From Burkholderiaceae bacterium (GTDB lineage: Bacteria > Pseudomonadota > Gammaproteobacteria > Burkholderiales > Burkholderiaceae), in contig CANGNV010000010.1 of assembly GCA_947455485.1 (NCBI GenBank), forward strand, positions 1-64,000: DNA of 64,000 nt. Direction: 5' to 3'. The position numbers and the translations under genes are program-made. This document shows, in pieces, positions 1 to 64,000 of the stretch. The first letter of the stretch is position 1. Each line of letters opens with the position of its first letter. A model generated the notes under the pieces. The model made no database searches, had not been told where the DNA came from, and worked only from the letters and a program-made list of their open reading frames with translations.

Positions 1-100
1 TGATTTCGCTGCCGATTTCCGCTGGTATCTGTTCTATTTTCAATTTTTCGCCTGCAGCAACTTTATACTGTTTGCCACCGGTTTTTATGACCGCGTACAT
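1..100 (-). CDS. rplU: 50S ribosomal protein L21, N-terminal part (runs off window start)
   Basis: Reverse strand from ATG at 100 reads [33 protein letters not shown], typical L21 N-terminus; divergent from ispB. Confidence 0.95.
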
Positions 101-175
101 GGTTTGAAACCTCAATTAATATCTACATTTAAGCTAATCCACCCTGGATGAGCTAAGCCGATTATTATATCTTGC

Positions 176-1180
176 ATGACGAGCACTGTCAAAATCAATG
201 AATTAAGCCAAATTTTGGCCCCAATTGCCTTAGATTTCAAGGCCTTAGATGAAGTTATTCGCCTACGATTAGCCTCAAAAGTGGCTTTAATCGACCAAAT
301 CTCCACCTATATCATCCAAGCGGGCGGAAAACGGGTTCGGCCAGCCCTTTTGCTCCTAGTCAGCAAGGCTTTAGCCAATGGTAAAGAAACCTCCCATGCC
401 CTAGAGCTAGCGGCCGTAGTGGAATTTATCCACACAGCTACCCTCTTACATGATGATGTTGTCGACGAATCGACCCTGAGAAGGGGTCGTGAGACTGCCA
501 ATGCCGCTTTTGGTAATGCTGCAAGCGTGCTGGTGGGCGATTTTCTCTATTCCAGAGCCTTTCAGATGATGGTTGGGCCCAACGACCTGCGAGTGATGGA
601 AATCCTGTCCGATGCAACCAACACGATTGCCGAAGGAGAGGTTTTACAACTCCTCAACATGAACGACCCTGAAGTAGACGAAGAGAGCTATTTACGGGTG
701 ATTCGCTATAAAACCGCTAAGTTATTTGAAGCATCTACAGAACTTGGAGCGATTTTGGCCGGGACTGATGCCAAACAAAGAGAGCAGTCTGCAGCTTTTG
801 GTCGCCACATTGGTACCGCCTTCCAATTAATGGATGACCTTCTTGATTACACCGCCGATGCATCCCAAATGGGGAAAAATGCTGGCGATGATTTAAGGGA
901 GGGCAAACCTACATTACCGCTCATTTATCTACTTGAAAATGGCAGCACCGAAGAGCGCCTACTAGTTCGTGCAGCAATTGAACAAAATCAAGACTTGCCA
1001 GATGATGTATTCCAACAGATTCTGAGTGCAGTACAAAACTCCGGCGCTTTGGATTACACCCAAGCTGCCGCAAAACGAGAAGTTGACTTGGCACTCGAAT
1101 GTCTCAAAGATTTCCCTGCAAACGAAGCCACTTCAGCGTTACATGCTTTGTGCAAATACTCTTTATCTAGACAGACCTAA
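176..1180 (+). CDS. ispB: Octaprenyl/polyprenyl diphosphate synthase
   Basis: ORF 334 aa; GGKRVRP, LLHDDVVDES and LMDDLLDYT motifs of trans-prenyltransferases; next to rplU. Confidence 0.95.
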   Translation: MTSTVKINELSQILAPIALDFKALDEVIRLRLASKVALIDQISTYIIQAGGKRVRPALLLLVSKALANGKETSHALELAAVVEFIHTATLLHDDVVDESTLRRGRETANAAFGNAASVLVGDFLYSRAFQMMVGPNDLRVMEILSDATNTIAEGEVLQLLNMNDPEVDEESYLRVIRYKTAKLFEASTELGAILAGTDAKQREQSAAFGRHIGTAFQLMDDLLDYTADASQMGKNAGDDLREGKPTLPLIYLLENGSTEERLLVRAAIEQNQDLPDDVFQQILSAVQNSGALDYTQAAAKREVDLALECLKDFPANEATSALHALCKYSLSRQT

Positions 1181-2115
1181 GCACCAACACTCTTTACTCT
1201 GATATCGCGCGCAGTGATGCGTGCTTTTTCTGCCTCATCACGCAAGCGCGTAATTTCCTCTGCACTGAGTCGCTCCAAATTGGAATAATCTAATTTCCAT
1301 GCAGGATCAGAAGCCCAAACTAAAGGGGATTGCACCGTTGTTCGTGGTCCTGGAGCGCCTTCAAGTAAACGCAGAGCTAATTCAAAATTGGAGTCTTGCG
1401 ATTCAATGTTATTCGGCAGCGCTGCGGCGTTGCCTAGCGGAAAGTCACTAAAGACCAAACGTGGCACACCGCAATACTCCACAATATCTTTCGCTGCGCC
1501 CATGATGACTGTAGAAATACCAGCAGCTTCCAAATAACGCGCCAATAAACTTTGGCTTTGGTGACAGATAGGGCAATTCGGAATCAATACAGCAAGGTCA
1601 ACCTGATCTGCGCGCATCTTGCTGAGGATCAATGGTGCATCAATCTCCAGAGTATGGCGTTGACTGCGATTAGTTGGTAGCCCGTAAAAATTTTTAGACA
1701 GAGATTGAATGCGACCCCTTGCAAGAGCGCGTTTCGCAGCATCCAATGGAAACCAACAATTGCCATCCTGCATGTTGGCATTGCGCCTATCAATACCAAC
1801 ATGCGCAATACGTAAGTCTGCGTCCTCATCAATCGATCGACTATAGGGGTCATAAAACTTCGCAGCAGCGTTGTATGCTGCCCCAGATCCCTGGGGGCCC
1901 TTGCTGGCATCAAAGGGTACTGCCGTAGTGACTAAACCTAGGGTCGATTGATTGAGGGGCTTTTGCAGTGGAGCAAAAGGTACATCAAGGTAATGCGCCC
2001 AAACATACGGCGTCTCATACCCCAATCCAAGATAGTAATTACGAGTACGCTCAATATAGCGAACTGGCTGGTCCAATTCAGGTGCAAACAGCAATTCAGA
2101 ATTCTTGGTCATCAA
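1177..2115 (-). CDS. Glycine/sarcosine/betaine reductase selenoprotein B (GrdB)-like family protein with Cys motif
   Basis: 312 aa; PNCPICHQSQSLLARYLEAAGISTV and DFPLGNAA resemble the redox region of the GrdB/PrdB family. Confidence 0.7.
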   Translation of the reverse strand: MMTKNSELLFAPELDQPVRYIERTRNYYLGLGYETPYVWAHYLDVPFAPLQKPLNQSTLGLVTTAVPFDASKGPQGSGAAYNAAAKFYDPYSRSIDEDADLRIAHVGIDRRNANMQDGNCWFPLDAAKRALARGRIQSLSKNFYGLPTNRSQRHTLEIDAPLILSKMRADQVDLAVLIPNCPICHQSQSLLARYLEAAGISTVIMGAAKDIVEYCGVPRLVFSDFPLGNAAALPNNIESQDSNFELALRLLEGAPGPRTTVQSPLVWASDPAWKLDYSNLERLSAEEITRLRDEAEKARITARDIRVKSVGA

Positions 2116-2168
2116 TCCATCCCTGTAAGATATTGCTTATCAAATATTAACTATCAGGAGAATTCATT

Positions 2169-2936
2169 ATGGCTCAATGGCTCAGGTTTCAACATCAAGG
2201 CAAATCCGGTTTAGGGCAAGTACAGGGCGATCAAATTGCTGTGTATATGGGCGATCTATTTAATAACCCCCAATCTACCGGCGAGACATTAAAGCTATCG
2301 GATGTCACTATTGATATCCCATGCACCCCCTCCAAAATGGTTGCCATGGTGGATAACTTTCATGCTCTTGTGACCAAGCTTGAGCATGCGGTACCAGTCG
2401 AGCCCTTGTATTTTCTGAAAGGCAATAATTCTTTCTTGGCAGCCAATCAAGTGATTCGTACGCCAAAGTCCTACACTGGAAAAGTCGTTTATGAAGGCGA
2501 ACTCGGAATTGTCATCGGCAAAGCATGTCATGAAGTAGATGAAACTCAAGCAGCCGCTGCAATTTTTGGCTACACCTGTATTAACGATGTCACTGCAATT
2601 GAAATTTTGAATCGCGATCCTGGATACGCACAGTGGACACGCTCTAAGAGCTTTAATACCTTTGGCGTCTTTGGCCCCTACATCACTACCGATGTAGATC
2701 CAAGCAAGTTAACAATTAAAACCATTTTGAATGAGCAAGAGCGTCAAAACTATCCCATCGCCGACATGATTTTCCCTCCAGCAAAATTGGTCAGCCTGAT
2801 CTCTCAAGATATACCACTGCAAGCTGGCGACATTATTGCTTGCGGCACCTCTGTTGGAGTTGGCTCAATGAAACCCGGCAGCAATGTCAGCATCATCATT
2901 GATGGCGTTGGACGCTTAGATAATCGTTTTGAATAA
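2169..2936 (+). CDS. Fumarylacetoacetate hydrolase family protein
   Basis: 255 aa; YEGELGIVIGK, GYTCINDVTA, SKSFNTFGVFGPYI, GDIIACGTSVGVG motifs. Confidence 0.9.
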   Translation: MAQWLRFQHQGKSGLGQVQGDQIAVYMGDLFNNPQSTGETLKLSDVTIDIPCTPSKMVAMVDNFHALVTKLEHAVPVEPLYFLKGNNSFLAANQVIRTPKSYTGKVVYEGELGIVIGKACHEVDETQAAAAIFGYTCINDVTAIEILNRDPGYAQWTRSKSFNTFGVFGPYITTDVDPSKLTIKTILNEQERQNYPIADMIFPPAKLVSLISQDIPLQAGDIIACGTSVGVGSMKPGSNVSIIIDGVGRLDNRFE

Positions 2937-2975
2937 GCCATCTAATTCTTTGATCTAAATCTAAGACTGAAAAAA

Positions 2976-3012
2976 CAAAAACCCTCACCATGATTAGTGG
3001 TGAGGGTTTTTT
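2976..3012. terminator. Bidirectional rho-independent terminator
   Basis: ACCCTCACCA-tgattag-TGGTGAGGGT perfect 10-bp stem flanked by A and T tracts, between convergent genes. Confidence 0.9.
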
Positions 3013-3058
3013 AATGCTTACTTAATTTAGACGTTGAATCTAAATATTTTGTAGATTA

Positions 3059-4078
3059 TTAATAACCAGAAACAGATGGCAAAGCCAAGCTGCCTTTGGA
3101 GGCTTGGACATTTTCATCAAGATACTTCGTCAACGCAAAGACTGTATTGAGACAAGGCGTCGGTGTTTCGGTAATCTTGCCAAGCTCAATCACAGAACCC
3201 AATAAGGCATCAATCTCTAAGCTACGGCCTGCTTCCAAGTCTTGCAACATCGACGTTTTGTGTTTGCCAACTTTTTCAGCACCAGCAATACGACGCTCAA
3301 TATCTACCCGGAAAGTCACACCCAATTTCTCAGCAATGGTTTGTGCTTCAGCCATCATATTGCGAGCTAACTCTTTAGTGAGTGGATATTGACAAATGCC
3401 TTCCAAGGTTCCGTGAGTCAAAGAGCTGATTGGATTGAAGGTCATATTGCCCCACAATTTCAACCAAATCTCAGAACGAATATCTTCTAGGATTGGTGAT
3501 TTAAATCCAGCTGCTGACATCATTTCAGACATCTTCTGAATACGCTCAGTCTGCTTACCGTCTAACTCACCCAATGGGAAACGATTGCCCTCAACGTGAC
3601 GAATCACGCCAGGAGCTTGGGTGAAGGTAGCTGGATACACTACGCAACCAATAATGTTATTTGGATTAATTGCATTCTTAGCAACGCCACCAGCATCGAC
3701 CGTTTCAACGGAGTGATCTTGATAGTCGCCGCCCAACTTCTGGAAGTACCACCAAGGAATTCCGTTTTGCATTGGAATCAAAATAGTTTCCGGACCCATG
3801 ATTGCAGCAAGATCTTCAATGATCGGCTCAACCTGATGCGCCTTCACAGCCAAGATCACTACATCCGGAGTTTCCGCATCCCGAATTTTTTCAACTGCTT
3901 TTACCTGCGCCACTAAAGGCTCAGGCTGGTCATCCATAATCAATGCCAGACCACGCTCTTTAATCGCAGCTAATGTGGCACCACGCGCTACAACCGTGAC
4001 ATCATTGCCAGCTCGCGCCAACATGACAGCAAGGTAACCGCCAATTGCGCCCCCTCCACCGATCACACAGATTTTCAT
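3059..4078 (-). CDS. 2-dehydropantoate 2-reductase family protein
   Basis: 339 aa; MKICVIGGGGAIGGYLAVMLARAGNDVTVVARG Rossmann start; PMQNGIPWW. Confidence 0.85.
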   Translation of the reverse strand: MKICVIGGGGAIGGYLAVMLARAGNDVTVVARGATLAAIKERGLALIMDDQPEPLVAQVKAVEKIRDAETPDVVILAVKAHQVEPIIEDLAAIMGPETILIPMQNGIPWWYFQKLGGDYQDHSVETVDAGGVAKNAINPNNIIGCVVYPATFTQAPGVIRHVEGNRFPLGELDGKQTERIQKMSEMMSAAGFKSPILEDIRSEIWLKLWGNMTFNPISSLTHGTLEGICQYPLTKELARNMMAEAQTIAEKLGVTFRVDIERRIAGAEKVGKHKTSMLQDLEAGRSLEIDALLGSVIELGKITETPTPCLNTVFALTKYLDENVQASKGSLALPSVSGY

Positions 4079-4128
4079 AAAAACTCCATAAAGATAAAAA
4101 ATTTTGAATTAATGTCATATTAGAGGAG

Positions 4129-4154
4129 AATATTTTGCGGTGCAACAAAATATT
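4129..4154. promoter_or_regulatory. Inverted repeat upstream of the 2-dehydropantoate reductase gene, candidate operator
   Basis: AATATTTTG-cggtgcaa-CAAAATATT, perfect 9-bp arms, 8-nt spacer. Confidence 0.5.
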
Positions 4155-4179
4155 GTGCCTAATATTTAAGCAATTTAAA

Positions 4180-5595
4180 TTAATTTGCCGCCAATCTGGC
4201 ACGAGGTACCAATCCGCCCAAAAGCATGCCAATAATGCTGGCCATAAGGCCTGCTAATTGCGGGGGGAGAATGGCCCCGGGGGCCAGAACTTCACAGCTA
4301 ATCCAGACGGTCAGACCACCAACTACCGCCAATAGCCCGCCCAAAGAATTGGCTTTTGACCAATACACCCCAAAAGCCAGTGGCACAAAGGCAGCAACTA
4401 AGGTCACTTTGTAGGCATTCTCAACCATCTTAAAAATCGATAAATGGGAGTTAATCGCAAAGAAAGTAACCACTACCGCAAAACAAAGCACGGTGATGCG
4501 CATCACTTTTAACAAGTCCTTATCGGACAAGTGCTTAAAGAAACCCCTGACAATATTTTCAGCAAAGGTAACAGAAGGAGCGAGCAAGGTAGCGCTTGCA
4601 CAACTCTTAATCGCCGATAACAAAGCACCAAAGAACATCACCTGCGCAATCAGTGGCGCATGGTTGAGAATCAGCTTCGGCAAAATCATTTGCGGGTCTG
4701 TATCAAGGTACTGTTTCACTAAATCTGGGCTAATGATGGTCGCTGAATAAGCCAGGTATAGCGGAACAAATGCGAATATGAAGTACAGCACGCCACCCAA
4801 TAAGGCTGCTTGTACTGCAATGTTGACGTTCTTAGATGAAGTAATCCGCTGAAACACATCTTGCTGTGGAATAGATCCCAGCATCATGGTGCATAAAGCG
4901 GCCACAAAACCCAAGATAGAAGCGAGATTCAGATCCGGCCAGAAATTAGAGAACTGGCCGGCGGCAGCGGCATGCTCTAAGACAACGCCAACACCGCCAG
5001 TTTGGATGGTCATCTCACCACCAATGTAGAGCATACCTACCACGATGATGATCATCTGAATGAAGTCAGTAATAGCTACAGACCACATACCGCCAAAGAG
5101 CGTGTAAATCAACACACTACCAGCACCAATTAACATGCCGCCGGTTTGAGAAATGCTGCCCTCAGACACGACGTTGAAAACGAGACCCAAGGCTTTGATC
5201 TGGGCAGCCACCCAACCCAAATAAGAAACCACAATACAGAGGGTCACTAAAACCTCAACAGTACGACCATATTTTTCTCTGAAGAAATCCCCAATCGTGA
5301 GCATGCGGCGGTTGTAGAGGTGGCGGGCAAAAAAGAGTCCAACCAAAATCAGGCACATGGAAGATCCAAAAGGGTCGGATACGATTCCGCCAAGCCCTTC
5401 TTTTAGGAAAGTGGCCGGAATACCTAAAACGGTTTCAGAGCCAAACCAGGTAGCAAATACCGTAGCAGTAACAATCGGCAAAGGGAGGCTGTGACCAGCC
5501 GCAGCGAAGTCAGCCGTATTTTTGACCCGGAGCGCAGCCCAAAGACCAATGCCCACAGATATCACCCAATAGATGATGACAAACCAAATCAACAT
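4180..5595 (-). CDS. Sodium:solute symporter family protein
   Basis: 471 aa multi-TM ORF; SSS-family pattern (ATWFGSETVLGIPATFLKEGLGGIVSDPFG; GSIPQQDVFQRITSSKN). Confidence 0.9.
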   Translation of the reverse strand: MLIWFVIIYWVISVGIGLWAALRVKNTADFAAAGHSLPLPIVTATVFATWFGSETVLGIPATFLKEGLGGIVSDPFGSSMCLILVGLFFARHLYNRRMLTIGDFFREKYGRTVEVLVTLCIVVSYLGWVAAQIKALGLVFNVVSEGSISQTGGMLIGAGSVLIYTLFGGMWSVAITDFIQMIIIVVGMLYIGGEMTIQTGGVGVVLEHAAAAGQFSNFWPDLNLASILGFVAALCTMMLGSIPQQDVFQRITSSKNVNIAVQAALLGGVLYFIFAFVPLYLAYSATIISPDLVKQYLDTDPQMILPKLILNHAPLIAQVMFFGALLSAIKSCASATLLAPSVTFAENIVRGFFKHLSDKDLLKVMRITVLCFAVVVTFFAINSHLSIFKMVENAYKVTLVAAFVPLAFGVYWSKANSLGGLLAVVGGLTVWISCEVLAPGAILPPQLAGLMASIIGMLLGGLVPRARLAAN

Positions 5596-5703
5596 CGCCT
5601 AATTTCTCCTTCAGGAATTTGGTCAAATTATATGGCCTTGTTACTTCTGTCATTTAATCAATAAGAGCCAAATTTGGGCGAGCTGGTCTGACATAATTCA
5701 TAG

Positions 5704-6693
5704 GTGAATTCCGCCATACACCCCAAAGAGAACACGAATAGCGATCTAGCCTATCAAAAGGCGATTTTGGGTTCCGTATCGCGTACTTTTGCTCTCACCA
5801 TCCCCCTCCTGCCCCCAGCAATTGAGGTCGTGGTTGGCAACACCTATTTACTGTGTCGAATTGTCGACACTATCGAAGATGCAGCCGAACTTAGTCCAGC
5901 AGAAAAGCAAAGCTTATCTAAGCTATTTTTAGAAGCAGTTCTAGGAATGATTCCGGTAGAGCACTTTGTAAGCCCCTGCCTAGATGCGCTCAAGGGCTAC
6001 TCCAATATCGATGAGCTTGATTTAATTGCGCATACCCCTACAGTTCTTCGTATTCTGCATACCTTCCCCGATAAAGATCAGGCAGCAATTAGTCGTTGCG
6101 TTTCAATCATGTCTGATGGCATGTCGCATTTCCACGGAAGGCAAACGCAAGCAGGACTAAAAGATCTCGCAGAATTTGAGGAGTATTGCTATGTAGTGGC
6201 TGGCGTAGTTGGCGAACTACTCACCAGCATATTTAGCAACTACTCGATTGAGTTTGCAATACACATTAAAGGGCATGAGCAGCTGGCTATCGCATTTGGT
6301 CAGGCCTTACAAATGACCAATATTCTGAAAGACTCACCAGAAGATCGTGCACGCGGAGTTTCCTGGAAACCAGCTTCAATGAGCCAAAGCGAGCTGCTAA
6401 AGATTGCCTACGAAAAACTACAAGACTCTATGGGCTACATTCTTCTGATTCCAGAAAATGAAATAGGCATGAGACGCTTCTGCTTTCTTGCTTTCGGTCT
6501 TGCGGTGATGACGCTTGAAAAAATTGCCATTAGAAAAGAATTCAGCAATAAATCTGAGGTAAAGCTTTCTAGAAATACTGTTTGGGTGTTCTATGCCTTT
6601 ACAAAAATTGCAGCAAGCAATCCACTTCTGATGAAGGCATTCTTTTACGCAACATCCAAGCAACTCAGAAGACTGTCCGCAAAGAATCCCTAA
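5704..6693 (+). CDS. Squalene/phytoene synthase family protein (squalene-synthase-like)
   Basis: 329 aa, GTG start; SRTFALTIPLLP, YLLCRIVDTIEDAAELS and QMTNILKDSPEDRARG aspartate-rich motifs. Confidence 0.85.
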   Translation: MNSAIHPKENTNSDLAYQKAILGSVSRTFALTIPLLPPAIEVVVGNTYLLCRIVDTIEDAAELSPAEKQSLSKLFLEAVLGMIPVEHFVSPCLDALKGYSNIDELDLIAHTPTVLRILHTFPDKDQAAISRCVSIMSDGMSHFHGRQTQAGLKDLAEFEEYCYVVAGVVGELLTSIFSNYSIEFAIHIKGHEQLAIAFGQALQMTNILKDSPEDRARGVSWKPASMSQSELLKIAYEKLQDSMGYILLIPENEIGMRRFCFLAFGLAVMTLEKIAIRKEFSNKSEVKLSRNTVWVFYAFTKIAASNPLLMKAFFYATSKQLRRLSAKNP

Positions 6694-7184
6694 AGCGCAC
6701 CCTCATGCTTCAAGAGCCAAACTTTGATCTGGCGGTAAAAACCAGGGGCATCCTCCTTCATAAAGCCCCCAAGACCTTGCGCTGAAATAATCCGATGGCA
6801 TGGTGTGACCAAAGGATATGGATTTGCGCCGCAAGCTGTCCCAACCGCACGCGGGCCACTCTTAATCATTGTTGCGATTTCACCGTAGGTACTCGTCTTT
6901 CCGACTCCAATGCCTTGAGTGGCATTCCACACCTTTTGCTGGTGAACGGTTCCTGCAGGCTTCAGTGGAACATCAAATACCGATGAGGCATCCTTGAAAT
7001 ATTGAATGCACTGACGTGAAAAAATCTTAGCAAGCTGATTTTTTGGGGGACGTAATGCAGTTTTGGGGGGCAGGTAGTCAATTTTTGAAATCATCAAACT
7101 ACCGTCGACCAACTCCGTTTGCACGCCTAGGCACCCAAAAGGTGCCGATATCACGCAATACTCAGTTGATGTGGGGATAGGCAT
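6690..7184 (-). CDS. ogt: Methylated-DNA--[protein]-cysteine S-methyltransferase
   Basis: 164 aa; TYGEIA, RAVGTACGANPYPLVTPCHRII active site. Confidence 0.9.
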   Translation of the reverse strand: MPIPTSTEYCVISAPFGCLGVQTELVDGSLMISKIDYLPPKTALRPPKNQLAKIFSRQCIQYFKDASSVFDVPLKPAGTVHQQKVWNATQGIGVGKTSTYGEIATMIKSGPRAVGTACGANPYPLVTPCHRIISAQGLGGFMKEDAPGFYRQIKVWLLKHEGAL

Positions 7185-7301
7185 GAAGAATATTCTGACA
7201 CATATTGAAGGATAAATTCAGACAGGATTCTGAAATCGCTATAGCTAGTGAAAGGGCACTTTGCTATATTGGTTGTTCCTAATTCTTTGCAGGCATAACT
7301 G

Positions 7302-8591
7302 ATGGACACTTTTTTTGATGATTGGCCTTTTATTGGCCAAGTCGCATTAGTCCTTTTTTTACTGGCACTATCCGGCTTCTTTTCCATGGCCGAAACTAGC
7401 ATGCTGTCTTCCAATCGCCATCGACTACGTGCAATGGCTAATGGCGGGAATGCTGGAGCAGCACTTGCAGAAAGACTATTGAAACGCATTGATTCACTGC
7501 TTTCAGTGCTGCTGATTTCTAACAACCTCATCAATACCGTCCTTCCAATCTTGGTTACCGGCATTGCCTTGCATATTTTTGGCGATAGCGGACTGGTATT
7601 GTCGATTGCCACTTTAGTTGTTGCACTACTCATCATTATTTTTAGTGAGATCACCCCAAAGGTGATTGGAGCAGCTTTTCCTGAAAAAATTGCCAGCAAT
7701 GTTGGCTGGTTCATTCTTCCCCTCACATTCGCTCTTAAGCCGCTACTCTGGTTTATTAATAGTTTTGTATCAGGACTAATGAAAGTCTCTGGATTACAAG
7801 CGTCAACCGATAACAGAGTAATGAGTAAGGAAGAATTACGCAGCTTAGTTCTGGAATCCAACCGATTTGTTTCCGCCCATCATCGCAATATCTTGCTTAA
7901 TCTTTTTAATCTCGAAAATATCTTGGTTGACGATGTGATGACGCCTCGCGCCAAGATCGAAGTATTGGATCTCTCAAGGCCTATTGGTGAGGTGGTAGAA
8001 CAATTAGAAACTTGTTACCACAACAAGCTGCCAGTATGCGATGGCGACTCTGAGCGCATCATTGGCATTCTGTCTGTAAAGAAAGTACTCTCCTTGCTTG
8101 GTGATGCAGATCTTCATCACGAAGACTTCAGAACCTTGCTTAATGAGCCCTATTTCATTCCGAGTGGTACGCCGGTTCTTCAACAGATGCAATTTTTCCA
8201 AGACAACCAACAACGCTTAAGCCTGGTTGTAAATGAATATGGAGAAGTACTTGGCCTAGTGACCTTTGAAGACATTGTTGAGGAATTGATTGGCGAGTTC
8301 ACCACCTCATTCTCCAATCTGTCTAATGATCCTCATTGGCTTGCTGATGGCACCTACCTTGCAAGCGGTACTGCCTCTTTACGAGATTTAAATCGTCTGC
8401 TAAAACTGGATCTTCCACTCGATGGACCGCGTACATTGAATGGTCTTATTTTAGAAAAACTCGAAGCGATTCCTGATTACGATGTCAGCATTCGAATTGC
8501 TGGTGTAGTGATGGAAATTGTTCAATTTGATGAGCATGGCGTAAAAACAGTAAAGTTATACCGACCCCTCACTCAAGCAAATCAAGATTGA
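7302..8591 (+). CDS. HlyC/CorC family transporter (DUF21 + CBS domains)
   Basis: 429 aa; SGFFSMAETSMLSSNRHRLR, DDVMTPRAKIEVLD, EYGEVLGLVTFEDIVEELIGE. Confidence 0.93.
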   Translation: MDTFFDDWPFIGQVALVLFLLALSGFFSMAETSMLSSNRHRLRAMANGGNAGAALAERLLKRIDSLLSVLLISNNLINTVLPILVTGIALHIFGDSGLVLSIATLVVALLIIIFSEITPKVIGAAFPEKIASNVGWFILPLTFALKPLLWFINSFVSGLMKVSGLQASTDNRVMSKEELRSLVLESNRFVSAHHRNILLNLFNLENILVDDVMTPRAKIEVLDLSRPIGEVVEQLETCYHNKLPVCDGDSERIIGILSVKKVLSLLGDADLHHEDFRTLLNEPYFIPSGTPVLQQMQFFQDNQQRLSLVVNEYGEVLGLVTFEDIVEELIGEFTTSFSNLSNDPHWLADGTYLASGTASLRDLNRLLKLDLPLDGPRTLNGLILEKLEAIPDYDVSIRIAGVVMEIVQFDEHGVKTVKLYRPLTQANQD

Positions 8592-9658
8592 GCGAACCGC
8601 TACATGACTCTCACATTATTCGGACCTGGCATGAGATTGCCGTTAATGCATTAAATACTCGGTCTACGGATATTCATATTGAGGCAAGAACTCAAGAAAC
8701 AGTAGTACGCACGAGGATAGATGGACGCCTAACATTACAAAGCCAATATCCCATTGATCTGCATGAACGATTAATTACACGCATCAAAATATTAGCTCGT
8801 CTTGATATTGCAGAGAAACGTCTACCTCAGGATGGTCGTCTTGCTATTGGTCATGATTTTAGCCATCCTAATATTGATTGTCGGGTATCGATCCTTCCTA
8901 CTTTGCATGGTGAAAAAGCAGTTATCCGGATTTTGCCAAGCCGCCTCGAAGAGTTGGCTTTAGATCAGCTTGGTTTACTGCCAGACCAACTAGAAATAAT
9001 TCAAGAGGTTATAAGTCAAACTAATGGGTTGATCCTAGTAACGGGGCCGACCGGGAGCGGTAAGACACGGACCTTATATAGCTGCTTGAGCGCACTGAAC
9101 CATGTGCAACGTAATATTTGCTCAGTCGAGGATCCCATTGAAATCCGACTTCCTGGGGTCAATCAAGTGGCTTATCACCCAAAAGCAGGATTAGACTTCC
9201 CAGCCATTATTCGCGCCCTTCTTCGCCAAGATCCAGATGTCATCATGATTGGCGAAATACGCGATTGCGCAAGCGCACAGCTTGCCATCCAGGCTGCACA
9301 AACGGGGCACTTAGTCCTAAGCACCCTTCATACTCGCAATGCCATTGGCGTTTTATGTCGACTTAAAAGTCTAGGCATAGATCAAGAGTCTATTGAATCC
9401 TGTCTTCGTTGCGTCAGTTCTCAAAGATTAATTCGAAAACGCTGCAAGCAATGCAATACAAGCTCAAATAAAAAATCTTGCGATCTTTGCAAGGGGTCGG
9501 GATATTTCGGTCGTATTGGGGTCCATGAAGTATTGGGAAGCAAACACTTGTTTGATTCGGCTCAAGCGCTAGATATCTACTCAGCAGGAATGCAATTACT
9601 GAGGTCTGGCTTAATAGATCAGACATCCCTAGATTCTGAGCTTGGCACTTGGCATTAG
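8588..9658 (+). CDS. pilB: GspE/PilB-family secretion ATPase, short form lacking the N1 domain
   Basis: 356 aa; GPTGSGKTRTLYS Walker A, DPDVIMIGEIRD, QTGHLVLSTLHT, tetracysteine CKQC...CDLC. Confidence 0.88.
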   Translation: MSEPLHDSHIIRTWHEIAVNALNTRSTDIHIEARTQETVVRTRIDGRLTLQSQYPIDLHERLITRIKILARLDIAEKRLPQDGRLAIGHDFSHPNIDCRVSILPTLHGEKAVIRILPSRLEELALDQLGLLPDQLEIIQEVISQTNGLILVTGPTGSGKTRTLYSCLSALNHVQRNICSVEDPIEIRLPGVNQVAYHPKAGLDFPAIIRALLRQDPDVIMIGEIRDCASAQLAIQAAQTGHLVLSTLHTRNAIGVLCRLKSLGIDQESIESCLRCVSSQRLIRKRCKQCNTSSNKKSCDLCKGSGYFGRIGVHEVLGSKHLFDSAQALDIYSAGMQLLRSGLIDQTSLDSELGTWH

Positions 9659-10722
9659 CCCAAATGCTTTTCAACAGAAAACTCAGAAAGTCTGAGCAAC
9701 TACATTTTGCGCAACAGATGCTTGCCCTACTTCAGGCCGGGCTTCCCTTGCTCAATGCTATCCAGCTATTGATCCAGTCTGCACCATCATCCTGGCAAAT
9801 TTGGCTGGAAGATATTCGTAAGCAGCTTCAAAAGGGTCATAGCTTTTCTTTTTGCCTCAGTGCACAAGACGGAAAATTTTCTCCAGAGTTTTCTAATCTC
9901 ATCAGAGTGAGCGAGAGAACGGGTGACCTCAGCCTGGCGCTGAAGACGATCTCACAGCAGTTGGAGGCCCAGATTGAGCTACGAAGAAAAGTGCAGCAGT
10001 CACTAACCTACCCTGCAATCACTTTAGCCACTTCTTTTCTGCTCGTGCTGGTAATGATGATTTGGGTTGTACCTGTATTCAAAGAGGTCTTTGGGCACTT
10101 TAAAGCGGATCTTCCAACACCAACCAAAATCCTTATCTCAATCTCCACGAATATCCATAATTACTATTTAGAAATAGTACTAAGCACGATCGTGATGGCT
10201 ATAGGCTTTGCCTGTACCTGGCTCAAATCCAGCGTACTCCAAAAATACTGTGATGGGCTCTTGTTACGCATTCCGTTTTTTGGCAATCTATTTAGACTGG
10301 CAACACTGAGTCATTGGTGTCGAACTTTAGGACATCTTTTAGAGACTGGCTTACCACTCCCAGATGCGCTGAGGGTGACCGCACAATCATCTAATCACTG
10401 GGTGAGTCACGACTTTAGCGCTGAGATATTCAAACACCTCACTCGTGGCTGGCCCTTGGGCGAAGCACTCAAGCGAGCAGACCCTAAATCAAGAATTCTT
10501 GATGTGGAAACATTGTTACTACTGCATATTGGTGCCGAAAGTGGCGCATTGGCAGAAATGTTAAATAAGCGCGCTACTACACTAGGCTCACAGTTAAGTA
10601 GTCAACTCAATGCACTCAGCCAAAATTTGGAGCCTGCACTGATTCTTTTTGTTGGAGCCATCATTGGTAGCTTAGTCATAATCCTATACCTACCCATCTT
10701 TAATTTAGGACAAATCGTTTAG
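9649..10722 (+). CDS. pilC: Type IV pilus / type II secretion inner-membrane platform protein
   Basis: 357 aa GspF/PilC pattern; order pilB-pilC-pilD. Confidence 0.88.
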   Translation: MALAQMLFNRKLRKSEQLHFAQQMLALLQAGLPLLNAIQLLIQSAPSSWQIWLEDIRKQLQKGHSFSFCLSAQDGKFSPEFSNLIRVSERTGDLSLALKTISQQLEAQIELRRKVQQSLTYPAITLATSFLLVLVMMIWVVPVFKEVFGHFKADLPTPTKILISISTNIHNYYLEIVLSTIVMAIGFACTWLKSSVLQKYCDGLLLRIPFFGNLFRLATLSHWCRTLGHLLETGLPLPDALRVTAQSSNHWVSHDFSAEIFKHLTRGWPLGEALKRADPKSRILDVETLLLLHIGAESGALAEMLNKRATTLGSQLSSQLNALSQNLEPALILFVGAIIGSLVIILYLPIFNLGQIV

Positions 10723-11222
10723 TGGATCCCAAAATAAGCATCTGGATCGTTAAGTCCCTGCTAATACTAGCTTTGATTTATTTAGCCTACGTTGATTGGC
10801 GTACCCTCCGCCTTCCAAATACCATTACATTCCCCTTGATTGTTTTCGGCATTACTTTTAATTGGGTATCGGACCTACGCTTAACTGATCCAAGCTCGGC
10901 GCTCCTTGGGGCGCTCCTAGGATATGCATCACTGTGGGTATTAAATGCCGGCTATCGTCTTCTACAAAACCGGGATGGCATTGGAATGGGTGATGCCAAG
11001 CTCTTGGCAGCGCTGGGCGCCTGGTTAGGGTGGAGCTCCTTACCCAACATCCTCGTGATAGCCTCAGCCACTGGAATAGCGGGTGGCATTATCTGGCTTA
11101 AATGGCGGGGCCATCACCTGCAACAGGCTTTTCCTTTTGGCCCCTTTTTAGTGATTGCTGGCATTATTGAATTGTTATGGCCTCAACTCATTCCAACCTT
11201 GATTCTGCCCAAGCTGATTTAA
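10722..11222 (+). CDS. pilD: Prepilin peptidase A24, peptidase domain only
   Basis: 166 aa, GTG start; YVDWRTLRLPN and GIGMGDAKLLAALGAWLG (GxGD) motifs; no N-terminal Cys-rich methylase domain. Confidence 0.85.
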   Translation: MDPKISIWIVKSLLILALIYLAYVDWRTLRLPNTITFPLIVFGITFNWVSDLRLTDPSSALLGALLGYASLWVLNAGYRLLQNRDGIGMGDAKLLAALGAWLGWSSLPNILVIASATGIAGGIIWLKWRGHHLQQAFPFGPFLVIAGIIELLWPQLIPTLILPKLI

Positions 11223-11863
11223 AAGCCTTAAAGGGGGAAATTCCTTTAATTGGCTTAACTGGCGGTATTGGCTCTGGCAAAACTGCAGTCAGCGACTTGC
11301 TAGGCGAGCTTGGGGCTGGGATTATTGATACAGACCTAATTTCTCATCAAATCACCGCCCCCGGTGGAAAAGCTATTCCATTGATTGCAAAGGCATTTGG
11401 GGCTGATTTTATTGATTCCCAAGGCGCTCTTATCCGCCCCAAAATGCGAACTGTAGTCTTCGAAGATCCCAGCGCCCGCAAAGTTCTGGAGCAGATTACC
11501 CACCCCTTAATTCAAGAAGAAACTGCCAAGCAAGCCATTGAGCTGGCCAAGTCCGGAGTGCCCTACCTTGTTTTTGTGGTCCCCTTACTCATTGAGTCTG
11601 GTTCTTGGATAAAGCTCATTGACTACCTTGTAGTGGTGGACTGCCCAGAGGAGACCCAAATCCAAAGAGTGATGCACCGCAACAATATGACCCGCTCAGA
11701 CGTAGAAAATATTCTCAAAGCGCAAACTAAGCGTACCCCCCGTCTAGCAGCTGCAAATACAGTTATTGAAAATCAAGGCAGCATGGATGAGCTCAAATTA
11801 GAGGTTCTAAAGCTGCACCAAAAATTACTCAAAATTTTAGAAGAACCTTTAAGTTCGTCATAG
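11177..11863 (+). CDS. coaE: Dephospho-CoA kinase
   Basis: 228 aa; IGLTGGIGSGKTAVSDLL P-loop, DTDLISHQ, HPLI, VVVDCPEETQ. Confidence 0.95.
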   Translation: MASTHSNLDSAQADLKALKGEIPLIGLTGGIGSGKTAVSDLLGELGAGIIDTDLISHQITAPGGKAIPLIAKAFGADFIDSQGALIRPKMRTVVFEDPSARKVLEQITHPLIQEETAKQAIELAKSGVPYLVFVVPLLIESGSWIKLIDYLVVVDCPEETQIQRVMHRNNMTRSDVENILKAQTKRTPRLAAANTVIENQGSMDELKLEVLKLHQKLLKILEEPLSSS

Positions 11864-11874
11864 AATATAGGCTT

Positions 11875-12627
11875 GTGATTGTTTACGAATACCCCTTCAA
11901 TGAATTAGTTCGAAGCATGCTTCGACTGGAGTATTTGTTCGCCCGCTTTAATCACTTCCTTCGATCCGATGATCCCGAGCTACATCACAATGCGATTGCG
12001 ATGTTATTTGACTTAGGTGACATTGGCTCTCGAGGCGACATCAAATCACTTTTACTCAAAGAATTTGAGCGTCAAAAATATGCCTTGAACGGCTTAAAGT
12101 CTTCCCAAAAGGTAGATCAAGAAGCTTTGACACAAACGCTCTCTGAAATTGATAAAGCCGCACTGAATATTAATCAATCAATGGGCAAGCCAAATTCAGC
12201 AATTACTGAGAGTGAATGGCTCAATGCCATTCGCACACGATTGAATATTCCCGGTGGAACTAGTCCGATTGATTTACCGAGCTACCATGCTTGGAAAAAC
12301 ACTCCCTCAATTCAACGTAGAGAGTTACTAGAAAAATATGTTGCACCACTTTTGCCATGGCATGAAGCTTGCCAAATTTTCTTGAGATTGCTGCGTCAGT
12401 CTGGTGAGGCAAAAGATGTTGTTGCGCATCAAGGCTCTTATCAACAAGCACCATCTGGCAAGGTATATCAATTAATGCGCATTACTGTAGAAGATGACTC
12501 TCTCTTCTCTGAAATCAGCGCTAATAAGTATTTACTGTCGATTCGTTTTTTAAAGGCAGATGGGGATAAAAAGCCTCAAGTCATGAACGAGGATGTGCCT
12601 TTCAGACTCACTCTCTGCCAGCTCTAA
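11875..12627 (+). CDS. zapD: Cell division protein ZapD
   Basis: 250 aa, GTG start; IVYEYPFNELVRSMLRLEYLFARFNHF; follows coaE as in other betaproteobacteria. Confidence 0.92.
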   Translation: MIVYEYPFNELVRSMLRLEYLFARFNHFLRSDDPELHHNAIAMLFDLGDIGSRGDIKSLLLKEFERQKYALNGLKSSQKVDQEALTQTLSEIDKAALNINQSMGKPNSAITESEWLNAIRTRLNIPGGTSPIDLPSYHAWKNTPSIQRRELLEKYVAPLLPWHEACQIFLRLLRQSGEAKDVVAHQGSYQQAPSGKVYQLMRITVEDDSLFSEISANKYLLSIRFLKADGDKKPQVMNEDVPFRLTLCQL

Positions 12628-13040
12628 ACCTTTAAGAGCTTAAGCTTTTCCAGCATGGGCCATGCAGCTGGCAACAAAGGTTCTACTGTTGGAAGTGCAT
12701 CACTGAGCAGTTGCCAAGAAAGTGTCTGCCCCTCACACCCCTTAGGTATTCCAGTCCATTTTCGAATAATGCTGACATGCAAGCGTACATACGCATGTGG
12801 ATAATCATGCTCCAGAACAACCAACTCTTCACTAGACTCAATATCAATTCCAAGCTCTTCTTGCAATTCGCGTTTCAGCGCTGTGAAAACGGATTCACCG
12901 GCTTCTATCTTGCCCCCCGGAACCTCCCAGTAACCGGCATAAGGCTTGCCTGCTGGACGCTGACCTAGAAGATAGCGCCCCTCGGCATCCAATAAGATTC
13001 CGGCAGCAACTTCTGTAACAGGGCGATTAGCGTCACTCAT
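12624..13040 (-). CDS. mutT: NUDIX hydrolase, MutT-like
   Basis: 138 aa; GGKIEAGESVFTALKRELQEELGI Nudix box. Confidence 0.9.
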   Translation of the reverse strand: MSDANRPVTEVAAGILLDAEGRYLLGQRPAGKPYAGYWEVPGGKIEAGESVFTALKRELQEELGIDIESSEELVVLEHDYPHAYVRLHVSIIRKWTGIPKGCEGQTLSWQLLSDALPTVEPLLPAAWPMLEKLKLLKV

Positions 13041-13053
13041 GAGTCATCAATGT

Positions 13054-13914
13054 TTAAGCAGTATGCGAACCAGCCCAGTGCTTGGCAAACTGCCAAGCCA
13101 CGCGACCAGATCGTGAACCACGCTCTAAAGCCCAAACTAAAGCTTCAGCTCTAGCGCCATCAATCTGCGCATCACTCAAACCAAAATGACGCAGCCAATG
13201 CGCAACAATTTCTAGATACTCATCTTGCTTTGGCGGGTAGAAAGAAAGCCATAAACCGAAGCGCTCTGAGAGAGAAATTTTTTCCTCAACCACTTCACCA
13301 GGATGAATTTCTCCATCATCGCTATGGGAGTAGCCCAGGTTATCTTTCATATGCTCAGGCAAGAGGTGGCGACGATTCGAAGTTGCGTATATCAAGATAT
13401 TGTCGACTTGGGCCGATACAGAGCCGTCCAATGCAGACTTCATCGCTTTATAGCCAGACTCACCATCTTCAAATGAGAGGTCATCACAAAAAATAATAAA
13501 GTGCTCTGGGCGATCAGCTAATAAATCTGTGATGTCAGCCAAGTCGGCTAAATGCTCTTTTTCAACTTCAACTAAGCGTAAGCCCTGGCTAGCAAACTCA
13601 TGCAAACTCGCTTTAATGAGCGAGGACTTTCCTGTACCACGTGCGCCAGTTAACAAAATATTATTAGCAGGCTTCTTCTGAATGAAGTTTTTTGTATTGT
13701 CACGAATAGCATCGCGTTGACGATCAATATTTTTTAGATCTTCAAAAGAAATATCGGCAACATGTTTAACTGGTTGTAAAAAACCAATACTTCCAAAAAT
13801 ACTATCGCGACGACGCCATCTAAAGGCAGTCGAGGATTTCCATTGCTCTTCGGTTAGCTGCTTTGGTAAAAAAGTTTCAAGATGACTTAAGAGTTGCTCT
13901 AATTTTTCATTCAT
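13054..13914 (-). CDS. DUF815-type ATP-binding protein
   Basis: 286 aa; NILLTGARGTGKSSLIKAS Walker A, FIIFCDDLSFE, YATSNRRHLLPE. Confidence 0.88.
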   Translation of the reverse strand: MNEKLEQLLSHLETFLPKQLTEEQWKSSTAFRWRRRDSIFGSIGFLQPVKHVADISFEDLKNIDRQRDAIRDNTKNFIQKKPANNILLTGARGTGKSSLIKASLHEFASQGLRLVEVEKEHLADLADITDLLADRPEHFIIFCDDLSFEDGESGYKAMKSALDGSVSAQVDNILIYATSNRRHLLPEHMKDNLGYSHSDDGEIHPGEVVEEKISLSERFGLWLSFYPPKQDEYLEIVAHWLRHFGLSDAQIDGARAEALVWALERGSRSGRVAWQFAKHWAGSHTA

Positions 13915-13925
13915 GTAACGATTTC

Positions 13926-15161
13926 CTATGAGCGGTAATCAGCATTAATGGAAACGTAGTCATGCGATAAGTCGCAAGTCCACATCATCTGCTGTGCTGA
14001 TCCGCGGCCTAAATTGATTTTGATGGTAATTTCTGGAGCCTGCATGACTCTTTGTCCATCAGCTTCTTGGTAATCAGGGTTGCGACCACCATTCTTGGCA
14101 ACCCACACGTCTCCAAGCCACATTTGCACTTGATTAACATCAAGGTCGGTAATGCCGGCATAGCCAATCGCAGCAAGGATGCGGCCTAAGTTGGGGTCAC
14201 TGGCAAAAAAGGCTGTCTTTACTAAAGGTGAGTGGGCGATCGCCTCCGCAACCAGGCGACACTCTTCCTCAGTCTTACCGCCTTGCACATCAATCGTAAT
14301 AAATTTTGTTGCTCCCTCACCATCTCTCACAATCATTTGAGCAAGCTTGCGAGCAAGATCAATTAATGCGTTGCGAATGAGGCCATAACTAGCATCACTA
14401 GTAGATTGAATCTGTACCGCTGACTGGCCAGTCGCCATAATGATGAATGAATCATTCGTTGAGGTATCACCATCAATCGTAATAGCGTTAAATGACTGAT
14501 CAGCAATTTCTTGAGTTAATGTAGAAAGCAAGCCAGGTGCAAAACCAGCATCCGTTGCAATGAATCCCAACATGGTCGCCATATTCGGATGAATCATTCC
14601 TGCACCCTTGCAAATACCAGTGATAGTCACGGGTCCAGCAGAAGTCTCTACCGTCATAGATGTAGCCTTAGGCTGTGTATCCGTAGTCATGATGGCTTCC
14701 GCAGCATCGAACCAATGGTCCTCACCTAGATTGGCCACAGCTTTCGGTAAAGCAGAAATCAATTTATCAATTGGGAGTGGCTCCAGAATCACACCAGTTG
14801 AAAACGGTAGGATTTGTTCCGGGTTGAGCTTGAGCTCTTTTGCTAGCTCAGCACATGTTGCCAAGGCATCTTGCATACCCCGCTCACCAGTCCCTGCATT
14901 AGCATTACCAGTATTGACCACCAAAGCGCGAATCTCACCCTTGGAGCCATCTAGGGCTAAATGCTCACGGCAAACCTGAACCGGTGCAGCACAGAAACGG
15001 TTTAAAGTATAAACACCGGCAACTTGTGAGCCAGGAGTCAAAGTCATCACTAATAAATCTTTGCGATTGGCTTTTTTGATTCCAGCTTCAGCGATACCCA
15101 TCTGAAAACCTTTAACAGGCTTTAGTTGGTCTTTTTGGGGGAGTGGCAAATTAACGGTCAT
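13926..15161 (-). CDS. argJ: Bifunctional glutamate N-acetyltransferase/amino-acid acetyltransferase
   Basis: 411 aa; [36 protein letters not shown] autocleavage-site context. Confidence 0.95.
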
Positions 15162-15199
15162 ATAAACATTTAAATCAAAAGGTATTAATAGGAAAGGCG

Positions 15200-15511
15200 T
15201 TATCCGCCACCTCTCCGAGTATAAAGATCAAAGCGAGCTAGGATTGACTGAATCTGTTCGGCTGAAAAAGATGTATCGAACATGATCTCAAGCTCTAGTA
15301 CCGGAATCAGTAAAAGGGCAATTTTGCGACTTTTTAAAGTGACTCCTTGCATCAGAACCCTGGCGGGCTCCCCGGCAAGAAGATTCTGATCATCAACCAT
15401 TAGCGAAGTCTGTGGGTATAAATCCCCCAAAGCTTCGGGCAACCAGCGCAGCAAATCGTCTGGAGTGCACCCCATCTCCCGCCTGACAACAAAAATTTCA
15501 CTGCCAGACAA
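15200..15511 (-). CDS. Small conserved-looking protein of aor operon, C-terminus RRGGG
   Basis: 103 aa ORF directly after moaD-like gene, same strand; no domain recognised. Confidence 0.7.
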
Positions 15512-15515
15512 GGTA

Positions 15516-15770
15516 TTAACCGCCTGCGACAGGAGGGCAAATGGCTAGAGCATCATTTTCCTTGAGAACATAAGAAAAACGCTGATCTGGATTTATATAA
15601 ACCCCATTGACCATGACCAAATGCGCTGATTTGCTGGGGATTTTGTAAAGCTCAATCATGTCCCCAATAGTACTTCCCTGAGGAACAACGATATCGGCTT
15701 CAATCCCATTCTTTTTGGAGGGTGGTAGATAACTTGCCAAGCTGGCAAACAACTTCAAGGTAATTTGCAT
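15516..15770 (-). CDS. MoaD/ThiS family sulfur-carrier-like protein
   Basis: 84 aa; MQITLKLFASLASYLPP...LAICPPVAGG with terminal GG. Confidence 0.85.
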   Translation of the reverse strand: MQITLKLFASLASYLPPSKKNGIEADIVVPQGSTIGDMIELYKIPSKSAHLVMVNGVYINPDQRFSYVLKENDALAICPPVAGG

Positions 15771-15779
15771 GCGTAAAGC

Positions 15780-17036
15780 TTAATTCATCCAAGCCGATTG
15801 TGCTTGCCCTTTTGCTAAGTAAGCTTCCATTGCTTGTGTGGGGTCACGTAATAAATGTGACTTCCATTCGCCTAGTCGAGTCTTTGATTGAATGAGGCCG
15901 CGCAACACGCCAATGTGATCAGTATTCCCAACGCAAGTAGCTCCAACCAATACATCTCCCAAAAACTCCAATCGGAGATATTTGAAGTGCTCACGATCTA
16001 CGATTTCTACATGCTCGCCATCTTTTGCGCCAGCCCACAATCCAAAAGAAGAGGATATGAGTCCCAGCGTATCCAGCACGTTAATTTGGAGCGCCCCTAG
16101 GCTTTCGGCATCTCCGCCAGTCATCGCAATACCAGCGATTCGAGCTTGATCTGCTGCATTAGGCTGAATAGCATTAACAATTCGCTGTCCTGTTGAAAAA
16201 TCGATACCCTCAGCAACATCTCCTGCAGCATATACATCTGGATGGGATGTTTGCATGCGCTCATTTACTAAAACGCCAGTCAACAAATCAAGGCCTGAAT
16301 TTTGAAGACATCCAATATTTGGCTTGACTCCCGTTGCAGAAATAACGAGGTCTACCTCTAGGACTTTGCCATTAGATAGCTTGACACTGAGAGCCGAGCC
16401 AGAGGAAGAGATCTCCTCAACTCGAGTGCCAGTAAAAACATCAACGCCCTTGGACTGAACCCAGTCTTTAATCATGCCGCCCGCAAGCCCAGTCATCATT
16501 CTGGGCACCATGCGATCGCCCATTTCCACTACAGTAAGTCTCACATCACGGCTAGCTAGAGCTTCCAAAATAATGCAGCCAATAAAACCAGCTCCCATCT
16601 GAAGCACCCGAGTACCTGGCTTAGCAAGGGACGCAATAGCCCTGGCATCGCTCATAGTCCAGCAAGAATGTACTCCCGGCAATTGAATACCTGGAATTGG
16701 CGGCTGCACGGGGACGGAGCCAGTTGCAATTAAGAGCTTATCAAAAGAAACTCGAGCGCCGCCTTGAAGGAGCAACTCTTTAGCCTTGCAATCAACTGAA
16801 TCTACGTGGCCGTGCACCTGCTCAATCTTTAATTTATCAAAATGCTGAGGATCTTTGCGTAAATAGGTTCCAGACTCTTGGATATTCCCCATTAACAAAT
16901 AGGGAATCGCCATCCTTGAATAAGGGGGTACATCCTCACAACCAATCATGATGATTTGATCGGCAGGAGAGCGCTTGCGAATAGTCTCTGCAGCAATCAC
17001 TCCTGCTGGGCCGTTACCTAAAATGACGTGCTTCAT
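15780..17036 (-). CDS. FAD/NAD(P)-dependent oxidoreductase, AorC-like subunit
   Basis: 418 aa; HVILGNGPAGVIAAETIRK, LLIATGSVP, VYAAGDVAEG; directly downstream of AOR large subunit. Confidence 0.85.
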   Translation of the reverse strand: MKHVILGNGPAGVIAAETIRKRSPADQIIMIGCEDVPPYSRMAIPYLLMGNIQESGTYLRKDPQHFDKLKIEQVHGHVDSVDCKAKELLLQGGARVSFDKLLIATGSVPVQPPIPGIQLPGVHSCWTMSDARAIASLAKPGTRVLQMGAGFIGCIILEALASRDVRLTVVEMGDRMVPRMMTGLAGGMIKDWVQSKGVDVFTGTRVEEISSSGSALSVKLSNGKVLEVDLVISATGVKPNIGCLQNSGLDLLTGVLVNERMQTSHPDVYAAGDVAEGIDFSTGQRIVNAIQPNAADQARIAGIAMTGGDAESLGALQINVLDTLGLISSSFGLWAGAKDGEHVEIVDREHFKYLRLEFLGDVLVGATCVGNTDHIGVLRGLIQSKTRLGEWKSHLLRDPTQAMEAYLAKGQAQSAWMN

Positions 17037-17046
17037 CTAAAGAATC

Positions 17047-18894
17047 TTAAAGGCCAAGACGTTTAAGTGTTTCTGCACTCGGACGGCCCTCAGGATCCCA
17101 GCCTCGAATCTTGTAATACTCAGGCAGCATTTTGTCTAGACCACTCACAGCACCTTTACCAGGGCCAGTTTTTGCCGCTTCTGTCATGAGGCGCTTCGGT
17201 AATTTATCGTCCTTATTGGTGAAGCCCGCACGGTTATTAAAGTCGCGCTCCATATTCCAAATACGCTCACCAATCGTAGTCAAGTTCTCGACCGTAAACT
17301 CATCTCCACATGCGGCTTGTAACTGTGGCGCCACATCAGCAAGTGTCCAAGCGAAGCTCGTAAAAATACAAATCCCAGCTGAGTCAAATGCAGCAGTCGC
17401 ATCTTGGAATGCTTTCACTAACTCTGGCTTGCCTTGTGTGTCCGCTGGCTCAGTCTTCACTGGAATGCCCAATACTTCAGACGCAATGGTATATCCACGT
17501 AAGTGACATGCCCCCCGGTTTGAGGTTGCATATGCCAAGCCAATACCTTGAATCACTCGGCCATCATAGGCGGGAAACTCTTGACCCTTAACACTCATGG
17601 AGAGATCAGGCTGACCATATTTTTTGGTCAAGCGAGCAGAACCAAGTCCGAGCTCTTTTCCAAAACCAACACCATTTGCTGTGATTTCTGCGAAGTGGCA
17701 AAGTGCTTTAGCGGAGCCAAATGGAGCTTCAATGCCTAACTGCTCTTTAGTTAGAACGCCCATCTCATACATCTCCATGACAGCGCCTACGGTTGCACCA
17801 AAGGAAATAGGGTCAAAGCCATCTTCATTGCACAACATGTTGGCAAACTGCAAAGCCTCCAAGTCATTCACTCCATTTGCCGCGCCTAAAGCCCAAGCAG
17901 CCTCATACTCCAGGCCACCCGAGGCATTCATATACTGCGGTTTATTTTCAATTGAGAAATGTGTGTCATCAATCTTTGAGATTCGACCGCATGCAATGGT
18001 GCATGCAAAACACGCCTGATTCGTTACTAGCTGAGCCTTGCCATCAGATGCACGCGGCGTCGCCATTGCTTCAGCAGAAATATCCTTGGCCCCATCAAAT
18101 TGAACATCCTGGTGATTGCGAGTGGGTAATGCTCCAACCTCATTAATCACATTCATCAATACTTGGGTGCCGTACGTTGGCAAACCTTCTCCAGTCACAC
18201 CATTACCAGCCAGCACTGCCTTACCTGCGAGGGTTGCCTCCATAAAAGCTTTAGGATTCTTAATATTGCCGACACCTTTTGTGCCTCGAACTGCAACTGC
18301 TTTTAAGTTTTTACTGCCCATCACTGCGCCTACGCCAGAGCGTCCAGCCGCACGATGCAAGTCATTCACGATTGCAGCGTAAAGTACTTCATTTTCACCA
18401 GCGCGTCCAATACAGGACACCCTAATTTGTGGGTCTTGATGCTTGGTCTTAATTGCAGGCTCTGTTTCCCAAACAGTTTTACCCCATAGCTCGGTAGCAT
18501 CTATAAGCTCGACTTTGTCATTCTCAATAAATAAATAAACTGGCTTAGGTGATTTGCCTTCGACAATCACCATATCCCAACCAGCCATCTTCAGCTCTGC
18601 ACCCCAATATCCACCAGAGTTGGAGCAAGCAATGGCTCCCGTCAGCGGACCCTTGGTCACCACCGTATAACGGCCACCAGTTGATGCCATCGTGCCAGTC
18701 AGGGGGCCGGTCGCCCAAATCATTTTATTTTCAACAGAAAGTGGATCTACCTTGGGATCCAATTCTTCAACTAAATACTTTGATGCCAAACCTCGTGAAC
18801 CTAAATATTCTTTAGCCCACTTCATATTAATTGGCTCCGAGACACAAGTGCCCGCAGTTAAATTAACGCGTAGTAATTTTCCAGCCCATGACAT
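17047..18894 (-). CDS. Aldehyde:ferredoxin oxidoreductase (tungsten-pterin enzyme), AorB-like
   Basis: 615 aa; LLRVNLTAGTCVSEPI, YLGSRGLASKYLVEEL, NSGGYWGAELK, AGRSGVGAVMGSKNLKA, CFACTIAC cluster ligands, later SAGICIFTSF Cys. Confidence 0.95.
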   Translation of the reverse strand: MSWAGKLLRVNLTAGTCVSEPINMKWAKEYLGSRGLASKYLVEELDPKVDPLSVENKMIWATGPLTGTMASTGGRYTVVTKGPLTGAIACSNSGGYWGAELKMAGWDMVIVEGKSPKPVYLFIENDKVELIDATELWGKTVWETEPAIKTKHQDPQIRVSCIGRAGENEVLYAAIVNDLHRAAGRSGVGAVMGSKNLKAVAVRGTKGVGNIKNPKAFMEATLAGKAVLAGNGVTGEGLPTYGTQVLMNVINEVGALPTRNHQDVQFDGAKDISAEAMATPRASDGKAQLVTNQACFACTIACGRISKIDDTHFSIENKPQYMNASGGLEYEAAWALGAANGVNDLEALQFANMLCNEDGFDPISFGATVGAVMEMYEMGVLTKEQLGIEAPFGSAKALCHFAEITANGVGFGKELGLGSARLTKKYGQPDLSMSVKGQEFPAYDGRVIQGIGLAYATSNRGACHLRGYTIASEVLGIPVKTEPADTQGKPELVKAFQDATAAFDSAGICIFTSFAWTLADVAPQLQAACGDEFTVENLTTIGERIWNMERDFNNRAGFTNKDDKLPKRLMTEAAKTGPGKGAVSGLDKMLPEYYKIRGWDPEGRPSAETLKRLGL

Positions 18895-18912
18895 AATTTT
18901 TTCCTATGCTAT

Positions 18913-19389
18913 TTAATTGGAGCTATTTTGATTGCCGAGCTTGTCCGCCCATTCACGCATTTTGTCTAGACCCGTCCAATCGGCATCTACATAGGTAATA
19001 GCCTGCGTTGGACAAGCAGTTGCGCATGCTGGATCACCACCGCATAAGTCACACTTCTGAACCTTGCCAGTATCTTGAACATAATTAATTGTTCCAAAAG
19101 GACAGGAAATCGTGCAAACCTTGCAACCCACACAAGTGTCATCAGAAACGACTTTAGCCCCAGTAAGGATGTCTAAACTAATCGCATCTACTGGGCAAGC
19201 TTGAAGGCACCAAGCCTCAGAGCACTGGGTACAGGTATAGGGAACCTTTTTACCTGTGTCATGAAATTCAAATACCTTGATTCGGGACTTAGAGGTATTG
19301 AATACTCCATAGTGCTCATAACTGCAAGCCATCTCACACTGAAGACAGCCTGTGCATTTATCTGCATTGATGTGCAGGGACTTTTGCAT
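18913..19389 (-). CDS. Polyferredoxin-type 4Fe-4S electron-transfer subunit, AorA-like
   Basis: 158 aa; CTGCLQCEMAC, CTQCSEAWCLQACP, CVGCKVCTISCP, CDLCGGDPACATACP. Confidence 0.9.
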   Translation of the reverse strand: MQKSLHINADKCTGCLQCEMACSYEHYGVFNTSKSRIKVFEFHDTGKKVPYTCTQCSEAWCLQACPVDAISLDILTGAKVVSDDTCVGCKVCTISCPFGTINYVQDTGKVQKCDLCGGDPACATACPTQAITYVDADWTGLDKMREWADKLGNQNSSN

Positions 19390-19411
19390 ACCGGTTCCTT
19401 TTACTTATAAC

Positions 19412-19425
19412 TGCAATTTCTTGCA
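19412..19425. promoter_or_regulatory. Small inverted repeat upstream of aorA-like gene, candidate regulatory site
   Basis: TGCAA-tttc-TTGCA, 22 nt upstream of start codon. Confidence 0.3.
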
Positions 19426-19493
19426 TATAAGAAAACATCATCAGCGATCTTAGAGCATCTAGATAGCTAGGGAAAGCCCTAGATAATGAACCG

Positions 19494-19521
19494 AATAAAA
19501 ATGGAGGCCTAAGCCCCCATT
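19494..19521 (-). terminator. secA: Rho-independent terminator after secA
   Basis: Minus strand AATGGGGGC-ttag-GCCTCCATT (one G-T) followed by TTTTATT. Confidence 0.85.
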
Positions 19522-19551
19522 CAATTTGAATGCTGCAGGATTACAAGCTAC

Positions 19552-22317
19552 TTAAGCCAAAGCCCCGCAGCAGTTCTTGTATTTCTTACCGCTACCGCAG
19601 GTGCAGGGATCATTGCGACCGACTTTAGGACCAGCGCGCATTGGAGCAGGAGCAATTTCAATTGCTGCACCACGATCGCCGGTTGACCCAGCCACCTCAA
19701 GATCTGCATCAGCATGCTGATACTGCACATCTGAAAGCTTAGCCAAATCTTCATTCATCGACTCAGAAGCTTCATCTAGCTCGCTTGCACTACGAATCTG
19801 TACTGTCATGATGCTCTTCACAACATCATTCTTAATGACGTTAAGCAACTCACCATATAGCTCGAATGCTTCGCGACGGTACTCTTGCTTTGGATCCTTC
19901 TGGGCATAGCCACGCAAATGGATACCTTGACGCAAATGATCCAAAGCAGCTAAATGTTCACGCCAATGGGTATCTAAGCTATAAAGCAAAACTGAGCGTT
20001 CAAATCCAGCAAAGGATGCGCGTCCAGAAAGCTCTACTTTTGCATCGTAGGTTTCTTTTGCAGCCTCTAAAACACGATCAACAATCTGCTCATCGTCCAT
20101 AGATGCAGAATTTTCAACCCAATTTTTTAGGTCAACTGTTAAGCCCCAGTCGCTGGCCAACACATTTTCCAAGCCAACTAGGTCCCACTGCTCTTCCATC
20201 GATTCCAGGGGGACGTATAGCGCACAAATGCCACGCAAGACATCTTCACGTAAATTAGCAATCAACTCACCAACATCCGCGCTTTCGAGAACTTCATTTC
20301 TTAAGCGATAAGTTTCTTTGCGTTGATCATTGGCAACGTCGTCATACTCTAACAATTGCTTACGAATATCGAAGTTACGGCCTTCAACCTTGCGCTGAGC
20401 AGACTCAATCGAACGGGTCACCATACCAGCTTCAATCGGCTCGCCATCAGGCATCTTTAGGCGATCCATGACTGCGCGCAAACGATCGCCAGCAAAAATA
20501 CGCAAGAGAGAGTCATCTAAAGAAAGATAAAAACGGGAAGAGCCTGAATCACCTTGACGGCCAGCGCGACCGCGAAGCTGATTATCAATACGACGGCTCT
20601 CGTGACGCTCGGTACCTATGATGTGCAAACCACCTGCAGCTAAAACTTGATCATGCAAACTTTGCCACTCATCCTGCAAGGTCTTAATCTTGGCTGCTTT
20701 TTCTGCATCAGAGAGACCAGCATCAGCCTCAATTAAAGAAGATTGTTTACCAACATTTCCACCCAAAACAATATCTGTTCCACGACCAGCCATGTTGGTG
20801 GCAATGGTGATCATCTTTGGCCTACCAGCTTGAGCAATGATCTCCGCTTCGCGAGCATGCTGTTTTGCATTCAAGACTTGGTGCGGCAATTGACGCTTAT
20901 CTAGTAAACCAGCAATTAATTCTGAATTCTCAATCGAGGTTGTACCAACCAATACAGGTTGGCCACGTTTGTAGCAATCCTCAATATCTTTAATTACTGC
21001 ATCGTAGCGCTCACGCGATGTCTTGTAGATCTGATCTTGACGATCTTTTCTTTGGCTGATGCGATTTGGGGGAATAACTACAGTCTCAAGATTGTAAATT
21101 TCCTTGAACTCATAAGCTTCGGTGTCTGCAGTACCGGTCATACCAGCCAACTTGCCGTACATACGGAAGTAGTTCTGGAAAGTAATTGTGGCTAAGGTCT
21201 GATTCTCATTCTGAATCTGCACACCCTCTTTAGCCTCAACAGCTTGATGCAAACCATCAGACCAACGGCGACCCTGCATTAAGCGACCTGTGAACTCATC
21301 AACAATAATGACTTCACCGTTCTGCACAACATATTGTTGATCGCGGTTGTACAGAGTATGCGCACGTAATGCGGCATACACGTGATGCATCAAAGTAATG
21401 TTTTGCGGAGCATATAAGGAGTCGCCATCATTCAAAGCGCCAAGCTCAACTAAAACTGTCTCTGCCTTATCGTGACCGCGCTCTGTTAAGTAGACTTGCT
21501 GGGACTTTTCATCAACCCAGTAATCACCTGGCTTTTCAACACCAGTGCCGTCTGCTTTTTCTTCACCAATTTGGCGCTCCAAGTAAGCAGGCAATGCATT
21601 GATCTTGATATACAAATCAGTGTGGTCTTCAGCCTGACCAGAAATGATCAATGGGGTACGAGCCTCATCAATCAGAATGGAGTCGACCTCATCAACAATC
21701 GCATAAGCTAGGCCACGCTGAACACGTTGACCCAAGTCTTGCACCATGTTGTCACGTAGGTAATCAAAACCAAACTCATTATTGGTACCGTAGGTGATAT
21801 CAGCTGCATAAGCTTCTTGCTTAGTTGTGTGATCCATCTGAGATAGATTTACACCAACCTTCATACCTAAGAAGTTATAAAGCGTTGACATCCACTCAGC
21901 ATCACGCTGAGCCAAATAATCATTCACTGTGATGACGTGAACGCCCTTGCCTGTTAAAGCATTTAAATAAACTGGGAGCGTGGCAGTCAAAGTTTTACCT
22001 TCGCCCGTTCCCATTTCAGCAATCTTGCCTTGATGTAATGCAAGGCCACCCATCATCTGCGCATCAAAGTGGCGCATCTTCATCACTCGTGAACTTGCCT
22101 CACGAACTACCGCAAAAGCCTCGGGAGCAATATCGTCTAATGACTCACCTGCAGCCAAACGCGACTTGAACTCAGCAGTTTTTGCTTGCAGTGCGGCATC
22201 ACCCAAAGCTTGCAGGCTAGGCTCGAAAGCGCTAACTTTGGCAACTACTTTGCGATACTGTTTTAAGAGGCGGTCGTTACGACTGCCGACCAGGGTTTTA
22301 AGAAGACCGATTACCAT
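19552..22317 (-). CDS. secA: Preprotein translocase subunit SecA
   Basis: 921 aa; [43 protein letters not shown]-terminal [18 protein letters not shown] motif. Confidence 0.98.
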
Positions 22318-22371
22318 GGGATATTGAAGTAAATTAAGACCTTGAGTTTATCACCCGCACCCCATTTTTAT

Positions 22372-22875
22372 ATGAACTTCGCCCCTAAACCCGTCCGTAC
22401 GAAAGCTGCCCATGAGTGGTTGGAGTATTTGCGCGACTCTGAGGGCTTGGGCGGAATTTTGGCCAAAACAGAAGATCTCGCCAAACTCAAAATTGCCCTC
22501 AAAGCAGCTCTTTTTGAGTTAGATTTGGATAACTTAGCACCCAAAATTGAGGCTGGCTGGCGTTCTGGCGGTCAGAATGAGTTGTTTTTACTGGTGAATG
22601 GGGCTAGTATCGCCACCCGTCTTCAGCAGGTTTTACCTAGCCTAATCAATGAGTTAGCTAAAAAAGGGGTTATTTGTACCAGCATTAAGGTGCGCCTAAA
22701 GCCAGCCCCACCCACCTGGGACATTAAGCCCCGTGACGGTCGGCAGATCAGCCAGAAGCCAAAAGGCTTTAATGCCGTAGCGAGAGCTTCCTGGGAATCC
22801 TTATTGGATAAATTAGCACCAGATTCTGATCTGCGTAAGGCGGTTGAACGCCTACTTCAAAGCAAGCCCAAATAA
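22372..22875 (+). CDS. DciA-like (DUF721) protein
   Basis: ORF open from a TTG at 22342, ATG at 22372; DUF721-like region and position divergent from secA next to lpxC. Confidence 0.75.
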   Translation: MNFAPKPVRTKAAHEWLEYLRDSEGLGGILAKTEDLAKLKIALKAALFELDLDNLAPKIEAGWRSGGQNELFLLVNGASIATRLQQVLPSLINELAKKGVICTSIKVRLKPAPPTWDIKPRDGRQISQKPKGFNAVARASWESLLDKLAPDSDLRKAVERLLQSKPK

Positions 22876-22877
22876 AC

Positions 22878-23792
22878 CTAGAAAAAGAGGGGTTGACTCT
22901 CTTTGGAATAGGCGGAGGGAGCCTTATTCTCAGGAAAGCTGCTAACTTCATAAGAACTAGAGTCTTCTAAAAGTTTACGCAACAGCGCGTTATTGAGGGC
23001 ATGTCCTGATTTTTCAGCGACATAAGAACCTACGATAGGGTGCCCTACTAAATACAGATCGCCAATGGCGTCCAAAATTTTATGGCGCACAAACTCATCT
23101 TCATAACGTAACTCTTCGTTATTCAGGATGCGATGCTCATCGAGCACGATTGCGTTATCTAAACTTCCGCCGCGCGCCAATCCCATCTCTCGCAATGCTT
23201 CCACTTCATGCGCAAATCCAAAAGTGCGCGCACGACCAATCTCGCTTCGATATGCGTGTTCTGCAAAGTCCACTACAAAGCGCTGACCAGTCTTATCTAC
23301 TGCCGGATGCTTAAAGTCAATTGTGAAATCTAACTTATATCCAAAGAAAGGCTCTAGACGTGCGAGTTTGTCACCCTCTCTCACCTCTATAGGCTTCTTA
23401 ATAACTACAAACTGTCTTGGCGCATCTTGCTCAGCAATACCAGCTGATTCCATTAGGAACAAAAATGAAGCTGCGCTGCCATCCATGATGGGAACCTCTT
23501 CACCATCAAGCTCAATCAATAAATTATCAAGCCCTAGGCCTGCACAAGCTGAAAGTAAATGCTCTACCGTAGAAACACGCACTCCATCTTTTTGAATCAC
23601 TGAGGCTAAGCGAGTATCGCAAACCGCCAGAGCAGTAGCAGGTATAACCGATTGCTCTGGGGTATCTACACGTACAAATAAGATTCCTGAATTTATCGGC
23701 GCAGGCTTAATAGACAAAGTCACCTTGCGCCCAGAGTGCAAGCCAATCCCCACGGTTTTAATCGGAGTGGCGATTGTGCGTTGCTTCATCAT
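22878..23792 (-). CDS. lpxC: UDP-3-O-acyl-N-acetylglucosamine deacetylase
   Basis: 304 aa; [43 protein letters not shown]. Confidence 0.97.
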
Positions 23793-23820
23793 GGTTTTAT
23801 CTAAATTCAGGAATAATTTC

Positions 23821-24321
23821 TTAAAGCTTCTTCAAAATTGAAGCGGCGTCACTCACTTCAAACTTACCAGGCGCTTCACGATCTAAAGTTGTTACTACAC
23901 CGTCTTCAACAATCATGGCATAACGATCTGAACGAACACCCAAACCACGAGCAGTTAAATCCAATTCCAAGCCAAGCTTCTTAGTGAATTCAGCACTACC
24001 ATCACCCAACATGCGAATCTTTTTACCCACTTTTTGATCGCGGCCCCAAGCACCCATTACAAATGGGTCGTTTACTGAAATACACCAAATCTCATCAACA
24101 CCCTTTGCTTTGATTGCATCAAAGTGCTCAACATAGCTAGGAACGTGCTTTGCTGAACAAGTCGGTGTAAATGCGCCAGGCAAAGCAAAGATCACAATCT
24201 TTTTGCCGGCGGTGAGTTTTTCAACTTCGAATGCGTTTGGGCCAATAGCGCAACCTTCGCTCGCTTCATCTAAAAACTCATAAAGAGTAGCGTTTGGTAA
24301 TTTTTGTCCGACTGCGATCAT
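23821..24321 (-). CDS. Peroxiredoxin (Prx5-type)
   Basis: 166 aa; [20 protein letters not shown] active site. Confidence 0.92.
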
Positions 24322-24351
24322 AAGATCTCCAATGAAATAGTTGTCATGAGT

Positions 24352-24402
24352 ATGCCAACGCTAGCGCGGGATTCGTCGTCCGGAGGGGCGCCGCGCTGGC
24401 AT
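24352..24402. other. GC-rich imperfect inverted repeat between ftsZ and peroxiredoxin gene
   Basis: Minus strand ATGCCAGCGCGG ... CCGCGC(tagcgt)TGGCAT: 12 complementary bases interrupted by one 6-nt bulge. Confidence 0.6.
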
Positions 24403-24433
24403 TCTGCAACTACATATTGTATTAAGCAGTGGT

Positions 24434-25774
24434 TTAGTCTGCTTGCTTACGTAAAAAAGCTGGGATTTCGTAGTAATCAGCCCCTTTATCCAACATGGTT
24501 TTTGCCTGTGGTGAGCTATCAGCACCTAATGTAGGAGCTGGCGTAGCTTCACGCGAACTACGGAATACACGTGGCAAATCATATTGGCTGTAATCAACTC
24601 CGCTAGCTGCTGGCTGAGCGGCCATCGAAGGCGCACTACCAGCACCTGTCATTGCCAACCCAGCGCTAGTGCCCAAAGCTGAATCAAGACTTACCTTGCT
24701 CATCGCTGCTGAAGCACTTGATGGAGCAAAACTGTTTAAGTCAGCCATCGTTGGCATAGCGTCATGCGTACCAGTAGCTTGTCTCCAAACTACTTCTGGT
24801 TGATGATGTTGACGTGCTTGTGGATTATTCAAACCAGTAGCCACCACAGTAACGCGCAAAGCATCGCCTAAGCTCTCGTCATATACAGTACCGAAAATCA
24901 CAGTAGCATCATCTGCAGCATAGCCACGAATCGCTGCCATCACTTCACGAGTCTCAGACAACTTCAATGAACGGCTAGCCGTGATATTGACTAATACGCC
25001 ACGCGCACCTGACAAATCAACACCTTCGAGCAACGGTGAGGCAACTGCAGCTTCAGCAGCTAAACGTGCACGATCCATGCCAGAAACTGTTGCAGTTCCC
25101 ATCATTGCCTTGCCTTGTTCGCCCATCACTGTTTTCACGTCCTCAAAGTCGACGTTGATCAAACCTTGTACGTTAATGATTTCTGCAATACCTGAAACAG
25201 CGTTATGCAATACATCATCAGCGCATGCGAATGCCTTATCAAACTCAGCATCTTCACCCATCACTTCGAATAGTTTCTCGTTGAGAACTACGATCAATGA
25301 ATCTACATAAGACTCAAGTTCAGCAGCTCCGTTTTCAGCAACCTTCAAACGCTTAACGCCTTCAAAGTCAAATGGCTTGCTGATCACGCCAACAGTCAAA
25401 ATACCCATCTCCTTAGCAACTTGAGCAACGATTGGTGCTGCACCAGTACCCGTGCCACCACCCATACCAGCAGTGATAAACACCATGTGCGCGCCTTGCA
25501 ATGTATCTGCAATACGTGCACGCGCTTCTTCAGCAGAAGCTGCACCGATTTCAGGTTTTGCGCCAGCACCGAGTCCGCTAGAGCCTAGTTGCAAATTCAC
25601 AGATGCCTCAGAACGCTGTAAGGCGCCAGCATCGGTGTTCATGCAAATAAACTCTACGCCGTTAACACCGCGACGAATCATGTGCTGAACTGCATTACCA
25701 CCTGCACCACCAACTCCAACCACTTTAATAATGGTTTTGCCGGCTGTTTCTTGATCTAACATTTCAAATTCCAT
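24434..25774 (-). CDS. ftsZ: Cell division protein FtsZ
   Basis: 446 aa; [13 protein letters not shown] tubulin signature; C-terminal [13 protein letters not shown]. Confidence 0.98.
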
Positions 25775-25819
25775 ATACCCTCCTAGGTAATAAGTACTAC
25801 ATTGACGACGACGAAAAAC

Positions 25820-27055
25820 TTAAAAATTTCCTGCGAACCATTCCTTCATGCGCGAAATCACACTTTGCAACGCGCCTGACTGCGATACTCGACGGCCACG
25901 CAATAACTGCGCCTGGCCTTCCATTAATAAACCGATGCTGGTAGCAAAACGTGGGCTACGCAAAACTTCATGTAGGTGCCCACGGTACTCAGGAGTACCG
26001 ATGCGCGCTGGGCGCAAAAACACTTGTTCAGCAAGCTCAACCATGCCTGGCATCAAAGAAGTTCCACCCGTTAGCACAATTCCTGAAGACACCATATCTT
26101 CGTAACCAGAATCACGAACTACGCCGCGCACCAAGGTAAACAGTTCCTCTACACGTGGCTCAATGACAGCCGCCAAAGCTTGCTTAGACATTGGGCGTGG
26201 TTCGCGATCTCCAACACCGGGTACATCAATCATGGTGGTTGGATCCGCCATATCTTGGCGAGCAATGCCATATTGAATCTTGAGATCTTCCGCATCAATT
26301 GTCGGCGTACGCAATGCCATTGCAATGTCATTGGTAATTTGATCGCCTGCAATCGGAATCACAGCAGTATGTCGAATGGAGCCCTGGCAATAGATAGCGA
26401 TATCGGTTGTGCCGCCACCAATATCAACTAAGACAACACCCAACTCTTTTTCATCTTCTGTTAACACAGCCAAGCTAGATGCGAGCGGCTGCAAAATAAG
26501 ATCATTTACTTCCAAGCCACAGCGACGCACACACTTCACAATATTTTGCGCAGCACTAACAGCGCCAGTAACAATGTGCACTTTTACCTCTAGGCGTAAA
26601 CCACTCATACCAATTGGCTCACGCACATCTTCTTGTCCATCAATAATGAATTCTTGAACAAGAATATGAAGAATTTGTTGATCCGTAGGGATGTTGATTG
26701 CTTTGGCAGTTTCCAAGACGCGCTCAACATCGCCAGCACTGACTTCTTTATCCCGAATGGCCACCATACCGCTGGAGTTAAAGCTCACAATGTGATTTCC
26801 AGCGATACCAGTAAAGACCTGCACGATCTGGCGATCTGCCATGACCTCCGCCTCTTCAAGCGCTTTTTGAATGGATTGGACAGTAGCTTCAATATTGACA
26901 ACTACACCCTTTTTCAAACCTTTGGATGCAGTTTGGCCAACGCCAACCACATTAAATTGGCCATCCGGCGCTAACTCAGCAACCAAAGCAACCACCTTGG
27001 AGGTACCAATATCTAATCCGACCAATAAATCGCGGTTGTCTTTACTCATTCTCAT
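25820..27055 (-). CDS. ftsA: Cell division protein FtsA
   Basis: 411 aa; LVGLDIGTSKVVALVAE, VDIGGGTTDIAIY. Confidence 0.97.
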   Translation of the reverse strand: MRMSKDNRDLLVGLDIGTSKVVALVAELAPDGQFNVVGVGQTASKGLKKGVVVNIEATVQSIQKALEEAEVMADRQIVQVFTGIAGNHIVSFNSSGMVAIRDKEVSAGDVERVLETAKAINIPTDQQILHILVQEFIIDGQEDVREPIGMSGLRLEVKVHIVTGAVSAAQNIVKCVRRCGLEVNDLILQPLASSLAVLTEDEKELGVVLVDIGGGTTDIAIYCQGSIRHTAVIPIAGDQITNDIAMALRTPTIDAEDLKIQYGIARQDMADPTTMIDVPGVGDREPRPMSKQALAAVIEPRVEELFTLVRGVVRDSGYEDMVSSGIVLTGGTSLMPGMVELAEQVFLRPARIGTPEYRGHLHEVLRSPRFATSIGLLMEGQAQLLRGRRVSQSGALQSVISRMKEWFAGNF

Positions 27056-27058
27056 TCC

Positions 27059-27925
27059 TCATTGCTTCTGCTCACTTTTCTTGCCGTCTGCTTCGTTCTT
27101 TTTCAAACTTGCCGAAGCAAGATGTACTGCAAAACCATTTGCATAGCGCAAATCAATTGCATCTACGCGATTAGCCCACTTCTCTTGAACCTGAGGCCAA
27201 TATTTAAAGAGGCGCGCTACACGATCTTCAGTTAATGTTTTGTCGGAGCTTTCTTCGTCCCTACCGAACTCCACCTTCATACCGTTAGATAACTTCACAT
27301 GCCAGGCATAGCGCTCAGAGAGGGTTAAGCTTTTTACTTCCGCGCTCCAAGGCTTAAACCAAGCATTCGCTTTTTCATATAAGCGCATCACTTCCTTACT
27401 TGCATCTTCTGGTCCCGAGAAATCAATCAACTGAATTCCGTCTCCCACATCAGAAACACGACCAGCAAAAAGCTCGCCATGGGTATTCATTAAGGTATGA
27501 CTATCAGCCCCACCCCAAGTACCAAATGGTTTTTGCTCTTCAATACTTACAATTAATCCGTTAGGCCAAACTCTGCGAACATTGGCATGACGCACCCAAG
27601 GCATAGACTCGAAACCACGCTTCACATCCTCTAATCTCACGCTAAAGAAGTTTCCTTGGACCGTCTCTAAGACTTGTTGCTTCACTACAGGCTTATTAAT
27701 ATGCTTGAGCGTTTGCCCAGCCACCGGCTCAATCACTACTTGGCGCAATGCAAAGACGGGTCGCTGGCTTAACCACACCAAAATACCAACGCAAACCATC
27801 ACCGCGAAACAGCGCATCAAGAAACGGCTCAGCTTTTGCATCCGCTCTGGATGATTCCAAAGCGGAGATGCCAGTGAAGCAAATACTTCACCGAAGCCAT
27901 TTAAGAAGGCGCTCATCCGACTCAT
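27059..27925 (-). CDS. ftsQ: Cell division protein FtsQ
   Basis: 288 aa; single TM then POTRA-like region; [22 protein letters not shown]; dcw order. Confidence 0.93.
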
Positions 27926-28935
27926 GCTTGCGCAGCCCCTTTGTTATTTAAGGTCTGGCTAATGACCCAGAGAACTAATTCAGCATATTCAACACCCGCT
28001 GCTTTTGCGGCCATTGGAACTAAAGAATGTGAAGTCATACCTGGAGATGTATTCATCTCCAAAAGATAAGGTTTGCCAGTTTTTTGGTCGAGCATCACAT
28101 CGGCACGCCCCCAAGTCTTACAGCCGAGGGTGCGATAAGCTGCTAACGCCAATTCTTGAACCGCTTTATTTACTTCTGGTTCTAAGCCAGTTGGGCACAA
28201 GTATTTAGTCTCATCAGAAAAATACTTATTGTGGAAATCGTAATTGGCTTCTGGCGGGATGATTTTGATCACAGGCAATGCCTCAGCATTTTCTTCAAAA
28301 CCAACCAATGGGCAAGTTAACTCATCACCAACAATACAAGTTTCAGCAATTACCTTTTTATCCATCCCCGCAGCCAACTTATAGGCTGCAGGCAACTCGT
28401 CGACGGATTTCACTTTAGTTAAGCCAAGTGAAGAGCCCTCATGTGCCGGCTTCACAATTAATGGCAAACCCAAGTGCTTTACCACTGCGTTCCAATCACT
28501 ATCAGCTTTTAGCTCCTGAAACTCAGGAGTTGAAAGACCGCTACTGAGCCAGACAAGCTTAGTTGCAATTTTGTCGATCGCTAATGCAGAGGCCAGTACA
28601 CCACTACCGGTATAAGGCAAACCTAAAAGCTCGAGTAATCCTTGGATCGTGCCATCTTCACCATAACGTCCATGCAAAGAAATAAAGATGCGGTCAAATT
28701 TTTCATTTGCCAATTTAGTTGGGCAACGTAACCCCGGATCAAATGGATGCGCATCAACTCCTTTAGACAGCAGCGCATCCAACACACCATTACCTGACAT
28801 CAAGGAAATCTCACGCTCGCCAGAACGACCGCCAAGCAATACACCAACCCGACCAAGAGATTTGACATCTAAGCTTGCGAGGTCTTGCTTCACTCGCTCG
28901 CCCCAAGAAAGCAACTGTTGATTTTGCTTAGACAT
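27922..28935 (-). CDS. ddl: D-alanine--D-alanine ligase
   Basis: 337 aa; [43 protein letters not shown]. Confidence 0.97.
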
Positions 28936-30364
28936 GTTTTGCCTCCGCTAATACATGAGGCAATCCAGAAATAGATCCTGCACCCATCGTGATTAAGACA
29001 TCACCATCACGCAATAAGCTGCCGAGCTTTTCTGGCATCTCAGCAACACTCGGAGCAAAAGCTACGGCTGAGCTATCCAAAGAGGCCTTTAAAGCTTTAT
29101 CAACTGTTAGCGCAGCTTTCATAAGGCTTTGACCATCAGCGCCTGGAATCTTCGCTTCGCCGGCGGGGTAGACCTCAGTCAATACGAGGGCATCAAAGTT
29201 TTTGAGCACCTGTACAAATTCACCAAAGCAATCACGTGTTCTTGTAAAACGATGGGGTTGGAATGCCAACACTAGGCGTCGATCAGGATAAGCGCCACGG
29301 GCTGCGGATAATGTAGCCGCCATTTCAACAGGATGATGTCCGTAGTCATCTATCAATGTGAAACTTCCACCAGATGCCAAAGGAATCTCTCCATATCTTT
29401 GGAAGCGGCGACCAACGCCACTAAACTCAGACAAGGCCTTCACAATAGCTTCATCACCCACACCAAGCTCTGTAGCAATACCAATCGCCGCCAAGGCATT
29501 AAGAACGTTATGCAAGCCCGGTAAATTTAATTGCACTTCAAGTTGGCCTGGCTTATTTCCATGACGGCGTACAGTTTTACGATCAACCGTAAAGTGCATG
29601 CGAGTACCTTCAGCGCGCACATTACTTGCACGAATATCCGCATCTTCAGATAAGCCATAGCGCAATACTGGCTGTGACACAAATGGAATAATGTCGCGAA
29701 CATTCGCATCATCAATACAAAGCACAGCAACACCATAAAAAGGCATACGCTGAATAAACTGGACAAACGCTTGCTTCAATCTTGCCATGTCATGCTGATA
29801 GGTATCCATATGATCAGCATCGATATTGGTGACTACCTCCATCGCTGGGAATAATTGCAGGAATGAGGCATCAGACTCATCCGCTTCCACCACAATAAAG
29901 TCGCCCTGACCTAAGCGCGCATTAGCACCTGCAGAATTTAACTTGCCGCCAATCACAAAGGTTGGATCTAAGCCGCCTTCGGCCAAGACTGAGGCAACCA
30001 AACTGGTGGTCGTTGTTTTGCCATGGGTGCCTGCAATCGCAATGCCCTGTTTTAAACGCATGAGTTCACCGAGCATGACAGCGCGTTGAATCACAGGAAC
30101 CTTAGCTGCGCGGGCAGCTAGCACTTCCGGATTATTTCCTGCAACTGCAGTAGAAATTACTACCGCCTCTGCGGTACTAATATTTTTAGGATCATGGCCA
30201 ATATGAATGACTGCGCCTAAGTCTTTTAAGCGCTTAGTTGCAGCACCCTCAGCCAAATCGGATCCAGATACCTGATAACCCAAATTCAGAAGCACTTCAG
30301 CAATACCGCTCATGCCTGCGCCGCCAATACCAACAAAATGTATTTGCTGAACAATATGTTTCAT
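28928..30364 (-). CDS. murC: UDP-N-acetylmuramate--L-alanine ligase
   Basis: [25 protein letters not shown] from ATG at 30364 (ORF track start 30391 is an upstream extension); [10 protein letters not shown]. Confidence 0.97.
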
Positions 30365-31434
30365 ATACCTACTCCTGCACAGTCTGCACATACCTCAGCC
30401 ACACGCTGAGTTGCATGAGGCTTAGCTAAAGCATGGGCACGTTCAGCCATTGCCTGCAAATCTTGGCGGCTAAAGTTTTGAATCATGGATGCGAGATCCT
30501 GTGGATTGAGATCTTGTTGTGGGAGCAGAATTGCTGCATCTGCATCCGACAAAAAGCGAGCGTTCGCCGTCTGATGATCGTCAATTGCGTATGGGAATGG
30601 AATCAAGCAGGATGCAACACCACATGCTGCGATTTCTGAAACAGTCATTGCTCCAGAGCGGCAGATCACTAAATCTGCTTGAGCGTAAGCAGTTGGCATG
30701 TCGTCAATAAAAGGACGAATGTCAGCAGTAACGCCTAAGTCAGCATAACGCTGTTGTAAATCTGCGAGATGTTTATCGCCCGCCTGATGAATCACCTGTG
30801 GACGTGCGTCTTTATCCATCAATGCCAAGGCTGCCGGAATTGCTTCATTTAAAGCTGCGGCACCCAAGCTGCCACCAACTACTAGGATCGACAAAGGTCC
30901 AGTGCGTGTTTCATATCGTTTTGCTGGCGCGCCCACAGCTTCAAATTCTTCACGGATTGGATTGCCAACCCACTCGGCATGAGCCATCGTATCCGGGAAA
31001 CCAGTCAAGGTACGCATAGCAATTTTGGCTAGAGCACGATTAGCACTTCCCGCTACAGAATTAGCCTCATGCAGAACCAATGGCTTCTTCAAAAACTTCG
31101 TCATTAAGCCGCCAGGAAATGTAATGTATCCGCCCATACCTAAAACGACATTTGGCTTGATACGGCGCATGATCTTCAAACTCTGAACACTCGCCCTTGC
31201 GAGATTAAATGGCAACATCAATTTTGCTTTGATGCCTTTGCCACGCAAGCCGCCAAACTCAACCGCCTCGAATGGGAAATCACAAGCTTTTACTAGGCGA
31301 TATTCCATACCGCTTTGATTGCCAAGCCAAAAAACTTTCCAGCCACAGATGCGTAGATATTCAGCAACAGCGAGGCCTGGGAAAATATGTCCCCCAGTAC
31401 CGCCAGCCATAATCAAGATAGATGGCTTGGTCAT
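30361..31434 (-). CDS. murG: Undecaprenyldiphospho-muramoylpentapeptide beta-N-acetylglucosaminyltransferase
   Basis: 357 aa; [32 protein letters not shown]. Confidence 0.97.
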
Positions 31435-32702
31435 AGCTTGCCACCTCGCATCAAGATTCGGTTCTCATAATCAATACGCAGGAGCATGGCGAGTGCCACT
31501 GCATTCATCAAAATTCCTGAACCACCATAACTGACCAAAGGAAGAGTCAAGCCTTTGGTAGGGAGCAAACCTAAGTTCACACCCATATTGATAAATGCCT
31601 GCCAACCAATCCATATCGCTACGCCCTTAGCGGCAAGGCCAGCAAAACTACGATCTAATTGCAAAGCAGTGCGGCCAATCAGGAATGCGCGACGTACGAT
31701 CCAATAGAACAAGAAGATCATCACTACTACACCAACAAATCCGAGCTCCTCACCAATCACAGCCATGATGAAATCGGTATGCGCTTCAGGAAGGTAATGT
31801 AATTTTTCAACACTACCACCTAGACCTAGTCCAAACCATTCACCACGGCCGAATGCCATAAGTGAGTGGGTTAACTGATATCCCTTATTCGCTGCATTAT
31901 CGACTTGCCATGGATCCATAAACGCCAACATACGGCCACGACGGAATGGTGAAAGTGCAATCATCGTGGCACCACTCATTAGGCCAACTAAGATTAAGCC
32001 GCCAAACAATTTAGCGTTAATACCGCCCAAGAACAAAATTCCAAAAGCAATTAAGGCGACCACTACGAATGCGCCCATGTCAGGTTCAGCCATCAGTAGG
32101 CCACCAACCAAGGCAACAGCGATACCCATGGGCAACATGCCCTTAACAAATGAGTGGAGATACTCTTGGCGTTGCACTGTGTAGCTTGCGGCAAAAATTA
32201 CTGCAGCAAATTTCATTAATTCAGATGGCTGGAAGTTCATGAGTCCCAATGGAATCCAACGCTTCGCACCGTTTACGCCCTTACCTACACCAGGGATGAG
32301 AACAGCAATCAAGAGTAAAACCGTAAAGCCAAAAATGACTGGTGAATAACGATCCCAAACTTTGGTTGGAATCTTAAATGCCCAAATACCAACACCAATA
32401 GCAATTGCCAATGAAATGCAATGCCGAATTAAGAAGAAGTTGCTACTGTAATTTGCGTACTTAGGACCATCAGCCAAAGTAATGGATGCGGAGTAGACCA
32501 TGACCAAGCCGATCAAAGCTAAAGATAGCACCGCCCAAACCAATAACTGGTCATAGTCCATCATGCGTGAGCGAGTTTGCTCAACACCAGAAACTGCATC
32601 TCTCAAGCCGCTACGGAAATTATCTATCCCGCCTCTGGAGATATTCCAGAAGCGGCCAAGGCCCAAACGATTCTCAGGAAAAAGTTTTTCCTTCAAACTC
32701 AT
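31431..32702 (-). CDS. ftsW: Peptidoglycan glycosyltransferase FtsW
   Basis: 423 aa SEDS protein; KRWIPLG, GLTLPLVSYGGSG. Confidence 0.96.
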   Translation of the reverse strand: MSLKEKLFPENRLGLGRFWNISRGGIDNFRSGLRDAVSGVEQTRSRMMDYDQLLVWAVLSLALIGLVMVYSASITLADGPKYANYSSNFFLIRHCISLAIAIGVGIWAFKIPTKVWDRYSPVIFGFTVLLLIAVLIPGVGKGVNGAKRWIPLGLMNFQPSELMKFAAVIFAASYTVQRQEYLHSFVKGMLPMGIAVALVGGLLMAEPDMGAFVVVALIAFGILFLGGINAKLFGGLILVGLMSGATMIALSPFRRGRMLAFMDPWQVDNAANKGYQLTHSLMAFGRGEWFGLGLGGSVEKLHYLPEAHTDFIMAVIGEELGFVGVVVMIFLFYWIVRRAFLIGRTALQLDRSFAGLAAKGVAIWIGWQAFINMGVNLGLLPTKGLTLPLVSYGGSGILMNAVALAMLLRIDYENRILMRGGKL

Positions 32703-34318
32703 GCATGGACTCCTTCGAATTGCATTCCCAATTCTTGAACTTCAGCAACGAATGCTTCAGCTCGCGCTACATAATCGCTGAACTGATCAAAACTAGCGCA
32801 AGCTGGTGAGAGTAAAACGATATCGCCAGACTGAGCTTGTTTTGCGGCTTCTGACACTGCGTTTTGGAGAGTCTCGCTCATCACACAGGGTACTGAGTCA
32901 GCCAAAGCCTCGGCAATAATTGGCGCATCCTTACCAATCAGGAAAACACCTTTTACAAAACGCAGTGCGGGATCGCGTAAAGGACTAAAGTCTTGACCCT
33001 TTCCTTCACCACCAGCAATCAGCCAGATCCGCTTGCCAGACTCATTGGCACTTAAACCATTGAGTGCGGCAACAGTTGCCCCTACATTGGTGCCCTTACT
33101 GTCATCCACATACTCAACATTCGACACAATCGAAACACTTTGAACGCGGTGCGGTTCACCATGGTAGTCACGCAAACCATGTAAAAGCACATTCATTGGC
33201 AAGCCAGCTGCGCGCGCCAAGGCTAATGAAGCTAATGCATTTAAGGCATTGTGGCGACCACGAATGCGTAAAGCATCAGCAGGTATTAAACGCTTTAGTC
33301 TTAATGGCTCTTCCTCTACAGCAGCAGCTTTACGACGACGCTTAGGTTGAGGCTCAAGATCTTCATCCACCTCAGCCCAGACTAGCCAATCAATTCCACC
33401 GGCGCGTAGATCATGCTCAATCCCAAAGGCACCCTGCTCATCAGGTCGACTTGCACCAAAAGTAATAACTAATTTATTTGCTTTTTGCTCGTCAGTCAGC
33501 AGATTCATTACCAGTGAATCATCACGATTCAGAATGCAAATAGTGTCTTGGCCAAAGATATTCGCTTTTGCATCAACATAGGCCTGCATATCACCATGCC
33601 AATCCAAGTGATCTTGCGTAATATTTAATACAGTTGCCGCCGTTGCATTAAAGGTGCTCGTGTAAACCAATTGGAAGCTGGAGAGTTCCAGCACCCAAAT
33701 CTCAGGCATATCAACAACTTGATCAGATTCATCTAGACAAGACATCAACTTATCTAAAGCTGCTGGGCTGATATTTCCAGCTACGGCAACTTTCTTACCG
33801 GCACGCTCACACAACCGCCCTGTCAGCGCAGTCGTAGTTGTCTTGCCATTTGTTCCGGTGATTGCCAATAAGGCTGGCTTATATTCAGACTCTGCGACTT
33901 GGGCCATACGATCTAATGCAGCAATAGCTCTGGCAAAGAATTCCAATTCACCCCAGATATCAATATGAGCTTCTTGCGCCTTAGTTAAGAAAGAGGCTGT
34001 TGGCTCTTGAAGTGGGGATAAGCCAGGGCTAATTCCGATGACATCAATATTCTTTAAATTAATGTCATCAAGAGGTCCAAAGAAGACCTCTTGAAGCCCT
34101 GCAAATTCAAGATCAGCCAACCAAGCTTTTTGGCGCTCATTTAGCTTTTCGCGATCACGCGTATCAACTAGGCTAACCTTGGCAGCGTTCCGCAAACACC
34201 ACTTAGCCATTGCGTAGCCAGACTCTCCCAATCCTAAGATTAAGAAATGCTGAGGTGCTTGATAGCCCTCGTCTGCGATCAGAGCTGGGTTAGCGAAGGC
34301 TTGGTCTAAGTTATGCAT
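32699..34318 (-). CDS. murD: UDP-N-acetylmuramoyl-L-alanine--D-glutamate ligase
   Basis: 539 aa; LAITGTNGKTTTTALTG, NITQDHLDWHGDMQAYVDAKANIF. Confidence 0.96.
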   Translation of the reverse strand: MHNLDQAFANPALIADEGYQAPQHFLILGLGESGYAMAKWCLRNAAKVSLVDTRDREKLNERQKAWLADLEFAGLQEVFFGPLDDINLKNIDVIGISPGLSPLQEPTASFLTKAQEAHIDIWGELEFFARAIAALDRMAQVAESEYKPALLAITGTNGKTTTTALTGRLCERAGKKVAVAGNISPAALDKLMSCLDESDQVVDMPEIWVLELSSFQLVYTSTFNATAATVLNITQDHLDWHGDMQAYVDAKANIFGQDTICILNRDDSLVMNLLTDEQKANKLVITFGASRPDEQGAFGIEHDLRAGGIDWLVWAEVDEDLEPQPKRRRKAAAVEEEPLRLKRLIPADALRIRGRHNALNALASLALARAAGLPMNVLLHGLRDYHGEPHRVQSVSIVSNVEYVDDSKGTNVGATVAALNGLSANESGKRIWLIAGGEGKGQDFSPLRDPALRFVKGVFLIGKDAPIIAEALADSVPCVMSETLQNAVSEAAKQAQSGDIVLLSPACASFDQFSDYVARAEAFVAEVQELGMQFEGVHA

Positions 34319-34328
34319 ATTCTTTGGC

Positions 34329-35498
34329 TTACCGTAATTTCAGGCTGGAGAGGCCAATGAGAACTAATAAAATGGTGATGATCCAGAAACGAACTACTAC
34401 TTGTGTTTCGCGCCAGCCACCTAATTCGAAATGGTGATGAAGTGGTGCCATCCTAAAAATACGACGACCCTCACCAAAGCGCTTCTTGGTAAATTTGAAC
34501 CAAAACACTTGCAGCATTACTGATAGTGTTTCTGCCACAAAGATTCCGCCCATAACAAAGAGCACAATTTCCTGGCGAACAATCACCGCAATAGTACCGA
34601 GTGCTCCACCCAATGCGAGTGCACCAACATCACCCATAAATACTTGAGCAGGATGTGTGTTGTACCAAAGGAATGCTAGTCCCGCACCACCCATGGCACC
34701 ACAGAAAATCATGAGCTCACCCGCACCCGGGATATAAGGAAACAATAAATACTTTGCGTAAATTGCGTTACCCATTACATAAGCAAAAGCACCCAGAGCG
34801 GCACCAACCAATATCACTGGCATGATTACCAGGCCATCAAGTCCATCTGTGAGATTTACGGCGTTACTACTGCCAACAATGACTAAGTAACTCAAAATGA
34901 TGAAGCCCATTACGCCCAGCGGGTAGCTAATCTCTTTCATAAAAGGAATCAGCAAGTTTGATTTTGCTGGCAGATCCAAGGCAAATCCGCTTTTGAGCCA
35001 CTCAAAGAATAATTGCAAGACTTTGAGGTTATTTACTTCAGATACGGAGAAGGCTAAATAAATAGCGGCAAATAATCCAATCAAAGTCTGCCAAAAGAAT
35101 TTTTCGCGTGAGGCCATTCCTTTGGGATCTTTACGCGCTACTTTGCGGTAATCATCAACCCAACCCACCAAACCAAATCCAAAGGTCACAATCATCACAA
35201 TCCAAATAAAGCGATTGCTCAAATCAGCCCACAACATGCAGGAGATAAAAATACCTAAAAGGATTAATACGCCACCCATTGTTGGGGTACCTGATTTCAC
35301 TAAATGGGTTTGCGGGCCATCCGTACGAACCGCTTGACCCATCTTCAATGCAGTCAACTTGCGTATAACCCATGGACCAGCCGCCAAGCCAATCAGCAAA
35401 GCAGTCACTGTTGCCATAACCGCTCTAAAAGTGATGTAGTTAAAGACTCGGAAGAATCCAAAATCATCCTGCAACCATTGCGCCAATATCAAGAGCAT
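34329..35498 (-). CDS. mraY: Phospho-N-acetylmuramoyl-pentapeptide transferase
   Basis: 389 aa; [36 protein letters not shown]. Confidence 0.97.
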
Positions 35499-36937
35499 GT
35501 TTTAGCCTCCTCTAATAAGGCCTGTACTACACGCTCCATACGCATAAAACGAGATCCCTTAACCAAAATATCTAAGTGCAACTGCTTACCTGACTCTTGA
35601 TCTGCGAGCGCCACATTAAGCTCTTCAAGCAACTGATCTAGCGTGGTAAAGTGAGTAGCACTGCTAGCAGACTGAGTCTTTCCTGAATCATTAAAGCCCT
35701 GCACCGCAAATTTGCACTGCTCTCCGAGCGCAAATAACTTAACTATTCCCTGCTCAGCAGCATAGGCTCCAACTTCCTCATGGAACGCAGGACCTTGATC
35801 ACCTACTTCGCCCATATCACCCAATACCAACCAAGAAGCATTGCCAGACTGTTTAAGCGCATCAATAGCAGCCCTTACAGAATCTGGGTTCGCGTTGTAA
35901 CTATCATCAATCAAGGTGCGACCCGCATTCAAAGGCTTTGATTGCATGCGTCCATTTACCGGAACAAAAGATTCCAGACCGGCTTTGATTTGATCCAAAC
36001 TCAATCCAGCACCTAAAGCAACTGCGCTAGCCGCTAGAGCATTGCGCACATTATGGTTTCCTAAGGTATTGAGCTGAACTTCAACCCTGCCAAGTTCAGT
36101 TGAAATTTCAATTCTTCCGCTAGCTAATAACTTTCCAGTTACAGAGGCTTTGACTAACGCCGAATCCGCAGATAAAGCAAAGTCAATTACCTTGCGTCCT
36201 GCAGCAGCTTGATGCCAAACCGCAGAGAATTCGGAGTCAGCTGGAAATACTGCAACACCATCCGCAGGAAGTGCAATCAAAGCGCTCGCATGTTCTTTTG
36301 CGACCGCTTCTACAGTCGCCATAAATTCTTGATGCTCGCGCTGGGCATTGTTGATAAGGGCAATATTGGCTTGAGCAATCAGGGCTAACTCCGCTGTTTC
36401 GCCAGGATGATTCATCCCTAACTCAATCACTGCTAAGCGGTCGGTTGATCGCATGCGTAGCAAGGTTAAAGGTAGGCCAATATCATTATTGAAGTTACCT
36501 TTAGTCACCAGAGTGCGCTCTTCACCGGCAGCTGCCTTGAAGATTGAAGCAATCATCTCTTTTACAGTGGTCTTGCCATTAGATCCCGTTACCAAAGCTA
36601 CTGGGATAGAAAACTGTGCACGCCATGCCTTTGCCAACTCACCCAAACCCTGTTTAACATCCTGGACACATACTGCAGGTAAGTTTGCAGGGCATTCTTC
36701 TTTATGGCTAATAAGTGCTGCACTTGCGCCCGCTGTTGCCACATCACCCAAGAAATCATGCGCATCGAAACGATCGCCAGACAAAGCAATAAATAATTCG
36801 CCAGACTGAATCTGACGACTATCGCTCCCAACCTGAGAAATGGAAATTCCTTCAGCAGACTTTGCGTCAGCATGAATCAACTGACTGCCTGGCAACATAG
36901 CATGGACTTGGGCGAGAGTAGTCATGGGCGTACTCAT
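35489..36937 (-). CDS. murF: UDP-N-acetylmuramoyl-tripeptide--D-alanyl-D-alanine ligase
   Basis: 482 aa; [35 protein letters not shown]. Confidence 0.96.
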
Positions 36938-38487
36938 ACGCTACCCCCTGCAGCTAAACGAATATGCTCTTGATCAGAAAAATCAAATTTCTTGCCACTG
37001 ATTTCTTGAGTAGACTCATGTCCCTTGCCTGCAACCAGAACAATATCCTTAGTATCGGCATGTCGTACCGCAGCCATAATGGCAGCCGCTCTATCAGGAA
37101 GCGCCTGCACATTCGATAGGTCGCCTGACATACCAGCTTGAATCATGGCAATAATAGAAGCTGGATCTTCAGATCTGGGGTTATCACTCGTAATCACAAT
37201 ATGATCAGCAAACTCTTGCGCTGCGCGACCCATTTGTGGGCGCTTACCTGAATCTCGATCGCCACCGCAACCGAACACACACCATACTTTTCCGTTACGT
37301 TGATTTGCAATGGGGCGTAATGCATTTAATGCTTTAACGAGAGCATCTCGTGTATGCGCATAGTCCACAACAATTAATGGCCCCTCAGTTCTTTGTGTTT
37401 TATTTAAGTGAATCAGCTCCATCCGGCCTGGAACAGCACTCAACTTACTCATGCGCTTAGAGGCTTCGCTGGGGCTTAAGCCTTGGGCCAATAGAGTTGT
37501 CCAAACAGCAAGGCAATTACTTAAATTAAATTCACCCAATACTGCAAGCTGAACAGCGCTTGAACCTGACGCATCACAGTTAAATTGAGATTCATAGCCC
37601 GCAGTTGTAAACAGAGTATTTTCTGCATAAGCACGTTTCAAACGGTCGCCAAATTTTTCAAATCCGGCAAATGCATTGCTACTTAATGCGTAGCCCCATA
37701 CTTGAGGACCGTCGACAGCGAGAAGCTTCATTGCTAATTCGCGCCCAAATGCATCATCAAAATTGATGATGGCATTCTCAAGCTGGGGCAACTGAAATAG
37801 CTTTGCTTTTGCCTCAGCGTACTCACCCATCGTGCCGTGATAATCCAAATGATCTTGAGTCAAATTGGTAAATACCGCAGTACGCACATCCAAACCAGAA
37901 ATGCGGTCTTGATCGAGCGCATGGGAAGAAATCTCTATCGCCACCTGCTGAGCACCCGCTTCAAGCAATTCTTTTAATTGAGTCTGTAAACGCGGTGCAT
38001 CGGGTGTGGTGTAGCCAGTCTCGGTCAATGCACCCGGGAAGCCGGTACCTAAAGTACCTAAAACTGCTGCTCGATGATTAGATTCATCCAAGGCCTGTGC
38101 CAGCCACTGAGTAATACTGGTTTTTCCGTTGGTGCCGGTAACGCCGATAACATTCAGCTGTCTACTTGGGTAGCCATACCACTCGGCACAGAGTTCTCCA
38201 GCTAAGCTAGATAAATTATCAACAGCAAAACATTCTGAGCGATCTAGGTATTCGTTGGCAACACCATCTGCGGGATCAAATACGACAGCTGCCGCTCCAT
38301 TTGCTAAGGCAGCTGCAATGTAATCACGACCGTCACGCAAGGCATTGCCATGACCAACGGAGTATGCAAAGAAGATATCGCCAGATTGAATTTGACGACT
38401 ATCAGCAGTTACTTTTGCAGCTGCGGATGTGAGATCACGTAAATGAGAGACCAAGAGATGGGGTTCGATATTGATCATAGCCATCAT
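36934..38487 (-). CDS. murE: UDP-N-acetylmuramoyl-L-alanyl-D-glutamate--2,6-diaminopimelate ligase
   Basis: 517 aa; GVTGTNGKTSITQWLAQAL, SDNPRSEDP (meso-DAP recognition motif DNPR). Confidence 0.97.
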   Translation of the reverse strand: MMAMINIEPHLLVSHLRDLTSAAAKVTADSRQIQSGDIFFAYSVGHGNALRDGRDYIAAALANGAAAVVFDPADGVANEYLDRSECFAVDNLSSLAGELCAEWYGYPSRQLNVIGVTGTNGKTSITQWLAQALDESNHRAAVLGTLGTGFPGALTETGYTTPDAPRLQTQLKELLEAGAQQVAIEISSHALDQDRISGLDVRTAVFTNLTQDHLDYHGTMGEYAEAKAKLFQLPQLENAIINFDDAFGRELAMKLLAVDGPQVWGYALSSNAFAGFEKFGDRLKRAYAENTLFTTAGYESQFNCDASGSSAVQLAVLGEFNLSNCLAVWTTLLAQGLSPSEASKRMSKLSAVPGRMELIHLNKTQRTEGPLIVVDYAHTRDALVKALNALRPIANQRNGKVWCVFGCGGDRDSGKRPQMGRAAQEFADHIVITSDNPRSEDPASIIAMIQAGMSGDLSNVQALPDRAAAIMAAVRHADTKDIVLVAGKGHESTQEISGKKFDFSDQEHIRLAAGGSV

Positions 38488-40256
38488 CTTTTTAAAACCG
38501 CTGTATTTGTTTTGACTGCGGCACTCTGTATTTCTGCAGGGCTTTGGTCCTGCATTGCTTTCTGCTTAAGAGGGCTGTCTGGCAAGACATTTAAGGTGCG
38601 CAGAGTCTCACTCACAATAGTCGAAAACACTGGTGCTGCAACATCACCACCGTAGTGACTGCCACCAGTCGGCTCATCAATCATGACGGCAACTACAATG
38701 CGTGGCGCACTAATGGGTGCCAAGCCCGCAAAGTAAGCGCGGTACTTATTGCCATACCCCTTACCTACTAATTTATGGGCTGTACCTGTTTTTCCACCAA
38801 CTCGATAACCTTCAGCCTGCGCTTTAATTGCGGTGCCACCTGGCTCAGTTACTGACTCCATCATGCTACGCATCTCAATGGCCGTCTTAGCAGAAATGAT
38901 ATGTGTACCTGGCTTAAATTCTGGACTACGCTCAATCGTAAGTGGCACCAATTCACCATCACGTGCAAAGATCGTGTAAGCACGCGCCACCTGAAAGAGT
39001 GAAGCTGAAATGCCATATCCAAACGCAATCCGCGCCTGATCCGTTGGCATCCATTTTTTAAAAGGGTGCACCGTGCCAGCTACAGCACCAGGAAAGCCAA
39101 TCTTTGGCGCCTGACCTAAACCAACTGATGTGTAGAAATTCCACATCTCTTCTGCGGATAAATTATTCATCGCAATTTTGGCCGTACCAATATTGCTCGA
39201 TTTTTGAATAATTTGCGCAACGGTGAGGTTACCGTAAGGATGGGTGTCTGTAATTGGCTTTGGACCAACCAGATATTTAGCGCCAATCACCATATTGGTA
39301 CTAGGAGTGATTGCACCCTTCTCTAAAGCAATCGATACCGTTAAGGGTTTAATCGTTGAGCCAGGCTCAAAGGTGTCAGTTAAAACGCGATTACGCAACT
39401 GCTCACCTGTTAATTTCTTACGATCGTTAGGGTTGTAACTTGGGTAATTGGCTAGGGCTAAGATCTCGCCAGTTTGGGTATCCAGCACGACTGCACCACC
39501 AGCGCTTGCATGGTGCTGTTCAACTGCATTTTTAACAGCGTTGTACGCAAGAAATTGAATCTTGCTATCAATAGAAAGTTGCAAATCTTTACCGTTTTGC
39601 GGTAACTGCAAAATTGCAACATCTTCAACAACGCGACCGAGGCGATCCACAACCACTCGACGAGCACCTGGATGTCCAGCCAACTCTTTTTCTCTAGAGA
39701 GTTCCATACCCTCTTGACCACGATCTTCCACATTAGTAAAGCCAACAACGTGCGCCATCGCTTCACCCTCAGGATAGAAGCGACGGTATTCATTATTCAA
39801 GCCAATGCCCGGAATTTCTAATTGCTTAATCTGTTGCGCCACTTCTGGGTCTACTTGGCGCTTCAAGAAAACTTGTTTACGCTCTTCTCTGAGCTTTTTA
39901 CGCAACTCTGCTTCGCTAATCTGCAAAAGATTTGCTAATTTCTGCACCTTATCTGCAGCCAAATCATCAGGAACAGTGTCGTTATAGGCGATCACTGACT
40001 TTGCTTCCAAGCTGGTAGCAATCACTTGACCATTGCGATCCAATATTTTTCCACGGGAAGCAGGCAACTCCAACTCACGCTGTGTACCGCGCACACCTTT
40101 GGCTTCATAGAAGGCATTTCCTGGACCCTGTATCCAGAAGGCTCTGATTAAGAGCAACATGAAAACGAAGAACAGCATGAACAGCATCAGGCGTGACCGC
40201 CACATTGGCAAACGCAATACTAAATTTGGCGTGGTTGAAAAACCTACCGGCCTCAT
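38484..40256 (-). CDS. ftsI: Peptidoglycan D,D-transpeptidase FtsI (PBP3)
   Basis: 590 aa; FEPGSTIKPLTV (SxxK), KSSN, VGGKTGTAHK. Confidence 0.97.
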   Translation of the reverse strand: MRPVGFSTTPNLVLRLPMWRSRLMLFMLFFVFMLLLIRAFWIQGPGNAFYEAKGVRGTQRELELPASRGKILDRNGQVIATSLEAKSVIAYNDTVPDDLAADKVQKLANLLQISEAELRKKLREERKQVFLKRQVDPEVAQQIKQLEIPGIGLNNEYRRFYPEGEAMAHVVGFTNVEDRGQEGMELSREKELAGHPGARRVVVDRLGRVVEDVAILQLPQNGKDLQLSIDSKIQFLAYNAVKNAVEQHHASAGGAVVLDTQTGEILALANYPSYNPNDRKKLTGEQLRNRVLTDTFEPGSTIKPLTVSIALEKGAITPSTNMVIGAKYLVGPKPITDTHPYGNLTVAQIIQKSSNIGTAKIAMNNLSAEEMWNFYTSVGLGQAPKIGFPGAVAGTVHPFKKWMPTDQARIAFGYGISASLFQVARAYTIFARDGELVPLTIERSPEFKPGTHIISAKTAIEMRSMMESVTEPGGTAIKAQAEGYRVGGKTGTAHKLVGKGYGNKYRAYFAGLAPISAPRIVVAVMIDEPTGGSHYGGDVAAPVFSTIVSETLRTLNVLPDSPLKQKAMQDQSPAEIQSAAVKTNTAVLKR

Positions 40257-40519
40257 CTAGCCTCCTTCAGGTACAAAGTACGCTCTGGAGATATGGGGAC
40301 CATATGTAACTGATTACGAGCAACATCACGAATACGTGCCGACTTAGAAAGGTTGCGCTGCTCATACTCTAGGCGCAACCAATCTTGATTCAGCTTGCGC
40401 TCTTCAATTTGCGCTCGCTCTAAGGAGATAAATAATTTACGTGCACGCTGCTGGGCTGCAACCAAAGAGAGGGCGCACACCAATAGCAAGACAAGTAAGG
40501 TCAGCGTAGCGCGGTTCAA
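40253..40519 (-). CDS. ftsL: Cell division protein FtsL
   Basis: 88 aa single-TM protein between rsmH and ftsI. Confidence 0.9.
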
Positions 40520-41466
40520 GCTGGCACTCCTGTGCGTTTTTCAGCAACTCGCATGATGGCTGAACGAGCACGAGGATTCTCTCGGACTTCTTCATCACTT
40601 GGCTTAACGCGTCCAATAATCTCTAAGGCGCTTTGCGGTAAATCTCTATCGCGGACCGGCAAACCCCGAGGCACTTCAACCTTCGCATGTGACTGCAAAA
40701 ATTGCTTAACGATACGATCTTCTAGCGAATGAAAACTAATCACCGCTAAGCGTGCGCCTGGCTTTAGTAAATTAAGCGCTGCTTTTAATCCAAGTTCAAG
40801 ATCTTCTAACTCGCGATTAATGAAAATGCGTAGCGCCTGGAATGTTCTAGTAGCTGGATCTTGTCCAACTTCTCTTGTGCGTACAACGCTGGCCACCAAG
40901 CTTGCTAGTTGCAAAGTTGTTTTTGGCGACAAACCCTCTTCTCGCTTAGCTACGATAGCTTTTGCGATCTGAAATGCAAAACGTTCCTCACCATAAGTCT
41001 TAATCACGCGCGTGATGTCCTCTTGTGATGCTTGCTCTAACCATTCTGCTGCTGTGAAACCATGATCCGTGTTCATGCGCATATCGAGCGGACCATCCTT
41101 GCGAAAGGAAAATCCACGATGTGCTTCGTCCACCTGTGGAGAGCTGATGCCAAGATCTAACAAAATGCCATCGACTGATTCTGGCTCTGCGTATTGATCC
41201 ATCTGCGCAAAACTGTCGTGCACGATTCGTAAGCGAGGATCGTTGATTTTTCCCGCTACTGCGATCGCATCCAAATCCTTGTCGAAGGAAATCATGCGCG
41301 CGCTCGAAGGTAATTTTGAAAGCAGTGCTTGCGTATGCCCGCCACGCCCAAAGGTTCCATCGATCAAGAGTAGATTTTTTGAGGTTTCGGGAGAGGTGAT
41401 GCGTGGGCCACTGATCAGCGCCGTCACCGCCTCGGCCAGTAATACTGGGCGATGAGTTATGTTCAT
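40516..41466 (-). CDS. rsmH: 16S rRNA (cytosine(1402)-N(4))-methyltransferase
   Basis: 316 aa; [63 protein letters not shown]. Confidence 0.97.
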
Positions 41467-41478
41467 GGCACCCTGTCA

Positions 41479-41910
41479 TCAAAAATTAAATTGCTTCAGG
41501 GCTTCAGGCATACCTTGTGCAATGGCAGCCTGTTCTTTTGCAGCGTAAGTAGCGGCGTCCCACAACTCCAGATGACTACCCATGCCGAGCAGCATCACTT
41601 CCTTTTCAATACCAGCAGCTGATCGCAATTCTGGGCTCACCAAAATTCTTCCTGCGCTATCCAAATCTACTTCTGCAGCATTACCAAGGAAGATTCGGCG
41701 CCACCAATGGGCATCCATCGGCAATTGGGCGACACGTGTGCGGAACGTTTCCCACTCAGGGCGAGGGAACAACAAGAGGCATCCATCAGGGTGCTTTGTG
41801 AGCGTAATTCGGCCCTCACCTTGAACTAACAAGGCGTCACGATGCTTTGCCGGCACAGACATGCGGCCTTTTGCATCTAAATTGAGAGCTGACGCACCTT
41901 GAAACACCAT
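41479..41910 (-). CDS. mraZ: Transcriptional regulator MraZ
   Basis: 143 aa; [25 protein letters not shown], two AbrB-like repeats. Confidence 0.96.
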
Positions 41911-41914
41911 TTAC

Positions 41915-41939
41915 CCCACTTTTTCACACTTCCTCCCAC
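41915..41939 (-). promoter_or_regulatory. mraZ: MraZ-box array (10-bp direct repeats)
   Basis: Minus strand GTGGGAGGAA GTGTGAAAAA GTGGGGTAA-ATG: GTGGG/GTGTG/GTGGG at exact 10-nt spacing. Confidence 0.8.
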
Positions 41940-41966
41940 TTTAGAGGATCGCAATAAGAGGGTCAA
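41938..41966 (-). promoter_or_regulatory. Proximal sigma70-like promoter of mraZ/dcw
   Basis: Minus strand TTGACC (41961-41966) - 17 nt - TAAAGT (41938-41943). Confidence 0.55.
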
Positions 41967-42121
41967 GTGTTTTTGGGTAATTTTTTAGGAAATTTCCTAG
42001 TGATTACAAACACTTAGCGTCATGTCTTGATAAAATGGTGACTATAAAAATGCTACTTGAAACAACGGCTTGGAAAATATACTTAAGAATAGGTCTTAGC
42101 TATTTGGCCCAATAATGGATA

Positions 42122-42151
42122 AATATACTGTATTAATAAACAGTATTTCAA
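42122..42151 (-). promoter_or_regulatory. Distal promoter with embedded LexA (SOS) box upstream of mraZ
   Basis: Plus strand TACTGTATTAATAAACAGTA at 42126-42145 (CTGT-N8-ACAG); on minus strand it lies between TTGAAA (-35) and TATATT (-10), spacer 18. Confidence 0.7.
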
Positions 42152-42181
42152 ATAAAAATACACAAAATAATTAATTTAGAA

Positions 42182-42811
42182 CTAAATTTTGTAAGCAGTG
42201 TTTGTCATGACTTTTGACATCGCCTGCATTAGCCTCTGAATCGGCTCCGGCAAGACCGCGCCACCAGCAGAAAGTGCGGCCTGTCCATGCTCGATTTCAT
42301 CGACGCGCATTTGATCAACAATGGCGCGAGAACGCTGATCCTCAACAGGCAATTTATGGAGGTGACTCTCGAGATGATTTTCTACTTGTTTTTCTGTTTC
42401 AGCAACAAATCCAAGACTCCACTTATCGCCCGCTAAGCCAGCAGCCAAGCCGATTGCAAAGGATCCCGCATACCAAATTGGGTTGAGATAACTCGTGTGA
42501 GAACCCAACTCCTGAAGGCGTGTTTCGCACCAAGCCAAGTGATCCATTTCCTCTTGAGCGGAGTGATCCAACATCTGCCGAATTTCAGGACTGCGGGCCA
42601 CTAATTTTTGCGACTGATAGAGGGCCTGGGCGCAAACCTCACCCACATGATTGACACGCATTAATCCAGCAGCGTGCTCTCGCTCTTTGACGTCCAGCAA
42701 AGCGGTAGATTGAATATCCGAACCGGGGGTTGGGCGATGAGCATGAGCACCCCCAACTACCGAGCGCAAGGCTGTATCAAACTCAATAATGAAGCGGTCA
42801 ATTAGCGCCAT
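42182..42811 (-). CDS. coq7: 2-polyprenyl-3-methyl-6-methoxy-1,4-benzoquinone monooxygenase
   Basis: 209 aa; ERE...[35 protein letters not shown] di-iron motifs. Confidence 0.95.
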
Positions 42812-42824
42812 GGGCTTGTAAAAA

Positions 42825-43862
42825 CTAGACCAAAACCTCTGCTTTGCAGCTTTGTTTAGTCTTCAAACCCAATTCAGCCAAAAGCTCCCGGTCTTGTTCT
42901 GCCTCGGGATTACCGGTAGTGAGTAGTTGCTCACCATAGAAAATAGAATTCGCGCCAGCCTGGAAGCACATGGCCTGAACTGCCCTGCCGAGCTCCTGCC
43001 GACCAGCCGATAAACGTACTCGCGCACGCGGCATCGTAATGCGGGCTACGGCAATTGTTCTGACAAATTCGAGTGGATCCAAAGGCTTTTGATCTGCCAG
43101 TGGAGTTCCCGCCACAGGGACGAGATGGTTAATTGGAACTGACTCTGGATATGGGCTTAAATTAGCCAAACGAGCTAAGAAAGCTGCTCGCTGTTCACGA
43201 GACTCACCCATACCCACAATACCGCCGCAACACACTGACATGCCGGCAGCACGCACATTAGAAATCGTATCCAAACGGTCTTGATAGCCCCGAGTGGAGA
43301 TAACTGATCGATAGAAGTCTTCACTGGTATCCAAATTGTGGTTATAAAAGTCCAGGCCAGCCTCTTGCAGGGCTTGAGCCTGATTAGCCTCCAGCATCCC
43401 TAGAGTGGCGCAGGTTTCAAGTCCTAAGGCCTTCACGCCCTTAATCATGGCGGTAACTTTTTCAATATCGCGGTCTTTGGGCTCCCGCCAAGCGGCGCCC
43501 ATACAAAAACGGTTTGATCCAGCAGCTTTGGCGGCCTTAGCTGCCTCAAGCACCTCGTCCAGATCCATCAACTTATTAGCCTTCACGTCAGTGTCGTAAC
43601 GTGCTGCTTGAGGGCAATAGCCGCAATCCTCGGGGCAGCCACCAGTCTTGATTGACAAGAGCGTGGCCAATTCCACATCGCCATCAGGGAAGTTGGCGCG
43701 ATGGGTCTCTTGCGCCTTGAACATTAATTCACTAAATGGAAGGGCAAATAGAGCCTCAATTTGAGCAATCGACCAAGCGCCCGATGCATCGACCTCTTTA
43801 TGCAAATCCTTTTGAGACTTGACTTGGGTGAGGGGTTTTTCAGTAGTTTGGGTGGCCTGCAT
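42825..43862 (-). CDS. bioB: Biotin synthase
   Basis: 345 aa; [16 protein letters not shown] radical-SAM CxxxCxx[21 protein letters not shown]. Confidence 0.98.
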
Positions 43863-43951
43863 GGTCGAATTCCAGAAAATAGATCAATTCAAGGCATAAA
43901 CATAACAGATACAGACTTAAATTAGGAAAAACTAGTGGTCAAATACCAAAC

Positions 43952-45298
43952 ATGAAGCTTATTTCTGACCCAAATCAAACCTCGCTGGTTGATCGCAGCC
44001 TAGATGCCGTTTGGCATCCCTGCACTCAGATGAAGCATCACGAGTCATTGCCCTTAATTGCCATTACTAAGGGCAACGGTGCTTGGCTCTTTGATGACAA
44101 GGGAAATGCGCTACTTGATTGCATTAGCTCTTGGTGGACCAATTTGTTTGGCCACTCCAATCCACGCATCAATCAAGCCATTACTAATCAGCTTGAAAAA
44201 ATTGAGCACGTCATGCTCGCTGGATTTACACACCCACCTGTAGTGGAGCTTTCCGAGAAACTGTCCGCATTAACTCAAGGTCATTTAGGTCACGTATTTT
44301 TTGCATCGGATGGCGCCTCTGCAGTAGAAATTGCTTTGAAGATGAGCCATCACTTTTGGCGCCTGAACAATCAACCGCAAAAGAAAAAATTTGTCTGTTT
44401 AGAGAATGGATACCACGGAGAAACTTTAGGTGCATTAGCGGTTACAGATGTTGCAATCTTTCGTGAAGCCTATGGCTCACTTTTACAAGATGTTTTTACT
44501 GCCCCCTCACCCGATTTACGAAAAGCAAAACCTGGTGAAAGCGCTGATGATGTCGCCAGGCAAGCCGCAAAAAAATTAGAGGCGCTACTAGAAGCAGAGC
44601 ATCACCATATTGCAGCCATCATTGTTGAGCCACTCGTTCAATGCGCAGGACAGATGGCGATGTACTCACCAGAATATTTACGCTTAGTGCGCTCACTCTG
44701 CGATCGCTATAACATTCACCTCATTGCCGATGAGATCGCGGTAGGCTGCGGTCGATCAGGGAAATTTTTTGCTTGTGAACATGCAGGAATTTGGCCAGAC
44801 TTCTTGACACTGTCTAAAGGCATTAGTGGCGGCTATCTTCCGCTGTCGCTCTCCATGACAACTGACAAAATTTATCGCGCCTTTTATGGCGATCAAATGC
44901 AACAAGGCTTCTTACACTCGCATTCCTATACAGGCAATCCATTGGCATGCGCTGCTGCACTTGCATGTCTAGAGATTTTTGAAGTTGAATCTGTTCTTGA
45001 AAAAAATCTTGAACGCAGCAAAGATCTTGCCACTGCATTTTCTTGGGCAAAAGCAGATCCTCGCATTGAATATTGGCGCCAGCAAGGCATGATCCTAGCA
45101 TTTGATATCAAACCAGAGTCACTAAAAAATTCAACTACGTTTTCACGAGATATGTTTTCAGCAAGCATGGCAGAAGGTATTCTGATTAGACCAATTGGCA
45201 ATACGATTTATGTCATGCCGCCATACATTCTCTCTTCAGAGGAAGCTATGCAAATGGGTGCCTCCGTACAACGCGCGCTCAATCAGGTCTTGGCATGA
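43952..45298 (+). CDS. bioA: Adenosylmethionine--8-amino-7-oxononanoate transaminase
   Basis: 448 aa; VWHPCTQMKHHE, SSWWTNLFGHSNPRIN, LTLSKGISGGYLPLS. Confidence 0.97.
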   Translation: MKLISDPNQTSLVDRSLDAVWHPCTQMKHHESLPLIAITKGNGAWLFDDKGNALLDCISSWWTNLFGHSNPRINQAITNQLEKIEHVMLAGFTHPPVVELSEKLSALTQGHLGHVFFASDGASAVEIALKMSHHFWRLNNQPQKKKFVCLENGYHGETLGALAVTDVAIFREAYGSLLQDVFTAPSPDLRKAKPGESADDVARQAAKKLEALLEAEHHHIAAIIVEPLVQCAGQMAMYSPEYLRLVRSLCDRYNIHLIADEIAVGCGRSGKFFACEHAGIWPDFLTLSKGISGGYLPLSLSMTTDKIYRAFYGDQMQQGFLHSHSYTGNPLACAAALACLEIFEVESVLEKNLERSKDLATAFSWAKADPRIEYWRQQGMILAFDIKPESLKNSTTFSRDMFSASMAEGILIRPIGNTIYVMPPYILSSEEAMQMGASVQRALNQVLA

Positions 45299-46524
45299 GT
45301 ACAAACTTTAGAGCTCGCAATATGGCAGAGCACCAGATTGCCGACCTGGATGAGCAGTTACTCAGACGCAAACTGCGTACTACCGAATCGCCCTGCGACA
45401 CCAAGGCCCGCGTTGGCAAGCGTGAGCTTAAAGCGTTTTGTAGTAATGACTACCTAGGCCTAGCAAACCACCCCAAATTAGTTGCTGCGCTTGCGGAAGG
45501 TGCAAACCTCTATGGGGTTGGGAGTGGCGCATCACACTTAATTAGCGGTCATAGCATTGCGCATGAATTGCTTGAAAAAAAATTAGCCTCCTGCGAGGAA
45601 AAACACATACCCAACGCAAGAGCACTGTTTTTTAGCACTGGCTATCTCGCAAACATCAATGCCATCACTGGAATTTCTAGGCTTGCCGAGCAGGGGCAAG
45701 CCAGTATTTACTCGGCCAAACTCAATCACGCCTCTTTGATTGATGGTGTTCGCCTAGCAAGTGCACAAAATAAAGCCAAGGTGACATTGTTTGATCATCA
45801 AAATCTCGACTCACTGGAAGAATCGCTCAAGCAAGATACTCACCCCCTCAAGTTGATTGTGGTCGATGGTGTATTCAGTATGGATGGGGATATCGCGCCC
45901 GTAGAAAAACTACTTCACATTGCCGAACAATATGATGCCTTGTTGATGGTAGATGACGCACATGGATTTGGGGTGCTTGGCGAACAAGGCCACGGTATTT
46001 TGGAACAAGCAGGCGTGCATTCAGAGCGAATTATCTATGTCGGCACACTTGGTAAGGCGGCTGGCGTTAGTGGTGCATTTATTTGTGCAGCTGCACCGTT
46101 TATTGAGTGGCTCATCCAAAAAGGACGGCCCTACATTTACAGTACGGCTACACCACCGGCGATTGCTCACACATTACTCAGCAGCGTTGAGTTGATCGAA
46201 GGCGATGAAGGTATTACTCGTCGTAAAAAACTGAATGAACTGATTCAGGTTTGGCGTGATGAAATGATTTTCTCAAGCTGGGAAAAAACTCCTTCATCTA
46301 CCCCAATTCAGCCAGTCATTTTAGGAAGCAATGCCAACGCATTAGCAGTAGCTAAGCTCTTGGATGAAGCGGGTTATTGGATTCCAGCAATCCGCCCGCC
46401 CACCGTTCCTGTTGACACTTCTCGCCTGCGTATTACTTTTTCTGCAAACCATAGTGTTGATGACTTACGTGAGTTGATTCAGGCATTGAAGGCCATTGAG
46501 AAAATAGTAGGAAGTGATTTATGA
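45295..46524 (+). CDS. bioF: 8-amino-7-oxononanoate synthase
   Basis: 409 aa; FCSNDYLGLANHP, DDAHGFGVLGEQGHG, GTLGKAAGVSGAF. Confidence 0.96.
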   Translation: MSTNFRARNMAEHQIADLDEQLLRRKLRTTESPCDTKARVGKRELKAFCSNDYLGLANHPKLVAALAEGANLYGVGSGASHLISGHSIAHELLEKKLASCEEKHIPNARALFFSTGYLANINAITGISRLAEQGQASIYSAKLNHASLIDGVRLASAQNKAKVTLFDHQNLDSLEESLKQDTHPLKLIVVDGVFSMDGDIAPVEKLLHIAEQYDALLMVDDAHGFGVLGEQGHGILEQAGVHSERIIYVGTLGKAAGVSGAFICAAAPFIEWLIQKGRPYIYSTATPPAIAHTLLSSVELIEGDEGITRRKKLNELIQVWRDEMIFSSWEKTPSSTPIQPVILGSNANALAVAKLLDEAGYWIPAIRPPTVPVDTSRLRITFSANHSVDDLRELIQALKAIEKIVGSDL

Positions 46525-47243
46525 CCATCAATACCTCTACTGGATTTTTTGTTACTGGCACGGATACTGAAGTTGGCAAAACTTTGCTTAGTGGTGCGCT
46601 CATTCTCAAACTAAGAGAGGTGGGGATCAGTGCAGTCGGTTTTAAGCCTGTAGTCGCCGGTACCTATATTGACTCCAACGGTCAGAAACTGAATGAAGAC
46701 CTAGAAACATTACGGATCGCATCAGGATTAAATCTTCAGGAGCAAAGTCTTTGCCCCTATATTCTGGATGATGCAGCCGCTCCGCACCTTGTTGCCAAGA
46801 AAAATGATATTTACCTAGACTCCTCCATCATCTTGGGTGATTTACATTCCTTGGGCCAACAATTTGAGGCGGTCGTTGTTGAGGGTGCGGGTGGCTTTTT
46901 AGTCCCTCTAAATGAGCAGGAAGATTTGGGTGATCTCGCTCAGGCAATAGATTTGCCAGTGATCCTCGTAGTAGGCATGCGTTTGGGCTGCATTAATCAC
47001 GCTCTGCTCACATGTGAAGCAATTGTGTCGCGCCAGTTGACGATTGCCGGTTGGGTAGCAAATACGCTTTCAGAGGAAATGCCTTTTTTAGAAGAGAATA
47101 TTCAAACCTTAAAAGAGCGAATTTTTGCGCCTTTTTTAGGCGTTATTCCCACCCTTCCTAAGCAGCTTCAGAAGCCAGAGAATGCCCCCTACTCCATAGA
47201 GGTATTACGATTTGCTGCGGAGCACATAAAACTGCCTGAGTAA
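46521..47243 (+). CDS. bioD: Dethiobiotin synthetase
   Basis: 240 aa; FFVTGTDTEVGKTLLSGAL, VEGAGGFLVPL. Confidence 0.96.
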   Translation: MTINTSTGFFVTGTDTEVGKTLLSGALILKLREVGISAVGFKPVVAGTYIDSNGQKLNEDLETLRIASGLNLQEQSLCPYILDDAAAPHLVAKKNDIYLDSSIILGDLHSLGQQFEAVVVEGAGGFLVPLNEQEDLGDLAQAIDLPVILVVGMRLGCINHALLTCEAIVSRQLTIAGWVANTLSEEMPFLEENIQTLKERIFAPFLGVIPTLPKQLQKPENAPYSIEVLRFAAEHIKLPE

Positions 47244-47262
47244 ATTCAGATAAGATGAAGCT

Positions 47263-48456
47263 ATGCGATTACTTCCAGAAATCATCGACTCCGCATCAGC
47301 CATTCAAGAGATTCGACGCAATATTCATGCGCATCCAGAATTGCGTTTTGAAGAAAATCGCACTTCCGATCTGGTAGCAAAAGCACTTTCAAGTTGGGGT
47401 ATTACGGTGTATCGCGGCCTAGGAAAAACTGGGGTTGTTGGCAAACTCGATGGCGACTTAGGTCAAGGCAAGATGATTGGCTTGCGTGCCGATATGGATG
47501 CGCTACCACTACAAGAACACAATACCTTTGAACACACTTCAAAGAATCCCGGCAAGATGCATGCCTGTGGCCATGATGGTCACACTGCAATGCTCTTAGG
47601 TGCCGCCCAATATTTATCAAACCATCGCGATTTCAAAGGCTCAGTTATTTTTATTTTTCAGCCAGCTGAAGAAGGTGGTGCCGGCGCGCAAGAAATGATT
47701 AACGATGGGTTATTCAAACAATTTCCTTGCGATGCTGTTTTTGGTTTGCATAACTGGCCCGGTCTTGCCGAAGGCCATTTTGGCGTGACCTCTGGCCCGA
47801 TGATGGCCTCAAGTAATACTTTTGAAATCACTATCCGCGGTAAAGGTGGGCATGCTGCTTTGCCACACAACAGCGCTGACCCACTACTAGCAGGAACTCA
47901 AGTTGTACAAGCACTACAAAGCATCATTACCCGAAATAAACGTCCCGTGGATGCAGCAGTGTTATCAGTCACCCAGTTTCATGCAGGCGAGACTAGCAAC
48001 GTTATTCCGGATAGCGCTTTTATCGGTGGAACTGTTCGCACATTCACGATAGAAGTTTTAGATTTAATTGAACAACGTTTGAGAGAAATCTCTCACAACG
48101 TATCCAGTGCATTTGACTGTCAAGCGGAAGTGAGTTTTTCTCGCAACTATCCCCCGCTCATTAATCATGACAAGGAAGTAGACTTCGCAAGCGAGGTCAT
48201 GGGTGAATTGGTTGGGACGCAAAACGTCAACACTTCAATCGATCCCACGATGGGTGCAGAAGACTTTGCATTTATGCTCTTGGAGAAACCTGGTTGCTAT
48301 GTGTTCCTAGGGAATGGTGATGGCGATCACCGTGCAGTAGGTCATGGCATGGGTCCATGCCATCTTCATAATCCCTCTTATGACTTCAATGATGCATTGA
48401 TCCCTGTTGGCGTGAGCTACTGGGTCAAGTTAGCCCAGCGCTACTTAGAAAAATAA
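47263..48456 (+). CDS. M20 family amidohydrolase (hippurate hydrolase-like)
   Basis: 397 aa; IHAHPELRFEE, RADMDALPLQE, MHACGHDGHTAMLLGAA. Confidence 0.93.
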   Translation: MRLLPEIIDSASAIQEIRRNIHAHPELRFEENRTSDLVAKALSSWGITVYRGLGKTGVVGKLDGDLGQGKMIGLRADMDALPLQEHNTFEHTSKNPGKMHACGHDGHTAMLLGAAQYLSNHRDFKGSVIFIFQPAEEGGAGAQEMINDGLFKQFPCDAVFGLHNWPGLAEGHFGVTSGPMMASSNTFEITIRGKGGHAALPHNSADPLLAGTQVVQALQSIITRNKRPVDAAVLSVTQFHAGETSNVIPDSAFIGGTVRTFTIEVLDLIEQRLREISHNVSSAFDCQAEVSFSRNYPPLINHDKEVDFASEVMGELVGTQNVNTSIDPTMGAEDFAFMLLEKPGCYVFLGNGDGDHRAVGHGMGPCHLHNPSYDFNDALIPVGVSYWVKLAQRYLEK

Positions 48457-48477
48457 TTTGCTCCGAGTATTTTAGTT

Positions 48478-49254
48478 TTACGAGTTCGTAAATTTAGCGG
48501 GGCGCTTTTCCATAAAAGCTGCCATACCTTCTTTTTGATCATTGGTTGCAAAGCAAGAATGGAACAAACGACGCTCAAAATGGATGCCTTCTGAGAGCGT
48601 AGTTTCATAAGCGGTATTGATTGCTTCTTTCACCATGATTGCAGTAAGCAATGGCATGTCTGCAATTGTTTTGGCAATCGCTTTTACTTCTTTTAGCAAA
48701 TCCGCCTGAGGGAAGATGCGAGCAACAAGGCCTGAGCGCTCAGCTTCAGCAGCATCCATCATGCGGCCAGTCAAAGCCAAGTCCATTGCTTTTGCTTTGG
48801 AAACAGCGCGCGGTAAACGCTGCGTTCCACCAGCACCAGGGATGATTCCCAATTTCACTTCTGGTTGCGCAAACTTAGCGCTATCAGCCGCCATGATGGT
48901 GTCGCACATCATGGCCAATTCACATCCGCCACCAAGAGCGTATCCAGATACTGCCGCAATCACTGGCTTACGCACTTTTCTAATCTCTTCCCAATTGCGA
49001 GAGATAAAGTCGCCGCGATAAACATTAGCGAATCCATATTTCGCCATCGTTGCAATATCTGCACCAGCAGCAAATGCTTTTTCACTACCGGTAACAATGA
49101 TGCAACCAATGTTGTCATCAGCATCAAAACTCAATAACGCTGCACCCAACTCATCCATTAGCTCATCATTCAGGGCGTTTAATACTTGCGGGCGATTGAG
49201 GGTAATGACAGCAACCTTGCCATCCACTTCAGTCAATATGGTGTTGTAAGTCAT
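48478..49254 (-). CDS. Enoyl-CoA hydratase
   Basis: 258 aa crotonase; [43 protein letters not shown]. Confidence 0.94.
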
Positions 49255-49279
49255 CGATCTCTTTCAAAAATAGATTGGT

Positions 49280-50434
49280 TCAGCGCGGCAACAATAACCA
49301 CATCTTGCCATCTTGCTTCATACGTCCTGCTAATTCGCCTGCAGAATCCCCTGATCCCCAATAGTAATCCGCTCGTACCCCGCCTACAATGGCTTTGCCC
49401 GTATCCTGGGCCATCACCAGCCTCTGCAATGCCTGACTACTTAAGGGCTTAGTTGTACTCAAAAATACTGGGGCGCCTAAAGGCATGGCCTTCAGATCAA
49501 TGGCAATGCTGCGCTCAGCAGTCAAAGGCACTCCCAAAGCGCCATTAGGGCCAAGATCTGCGCTGACATTCCCAGGAAGCTCTTTGAAGAACACAAAGCG
49601 AGGATTAGCATTCAGCATCTCCTCTACACGTCCTGGATTGCGCTTAGCCCAAGCAGAAATGCCTTGCATCGTTGCTTCGCTCCGGGTGATTTCTTTCCGG
49701 TCCAGCAACCACTGTGCAAATGATTTGAATGGCTGATCATTGGTGCCGGCATAGCCGAGTCGCAATACGCGCCCATCTTCCAAACGAATTTTTCCAGAGC
49801 CTTGGATTTGCATAAAAGCGGTAGCTACAGGATCTTGTACCCAAGCAATCTCAGAACCACGCAGCACCCCAGAACTCATTAACTCTGCACGTGTCGGCGC
49901 AGGGTTTGGCTTCGAGGTCTTCCACGCAGCTGGCAAGCCATATAAGGGAACAGAGTAAGTAGCCGTGCGGGTCTGGGAGCCATTCATCACCGGCTCGTAA
50001 TACCCAGTGATAAGGCCGGATTCATTGCCTGTAGCGCTGTTACGCACCTCATATGCCTGAAAATTCCCCTCAAAATATTGGCGAATTGCACGTCCATCCC
50101 GGCCTGAAACGTTACCAGCTTGAGCACATGCTTGGCGCCAATTAATTTCACTATTGCGTTTACGCAGGGCATCACAACTTTTGAGCCAAGCTGGCCAAGC
50201 CTGCGTTAAATCATCCTCTTGCCAGCCGGGCAAGTCTTGCCATGAAACTGATCTAAAGCTGGCAATCGAGGAGGTATAGGAAGATGGGGCGCTACCGCTA
50301 GACCGATAACCAGATCCACGAGTAGAAGGCGTAGAGCAAGCGGCTAATAAGCTGGCAATGCTGATTACGAATACACTGCAGAAAAGGATTCGAGAAGGAT
50401 TCTTGAGACTTATTAATTTGGATATAAAAATCAT
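49280..50434 (-). CDS. mltA: Membrane-bound lytic murein transglycosylase A, lipoprotein
   Basis: Start trimmed from 50539 to ATG at 50434: MIFISKLISLKNPSRILFCSVFVISIASLLAACS lipobox; MltA/3D-domain motifs (GYYEP, AQDTGKAIVG, DYYWGSGDSAGELAG). Confidence 0.9.
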   Translation of the reverse strand: MIFISKLISLKNPSRILFCSVFVISIASLLAACSTPSTRGSGYRSSGSAPSSYTSSIASFRSVSWQDLPGWQEDDLTQAWPAWLKSCDALRKRNSEINWRQACAQAGNVSGRDGRAIRQYFEGNFQAYEVRNSATGNESGLITGYYEPVMNGSQTRTATYSVPLYGLPAAWKTSKPNPAPTRAELMSSGVLRGSEIAWVQDPVATAFMQIQGSGKIRLEDGRVLRLGYAGTNDQPFKSFAQWLLDRKEITRSEATMQGISAWAKRNPGRVEEMLNANPRFVFFKELPGNVSADLGPNGALGVPLTAERSIAIDLKAMPLGAPVFLSTTKPLSSQALQRLVMAQDTGKAIVGGVRADYYWGSGDSAGELAGRMKQDGKMWLLLPR

Positions 50435-50546
50435 GATTGCCAATTTACTAGATGAATACCCAATGATCTTGTTTGCATTAGAGGGTGGCCTAGCTTTAGC
50501 CCTTCTGCTATTTATTGTCCTTTGGACTGGTAAGGGCAAAAAATAG
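50433..50546 (+). CDS. Putative 37-aa single-TM microprotein
   Basis: ATG at 50433: MIANLLDEYPMILFALEGGLALALLLFIVLWTGKGKK; lies in intergenic gap mltA/apaG; no clear RBS. Confidence 0.4.
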   Translation: MIANLLDEYPMILFALEGGLALALLLFIVLWTGKGKK

Positions 50547-50560
50547 GGTTTATTGAGGGC

Positions 50561-50953
50561 TCAATGCAAGGTTCTTGGCATTACTAAAGCAAATTCCGGG
50601 ATTGGGGCCTGGAAAAACTGAGCCTCTTCAGTCACGCAGAAATACTCACCACGCATAGTTCCTGCTGGCGTTGGCAAAGTGGCCCAGCTGGTGTACTCAA
50701 AGTGCTCACCCGCCCGCAGAAGCGGTTGTTGCCCTACAACCCCCAAGCCACGGACTTCCTGGACATCATTGTCCCCGTCAGTGATGAACCAATGGCGGGC
50801 AATGAGCTGAATACTAGCCGTACCCGTATTTCTAATGGTGACGGTATAAGCAAACGCAAATTGGCGGTTATCGGGGTCAGACTGGTCGGGCAAATACTGG
50901 GTTTTGACCGTAATGCTGATTTCATGAGGATTCATGCTCGAATTCTGCTCCAT
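50561..50953 (-). CDS. apaG: Co2+/Mg2+ efflux protein ApaG
   Basis: 130 aa; FAYTVTIRNTG, RHWFITDGD, EVRGLGVVGQQP, MRGEYFC. Confidence 0.95.
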   Translation of the reverse strand: MEQNSSMNPHEISITVKTQYLPDQSDPDNRQFAFAYTVTIRNTGTASIQLIARHWFITDGDNDVQEVRGLGVVGQQPLLRAGEHFEYTSWATLPTPAGTMRGEYFCVTEEAQFFQAPIPEFALVMPRTLH

Positions 50954-50984
50954 CCTAAGCCCAACTGCAAGCTAGAATCTAGGG

Positions 50985-51710
50985 ATGGATAGCCAGAAAT
51001 CACCCTCAAATAGCCAGTTTGTCATCGCCCCCTCCATTTTGTCGGCTGACTTTGCCTGCCTAGGCAAAGAAGTTCAAGATGTTCTATTGGCAGGCGCCGA
51101 CTGGATTCACTTTGATGTGATGGACAACCACTACGTTCCGAACCTGACTATTGGGCCTTTAGTTTGCGAAGCGATACGCCCGCATGCAACAAAAGATGGC
51201 AAGCCAGCGATGATTGATGTGCATTTAATGGTTGAGCCGGTAGACCGCCTCGTTCCAGACTTTGCAAAAGCTGGTGCAAACCTGATTAGCTTTCATCCAG
51301 AGGCAAGCCCTCATGTGAACCGCACAATTAATTTGATTCGCGATCAAGGTTGTCAAGCTGGCTTAGTCTTAAATCCAGCCACTCCGCTTGATCACCTCGA
51401 TCACACGCTTGAATTGCTTGATCTGGTTTTGTTGATGTCAGTGAACCCGGGGTTTGGTGGTCAATCATTTATTCCAAGTACTCTCAATAAGATTGCACAG
51501 GTACGTGCACGCTTAGATCGCCATCAACAAGAAACGGGTCGCCATATTCGACTTGAAGTGGATGGTGGAATTAAAGTCGACAATATTGCAGAAGTAGCTA
51601 AAGCTGGTGCAGATACATTTGTTGCAGGCTCCGCAATCTTTGGCAAAGAAAATTATGCCGATGTGATTAAAGCGATGCGCGCAGAACTAGCGACGTCAGG
51701 AAAAGCGTAA
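50985..51710 (+). CDS. rpe: Ribulose-phosphate 3-epimerase
   Basis: 241 aa; [49 protein letters not shown]. Confidence 0.97.
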
Positions 51711-53215
51711 TGCAGCACGAAGAATTTCTTGCCCTAGCAAAACAGGGTTTCAATCGCATTCCCTTAGTAAAAGAAGTATTGGCGGACCTCGAGACGCCTC
51801 TGTCACTCTACGTCAAACTCACACAAGCTTTTGGACAAAAAAATACTTATTTACTTGAGTCTGTTCTAGGTGGCGAGCGCTTTGGTCGCTTCTCTTTTAT
51901 TGGCCTGCCTGCCAAAACTGTTTTAAGAACGGTTGGCACACCAGATGCGCCACTAACTGAAGTACTCTTCAATGACAAAGTGATTGAAACTAATCATGAC
52001 AACCCATTGGATTTTGTAGACGCCTATTTCAAGCGCTTCAAAGTAGCAGTGCAACCTGGCCTCCCGCGCTTCTGTGGCGGGCTTGCTGGCTACTTTGGCT
52101 ATGACACCGTTCGTTACATCGAATCACGTTTAGCGAAACACAATCTGCCAGATGAATTAGGTGTGCCTGATATTCAATTGATGCTCACCGAAGAGTTGGC
52201 GGTGGTTGATAACGTTGCGGGTCGTATTTATTTAATCGTGTATGCAGACCCCAGTGTTACCGATAGCTTTGAAAAAGGCCAAGCTCGCTTAAAAGAATTA
52301 CTTGCTTGCCTCAGCAAACCAGTGAGTATGCCAGCGTCCTTACCAAGCACCAAAACAGAATTGGTACGCAAGTTCAAAGCAGCTGATTTTGAAAATGCCG
52401 TTCTCAAAACTAAAGAATATATTTTGGCTGGCGATTGCATGCAGGTAGTGATCGGTCAACGTATCAGCAAACCTTTCACAGATTCACCTCTCGCCCTCTA
52501 CCGTGCGTTGCGATCGTTGAATCCATCACCTTACATGTACTTCTATGACTTTGGTGACTTGCAAGTAGTAGGCTCATCTCCTGAGATCTTGGTGCGCCAA
52601 GAGCAACGTGAGAACCAAAAGATTGTGACGATTCGTCCGCTAGCTGGTACACGTCCTCGTGGTGCCACACCTGAAGAGGATGAGCGTCTTGCCACCGAAT
52701 TGCTTGCCGACCCAAAAGAAATTGCTGAGCACGTCATGTTGATTGACTTAGCGCGCAACGATGTGGGTCGTATCGCAAAGACAGGTACCGTCAAGGTGAC
52801 TGATTCGATGTCGATTGAAAAGTATTCTCATGTACAGCACATTGTGAGCTCTGTTGAAGGTGAATTACTAGACAATATGAGCAATATGGACGTTCTACGA
52901 GCAACCTTCCCAGCCGGCACTTTATCGGGCGCCCCAAAAATTCGGGCGATGGAAATTATTGATGAGATGGAAATTGTGAAACGCGGTGTCTATGGTGGCG
53001 CAGTAGGCTACCTCTCCTTCTCTGGAGACATGGATGTAGCGATCGCCATTCGTACTGGTGTGATTCGTGATGGCGTACTGCATTCTCAGGCTGGCGCTGG
53101 TGTAGTTGCAGATTCCGACCCTACTGCCGAGTGGAAAGAAACCGAAGCCAAAGCCCGAGCAGTATTAATGGCGGCTGATTTAGTACAAGGAGGACTCGAT
53201 GCTCCTCATGATTGA
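51710..53215 (+). CDS. trpE: Anthranilate synthase component I
   Basis: 501 aa; [51 protein letters not shown]. Confidence 0.97.
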
Positions 53216-53765
53216 TAACTACGATTCATTTACCTACAACCTCGTTCAGTATTTTGCGGAGCTTGGTGAAGAGGTCAAAGTTTTCCGTAACGATGAAATT
53301 TCCGTTGATGAGATTGCCAAAATCAATCCTGCGCGCATTTGTATTTCACCAGGGCCTTGCAGTCCAGCTGAAGCAGGTATTTCGGTAGCTACGATTCAAC
53401 GCTATGCCGGACAGATTCCAATTCTCGGTGTCTGCCTTGGACATCAAGCAATTGGCGAGGCCTTTGGCGGCAAAATTATTCGCGCCCAAAAAGTGATGCA
53501 CGGCAAGACGGATGATATTCACCATACTGGTGTTGGCGTTTTTAAAGACTTGCCAAACCCATTCAAAGTAACGCGTTATCACTCCCTCGCCATTGAGAAG
53601 AGTTCATTGCCGGCAGTTCTCGAAGTAACAGCCACCTCATCTGATGGTGAAATCATGGGCGTGCGTCATAAGGAACTTGCAGTCGAGGGCGTGCAATTTC
53701 ATCCAGAATCCATTCTTTCTGAGCATGGTCATGCACTGCTGAAAAATTTCTTGCAAGCCAAATAA
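53199..53765 (+). CDS. trpG: Anthranilate synthase component II (glutamine amidotransferase)
   Basis: 188 aa; [40 protein letters not shown]. Confidence 0.97.
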
Positions 53766-53789
53766 CTCAAAAGCATTAAATCGATCCCT

Positions 53790-54812
53790 ATGCCCATTAC
53801 GCCTCAGCAAGCACTACAACGTTGTATTGAACATCGTGAACTTTTTCATGATGAGATGACAGCAATGATGCGTCTGATCATGAGTGGTGAGATGCCGCCA
53901 ACCCTAGTGGCTGGCCTACTAGTTGCCCTCCGCACCAAAAAAGAGACTGTTGGCGAAATTGCCGCTGCCGCTCAAGTGATGCGTGAATTTGCGACGCCAG
54001 TACACGTCGAAGATAGAAAAAACTTGGTAGATGTGGTGGGTACTGGTGGTGATGGCGCCCATACCTTCAATATTTCTACTGCCGCGATGTTTGTAGCGGC
54101 AGCAGCTGGTGCAAAAATTGCTAAGCATGGTAATCGTAGCGTCAGCAGTAAATCCGGAAGCGCAGATATTCTGGAGTCGCTAGGCGTGAAGCTATCGCTC
54201 TCACCAGAGCAAGTCGCAAAATGCATTTCAGAAGTGGGCGCAGGGTTTATGTTTGCGCCGAATCATCACCCTGCAATGAAGAATGTCGTCCCAATTCGCA
54301 AAGATTTGGGTGTACGCACTATTTTCAATATCCTAGGTCCCCTTACAAACCCAGCGGATGCTAAGCGCATCCTGATGGGCGTATTTCATGCAGACTTAGT
54401 CGGAATTCAGGCGCGCGTATTGCAGGCCATGGGCATGGATCACGCACTAGTAGTCTATGGCCGTGATGGTTTAGATGAGATCTCTCTTGAAGGCCCCACC
54501 CTCGTAGGCGAATTGAAAGATGGTCAGGTCCGTGAATATGAAATTCATCCAAAAGACTTTGGCTTAAGCACCGCTCTGACCAATAGCTTTAAGGTGGCTG
54601 ACGCCGAAGAATCTAAAGCGATTGTGCTGGATGTACTCAACAAAAAATCTGGCCCAGCGAGTGACATTGTTTGCCTCAATGCTGGTGCAGTGCTGTATGT
54701 AGCTGATGTGGCGCCAAGCATTGCTAGCGGCATTCAGATGGCGCAAGCAGCCATCGCTTCTGGCGCTGCCCGTCAAAAGCTAGACCAATTTGTAGCCGCA
54801 ACCCAAAACTAA
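53790..54812 (+). CDS. trpD: Anthranilate phosphoribosyltransferase
   Basis: 340 aa; [35 protein letters not shown]. Confidence 0.97.
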
Positions 54813-54823
54813 TTAAGATCTTC

Positions 54824-55627
54824 ATGAGCGATATCCTCGACAAAATTGTTGCCACCAAAAAAATTGAGGTTGCCGCTGATTCAAAAAAAATCTCTTTGGC
54901 TAATCAACGCGATCAGGCTGAAGAAAATAATCGCGACGCGCTCTTAAAGCCTCGGGGCTTTATTCAATCTATCGAAAATAAGATTGCGGCAGGTAAGGCT
55001 GGCGTGATTACCGAGATAAAAAAAGCGAGTCCTAGTAAAGGCATCTTGCGAGAAAACTTTCAGCCGGCTGAGATTGCTCAATCTTATGAAAAAAATGGCG
55101 CCGCCTGCTTATCCGTTCTTACGGACAAAGATTATTTCCAAGGGGCGAATGCTTACCTTCAAGCCGCAAGAGCCGCTTGCAGCATTCCAGCCTTACGTAA
55201 AGACTTTACGATTGATCCCTATCAAGTCTATGAGGCAAGAGCGATTGGCGCTGATGCTATTTTATTAATTGTGGCTTGCTTAGAACTCAATCAAATGAAA
55301 GAGTTGGAGGCCTGTGCACATGAGCTGGGCTTGGATGTTCTGGTTGAGGTTCATAACGCTCCTGAGCTGGGGCAAGCTCTCGAGTTAAAAACCCCACTAC
55401 TCGGAATTAATAATCGCAATCTCAAAACATTTGAAGTGACCCTTCAAACAACCCTGTCTTTGTTATCAATGGTGCCAAAGGGAAAAACTTTGGTTACTGA
55501 GTCAGGCATCATGAGCCGTGCTGATGTGCAGTTGATGCGTGATCACCAAATTAATGCATTTTTAGTCGGCGAAGCCTTTATGCGTGCCAGCGATCCGGGC
55601 GTAGCTTTAGGCGAACTGTTTAACTAG
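54824..55627 (+). CDS. trpC: Indole-3-glycerol phosphate synthase
   Basis: 267 aa; [45 protein letters not shown]. Confidence 0.97.
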
Positions 55628-56190
55628 GCAAGCTTGGAGGGCTTCAGCAAATCTAGCCCCATCTTAATCAACCCAACGAGCACTATTGTGCCAATCACGT
55701 CACCAATTAGCATCACTAAGAAGTGATTAAAACTCCCGGCCTCATCAAGACTTCTGACCGCAAACCACCATTGATGCAAACCAGCACTCAGAGCTGCGTA
55801 GATCAAAGTACAAATTGCTAGTTTAGGCAAACTCAAGTTACTCAGATTCGGTGATATTTTTAGATTGCTCAATACAAAGATCGTGGCCAAATACGGGGCA
55901 AAGCCTGATATCAGCCCTACGCCAACACAAGTTGTGAGTTCATGCGGGAATGGTCCTAAATAACTAATGAAAAAGGATGCCATGGCTATTCCCAAAGCTC
56001 CTGGCAATCCAAATATCAGGGTAAGAAATAGGCGTAGACCAGCAGGCAGATAAATCCAGCTCACTCCCAGACCAAATGTCAGGTGGCTTGTCAGCCAATC
56101 ATTGAGATAAAACAGGGTCGTATAAAGGAAAATGCTAACCAAAAAGCCTGTTGTCGATTCCGAGAATATTCTTTTCATGACTGTCAGCAT
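55624..56190 (-). CDS. Integral membrane protein, MASE1-like, stand-alone
   Basis: 188 aa multi-[31 protein letters not shown] resembles MASE1 sensory domains; no effector domain. Confidence 0.6.
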
Positions 56191-56291
56191 GGTTATTTAT
56201 TGATTATTAGCTCATACTACCGCCCTTGAATTAGGGAATATACTAAGATTAACCCTGAGGCTAATAGCCTTCTAAACATCGATATAAAGAT

Positions 56292-56642
56292 ATGTCCACC
56301 ATTAAATCCTCTTGCTACATTCGTTTTTTAAACCTGATTGATGTTCTTGACCGCATCAATCCCGGGAAAAAGCTCGACTCTATTGAAGAAAGTCTTCTAG
56401 ATAAAATTGTTTTGAGTTTTCATGCCAAAAAGTCCATTTTGGTAGGGGACCTTATCTCCATGTCAGAGCTTGGTTCTCAGGCAACCCTTCACGGACGGCT
56501 CAAGAATCTCAGTGCTATGGGATATATCAAGATGGCAGCGAATGAAGATGGGCGCAAAAAGGAAGTGGTTCCGAGCAAGATTGCTATCAAGCGCTATGAA
56601 GAAATTGCCAAGTGCTTAGAAAAGGCTGTCAAAGCTAGCTAA
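56292..56642 (+). CDS. Winged-helix (MarR-like) DNA-binding protein
   Basis: 116 aa; VGDLISMSELGSQATLHGRLKNLSAMGYIKMAANEDGRKKEVVPS resembles wHTH with wing. Confidence 0.6.
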   Translation: MSTIKSSCYIRFLNLIDVLDRINPGKKLDSIEESLLDKIVLSFHAKKSILVGDLISMSELGSQATLHGRLKNLSAMGYIKMAANEDGRKKEVVPSKIAIKRYEEIAKCLEKAVKAS

Positions 56643-56662
56643 TTCATCAATGCTATAGAACT

Positions 56663-56693
56663 AAAAAAGCCCTTAACTAGTAAGGGCTTTTTT
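56663..56693. terminator. Bidirectional rho-independent terminator
   Basis: AAAAAAGCCCTTA-actag-TAAGGGCTTTTTT, perfect 13-bp arms, between convergent genes. Confidence 0.92.
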
Positions 56694-56710
56694 ACTTAGC
56701 GGGACTGGTT

Positions 56711-57805
56711 TTATACGTTAAACAGGAAGTTCAAGACGTCGCCGTCTTTAACAACATACTCTTTACCTTCAGCCCGCATCTTTCCAGCCTCTTTTGCACC
56801 AGACTCACCCTTGAATTGAACAAAATCTTCAAATGCAATGGTTTGGGCACGAATAAAGCCACGCTCAAAGTCTGTATGAATCACCCCAGCAGCCTGCGGA
56901 GCGGTATCACCTTGATGAATAGTCCAGGCGCGAACCTCTTTAACACCGGCTGTAAAGTAAGTCTGCAAGCCCAGTAACTTATAACCCGCACGAATCACAC
57001 GATCTAATCCAGACTCTTCCATGCCGAGGTCTGCCAAGAACTCAACCTTGTCAGCATCATCCAAATCCGCAATCTCAGCCTCGATTGCTGCACAAACAGC
57101 AACAACTGGTGCACCCTCTTTAGCTGCGTGCTGAATCACTGCCTCTAGATGCGGATTGTTGGCAAAGCCATCTTCTTTGACGTTGGCGATATACATCGCT
57201 GGTTTTGCTGTGATCAAGCAGAGTGGCTTCAAGAGCAAATTTTCTTCGTCAGTCAGCTTCAAGCTACGAACTGGCTGAGCTTGATCCAAATGGGCCTGCA
57301 CCTTAGTTAGCACAGCCACCAAAGCAGCGGCCTCTTTGTCATTTCCTGACTTGGCTGCCTTACTAGAACGCTGGAGAGTTTTTTCTACAGTGGTTAAGTC
57401 GGATAAGGCCAACTCGGTATCAATCACTGCGATATCGGAGATCGGATCGATCTTGCCCGCTACGTGGATTACGTTAGCGTCCTCAAAACAGCGCACCACA
57501 TGGGTAATGGCGTCAGTTTCTCGAATATTCGCTAAAAATTGATTCCCGAGACCTTCGCCTTTAGAGGCTCCAGCTACCAAGCCCGCAATATCGACAAATT
57601 CGACAGCTGCAGGCAGGATGCGCTCAGGCTTGACGATCTCAGCCAAAGCGGCAAGACGGGGGTCAGGAACCTCGACTACACCCACATTAGGCTCGATCGT
57701 GCAGAAAGGATAGTTTTCCGCCGCGATTCCAGCCTTGGTAAGCGCGTTAAAGAGGGTAGATTTGCCGACGTTAGGCAGGCCGACGATGCCACATTTCAAA
57801 GACAT
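56711..57805 (-). CDS. ychF: Redox-regulated ATPase YchF
   Basis: Start at ATG 57805 ([23 protein letters not shown]); ORF track start 57838 is an extension; [18 protein letters not shown] end. Confidence 0.97.
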
Positions 57806-57844
57806 AGCCGTATTGTAAAGGGCTAGTTTCGATATCATCGAGAT

Positions 57845-59119
57845 ATGTCAGAAGTTAGCCAAAATACCTCAGCTAAATTACCCAAAAATACCTCCCAAAT
57901 GCGAACAATCGATGTCGCTGTAGTGGGTGGAGGTATAGCGGGTAAGGCCTGCGCCTTAGGCCTTGCTCAGCTGGGCCTGCAAACTATTCAAATTGCCCCA
58001 GACTTAGGGCAAACCGTTTCTGCTCCACAGGGGAGTCAATGGGGACAACGCATTTACGCTTTTTCTCCCAGCACTCAAAAACTATTAGCTCATCTTCAAA
58101 TTTGGGATGCCGTTGATCACAGCCGCATGCAACCTGTTCGGGATATGCGGATTTATGGCGATCGTGGAGAAAAACATGATCAACTGCATTTGTCTGCTTT
58201 TGAAGCGGGGACACCTCAGTTGGCTTGGATTGGCGAATCGAACGTAATCGAACACACCCTAGATCAGGCCTCACGCTTCCAAAATAAATTAGAGCGCATC
58301 AATGATTCGGTAGAAAACATTCAAGTAGATTCAGATGGAGCAACGCTGCAACTGAAAAATGGATCCGCCTTGCGTGCCCAACTCGTTATTGCCGCTGACG
58401 GAGCTAATTCAGCGATACGTGCTGAGCTAGGCATTTCCACAAAAGAAGAAAGTTATTCACAAAGTGGCGTGGTAGCAAATTGGATTTGCAGTAACGCACA
58501 CTTAGAAACTGCCTATCAATGGTTTTTGTCAGGTGGCGATATCGTAGCAATGTTGCCATTACCGAACAAACAAGTCTCGATGGTGTGGTCAACTTCAACA
58601 GAAAATGCTGCCGAACTTTTAAAGCTAGATCAAGCAGCTTGGACTGAAAAGTTTTCTTCAATTGCTAATGGAGCAATAGTTAAGCAACTTGGATTGCTCA
58701 CACTAAATTCAATGCCAGCCGCCTTTCCTCTCAGAAGAATTCGTGCGAGCCGTTTTATCGGACCAGATGACAATCCCAAGGTTGCACTGATTGGGGATGC
58801 CGCTCATGTGATGCACCCACTGGCTGGACAAGGACTGAACCTAGGATTAAGAGATGTAGCAACACTGCTGCATATTTTGAGTAAGCGAGAATCCTTTCGC
58901 CTACCAAACGACAAAGTATTGTTGCGTCGTTATGAGCGTCAGCGTCAAGGCGATACTAGCGCCCTCCTCTGGGTGACAGACAAGCTCAAGAAGTTATTCT
59001 CAGCTAGCAGCGGTACAGAGAAACAATTGCGCAATTGGGGCTTAGGCCTCGTCAATCGTAGTCACTTTATTAAACGGCGCCTTATTGAACGCGCCCTTGG
59101 AGATGCTGATTTTGAATAA
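57845..59119 (+). CDS. UbiH/UbiF/VisC/COQ6-family FAD-dependent hydroxylase
   Basis: 424 aa; [55 protein letters not shown]. Confidence 0.93.
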
Positions 59120-59828
59120 ATTAATTTCTATCATTGCTTTAGCTTGCTCTCTCACCCTTCTAGTGGGAACAGTCAACGCACAATCGGAACAACAGGTCCG
59201 AACTGAATTACAAAAGAAAATTGGCGTCAATACCAAAATTAAAAGTGTTTCCCCATCACCTATTCCTGGCATATATGAGGTGTTGGTTGGGAATGATGTG
59301 TTTTATACCGATGCGAACAGTAAATATTTAATTCAGGGTGAAATCATTGAGATTGCCACAGGAAAAAATATTACCGAGCAAAAACAGGCGGACCTGAATC
59401 GCATTAAATGGTCCGAACTGAATCCATCAAATGCTTTAAAAGCAGTACGTGGCAATGGCAGTCGACAGCTGGCTATTTTCTCTGACCCCAACTGCGGTTA
59501 CTGCAAGCGTCTTGAGAAATCACTCCAACAGTTAGACAACGTCACTATCTACACCTACCTCATTCCGATTCTGTCACCTGACTCTGCGCAGAAGTCCAAA
59601 CAAATTTGGTGCTCCGCTGATCCACAAAAAGCCTACATTGATTGGATGATCAATGGCATTGCGCCGAGCGGCAAAAGCGACTGTGCTACTCCTTTAGACA
59701 AGAATATGGCCTTTGCCAAAACCTATGGCATTACTGGTACCCCTACTATTTTCTTTACTGATGGCAGCCGCTTCCCGGGCGCCGTGCAAATCACCGACAT
59801 TGAAAAGAAATTTAACAGTCTGAAGTAA
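59103..59828 (+). CDS. DsbC-family thiol:disulfide interchange protein
   Basis: Signal peptide [38 protein letters not shown] active site, TGTPTIFFTDG cis-Pro. Confidence 0.9.
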   Translation: MLILNKLISIIALACSLTLLVGTVNAQSEQQVRTELQKKIGVNTKIKSVSPSPIPGIYEVLVGNDVFYTDANSKYLIQGEIIEIATGKNITEQKQADLNRIKWSELNPSNALKAVRGNGSRQLAIFSDPNCGYCKRLEKSLQQLDNVTIYTYLIPILSPDSAQKSKQIWCSADPQKAYIDWMINGIAPSGKSDCATPLDKNMAFAKTYGITGTPTIFFTDGSRFPGAVQITDIEKKFNSLK

Positions 59829-59840
59829 TAGGTCAAGTTT

Positions 59841-61625
59841 ATGAACGAGTTAAATACCTCTGATCTACCAGCAATCCAATACACCATTTGGGCGGCAGAT
59901 CTGCATGGTCACTGCTTTCATGTGAAATTGCGTATTGAGAACCCATTGCCGAATGGGCAGATTCTGCAAATGCCTGCATGGATTCCAGGCAGTTATTTGA
60001 TAAGGGATTTCAGCAAGCAAATTGAAACGATTGAAGCGTTTGCAGTCAGCAACCCCAGCGAATCTTTACCACTAGAGCGCATCGACAACGATCAGTGGCG
60101 CCTTCCAATAGTCGCTGGCCCAGTAGAGATTCTGACAACGGTATATGCATTTGATTCTTCGGTACGCGCCGCCTATCTTGATACTGAACGCGCGTTTGTT
60201 AATCCAAGCAGTTTATGTTTGGCAGTCAAAGGTCAAGAGGCACTTCCATGCGCCTTGGTGTTGATCCCACCTAGAGATGCTTGTGCGAATTCTTGGACTG
60301 TTCAGACAGGCTTGCAGCCAGCTAAAGTGGATAACCAAGGTTATGGCTTTTATCTTGCCAAAAATTATGATGATCTTCTTGATCATCCGATTGCTATGGG
60401 TGAGTTTCAAATTGCCCATTGGAAATCCAATGGCGTGTCACACAGCATGGCGATTCAGGGCTGCGTTCATGAAATTGATCTAGAGCGCCTAGCAACAGAT
60501 CTTCAAGCAATCTGCGCTTGCACAATTAATCTCTTTGAGCCCAAGACAAAGAAAGCACCTTTCCAAAATTATTTATTTCTAGTCAACGCGGTTCTTTCTG
60601 GATATGGTGGACTTGAGCATCGCAATAGCACTGCACTGCTGTGCCGTCGGGATCAGATTCCACAAGTCAGCACTCCTTTGGATGAAGCATCCTATCGTGA
60701 GTTTTTAGGTCTCTGTAGTCATGAGTATTTTCATGCTTGGCTAGTCAAACGGATTCAGCCTAAAGCATTTCAACCCTATCAACTCGATCGCAGAAACCAC
60801 ACCCGCTTGCTGTGGTTATTTGAAGGCTTTACGAGTTACTACGATGACTTGCAACTGTTTCGCAGTAAACGCATTGACCTGAAAACCTATCTCAAGCTAG
60901 TTGCTAATAATTGGAATAGTATCTTGCGTGGACCAGGCAGATTCAAGCAAAGCCTGGCTGATAGTTCTTTTGATGCCTGGACTAAGTATTACCAAGCCGA
61001 TGAGAACACTCCGAATGCCGTAGTGAGTTATTACGGTAAGGGTGCATTGCTTGCCTTAGGTTTAGATCTCAAGATTCGCGTATTCACTAACAACCGTCAA
61101 TCTCTAGATGATTTGGTGCGTCTCATCTGGCAAACACATGGTGTCACACTAGACGGCATTGCTGAAGATGGCTTGGATGACTTGATATTCGCACTTCTGG
61201 GTAAAGAATTTAATAAGACTTGGAATGAATTTAAGTCTCGCTATATTTTTGGTGTTGAGGATATTCCGATTCAGAAGTGGATTAATTCGAAGATCATTTC
61301 AGTCAAACAAAAAACTCACTCGAAGCTTGAGCAAATTAAATTGCAATTAGGATTGCGTACTAGCGATGCGAATGGCTGGCTAAAGGTAACGCATGTGCTC
61401 GATGGTGGGGCTGCGCAATTAGCAGGTCTGTCAGCTGGAGATCTTCTTGCTAGCATTAATGGCGAACGAATTACTGCTTCTCGTTGGGATAAGGTTCTTT
61501 CTAGTTTGATCTTGGGACAAGTCATCCATATTTGCTTTTACCGAGATGATCTAGAGCATGAGTGCATGACCGTCCTTGAGGATGATCAAATTCCAAAGCA
61601 GTACACGCTCACTCCAGCTGAGTAA
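59841..61625 (+). CDS. M61 family metallopeptidase with PDZ domain
   Basis: 594 aa; SHEYFHAWLVKRIQP (HExxH), LWLFEGFTSYYDDL, C-terminal PDZ-like GGAAQLAGLSAGDLLASING. Confidence 0.92.
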   Translation: MNELNTSDLPAIQYTIWAADLHGHCFHVKLRIENPLPNGQILQMPAWIPGSYLIRDFSKQIETIEAFAVSNPSESLPLERIDNDQWRLPIVAGPVEILTTVYAFDSSVRAAYLDTERAFVNPSSLCLAVKGQEALPCALVLIPPRDACANSWTVQTGLQPAKVDNQGYGFYLAKNYDDLLDHPIAMGEFQIAHWKSNGVSHSMAIQGCVHEIDLERLATDLQAICACTINLFEPKTKKAPFQNYLFLVNAVLSGYGGLEHRNSTALLCRRDQIPQVSTPLDEASYREFLGLCSHEYFHAWLVKRIQPKAFQPYQLDRRNHTRLLWLFEGFTSYYDDLQLFRSKRIDLKTYLKLVANNWNSILRGPGRFKQSLADSSFDAWTKYYQADENTPNAVVSYYGKGALLALGLDLKIRVFTNNRQSLDDLVRLIWQTHGVTLDGIAEDGLDDLIFALLGKEFNKTWNEFKSRYIFGVEDIPIQKWINSKIISVKQKTHSKLEQIKLQLGLRTSDANGWLKVTHVLDGGAAQLAGLSAGDLLASINGERITASRWDKVLSSLILGQVIHICFYRDDLEHECMTVLEDDQIPKQYTLTPAE

Positions 61626-62398
61626 TGCATTCGTTTTCTGCTGCTGATATTCCTGAGGACTGGCGCGCCCTACTCGGTGATTATTTTGAATCCTCAGAAT
61701 GGCAAACGCTACAGACTAATCTCAGGACTGAGCTGAATAAAGATGCAGAGAAGATTTGCCCTGAATCCCAGAATTACTTTAAAGCACTGACTCTTACTCC
61801 GCTCAGCAAGGTCAAGATTGTCATACTGGGTCAGGATCCCTACCACTCCCCAGGACTTGCACAGGGCTTAGCTTTTTCGATTCCCAGCGATATTCCGACC
61901 AATTCTCGGCAATTCCCTAGCTCCTTACGCAATATCAGCAAAGCACTGGCGCTGGAGGGTTTTGGCACCCTTCCTAACGGCGATCTTTATGCTTGGGCTG
62001 AACAAGGCGTATTACTACTCAATACCGCTCTCAGCGTCAAATTGGGTGAGGCTGGCAGTCATGCCAACCTGGGCTGGAAATCTCTGATCGATACACTGAT
62101 TAGCAATTTGGCCCTCCAAAAGCCCCATTTAGTCTGGATGCTGTGGGGTGGTCATGCTCAATCTAAGCTACCCCTCATTGAGGCAGCCCCGGATCAATTG
62201 CTTCTGCAATCCTCCCACCCCTCTGGGCTTGGGGTCTACAAAACGGATCGGCCGTTTCTGGAGCCAGGCGGGATGGCAAGTTGCGGGCATTTCACCAAGG
62301 CTAATGCATGGCTGGTGGCACACCAGCAATCGCCGATTCAGTGGGTTGGTGACCATAACAGCTCTACGGATAAAGACTTATTTTCGCTAAGCAGTTAA
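61625..62398 (+). CDS. ung: Uracil-DNA glycosylase
   Basis: 257 aa; VILGQDPYHSPGLAQGLAFS, HPSGLGVYK, FTKANAWL. Confidence 0.95.
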   Translation: MHSFSAADIPEDWRALLGDYFESSEWQTLQTNLRTELNKDAEKICPESQNYFKALTLTPLSKVKIVILGQDPYHSPGLAQGLAFSIPSDIPTNSRQFPSSLRNISKALALEGFGTLPNGDLYAWAEQGVLLLNTALSVKLGEAGSHANLGWKSLIDTLISNLALQKPHLVWMLWGGHAQSKLPLIEAAPDQLLLQSSHPSGLGVYKTDRPFLEPGGMASCGHFTKANAWLVAHQQSPIQWVGDHNSSTDKDLFSLSS

Positions 62399-62436
62399 CT
62401 TGGGATATTAAAATTCGCAACTAAGCATAGTTAAAA

Positions 62437-62595
62437 ATGCCATTAAACAACCTACACTCCATCACCGACTACAAAGCAACTTCAACAGAGATGATTGAGG
62501 AATATCGACGCCAATCTGTGCTAGCGTCATCCGTAGATCAGGCCGATATCGATTTAATGAATTTTCTAGACCAAATCGTTCTGGATACTGAATAA
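62437..62595 (+). CDS. Hypothetical 52-aa acidic small protein
   Basis: ATG 62437 to TAA 62595: MPLNNLHSITDYKATSTEMIEEYRRQSVLASSVDQADIDLMNFLDQIVLDTE; unannotated gap between ung and AbiEii-like gene. Confidence 0.35.
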   Translation: MPLNNLHSITDYKATSTEMIEEYRRQSVLASSVDQADIDLMNFLDQIVLDTE

Positions 62596-62630
62596 GGATG
62601 TCTTAGCCTGAATCATCGAGATGACCTTAG

Positions 62631-63305
62631 TCAGTCATGCTTTAAGCCCTCCAAGAAACCTGTTACTCGCTCTACCGCTTCGTCATAACTAGGGCTATAG
62701 TTCAAAACATCAATTTCATTAAATTGGGGCTTTAGTACATGAGCCCTACTTTGGATTTGTTTAATAAATTGATCAGCATGTCTCAACAAAAAATGTTTAG
62801 CGACTCGCAATTCTTGGGGCTCTCGCTCAATTACTAGTGACAGATCAAATAAATCTCGAGCCGCCGCCCTATCCCCTCTGTGCCAAAGTTTTTTTGCCAC
62901 AATTTCTACAGCAGTCTCAACACGAATGGTGTCGCCAAAAATATTCCACATTTCAAATCCAGGCTTAGTGAGATTAGGGGATGCCACGAAATCAATTTCC
63001 CCCTCTGGACGAATTAACTTGACATAGGAGTTTTGGTCTTCGACATATTGTGAAGAAATATCAGCAGCTACATCACTCAGCCTTGGAGTGACAAAACCCA
63101 GGTACTGGGGATCAGGAACAAAAATATCAATATCCTTGCTGAGCCGATGCTGATAGCGCAACATCAGAACAGTTCCTCCCCCGAATGTCCAAAAGGGGTC
63201 AGCCATTCCATGCTTTTTAATTTCGGCAATGATTCGAAGTGCATGGGGAAATAACTCTTTCCAAACACCATCAGGCAGATCACGTCCGTGAATTGATTTA
63301 CTCAT
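62631..63305 (-). CDS. AbiEii/AbiGii-type nucleotidyltransferase toxin-like protein
   Basis: 224 aa; FWTFGGGTVLMLRYQHRLSKDIDIFV NTase motif and GDRAAARDLFDLSLV. Confidence 0.82.
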   Translation of the reverse strand: MSKSIHGRDLPDGVWKELFPHALRIIAEIKKHGMADPFWTFGGGTVLMLRYQHRLSKDIDIFVPDPQYLGFVTPRLSDVAADISSQYVEDQNSYVKLIRPEGEIDFVASPNLTKPGFEMWNIFGDTIRVETAVEIVAKKLWHRGDRAAARDLFDLSLVIEREPQELRVAKHFLLRHADQFIKQIQSRAHVLKPQFNEIDVLNYSPSYDEAVERVTGFLEGLKHD

Positions 63306-63311
63306 TTAGCA

Positions 63312-63794
63312 TTACCGCCAAGCCACTCTTGGCGAGTGCATTTCATGAGCCCAACGATCAATATTTTTCCATATGCTCTTTGGGGAGATATTACTTGCTT
63401 TCGCTGCCTCCTCAACTGCCAAAACAATTAGAGGTAATGGGGCCTCATCAAGCAAGGAAGCTATGTAGGGAAAGATGGGTTCTGGAATTTTTCCTGACAC
63501 CAATGATTTTGCTAACTGTGAGGCAGTTAATTTATTTTTGTAACTCACGCTTGCAGTTTGGCCGGCTGCCTCTAGGGCATATTGCTTTTTATGCCGCCCT
63601 TGCATTAAAACATCGATCCCAAGCAACCCGAGTAGAGCTAATAATTTGGCAGCCCCTAAATCCTTTAGGGTGCCATTTTCTAAATGAAGAATGGTTGATC
63701 TGGACAAATTGGATAGCTTGGCTAAGCGATCTTGAGTCAAACCAAGAGCAACTCTGCGATTTGCTACCTGCAGTCCAATTTCACGTAAATTCAT
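63312..63794 (-). CDS. XRE-family HTH protein, putative cognate antitoxin/repressor
   Basis: 160 aa; RVALGLTQDRLAKLSNLSRSTILHLENGTLKDLGAAKLLALLGLLGIDV HTH; 6 nt upstream of NTase gene. Confidence 0.82.
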   Translation of the reverse strand: MNLREIGLQVANRRVALGLTQDRLAKLSNLSRSTILHLENGTLKDLGAAKLLALLGLLGIDVLMQGRHKKQYALEAAGQTASVSYKNKLTASQLAKSLVSGKIPEPIFPYIASLLDEAPLPLIVLAVEEAAKASNISPKSIWKNIDRWAHEMHSPRVAWR

Positions 63795-63823
63795 AGCATG
63801 TATTGTGCCACAAACCCATAAAA

Positions 63824-63845
63824 AATGTGTAATATATTACACATT
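63824..63845. promoter_or_regulatory. Perfect 22-bp palindrome upstream of XRE/NTase operon, probable autoregulatory operator
   Basis: AATGTGTAATATATTACACATT is its own reverse complement; 29 nt upstream of the XRE start codon. Confidence 0.75.
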
Positions 63846-64000
63846 AAATAGGGGTAAATTATGATGCGATAAAGCCAATAGCAGCATAATTCGACTTATT
63901 TATCTATGCTCGCGTATAAAACCCCCGACAGACAAGAAGCCACTATGGCACTTAGCCACTCGATCACCTGTCCAGACTGAAAAAGGCCTGTAAATTGCCC

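Follow-up and report, generated by a model that had tools for sequence, protein, structure and literature searches.

A clade-wide LexA-type site upstream of mraZ and the division and cell-wall cluster in Polynucleobacter

The coq7-mraZ intergenic region

The window analyzed here (the whole stretch of DNA, 64,000 nucleotides) originates from a genome that, judged by its named relatives, is a member of Polynucleobacter, a freshwater genus. It carries mraZ, followed by genes of the division and cell-wall (dcw) cluster, and a LexA-type (SOS) box located 37 nt past the stop codon of coq7. The features of the region are the following, in descending order of coordinates:

42182-42811, minus strand: coq7, the upstream neighbour of mraZ on the same strand, confirmed by Pfam
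42146-42151, minus strand: -35-like TTGAAA of the putative SOS promoter, identical in the genome's own umuD promoter, not conserved in relatives
42126-42145, no strand assigned: LexA/SOS box TACTGTATTAATAAACAGTA, with the core CTGT-N8-ACAG at 42128-42143
42122-42127, minus strand: -10-like TATATT, which overlaps the box at its 3' edge; mostly kept within the clade and seen in umuD promoters as well
41911-42115, minus strand: putative leader, running from a start predicted near 42115 up to the ATG of mraZ
42058-42074, minus strand: another conserved element upstream of mraZ, TCCAAGCCGTTGTTTCA, similar to the one at 42002-42018
42002-42018, minus strand: element GCTAAGTGTTTGTAATC, conserved in the region upstream of mraZ
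41938-41966, minus strand: presumed housekeeping mraZ promoter TTGACC-17-TAAAGT, near-invariant
41913-41940, minus strand: GTGGG-type repeats between the housekeeping promoter and mraZ
41479-41910, minus strand: mraZ, confirmed by Pfam
35489-41466: open reading frames at the positions of rsmH, ftsL, ftsI, murE, and murF, downstream of mraZ

MraZ is a regulator of its own cluster, and the GTGGG-type repeats are presumably its autoregulatory sites. The elements at 42002-42018 and 42058-42074, both of the AAG-N3-TTG type and both upstream of the mraZ promoter, probably form a site for some regulator of the dcw cluster. As the CTAAGTnnTTGT motif of the element at 42002-42018 also precedes mraZ in Polynucleobacter genomes lacking the box, in Cupriavidus, and in Trinickia, it is older than the box. 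Within the clade described below, the roughly 150 nt that follow the box are strongly conserved; being at least partly older than the box, this block is best read as part of the ordinary mraZ promoter region.

Sequence statistics of the box

The 20-mer TACTGTATTAATAAACAGTA was recovered at 42126-42145, where the initial annotation had placed it. The latter counted two mismatches out of 20 to the E. coli ideal TACTGTATATATATACAGTA, a number that has to be corrected to three (positions 9, 10, and 14). The box is the top-scoring LexA-type site within the window. The bare 16-base core CTGT-N8-ACAG carries little weight on its own, with one match in the window for 0.91 expected, and 10 matches in the whole genome for 11 with the reversed control; the whole-genome core counts are uninformative by themselves, and so are counts of the motif with one mismatch.

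The full 20-mer TACTGTN8ACAGTA, by contrast, matches beyond chance: it occurs six times in the genome (one in the control), and mostly two to six times in relatives of the genus (zero to one in the controls). The six exact copies are those of umuDC, recA, the mraZ-upstream box, and three TnpB-like genes, while in close relatives it recurs at recA, umuDC, and the mraZ-upstream box. In the complete genome G018, it is found only at the mraZ-upstream box, umuD, and recA (the latter being a long frame beside the box, read as recA). With a weight matrix trained on other SOS sites of the genus, including those of recA, umuD, and lexA (training range 18.5-30.9 bits), the mraZ-upstream box scores 26.9 bits, inside the range of the recA, umuD, and lexA sites. 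The runner-up non-overlapping site in the window reaches 5.9 bits, and no score above 18.1 bits was obtained in 4 Mb of dinucleotide-matched random sequence.

LexA and the SOS regulon of the genus

The genus motif lies upstream of recA, umuDC, and lexA. Full-length LexA is encoded in 17 of 18 sampled relatives of the genus, including the close relative G008, and in relatives the lexA gene carries its own box about 65 nt upstream. In the assembly under study, which is 85% complete, lexA was not found, and a UmuD-like protein only was recovered. No SulA homologue scored above the cut-off in 10 Polynucleobacter genomes.

Conservation across Polynucleobacter

The coq7-mraZ gap was compared in 113 Polynucleobacter genomes. 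Lack of the box in close relatives had been named beforehand as a refuting outcome; the box turned out to be kept at a nearly fixed distance from mraZ, its core being present in all 91 genomes of one clade, 222-246 nt before the mraZ start (mostly 233), as an exact match in 86 of them and as CTGG-N8-ACAG in the other five. The gap of the remaining 22 genomes, all deeper-branching relatives, contains no site, although LexA is present there. This distribution requires a single change on the Coq7 protein tree, on a branch with an SH-aLRT support of 98%, in a tree with long branches and an unfixed root. No box was found before mraZ in Cupriavidus, Trinickia, and further genera belonging to the order (eight order-level loci whose orientation could not be settled were not counted), which favours a gain of the box in the clade rather than a loss elsewhere.

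A chance resemblance to the LexA consensus, in favour of which it can be said that a bare core is expected about once per window, is thus made negligibly probable by the rarity of the 20-mer, both in genome counts and with the genus matrix, and by the retention of the core clade-wide in 91 genomes, against a saturated background.

In G017, a reduced single-contig chromosome of 1.6 Mb from the same clade that is not among the 113 genomes, the site has decayed to TTGG-N8-ACAG. In this genome, mraZ is split over two frames (L027) and no UmuD match was found, which suggests a joint decay of mraZ, the SOS box, and UmuD.

Selection on the box

Across the 91 genomes, the parsimony changes per core column are 0, 0, 0, and 3 for C, T, G, and T of the first half-site, and 0 for each of A, C, A, and G of the second, so that seven of the eight core bases never change. 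The N8 columns show 1-11 changes, and the columns upstream of the box 8-35, except for an adjacent invariant A; third codon positions of coq7, used as the comparison background, undergo 20 changes on average. This pattern indicates strong purifying selection on precisely the bases that LexA requires, and the variation follows the LexA rules, CTG and CAG being invariant and N8 free. One-sided changes are never compensated on the opposite side, which argues for a protein-binding site rather than a hairpin.

The palindrome could also be read as a transcription terminator or an RNA hairpin ending coq7, since it lies so close (37 nt) behind the stop codon of this gene and its RNA is able to form a 7-bp stem. 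This reading is very improbable: the RNA folds no better than shuffled sequences (z -1.17), the one-sided changes are uncompensated, some genomes keep only CTG/CAG, i.e., a stem of 3-4 bp with a loop of at least 8, and the spacing, exactly 8 in each of 91 genomes, suits binding by a protein dimer. An intrinsic terminator at the box was also searched for and discarded, as the terminator scan found none and compensatory changes are missing. Overall, the site upstream of mraZ is very probably a genuine LexA operator.

Promoter layout

The TTGAAA/TATATT pair, on the minus strand and with an 18-nt spacer enclosing the core, was recovered independently by a promoter scan. The box occupies the -35/-10 spacer and abuts TATATT. 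The genome's own umuD promoter reads TTGAAATACTGT-ATGGATAT-ACAGTATATT and the mraZ-upstream site TTGAAATACTGT-TTATTAAT-ACAGTATATT, the layout common to both being TTGAAA-TACTGT-N8-ACAG-TATATT. Among relatives, the -10 TATATT is largely kept and the -35 is variable, at the umuD and mraZ-upstream loci alike. As the -10 lies on the mraZ side, transcription would be directed at mraZ. On the involvement of LexA, the layout of the promoter, and transcription toward mraZ, the proposal of the initial annotation is well supported by the sequence. The subclade L167-L179 has lost the -10 and keeps the core in a weaker box (12-17 bits); for these genomes, a different layout or a weaker link has to be supposed.

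LexA might also act as a roadblock or silencer devoid of its own promoter, halting read-through from coq7 or disturbing an activator of the mraZ promoter. Such a role would suit a box placed just past the coq7 stop, a -35 that is not conserved, and a subclade that keeps the core without the -10. It nevertheless appears unlikely, given that the -10 TATATT is largely conserved and that the layout matches that of umuD, where a promoter is certainly needed.

The interval between the box and mraZ

No intrinsic terminator was detected between the box and mraZ by the terminator scan, no consensus structure was obtained with RNAalifold on 90 distinct rows of this interval, and the interval contains neither an Rfam match nor a conserved reading frame. 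The short open reading frames present there (16-29 codons) were examined and rejected: a TTG-started one of 22 codons is interrupted in the genome under study, and the rest overlap either the promoter or the start of mraZ.

These results bear on the possibility that LexA controls a small RNA, or a very short leader RNA, which would be transcribed between the box and the mraZ promoter and would act in trans or on translation of mraZ. The short RNA that the initial annotation offered as an alternative finds no support in them, as terminator, conserved open reading frame, conserved structure, and Rfam family are all missing. The high conservation of the roughly 150 nt downstream of the box in the clade speaks for such an RNA, but the conserved block, or its CTAAGTnnTTGT part, also occurs in box-less genomes and in other genera, and thus belongs to the mraZ promoter region and not to an SOS transcript. 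A small RNA is, therefore, improbable. With no terminator, conserved open reading frame, or RNA structure in the gap, an SOS transcript would most likely read into mraZ and the dcw cluster.

Proposed mechanism

We infer LexA binding, induction, the start site, read-through, and an effect on division from the sequence. An additional sigma-70-type promoter of mraZ and the dcw cluster would lie upstream of the ordinary one and contain the site; LexA would shut this additional promoter off by covering the spacer and the -10. Upon DNA damage, RecA-stimulated LexA cleavage would open this promoter, and RNA polymerase would start about 205 nt upstream of mraZ and continue past the ordinary promoter into mraZ, and then into the division and cell-wall genes. 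That the operator drives SOS transcription into mraZ and the dcw cluster is given a probability of about 0.7, and DNA damage would thereby probably alter division-gene expression directly in most of Polynucleobacter.

Several points stand against SOS transcription into the cluster. The assembly itself, 85% complete, yields umuD and not lexA. The -35 is not conserved, and the L167-L179 subclade combines a missing -10 with box scores of 12-17 bits. Inducing the division cluster during SOS contradicts the usual division-blocking logic. With a housekeeping mraZ promoter downstream, the SOS promoter could contribute little, or, through interference, could even have a negative effect.

The likeliest outcome would be a burst of MraZ, which would shift division-gene expression during SOS, in one direction or the other. 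In Neisseria elongata, also a betaproteobacterium, an excess of MraZ increases expression of the first dcw genes and makes the cells smaller (PMC9395523), and filamentation of E. coli upon down-regulation of the cluster is cited in the same paper.

Comparison with known systems

SulA, YneA, SidA, and DivS are dedicated SOS division inhibitors that tie DNA damage to division; in Polynucleobacter, unlike in these systems, the target would be the division cluster itself. To our knowledge, SOS arrest or retuning of division in bacteria lacking SulA is largely unexplained. As in the SOS promoters of E. coli recA and Polynucleobacter umuDC, CTGT-N8-ACAG sits in the spacer and abuts the -10, and the layout is near-identical to that of umuD in the same genome. 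Unlike in the recA and umuDC promoters, the predicted target is not a repair gene driven directly but a division and cell-wall cluster that lies over 200 nt away, on the far side of a second, housekeeping promoter.

The view that direct LexA control of the dcw cluster is unusual needs qualifying, since the link has already been proposed in gut Firmicutes (PMC3998124) and in E. coli (PMC3265435). In gut Firmicutes, mraZ was predicted as an SOS gene, and its upstream site was bound by Bacillus subtilis LexA in vitro (PMC3998124). Both cases share a LexA site upstream of mraZ and a proposed SOS control of division. The Firmicutes case relies on a Gram-positive LexA motif, a metagenomic prediction, and a gel shift with B. 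subtilis LexA, whereas Polynucleobacter is a betaproteobacterium with a CTGT-N8-ACAG motif conserved clade-wide at a fixed position. LexA repression of the E. coli dcw cluster via three SOS boxes is cited in PMC3265435. The resemblance there is that a stress or metabolic repressor (LexA and PdhR sites) acts on promoters of the dcw cluster, whether upstream or inside it; the paper, whose regulation figure is adapted from EcoCyc, states no positions for the three boxes.

A literature search returned no paper linking LexA and Polynucleobacter in the sense of mraZ/dcw control. In view of the earlier proposals, the Polynucleobacter site constitutes a new, clade-wide, and strongly conserved instance, and it strengthens the gut-metagenome hint that mraZ has been recruited into SOS regulons more than once, in lineages far apart. 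All sampled intact genomes of a large clade retain the site; it would connect the central division and cell-wall cluster with the damage response, and it opens the question of division control without SulA to direct tests in freshwater bacteria that are easy to handle.

Other SOS-boxed genes

In box-less Polynucleobacter, another gene is found at SOS boxes:

L340-L345 (e.g., G005:C3:19577-19696) and L347-L349: small-protein loci of box-less Polynucleobacter

In 9/9 sampled genomes without the mraZ box, a protein of 36-40 aa (e.g., MKTLIANPIWSAISGLVIWMVFAEKPGEWQRKEWVCSRSE) is encoded directly behind a perfect SOS box. It is conserved, contains one hydrophobic stretch, and matches no Pfam or NCBIfam family. 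In three box-bearing genomes, relatives of it that are diverged or doubtful are encoded, and these lack an SOS box. The protein is a candidate for a SidA-type division inhibitor induced by SOS. That one SOS division effector was exchanged for another between the clades is possible but speculative: it is rather doubtful that deep-branching species control division with this SOS-induced putative single-helix protein, and that the crown clade dropped this link and put mraZ and the dcw cluster under LexA, division then being regulated via MraZ and not via a SulA-type inhibitor.

Three TnpB/OrfB-like genes of the genome under study (C14:21437, C14:29233, and C15:39893; L006, L007, and L008 at 1499-1518), one of which was checked by Pfam, start at a perfect TACTGTATATAAT[T/C]ACAGTATG, with the -10 inside the box and the ATG overlapping its end. 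A comparable case is found in another family (L089), and LexA control of tnpB of the IS200/IS605 type is possible.
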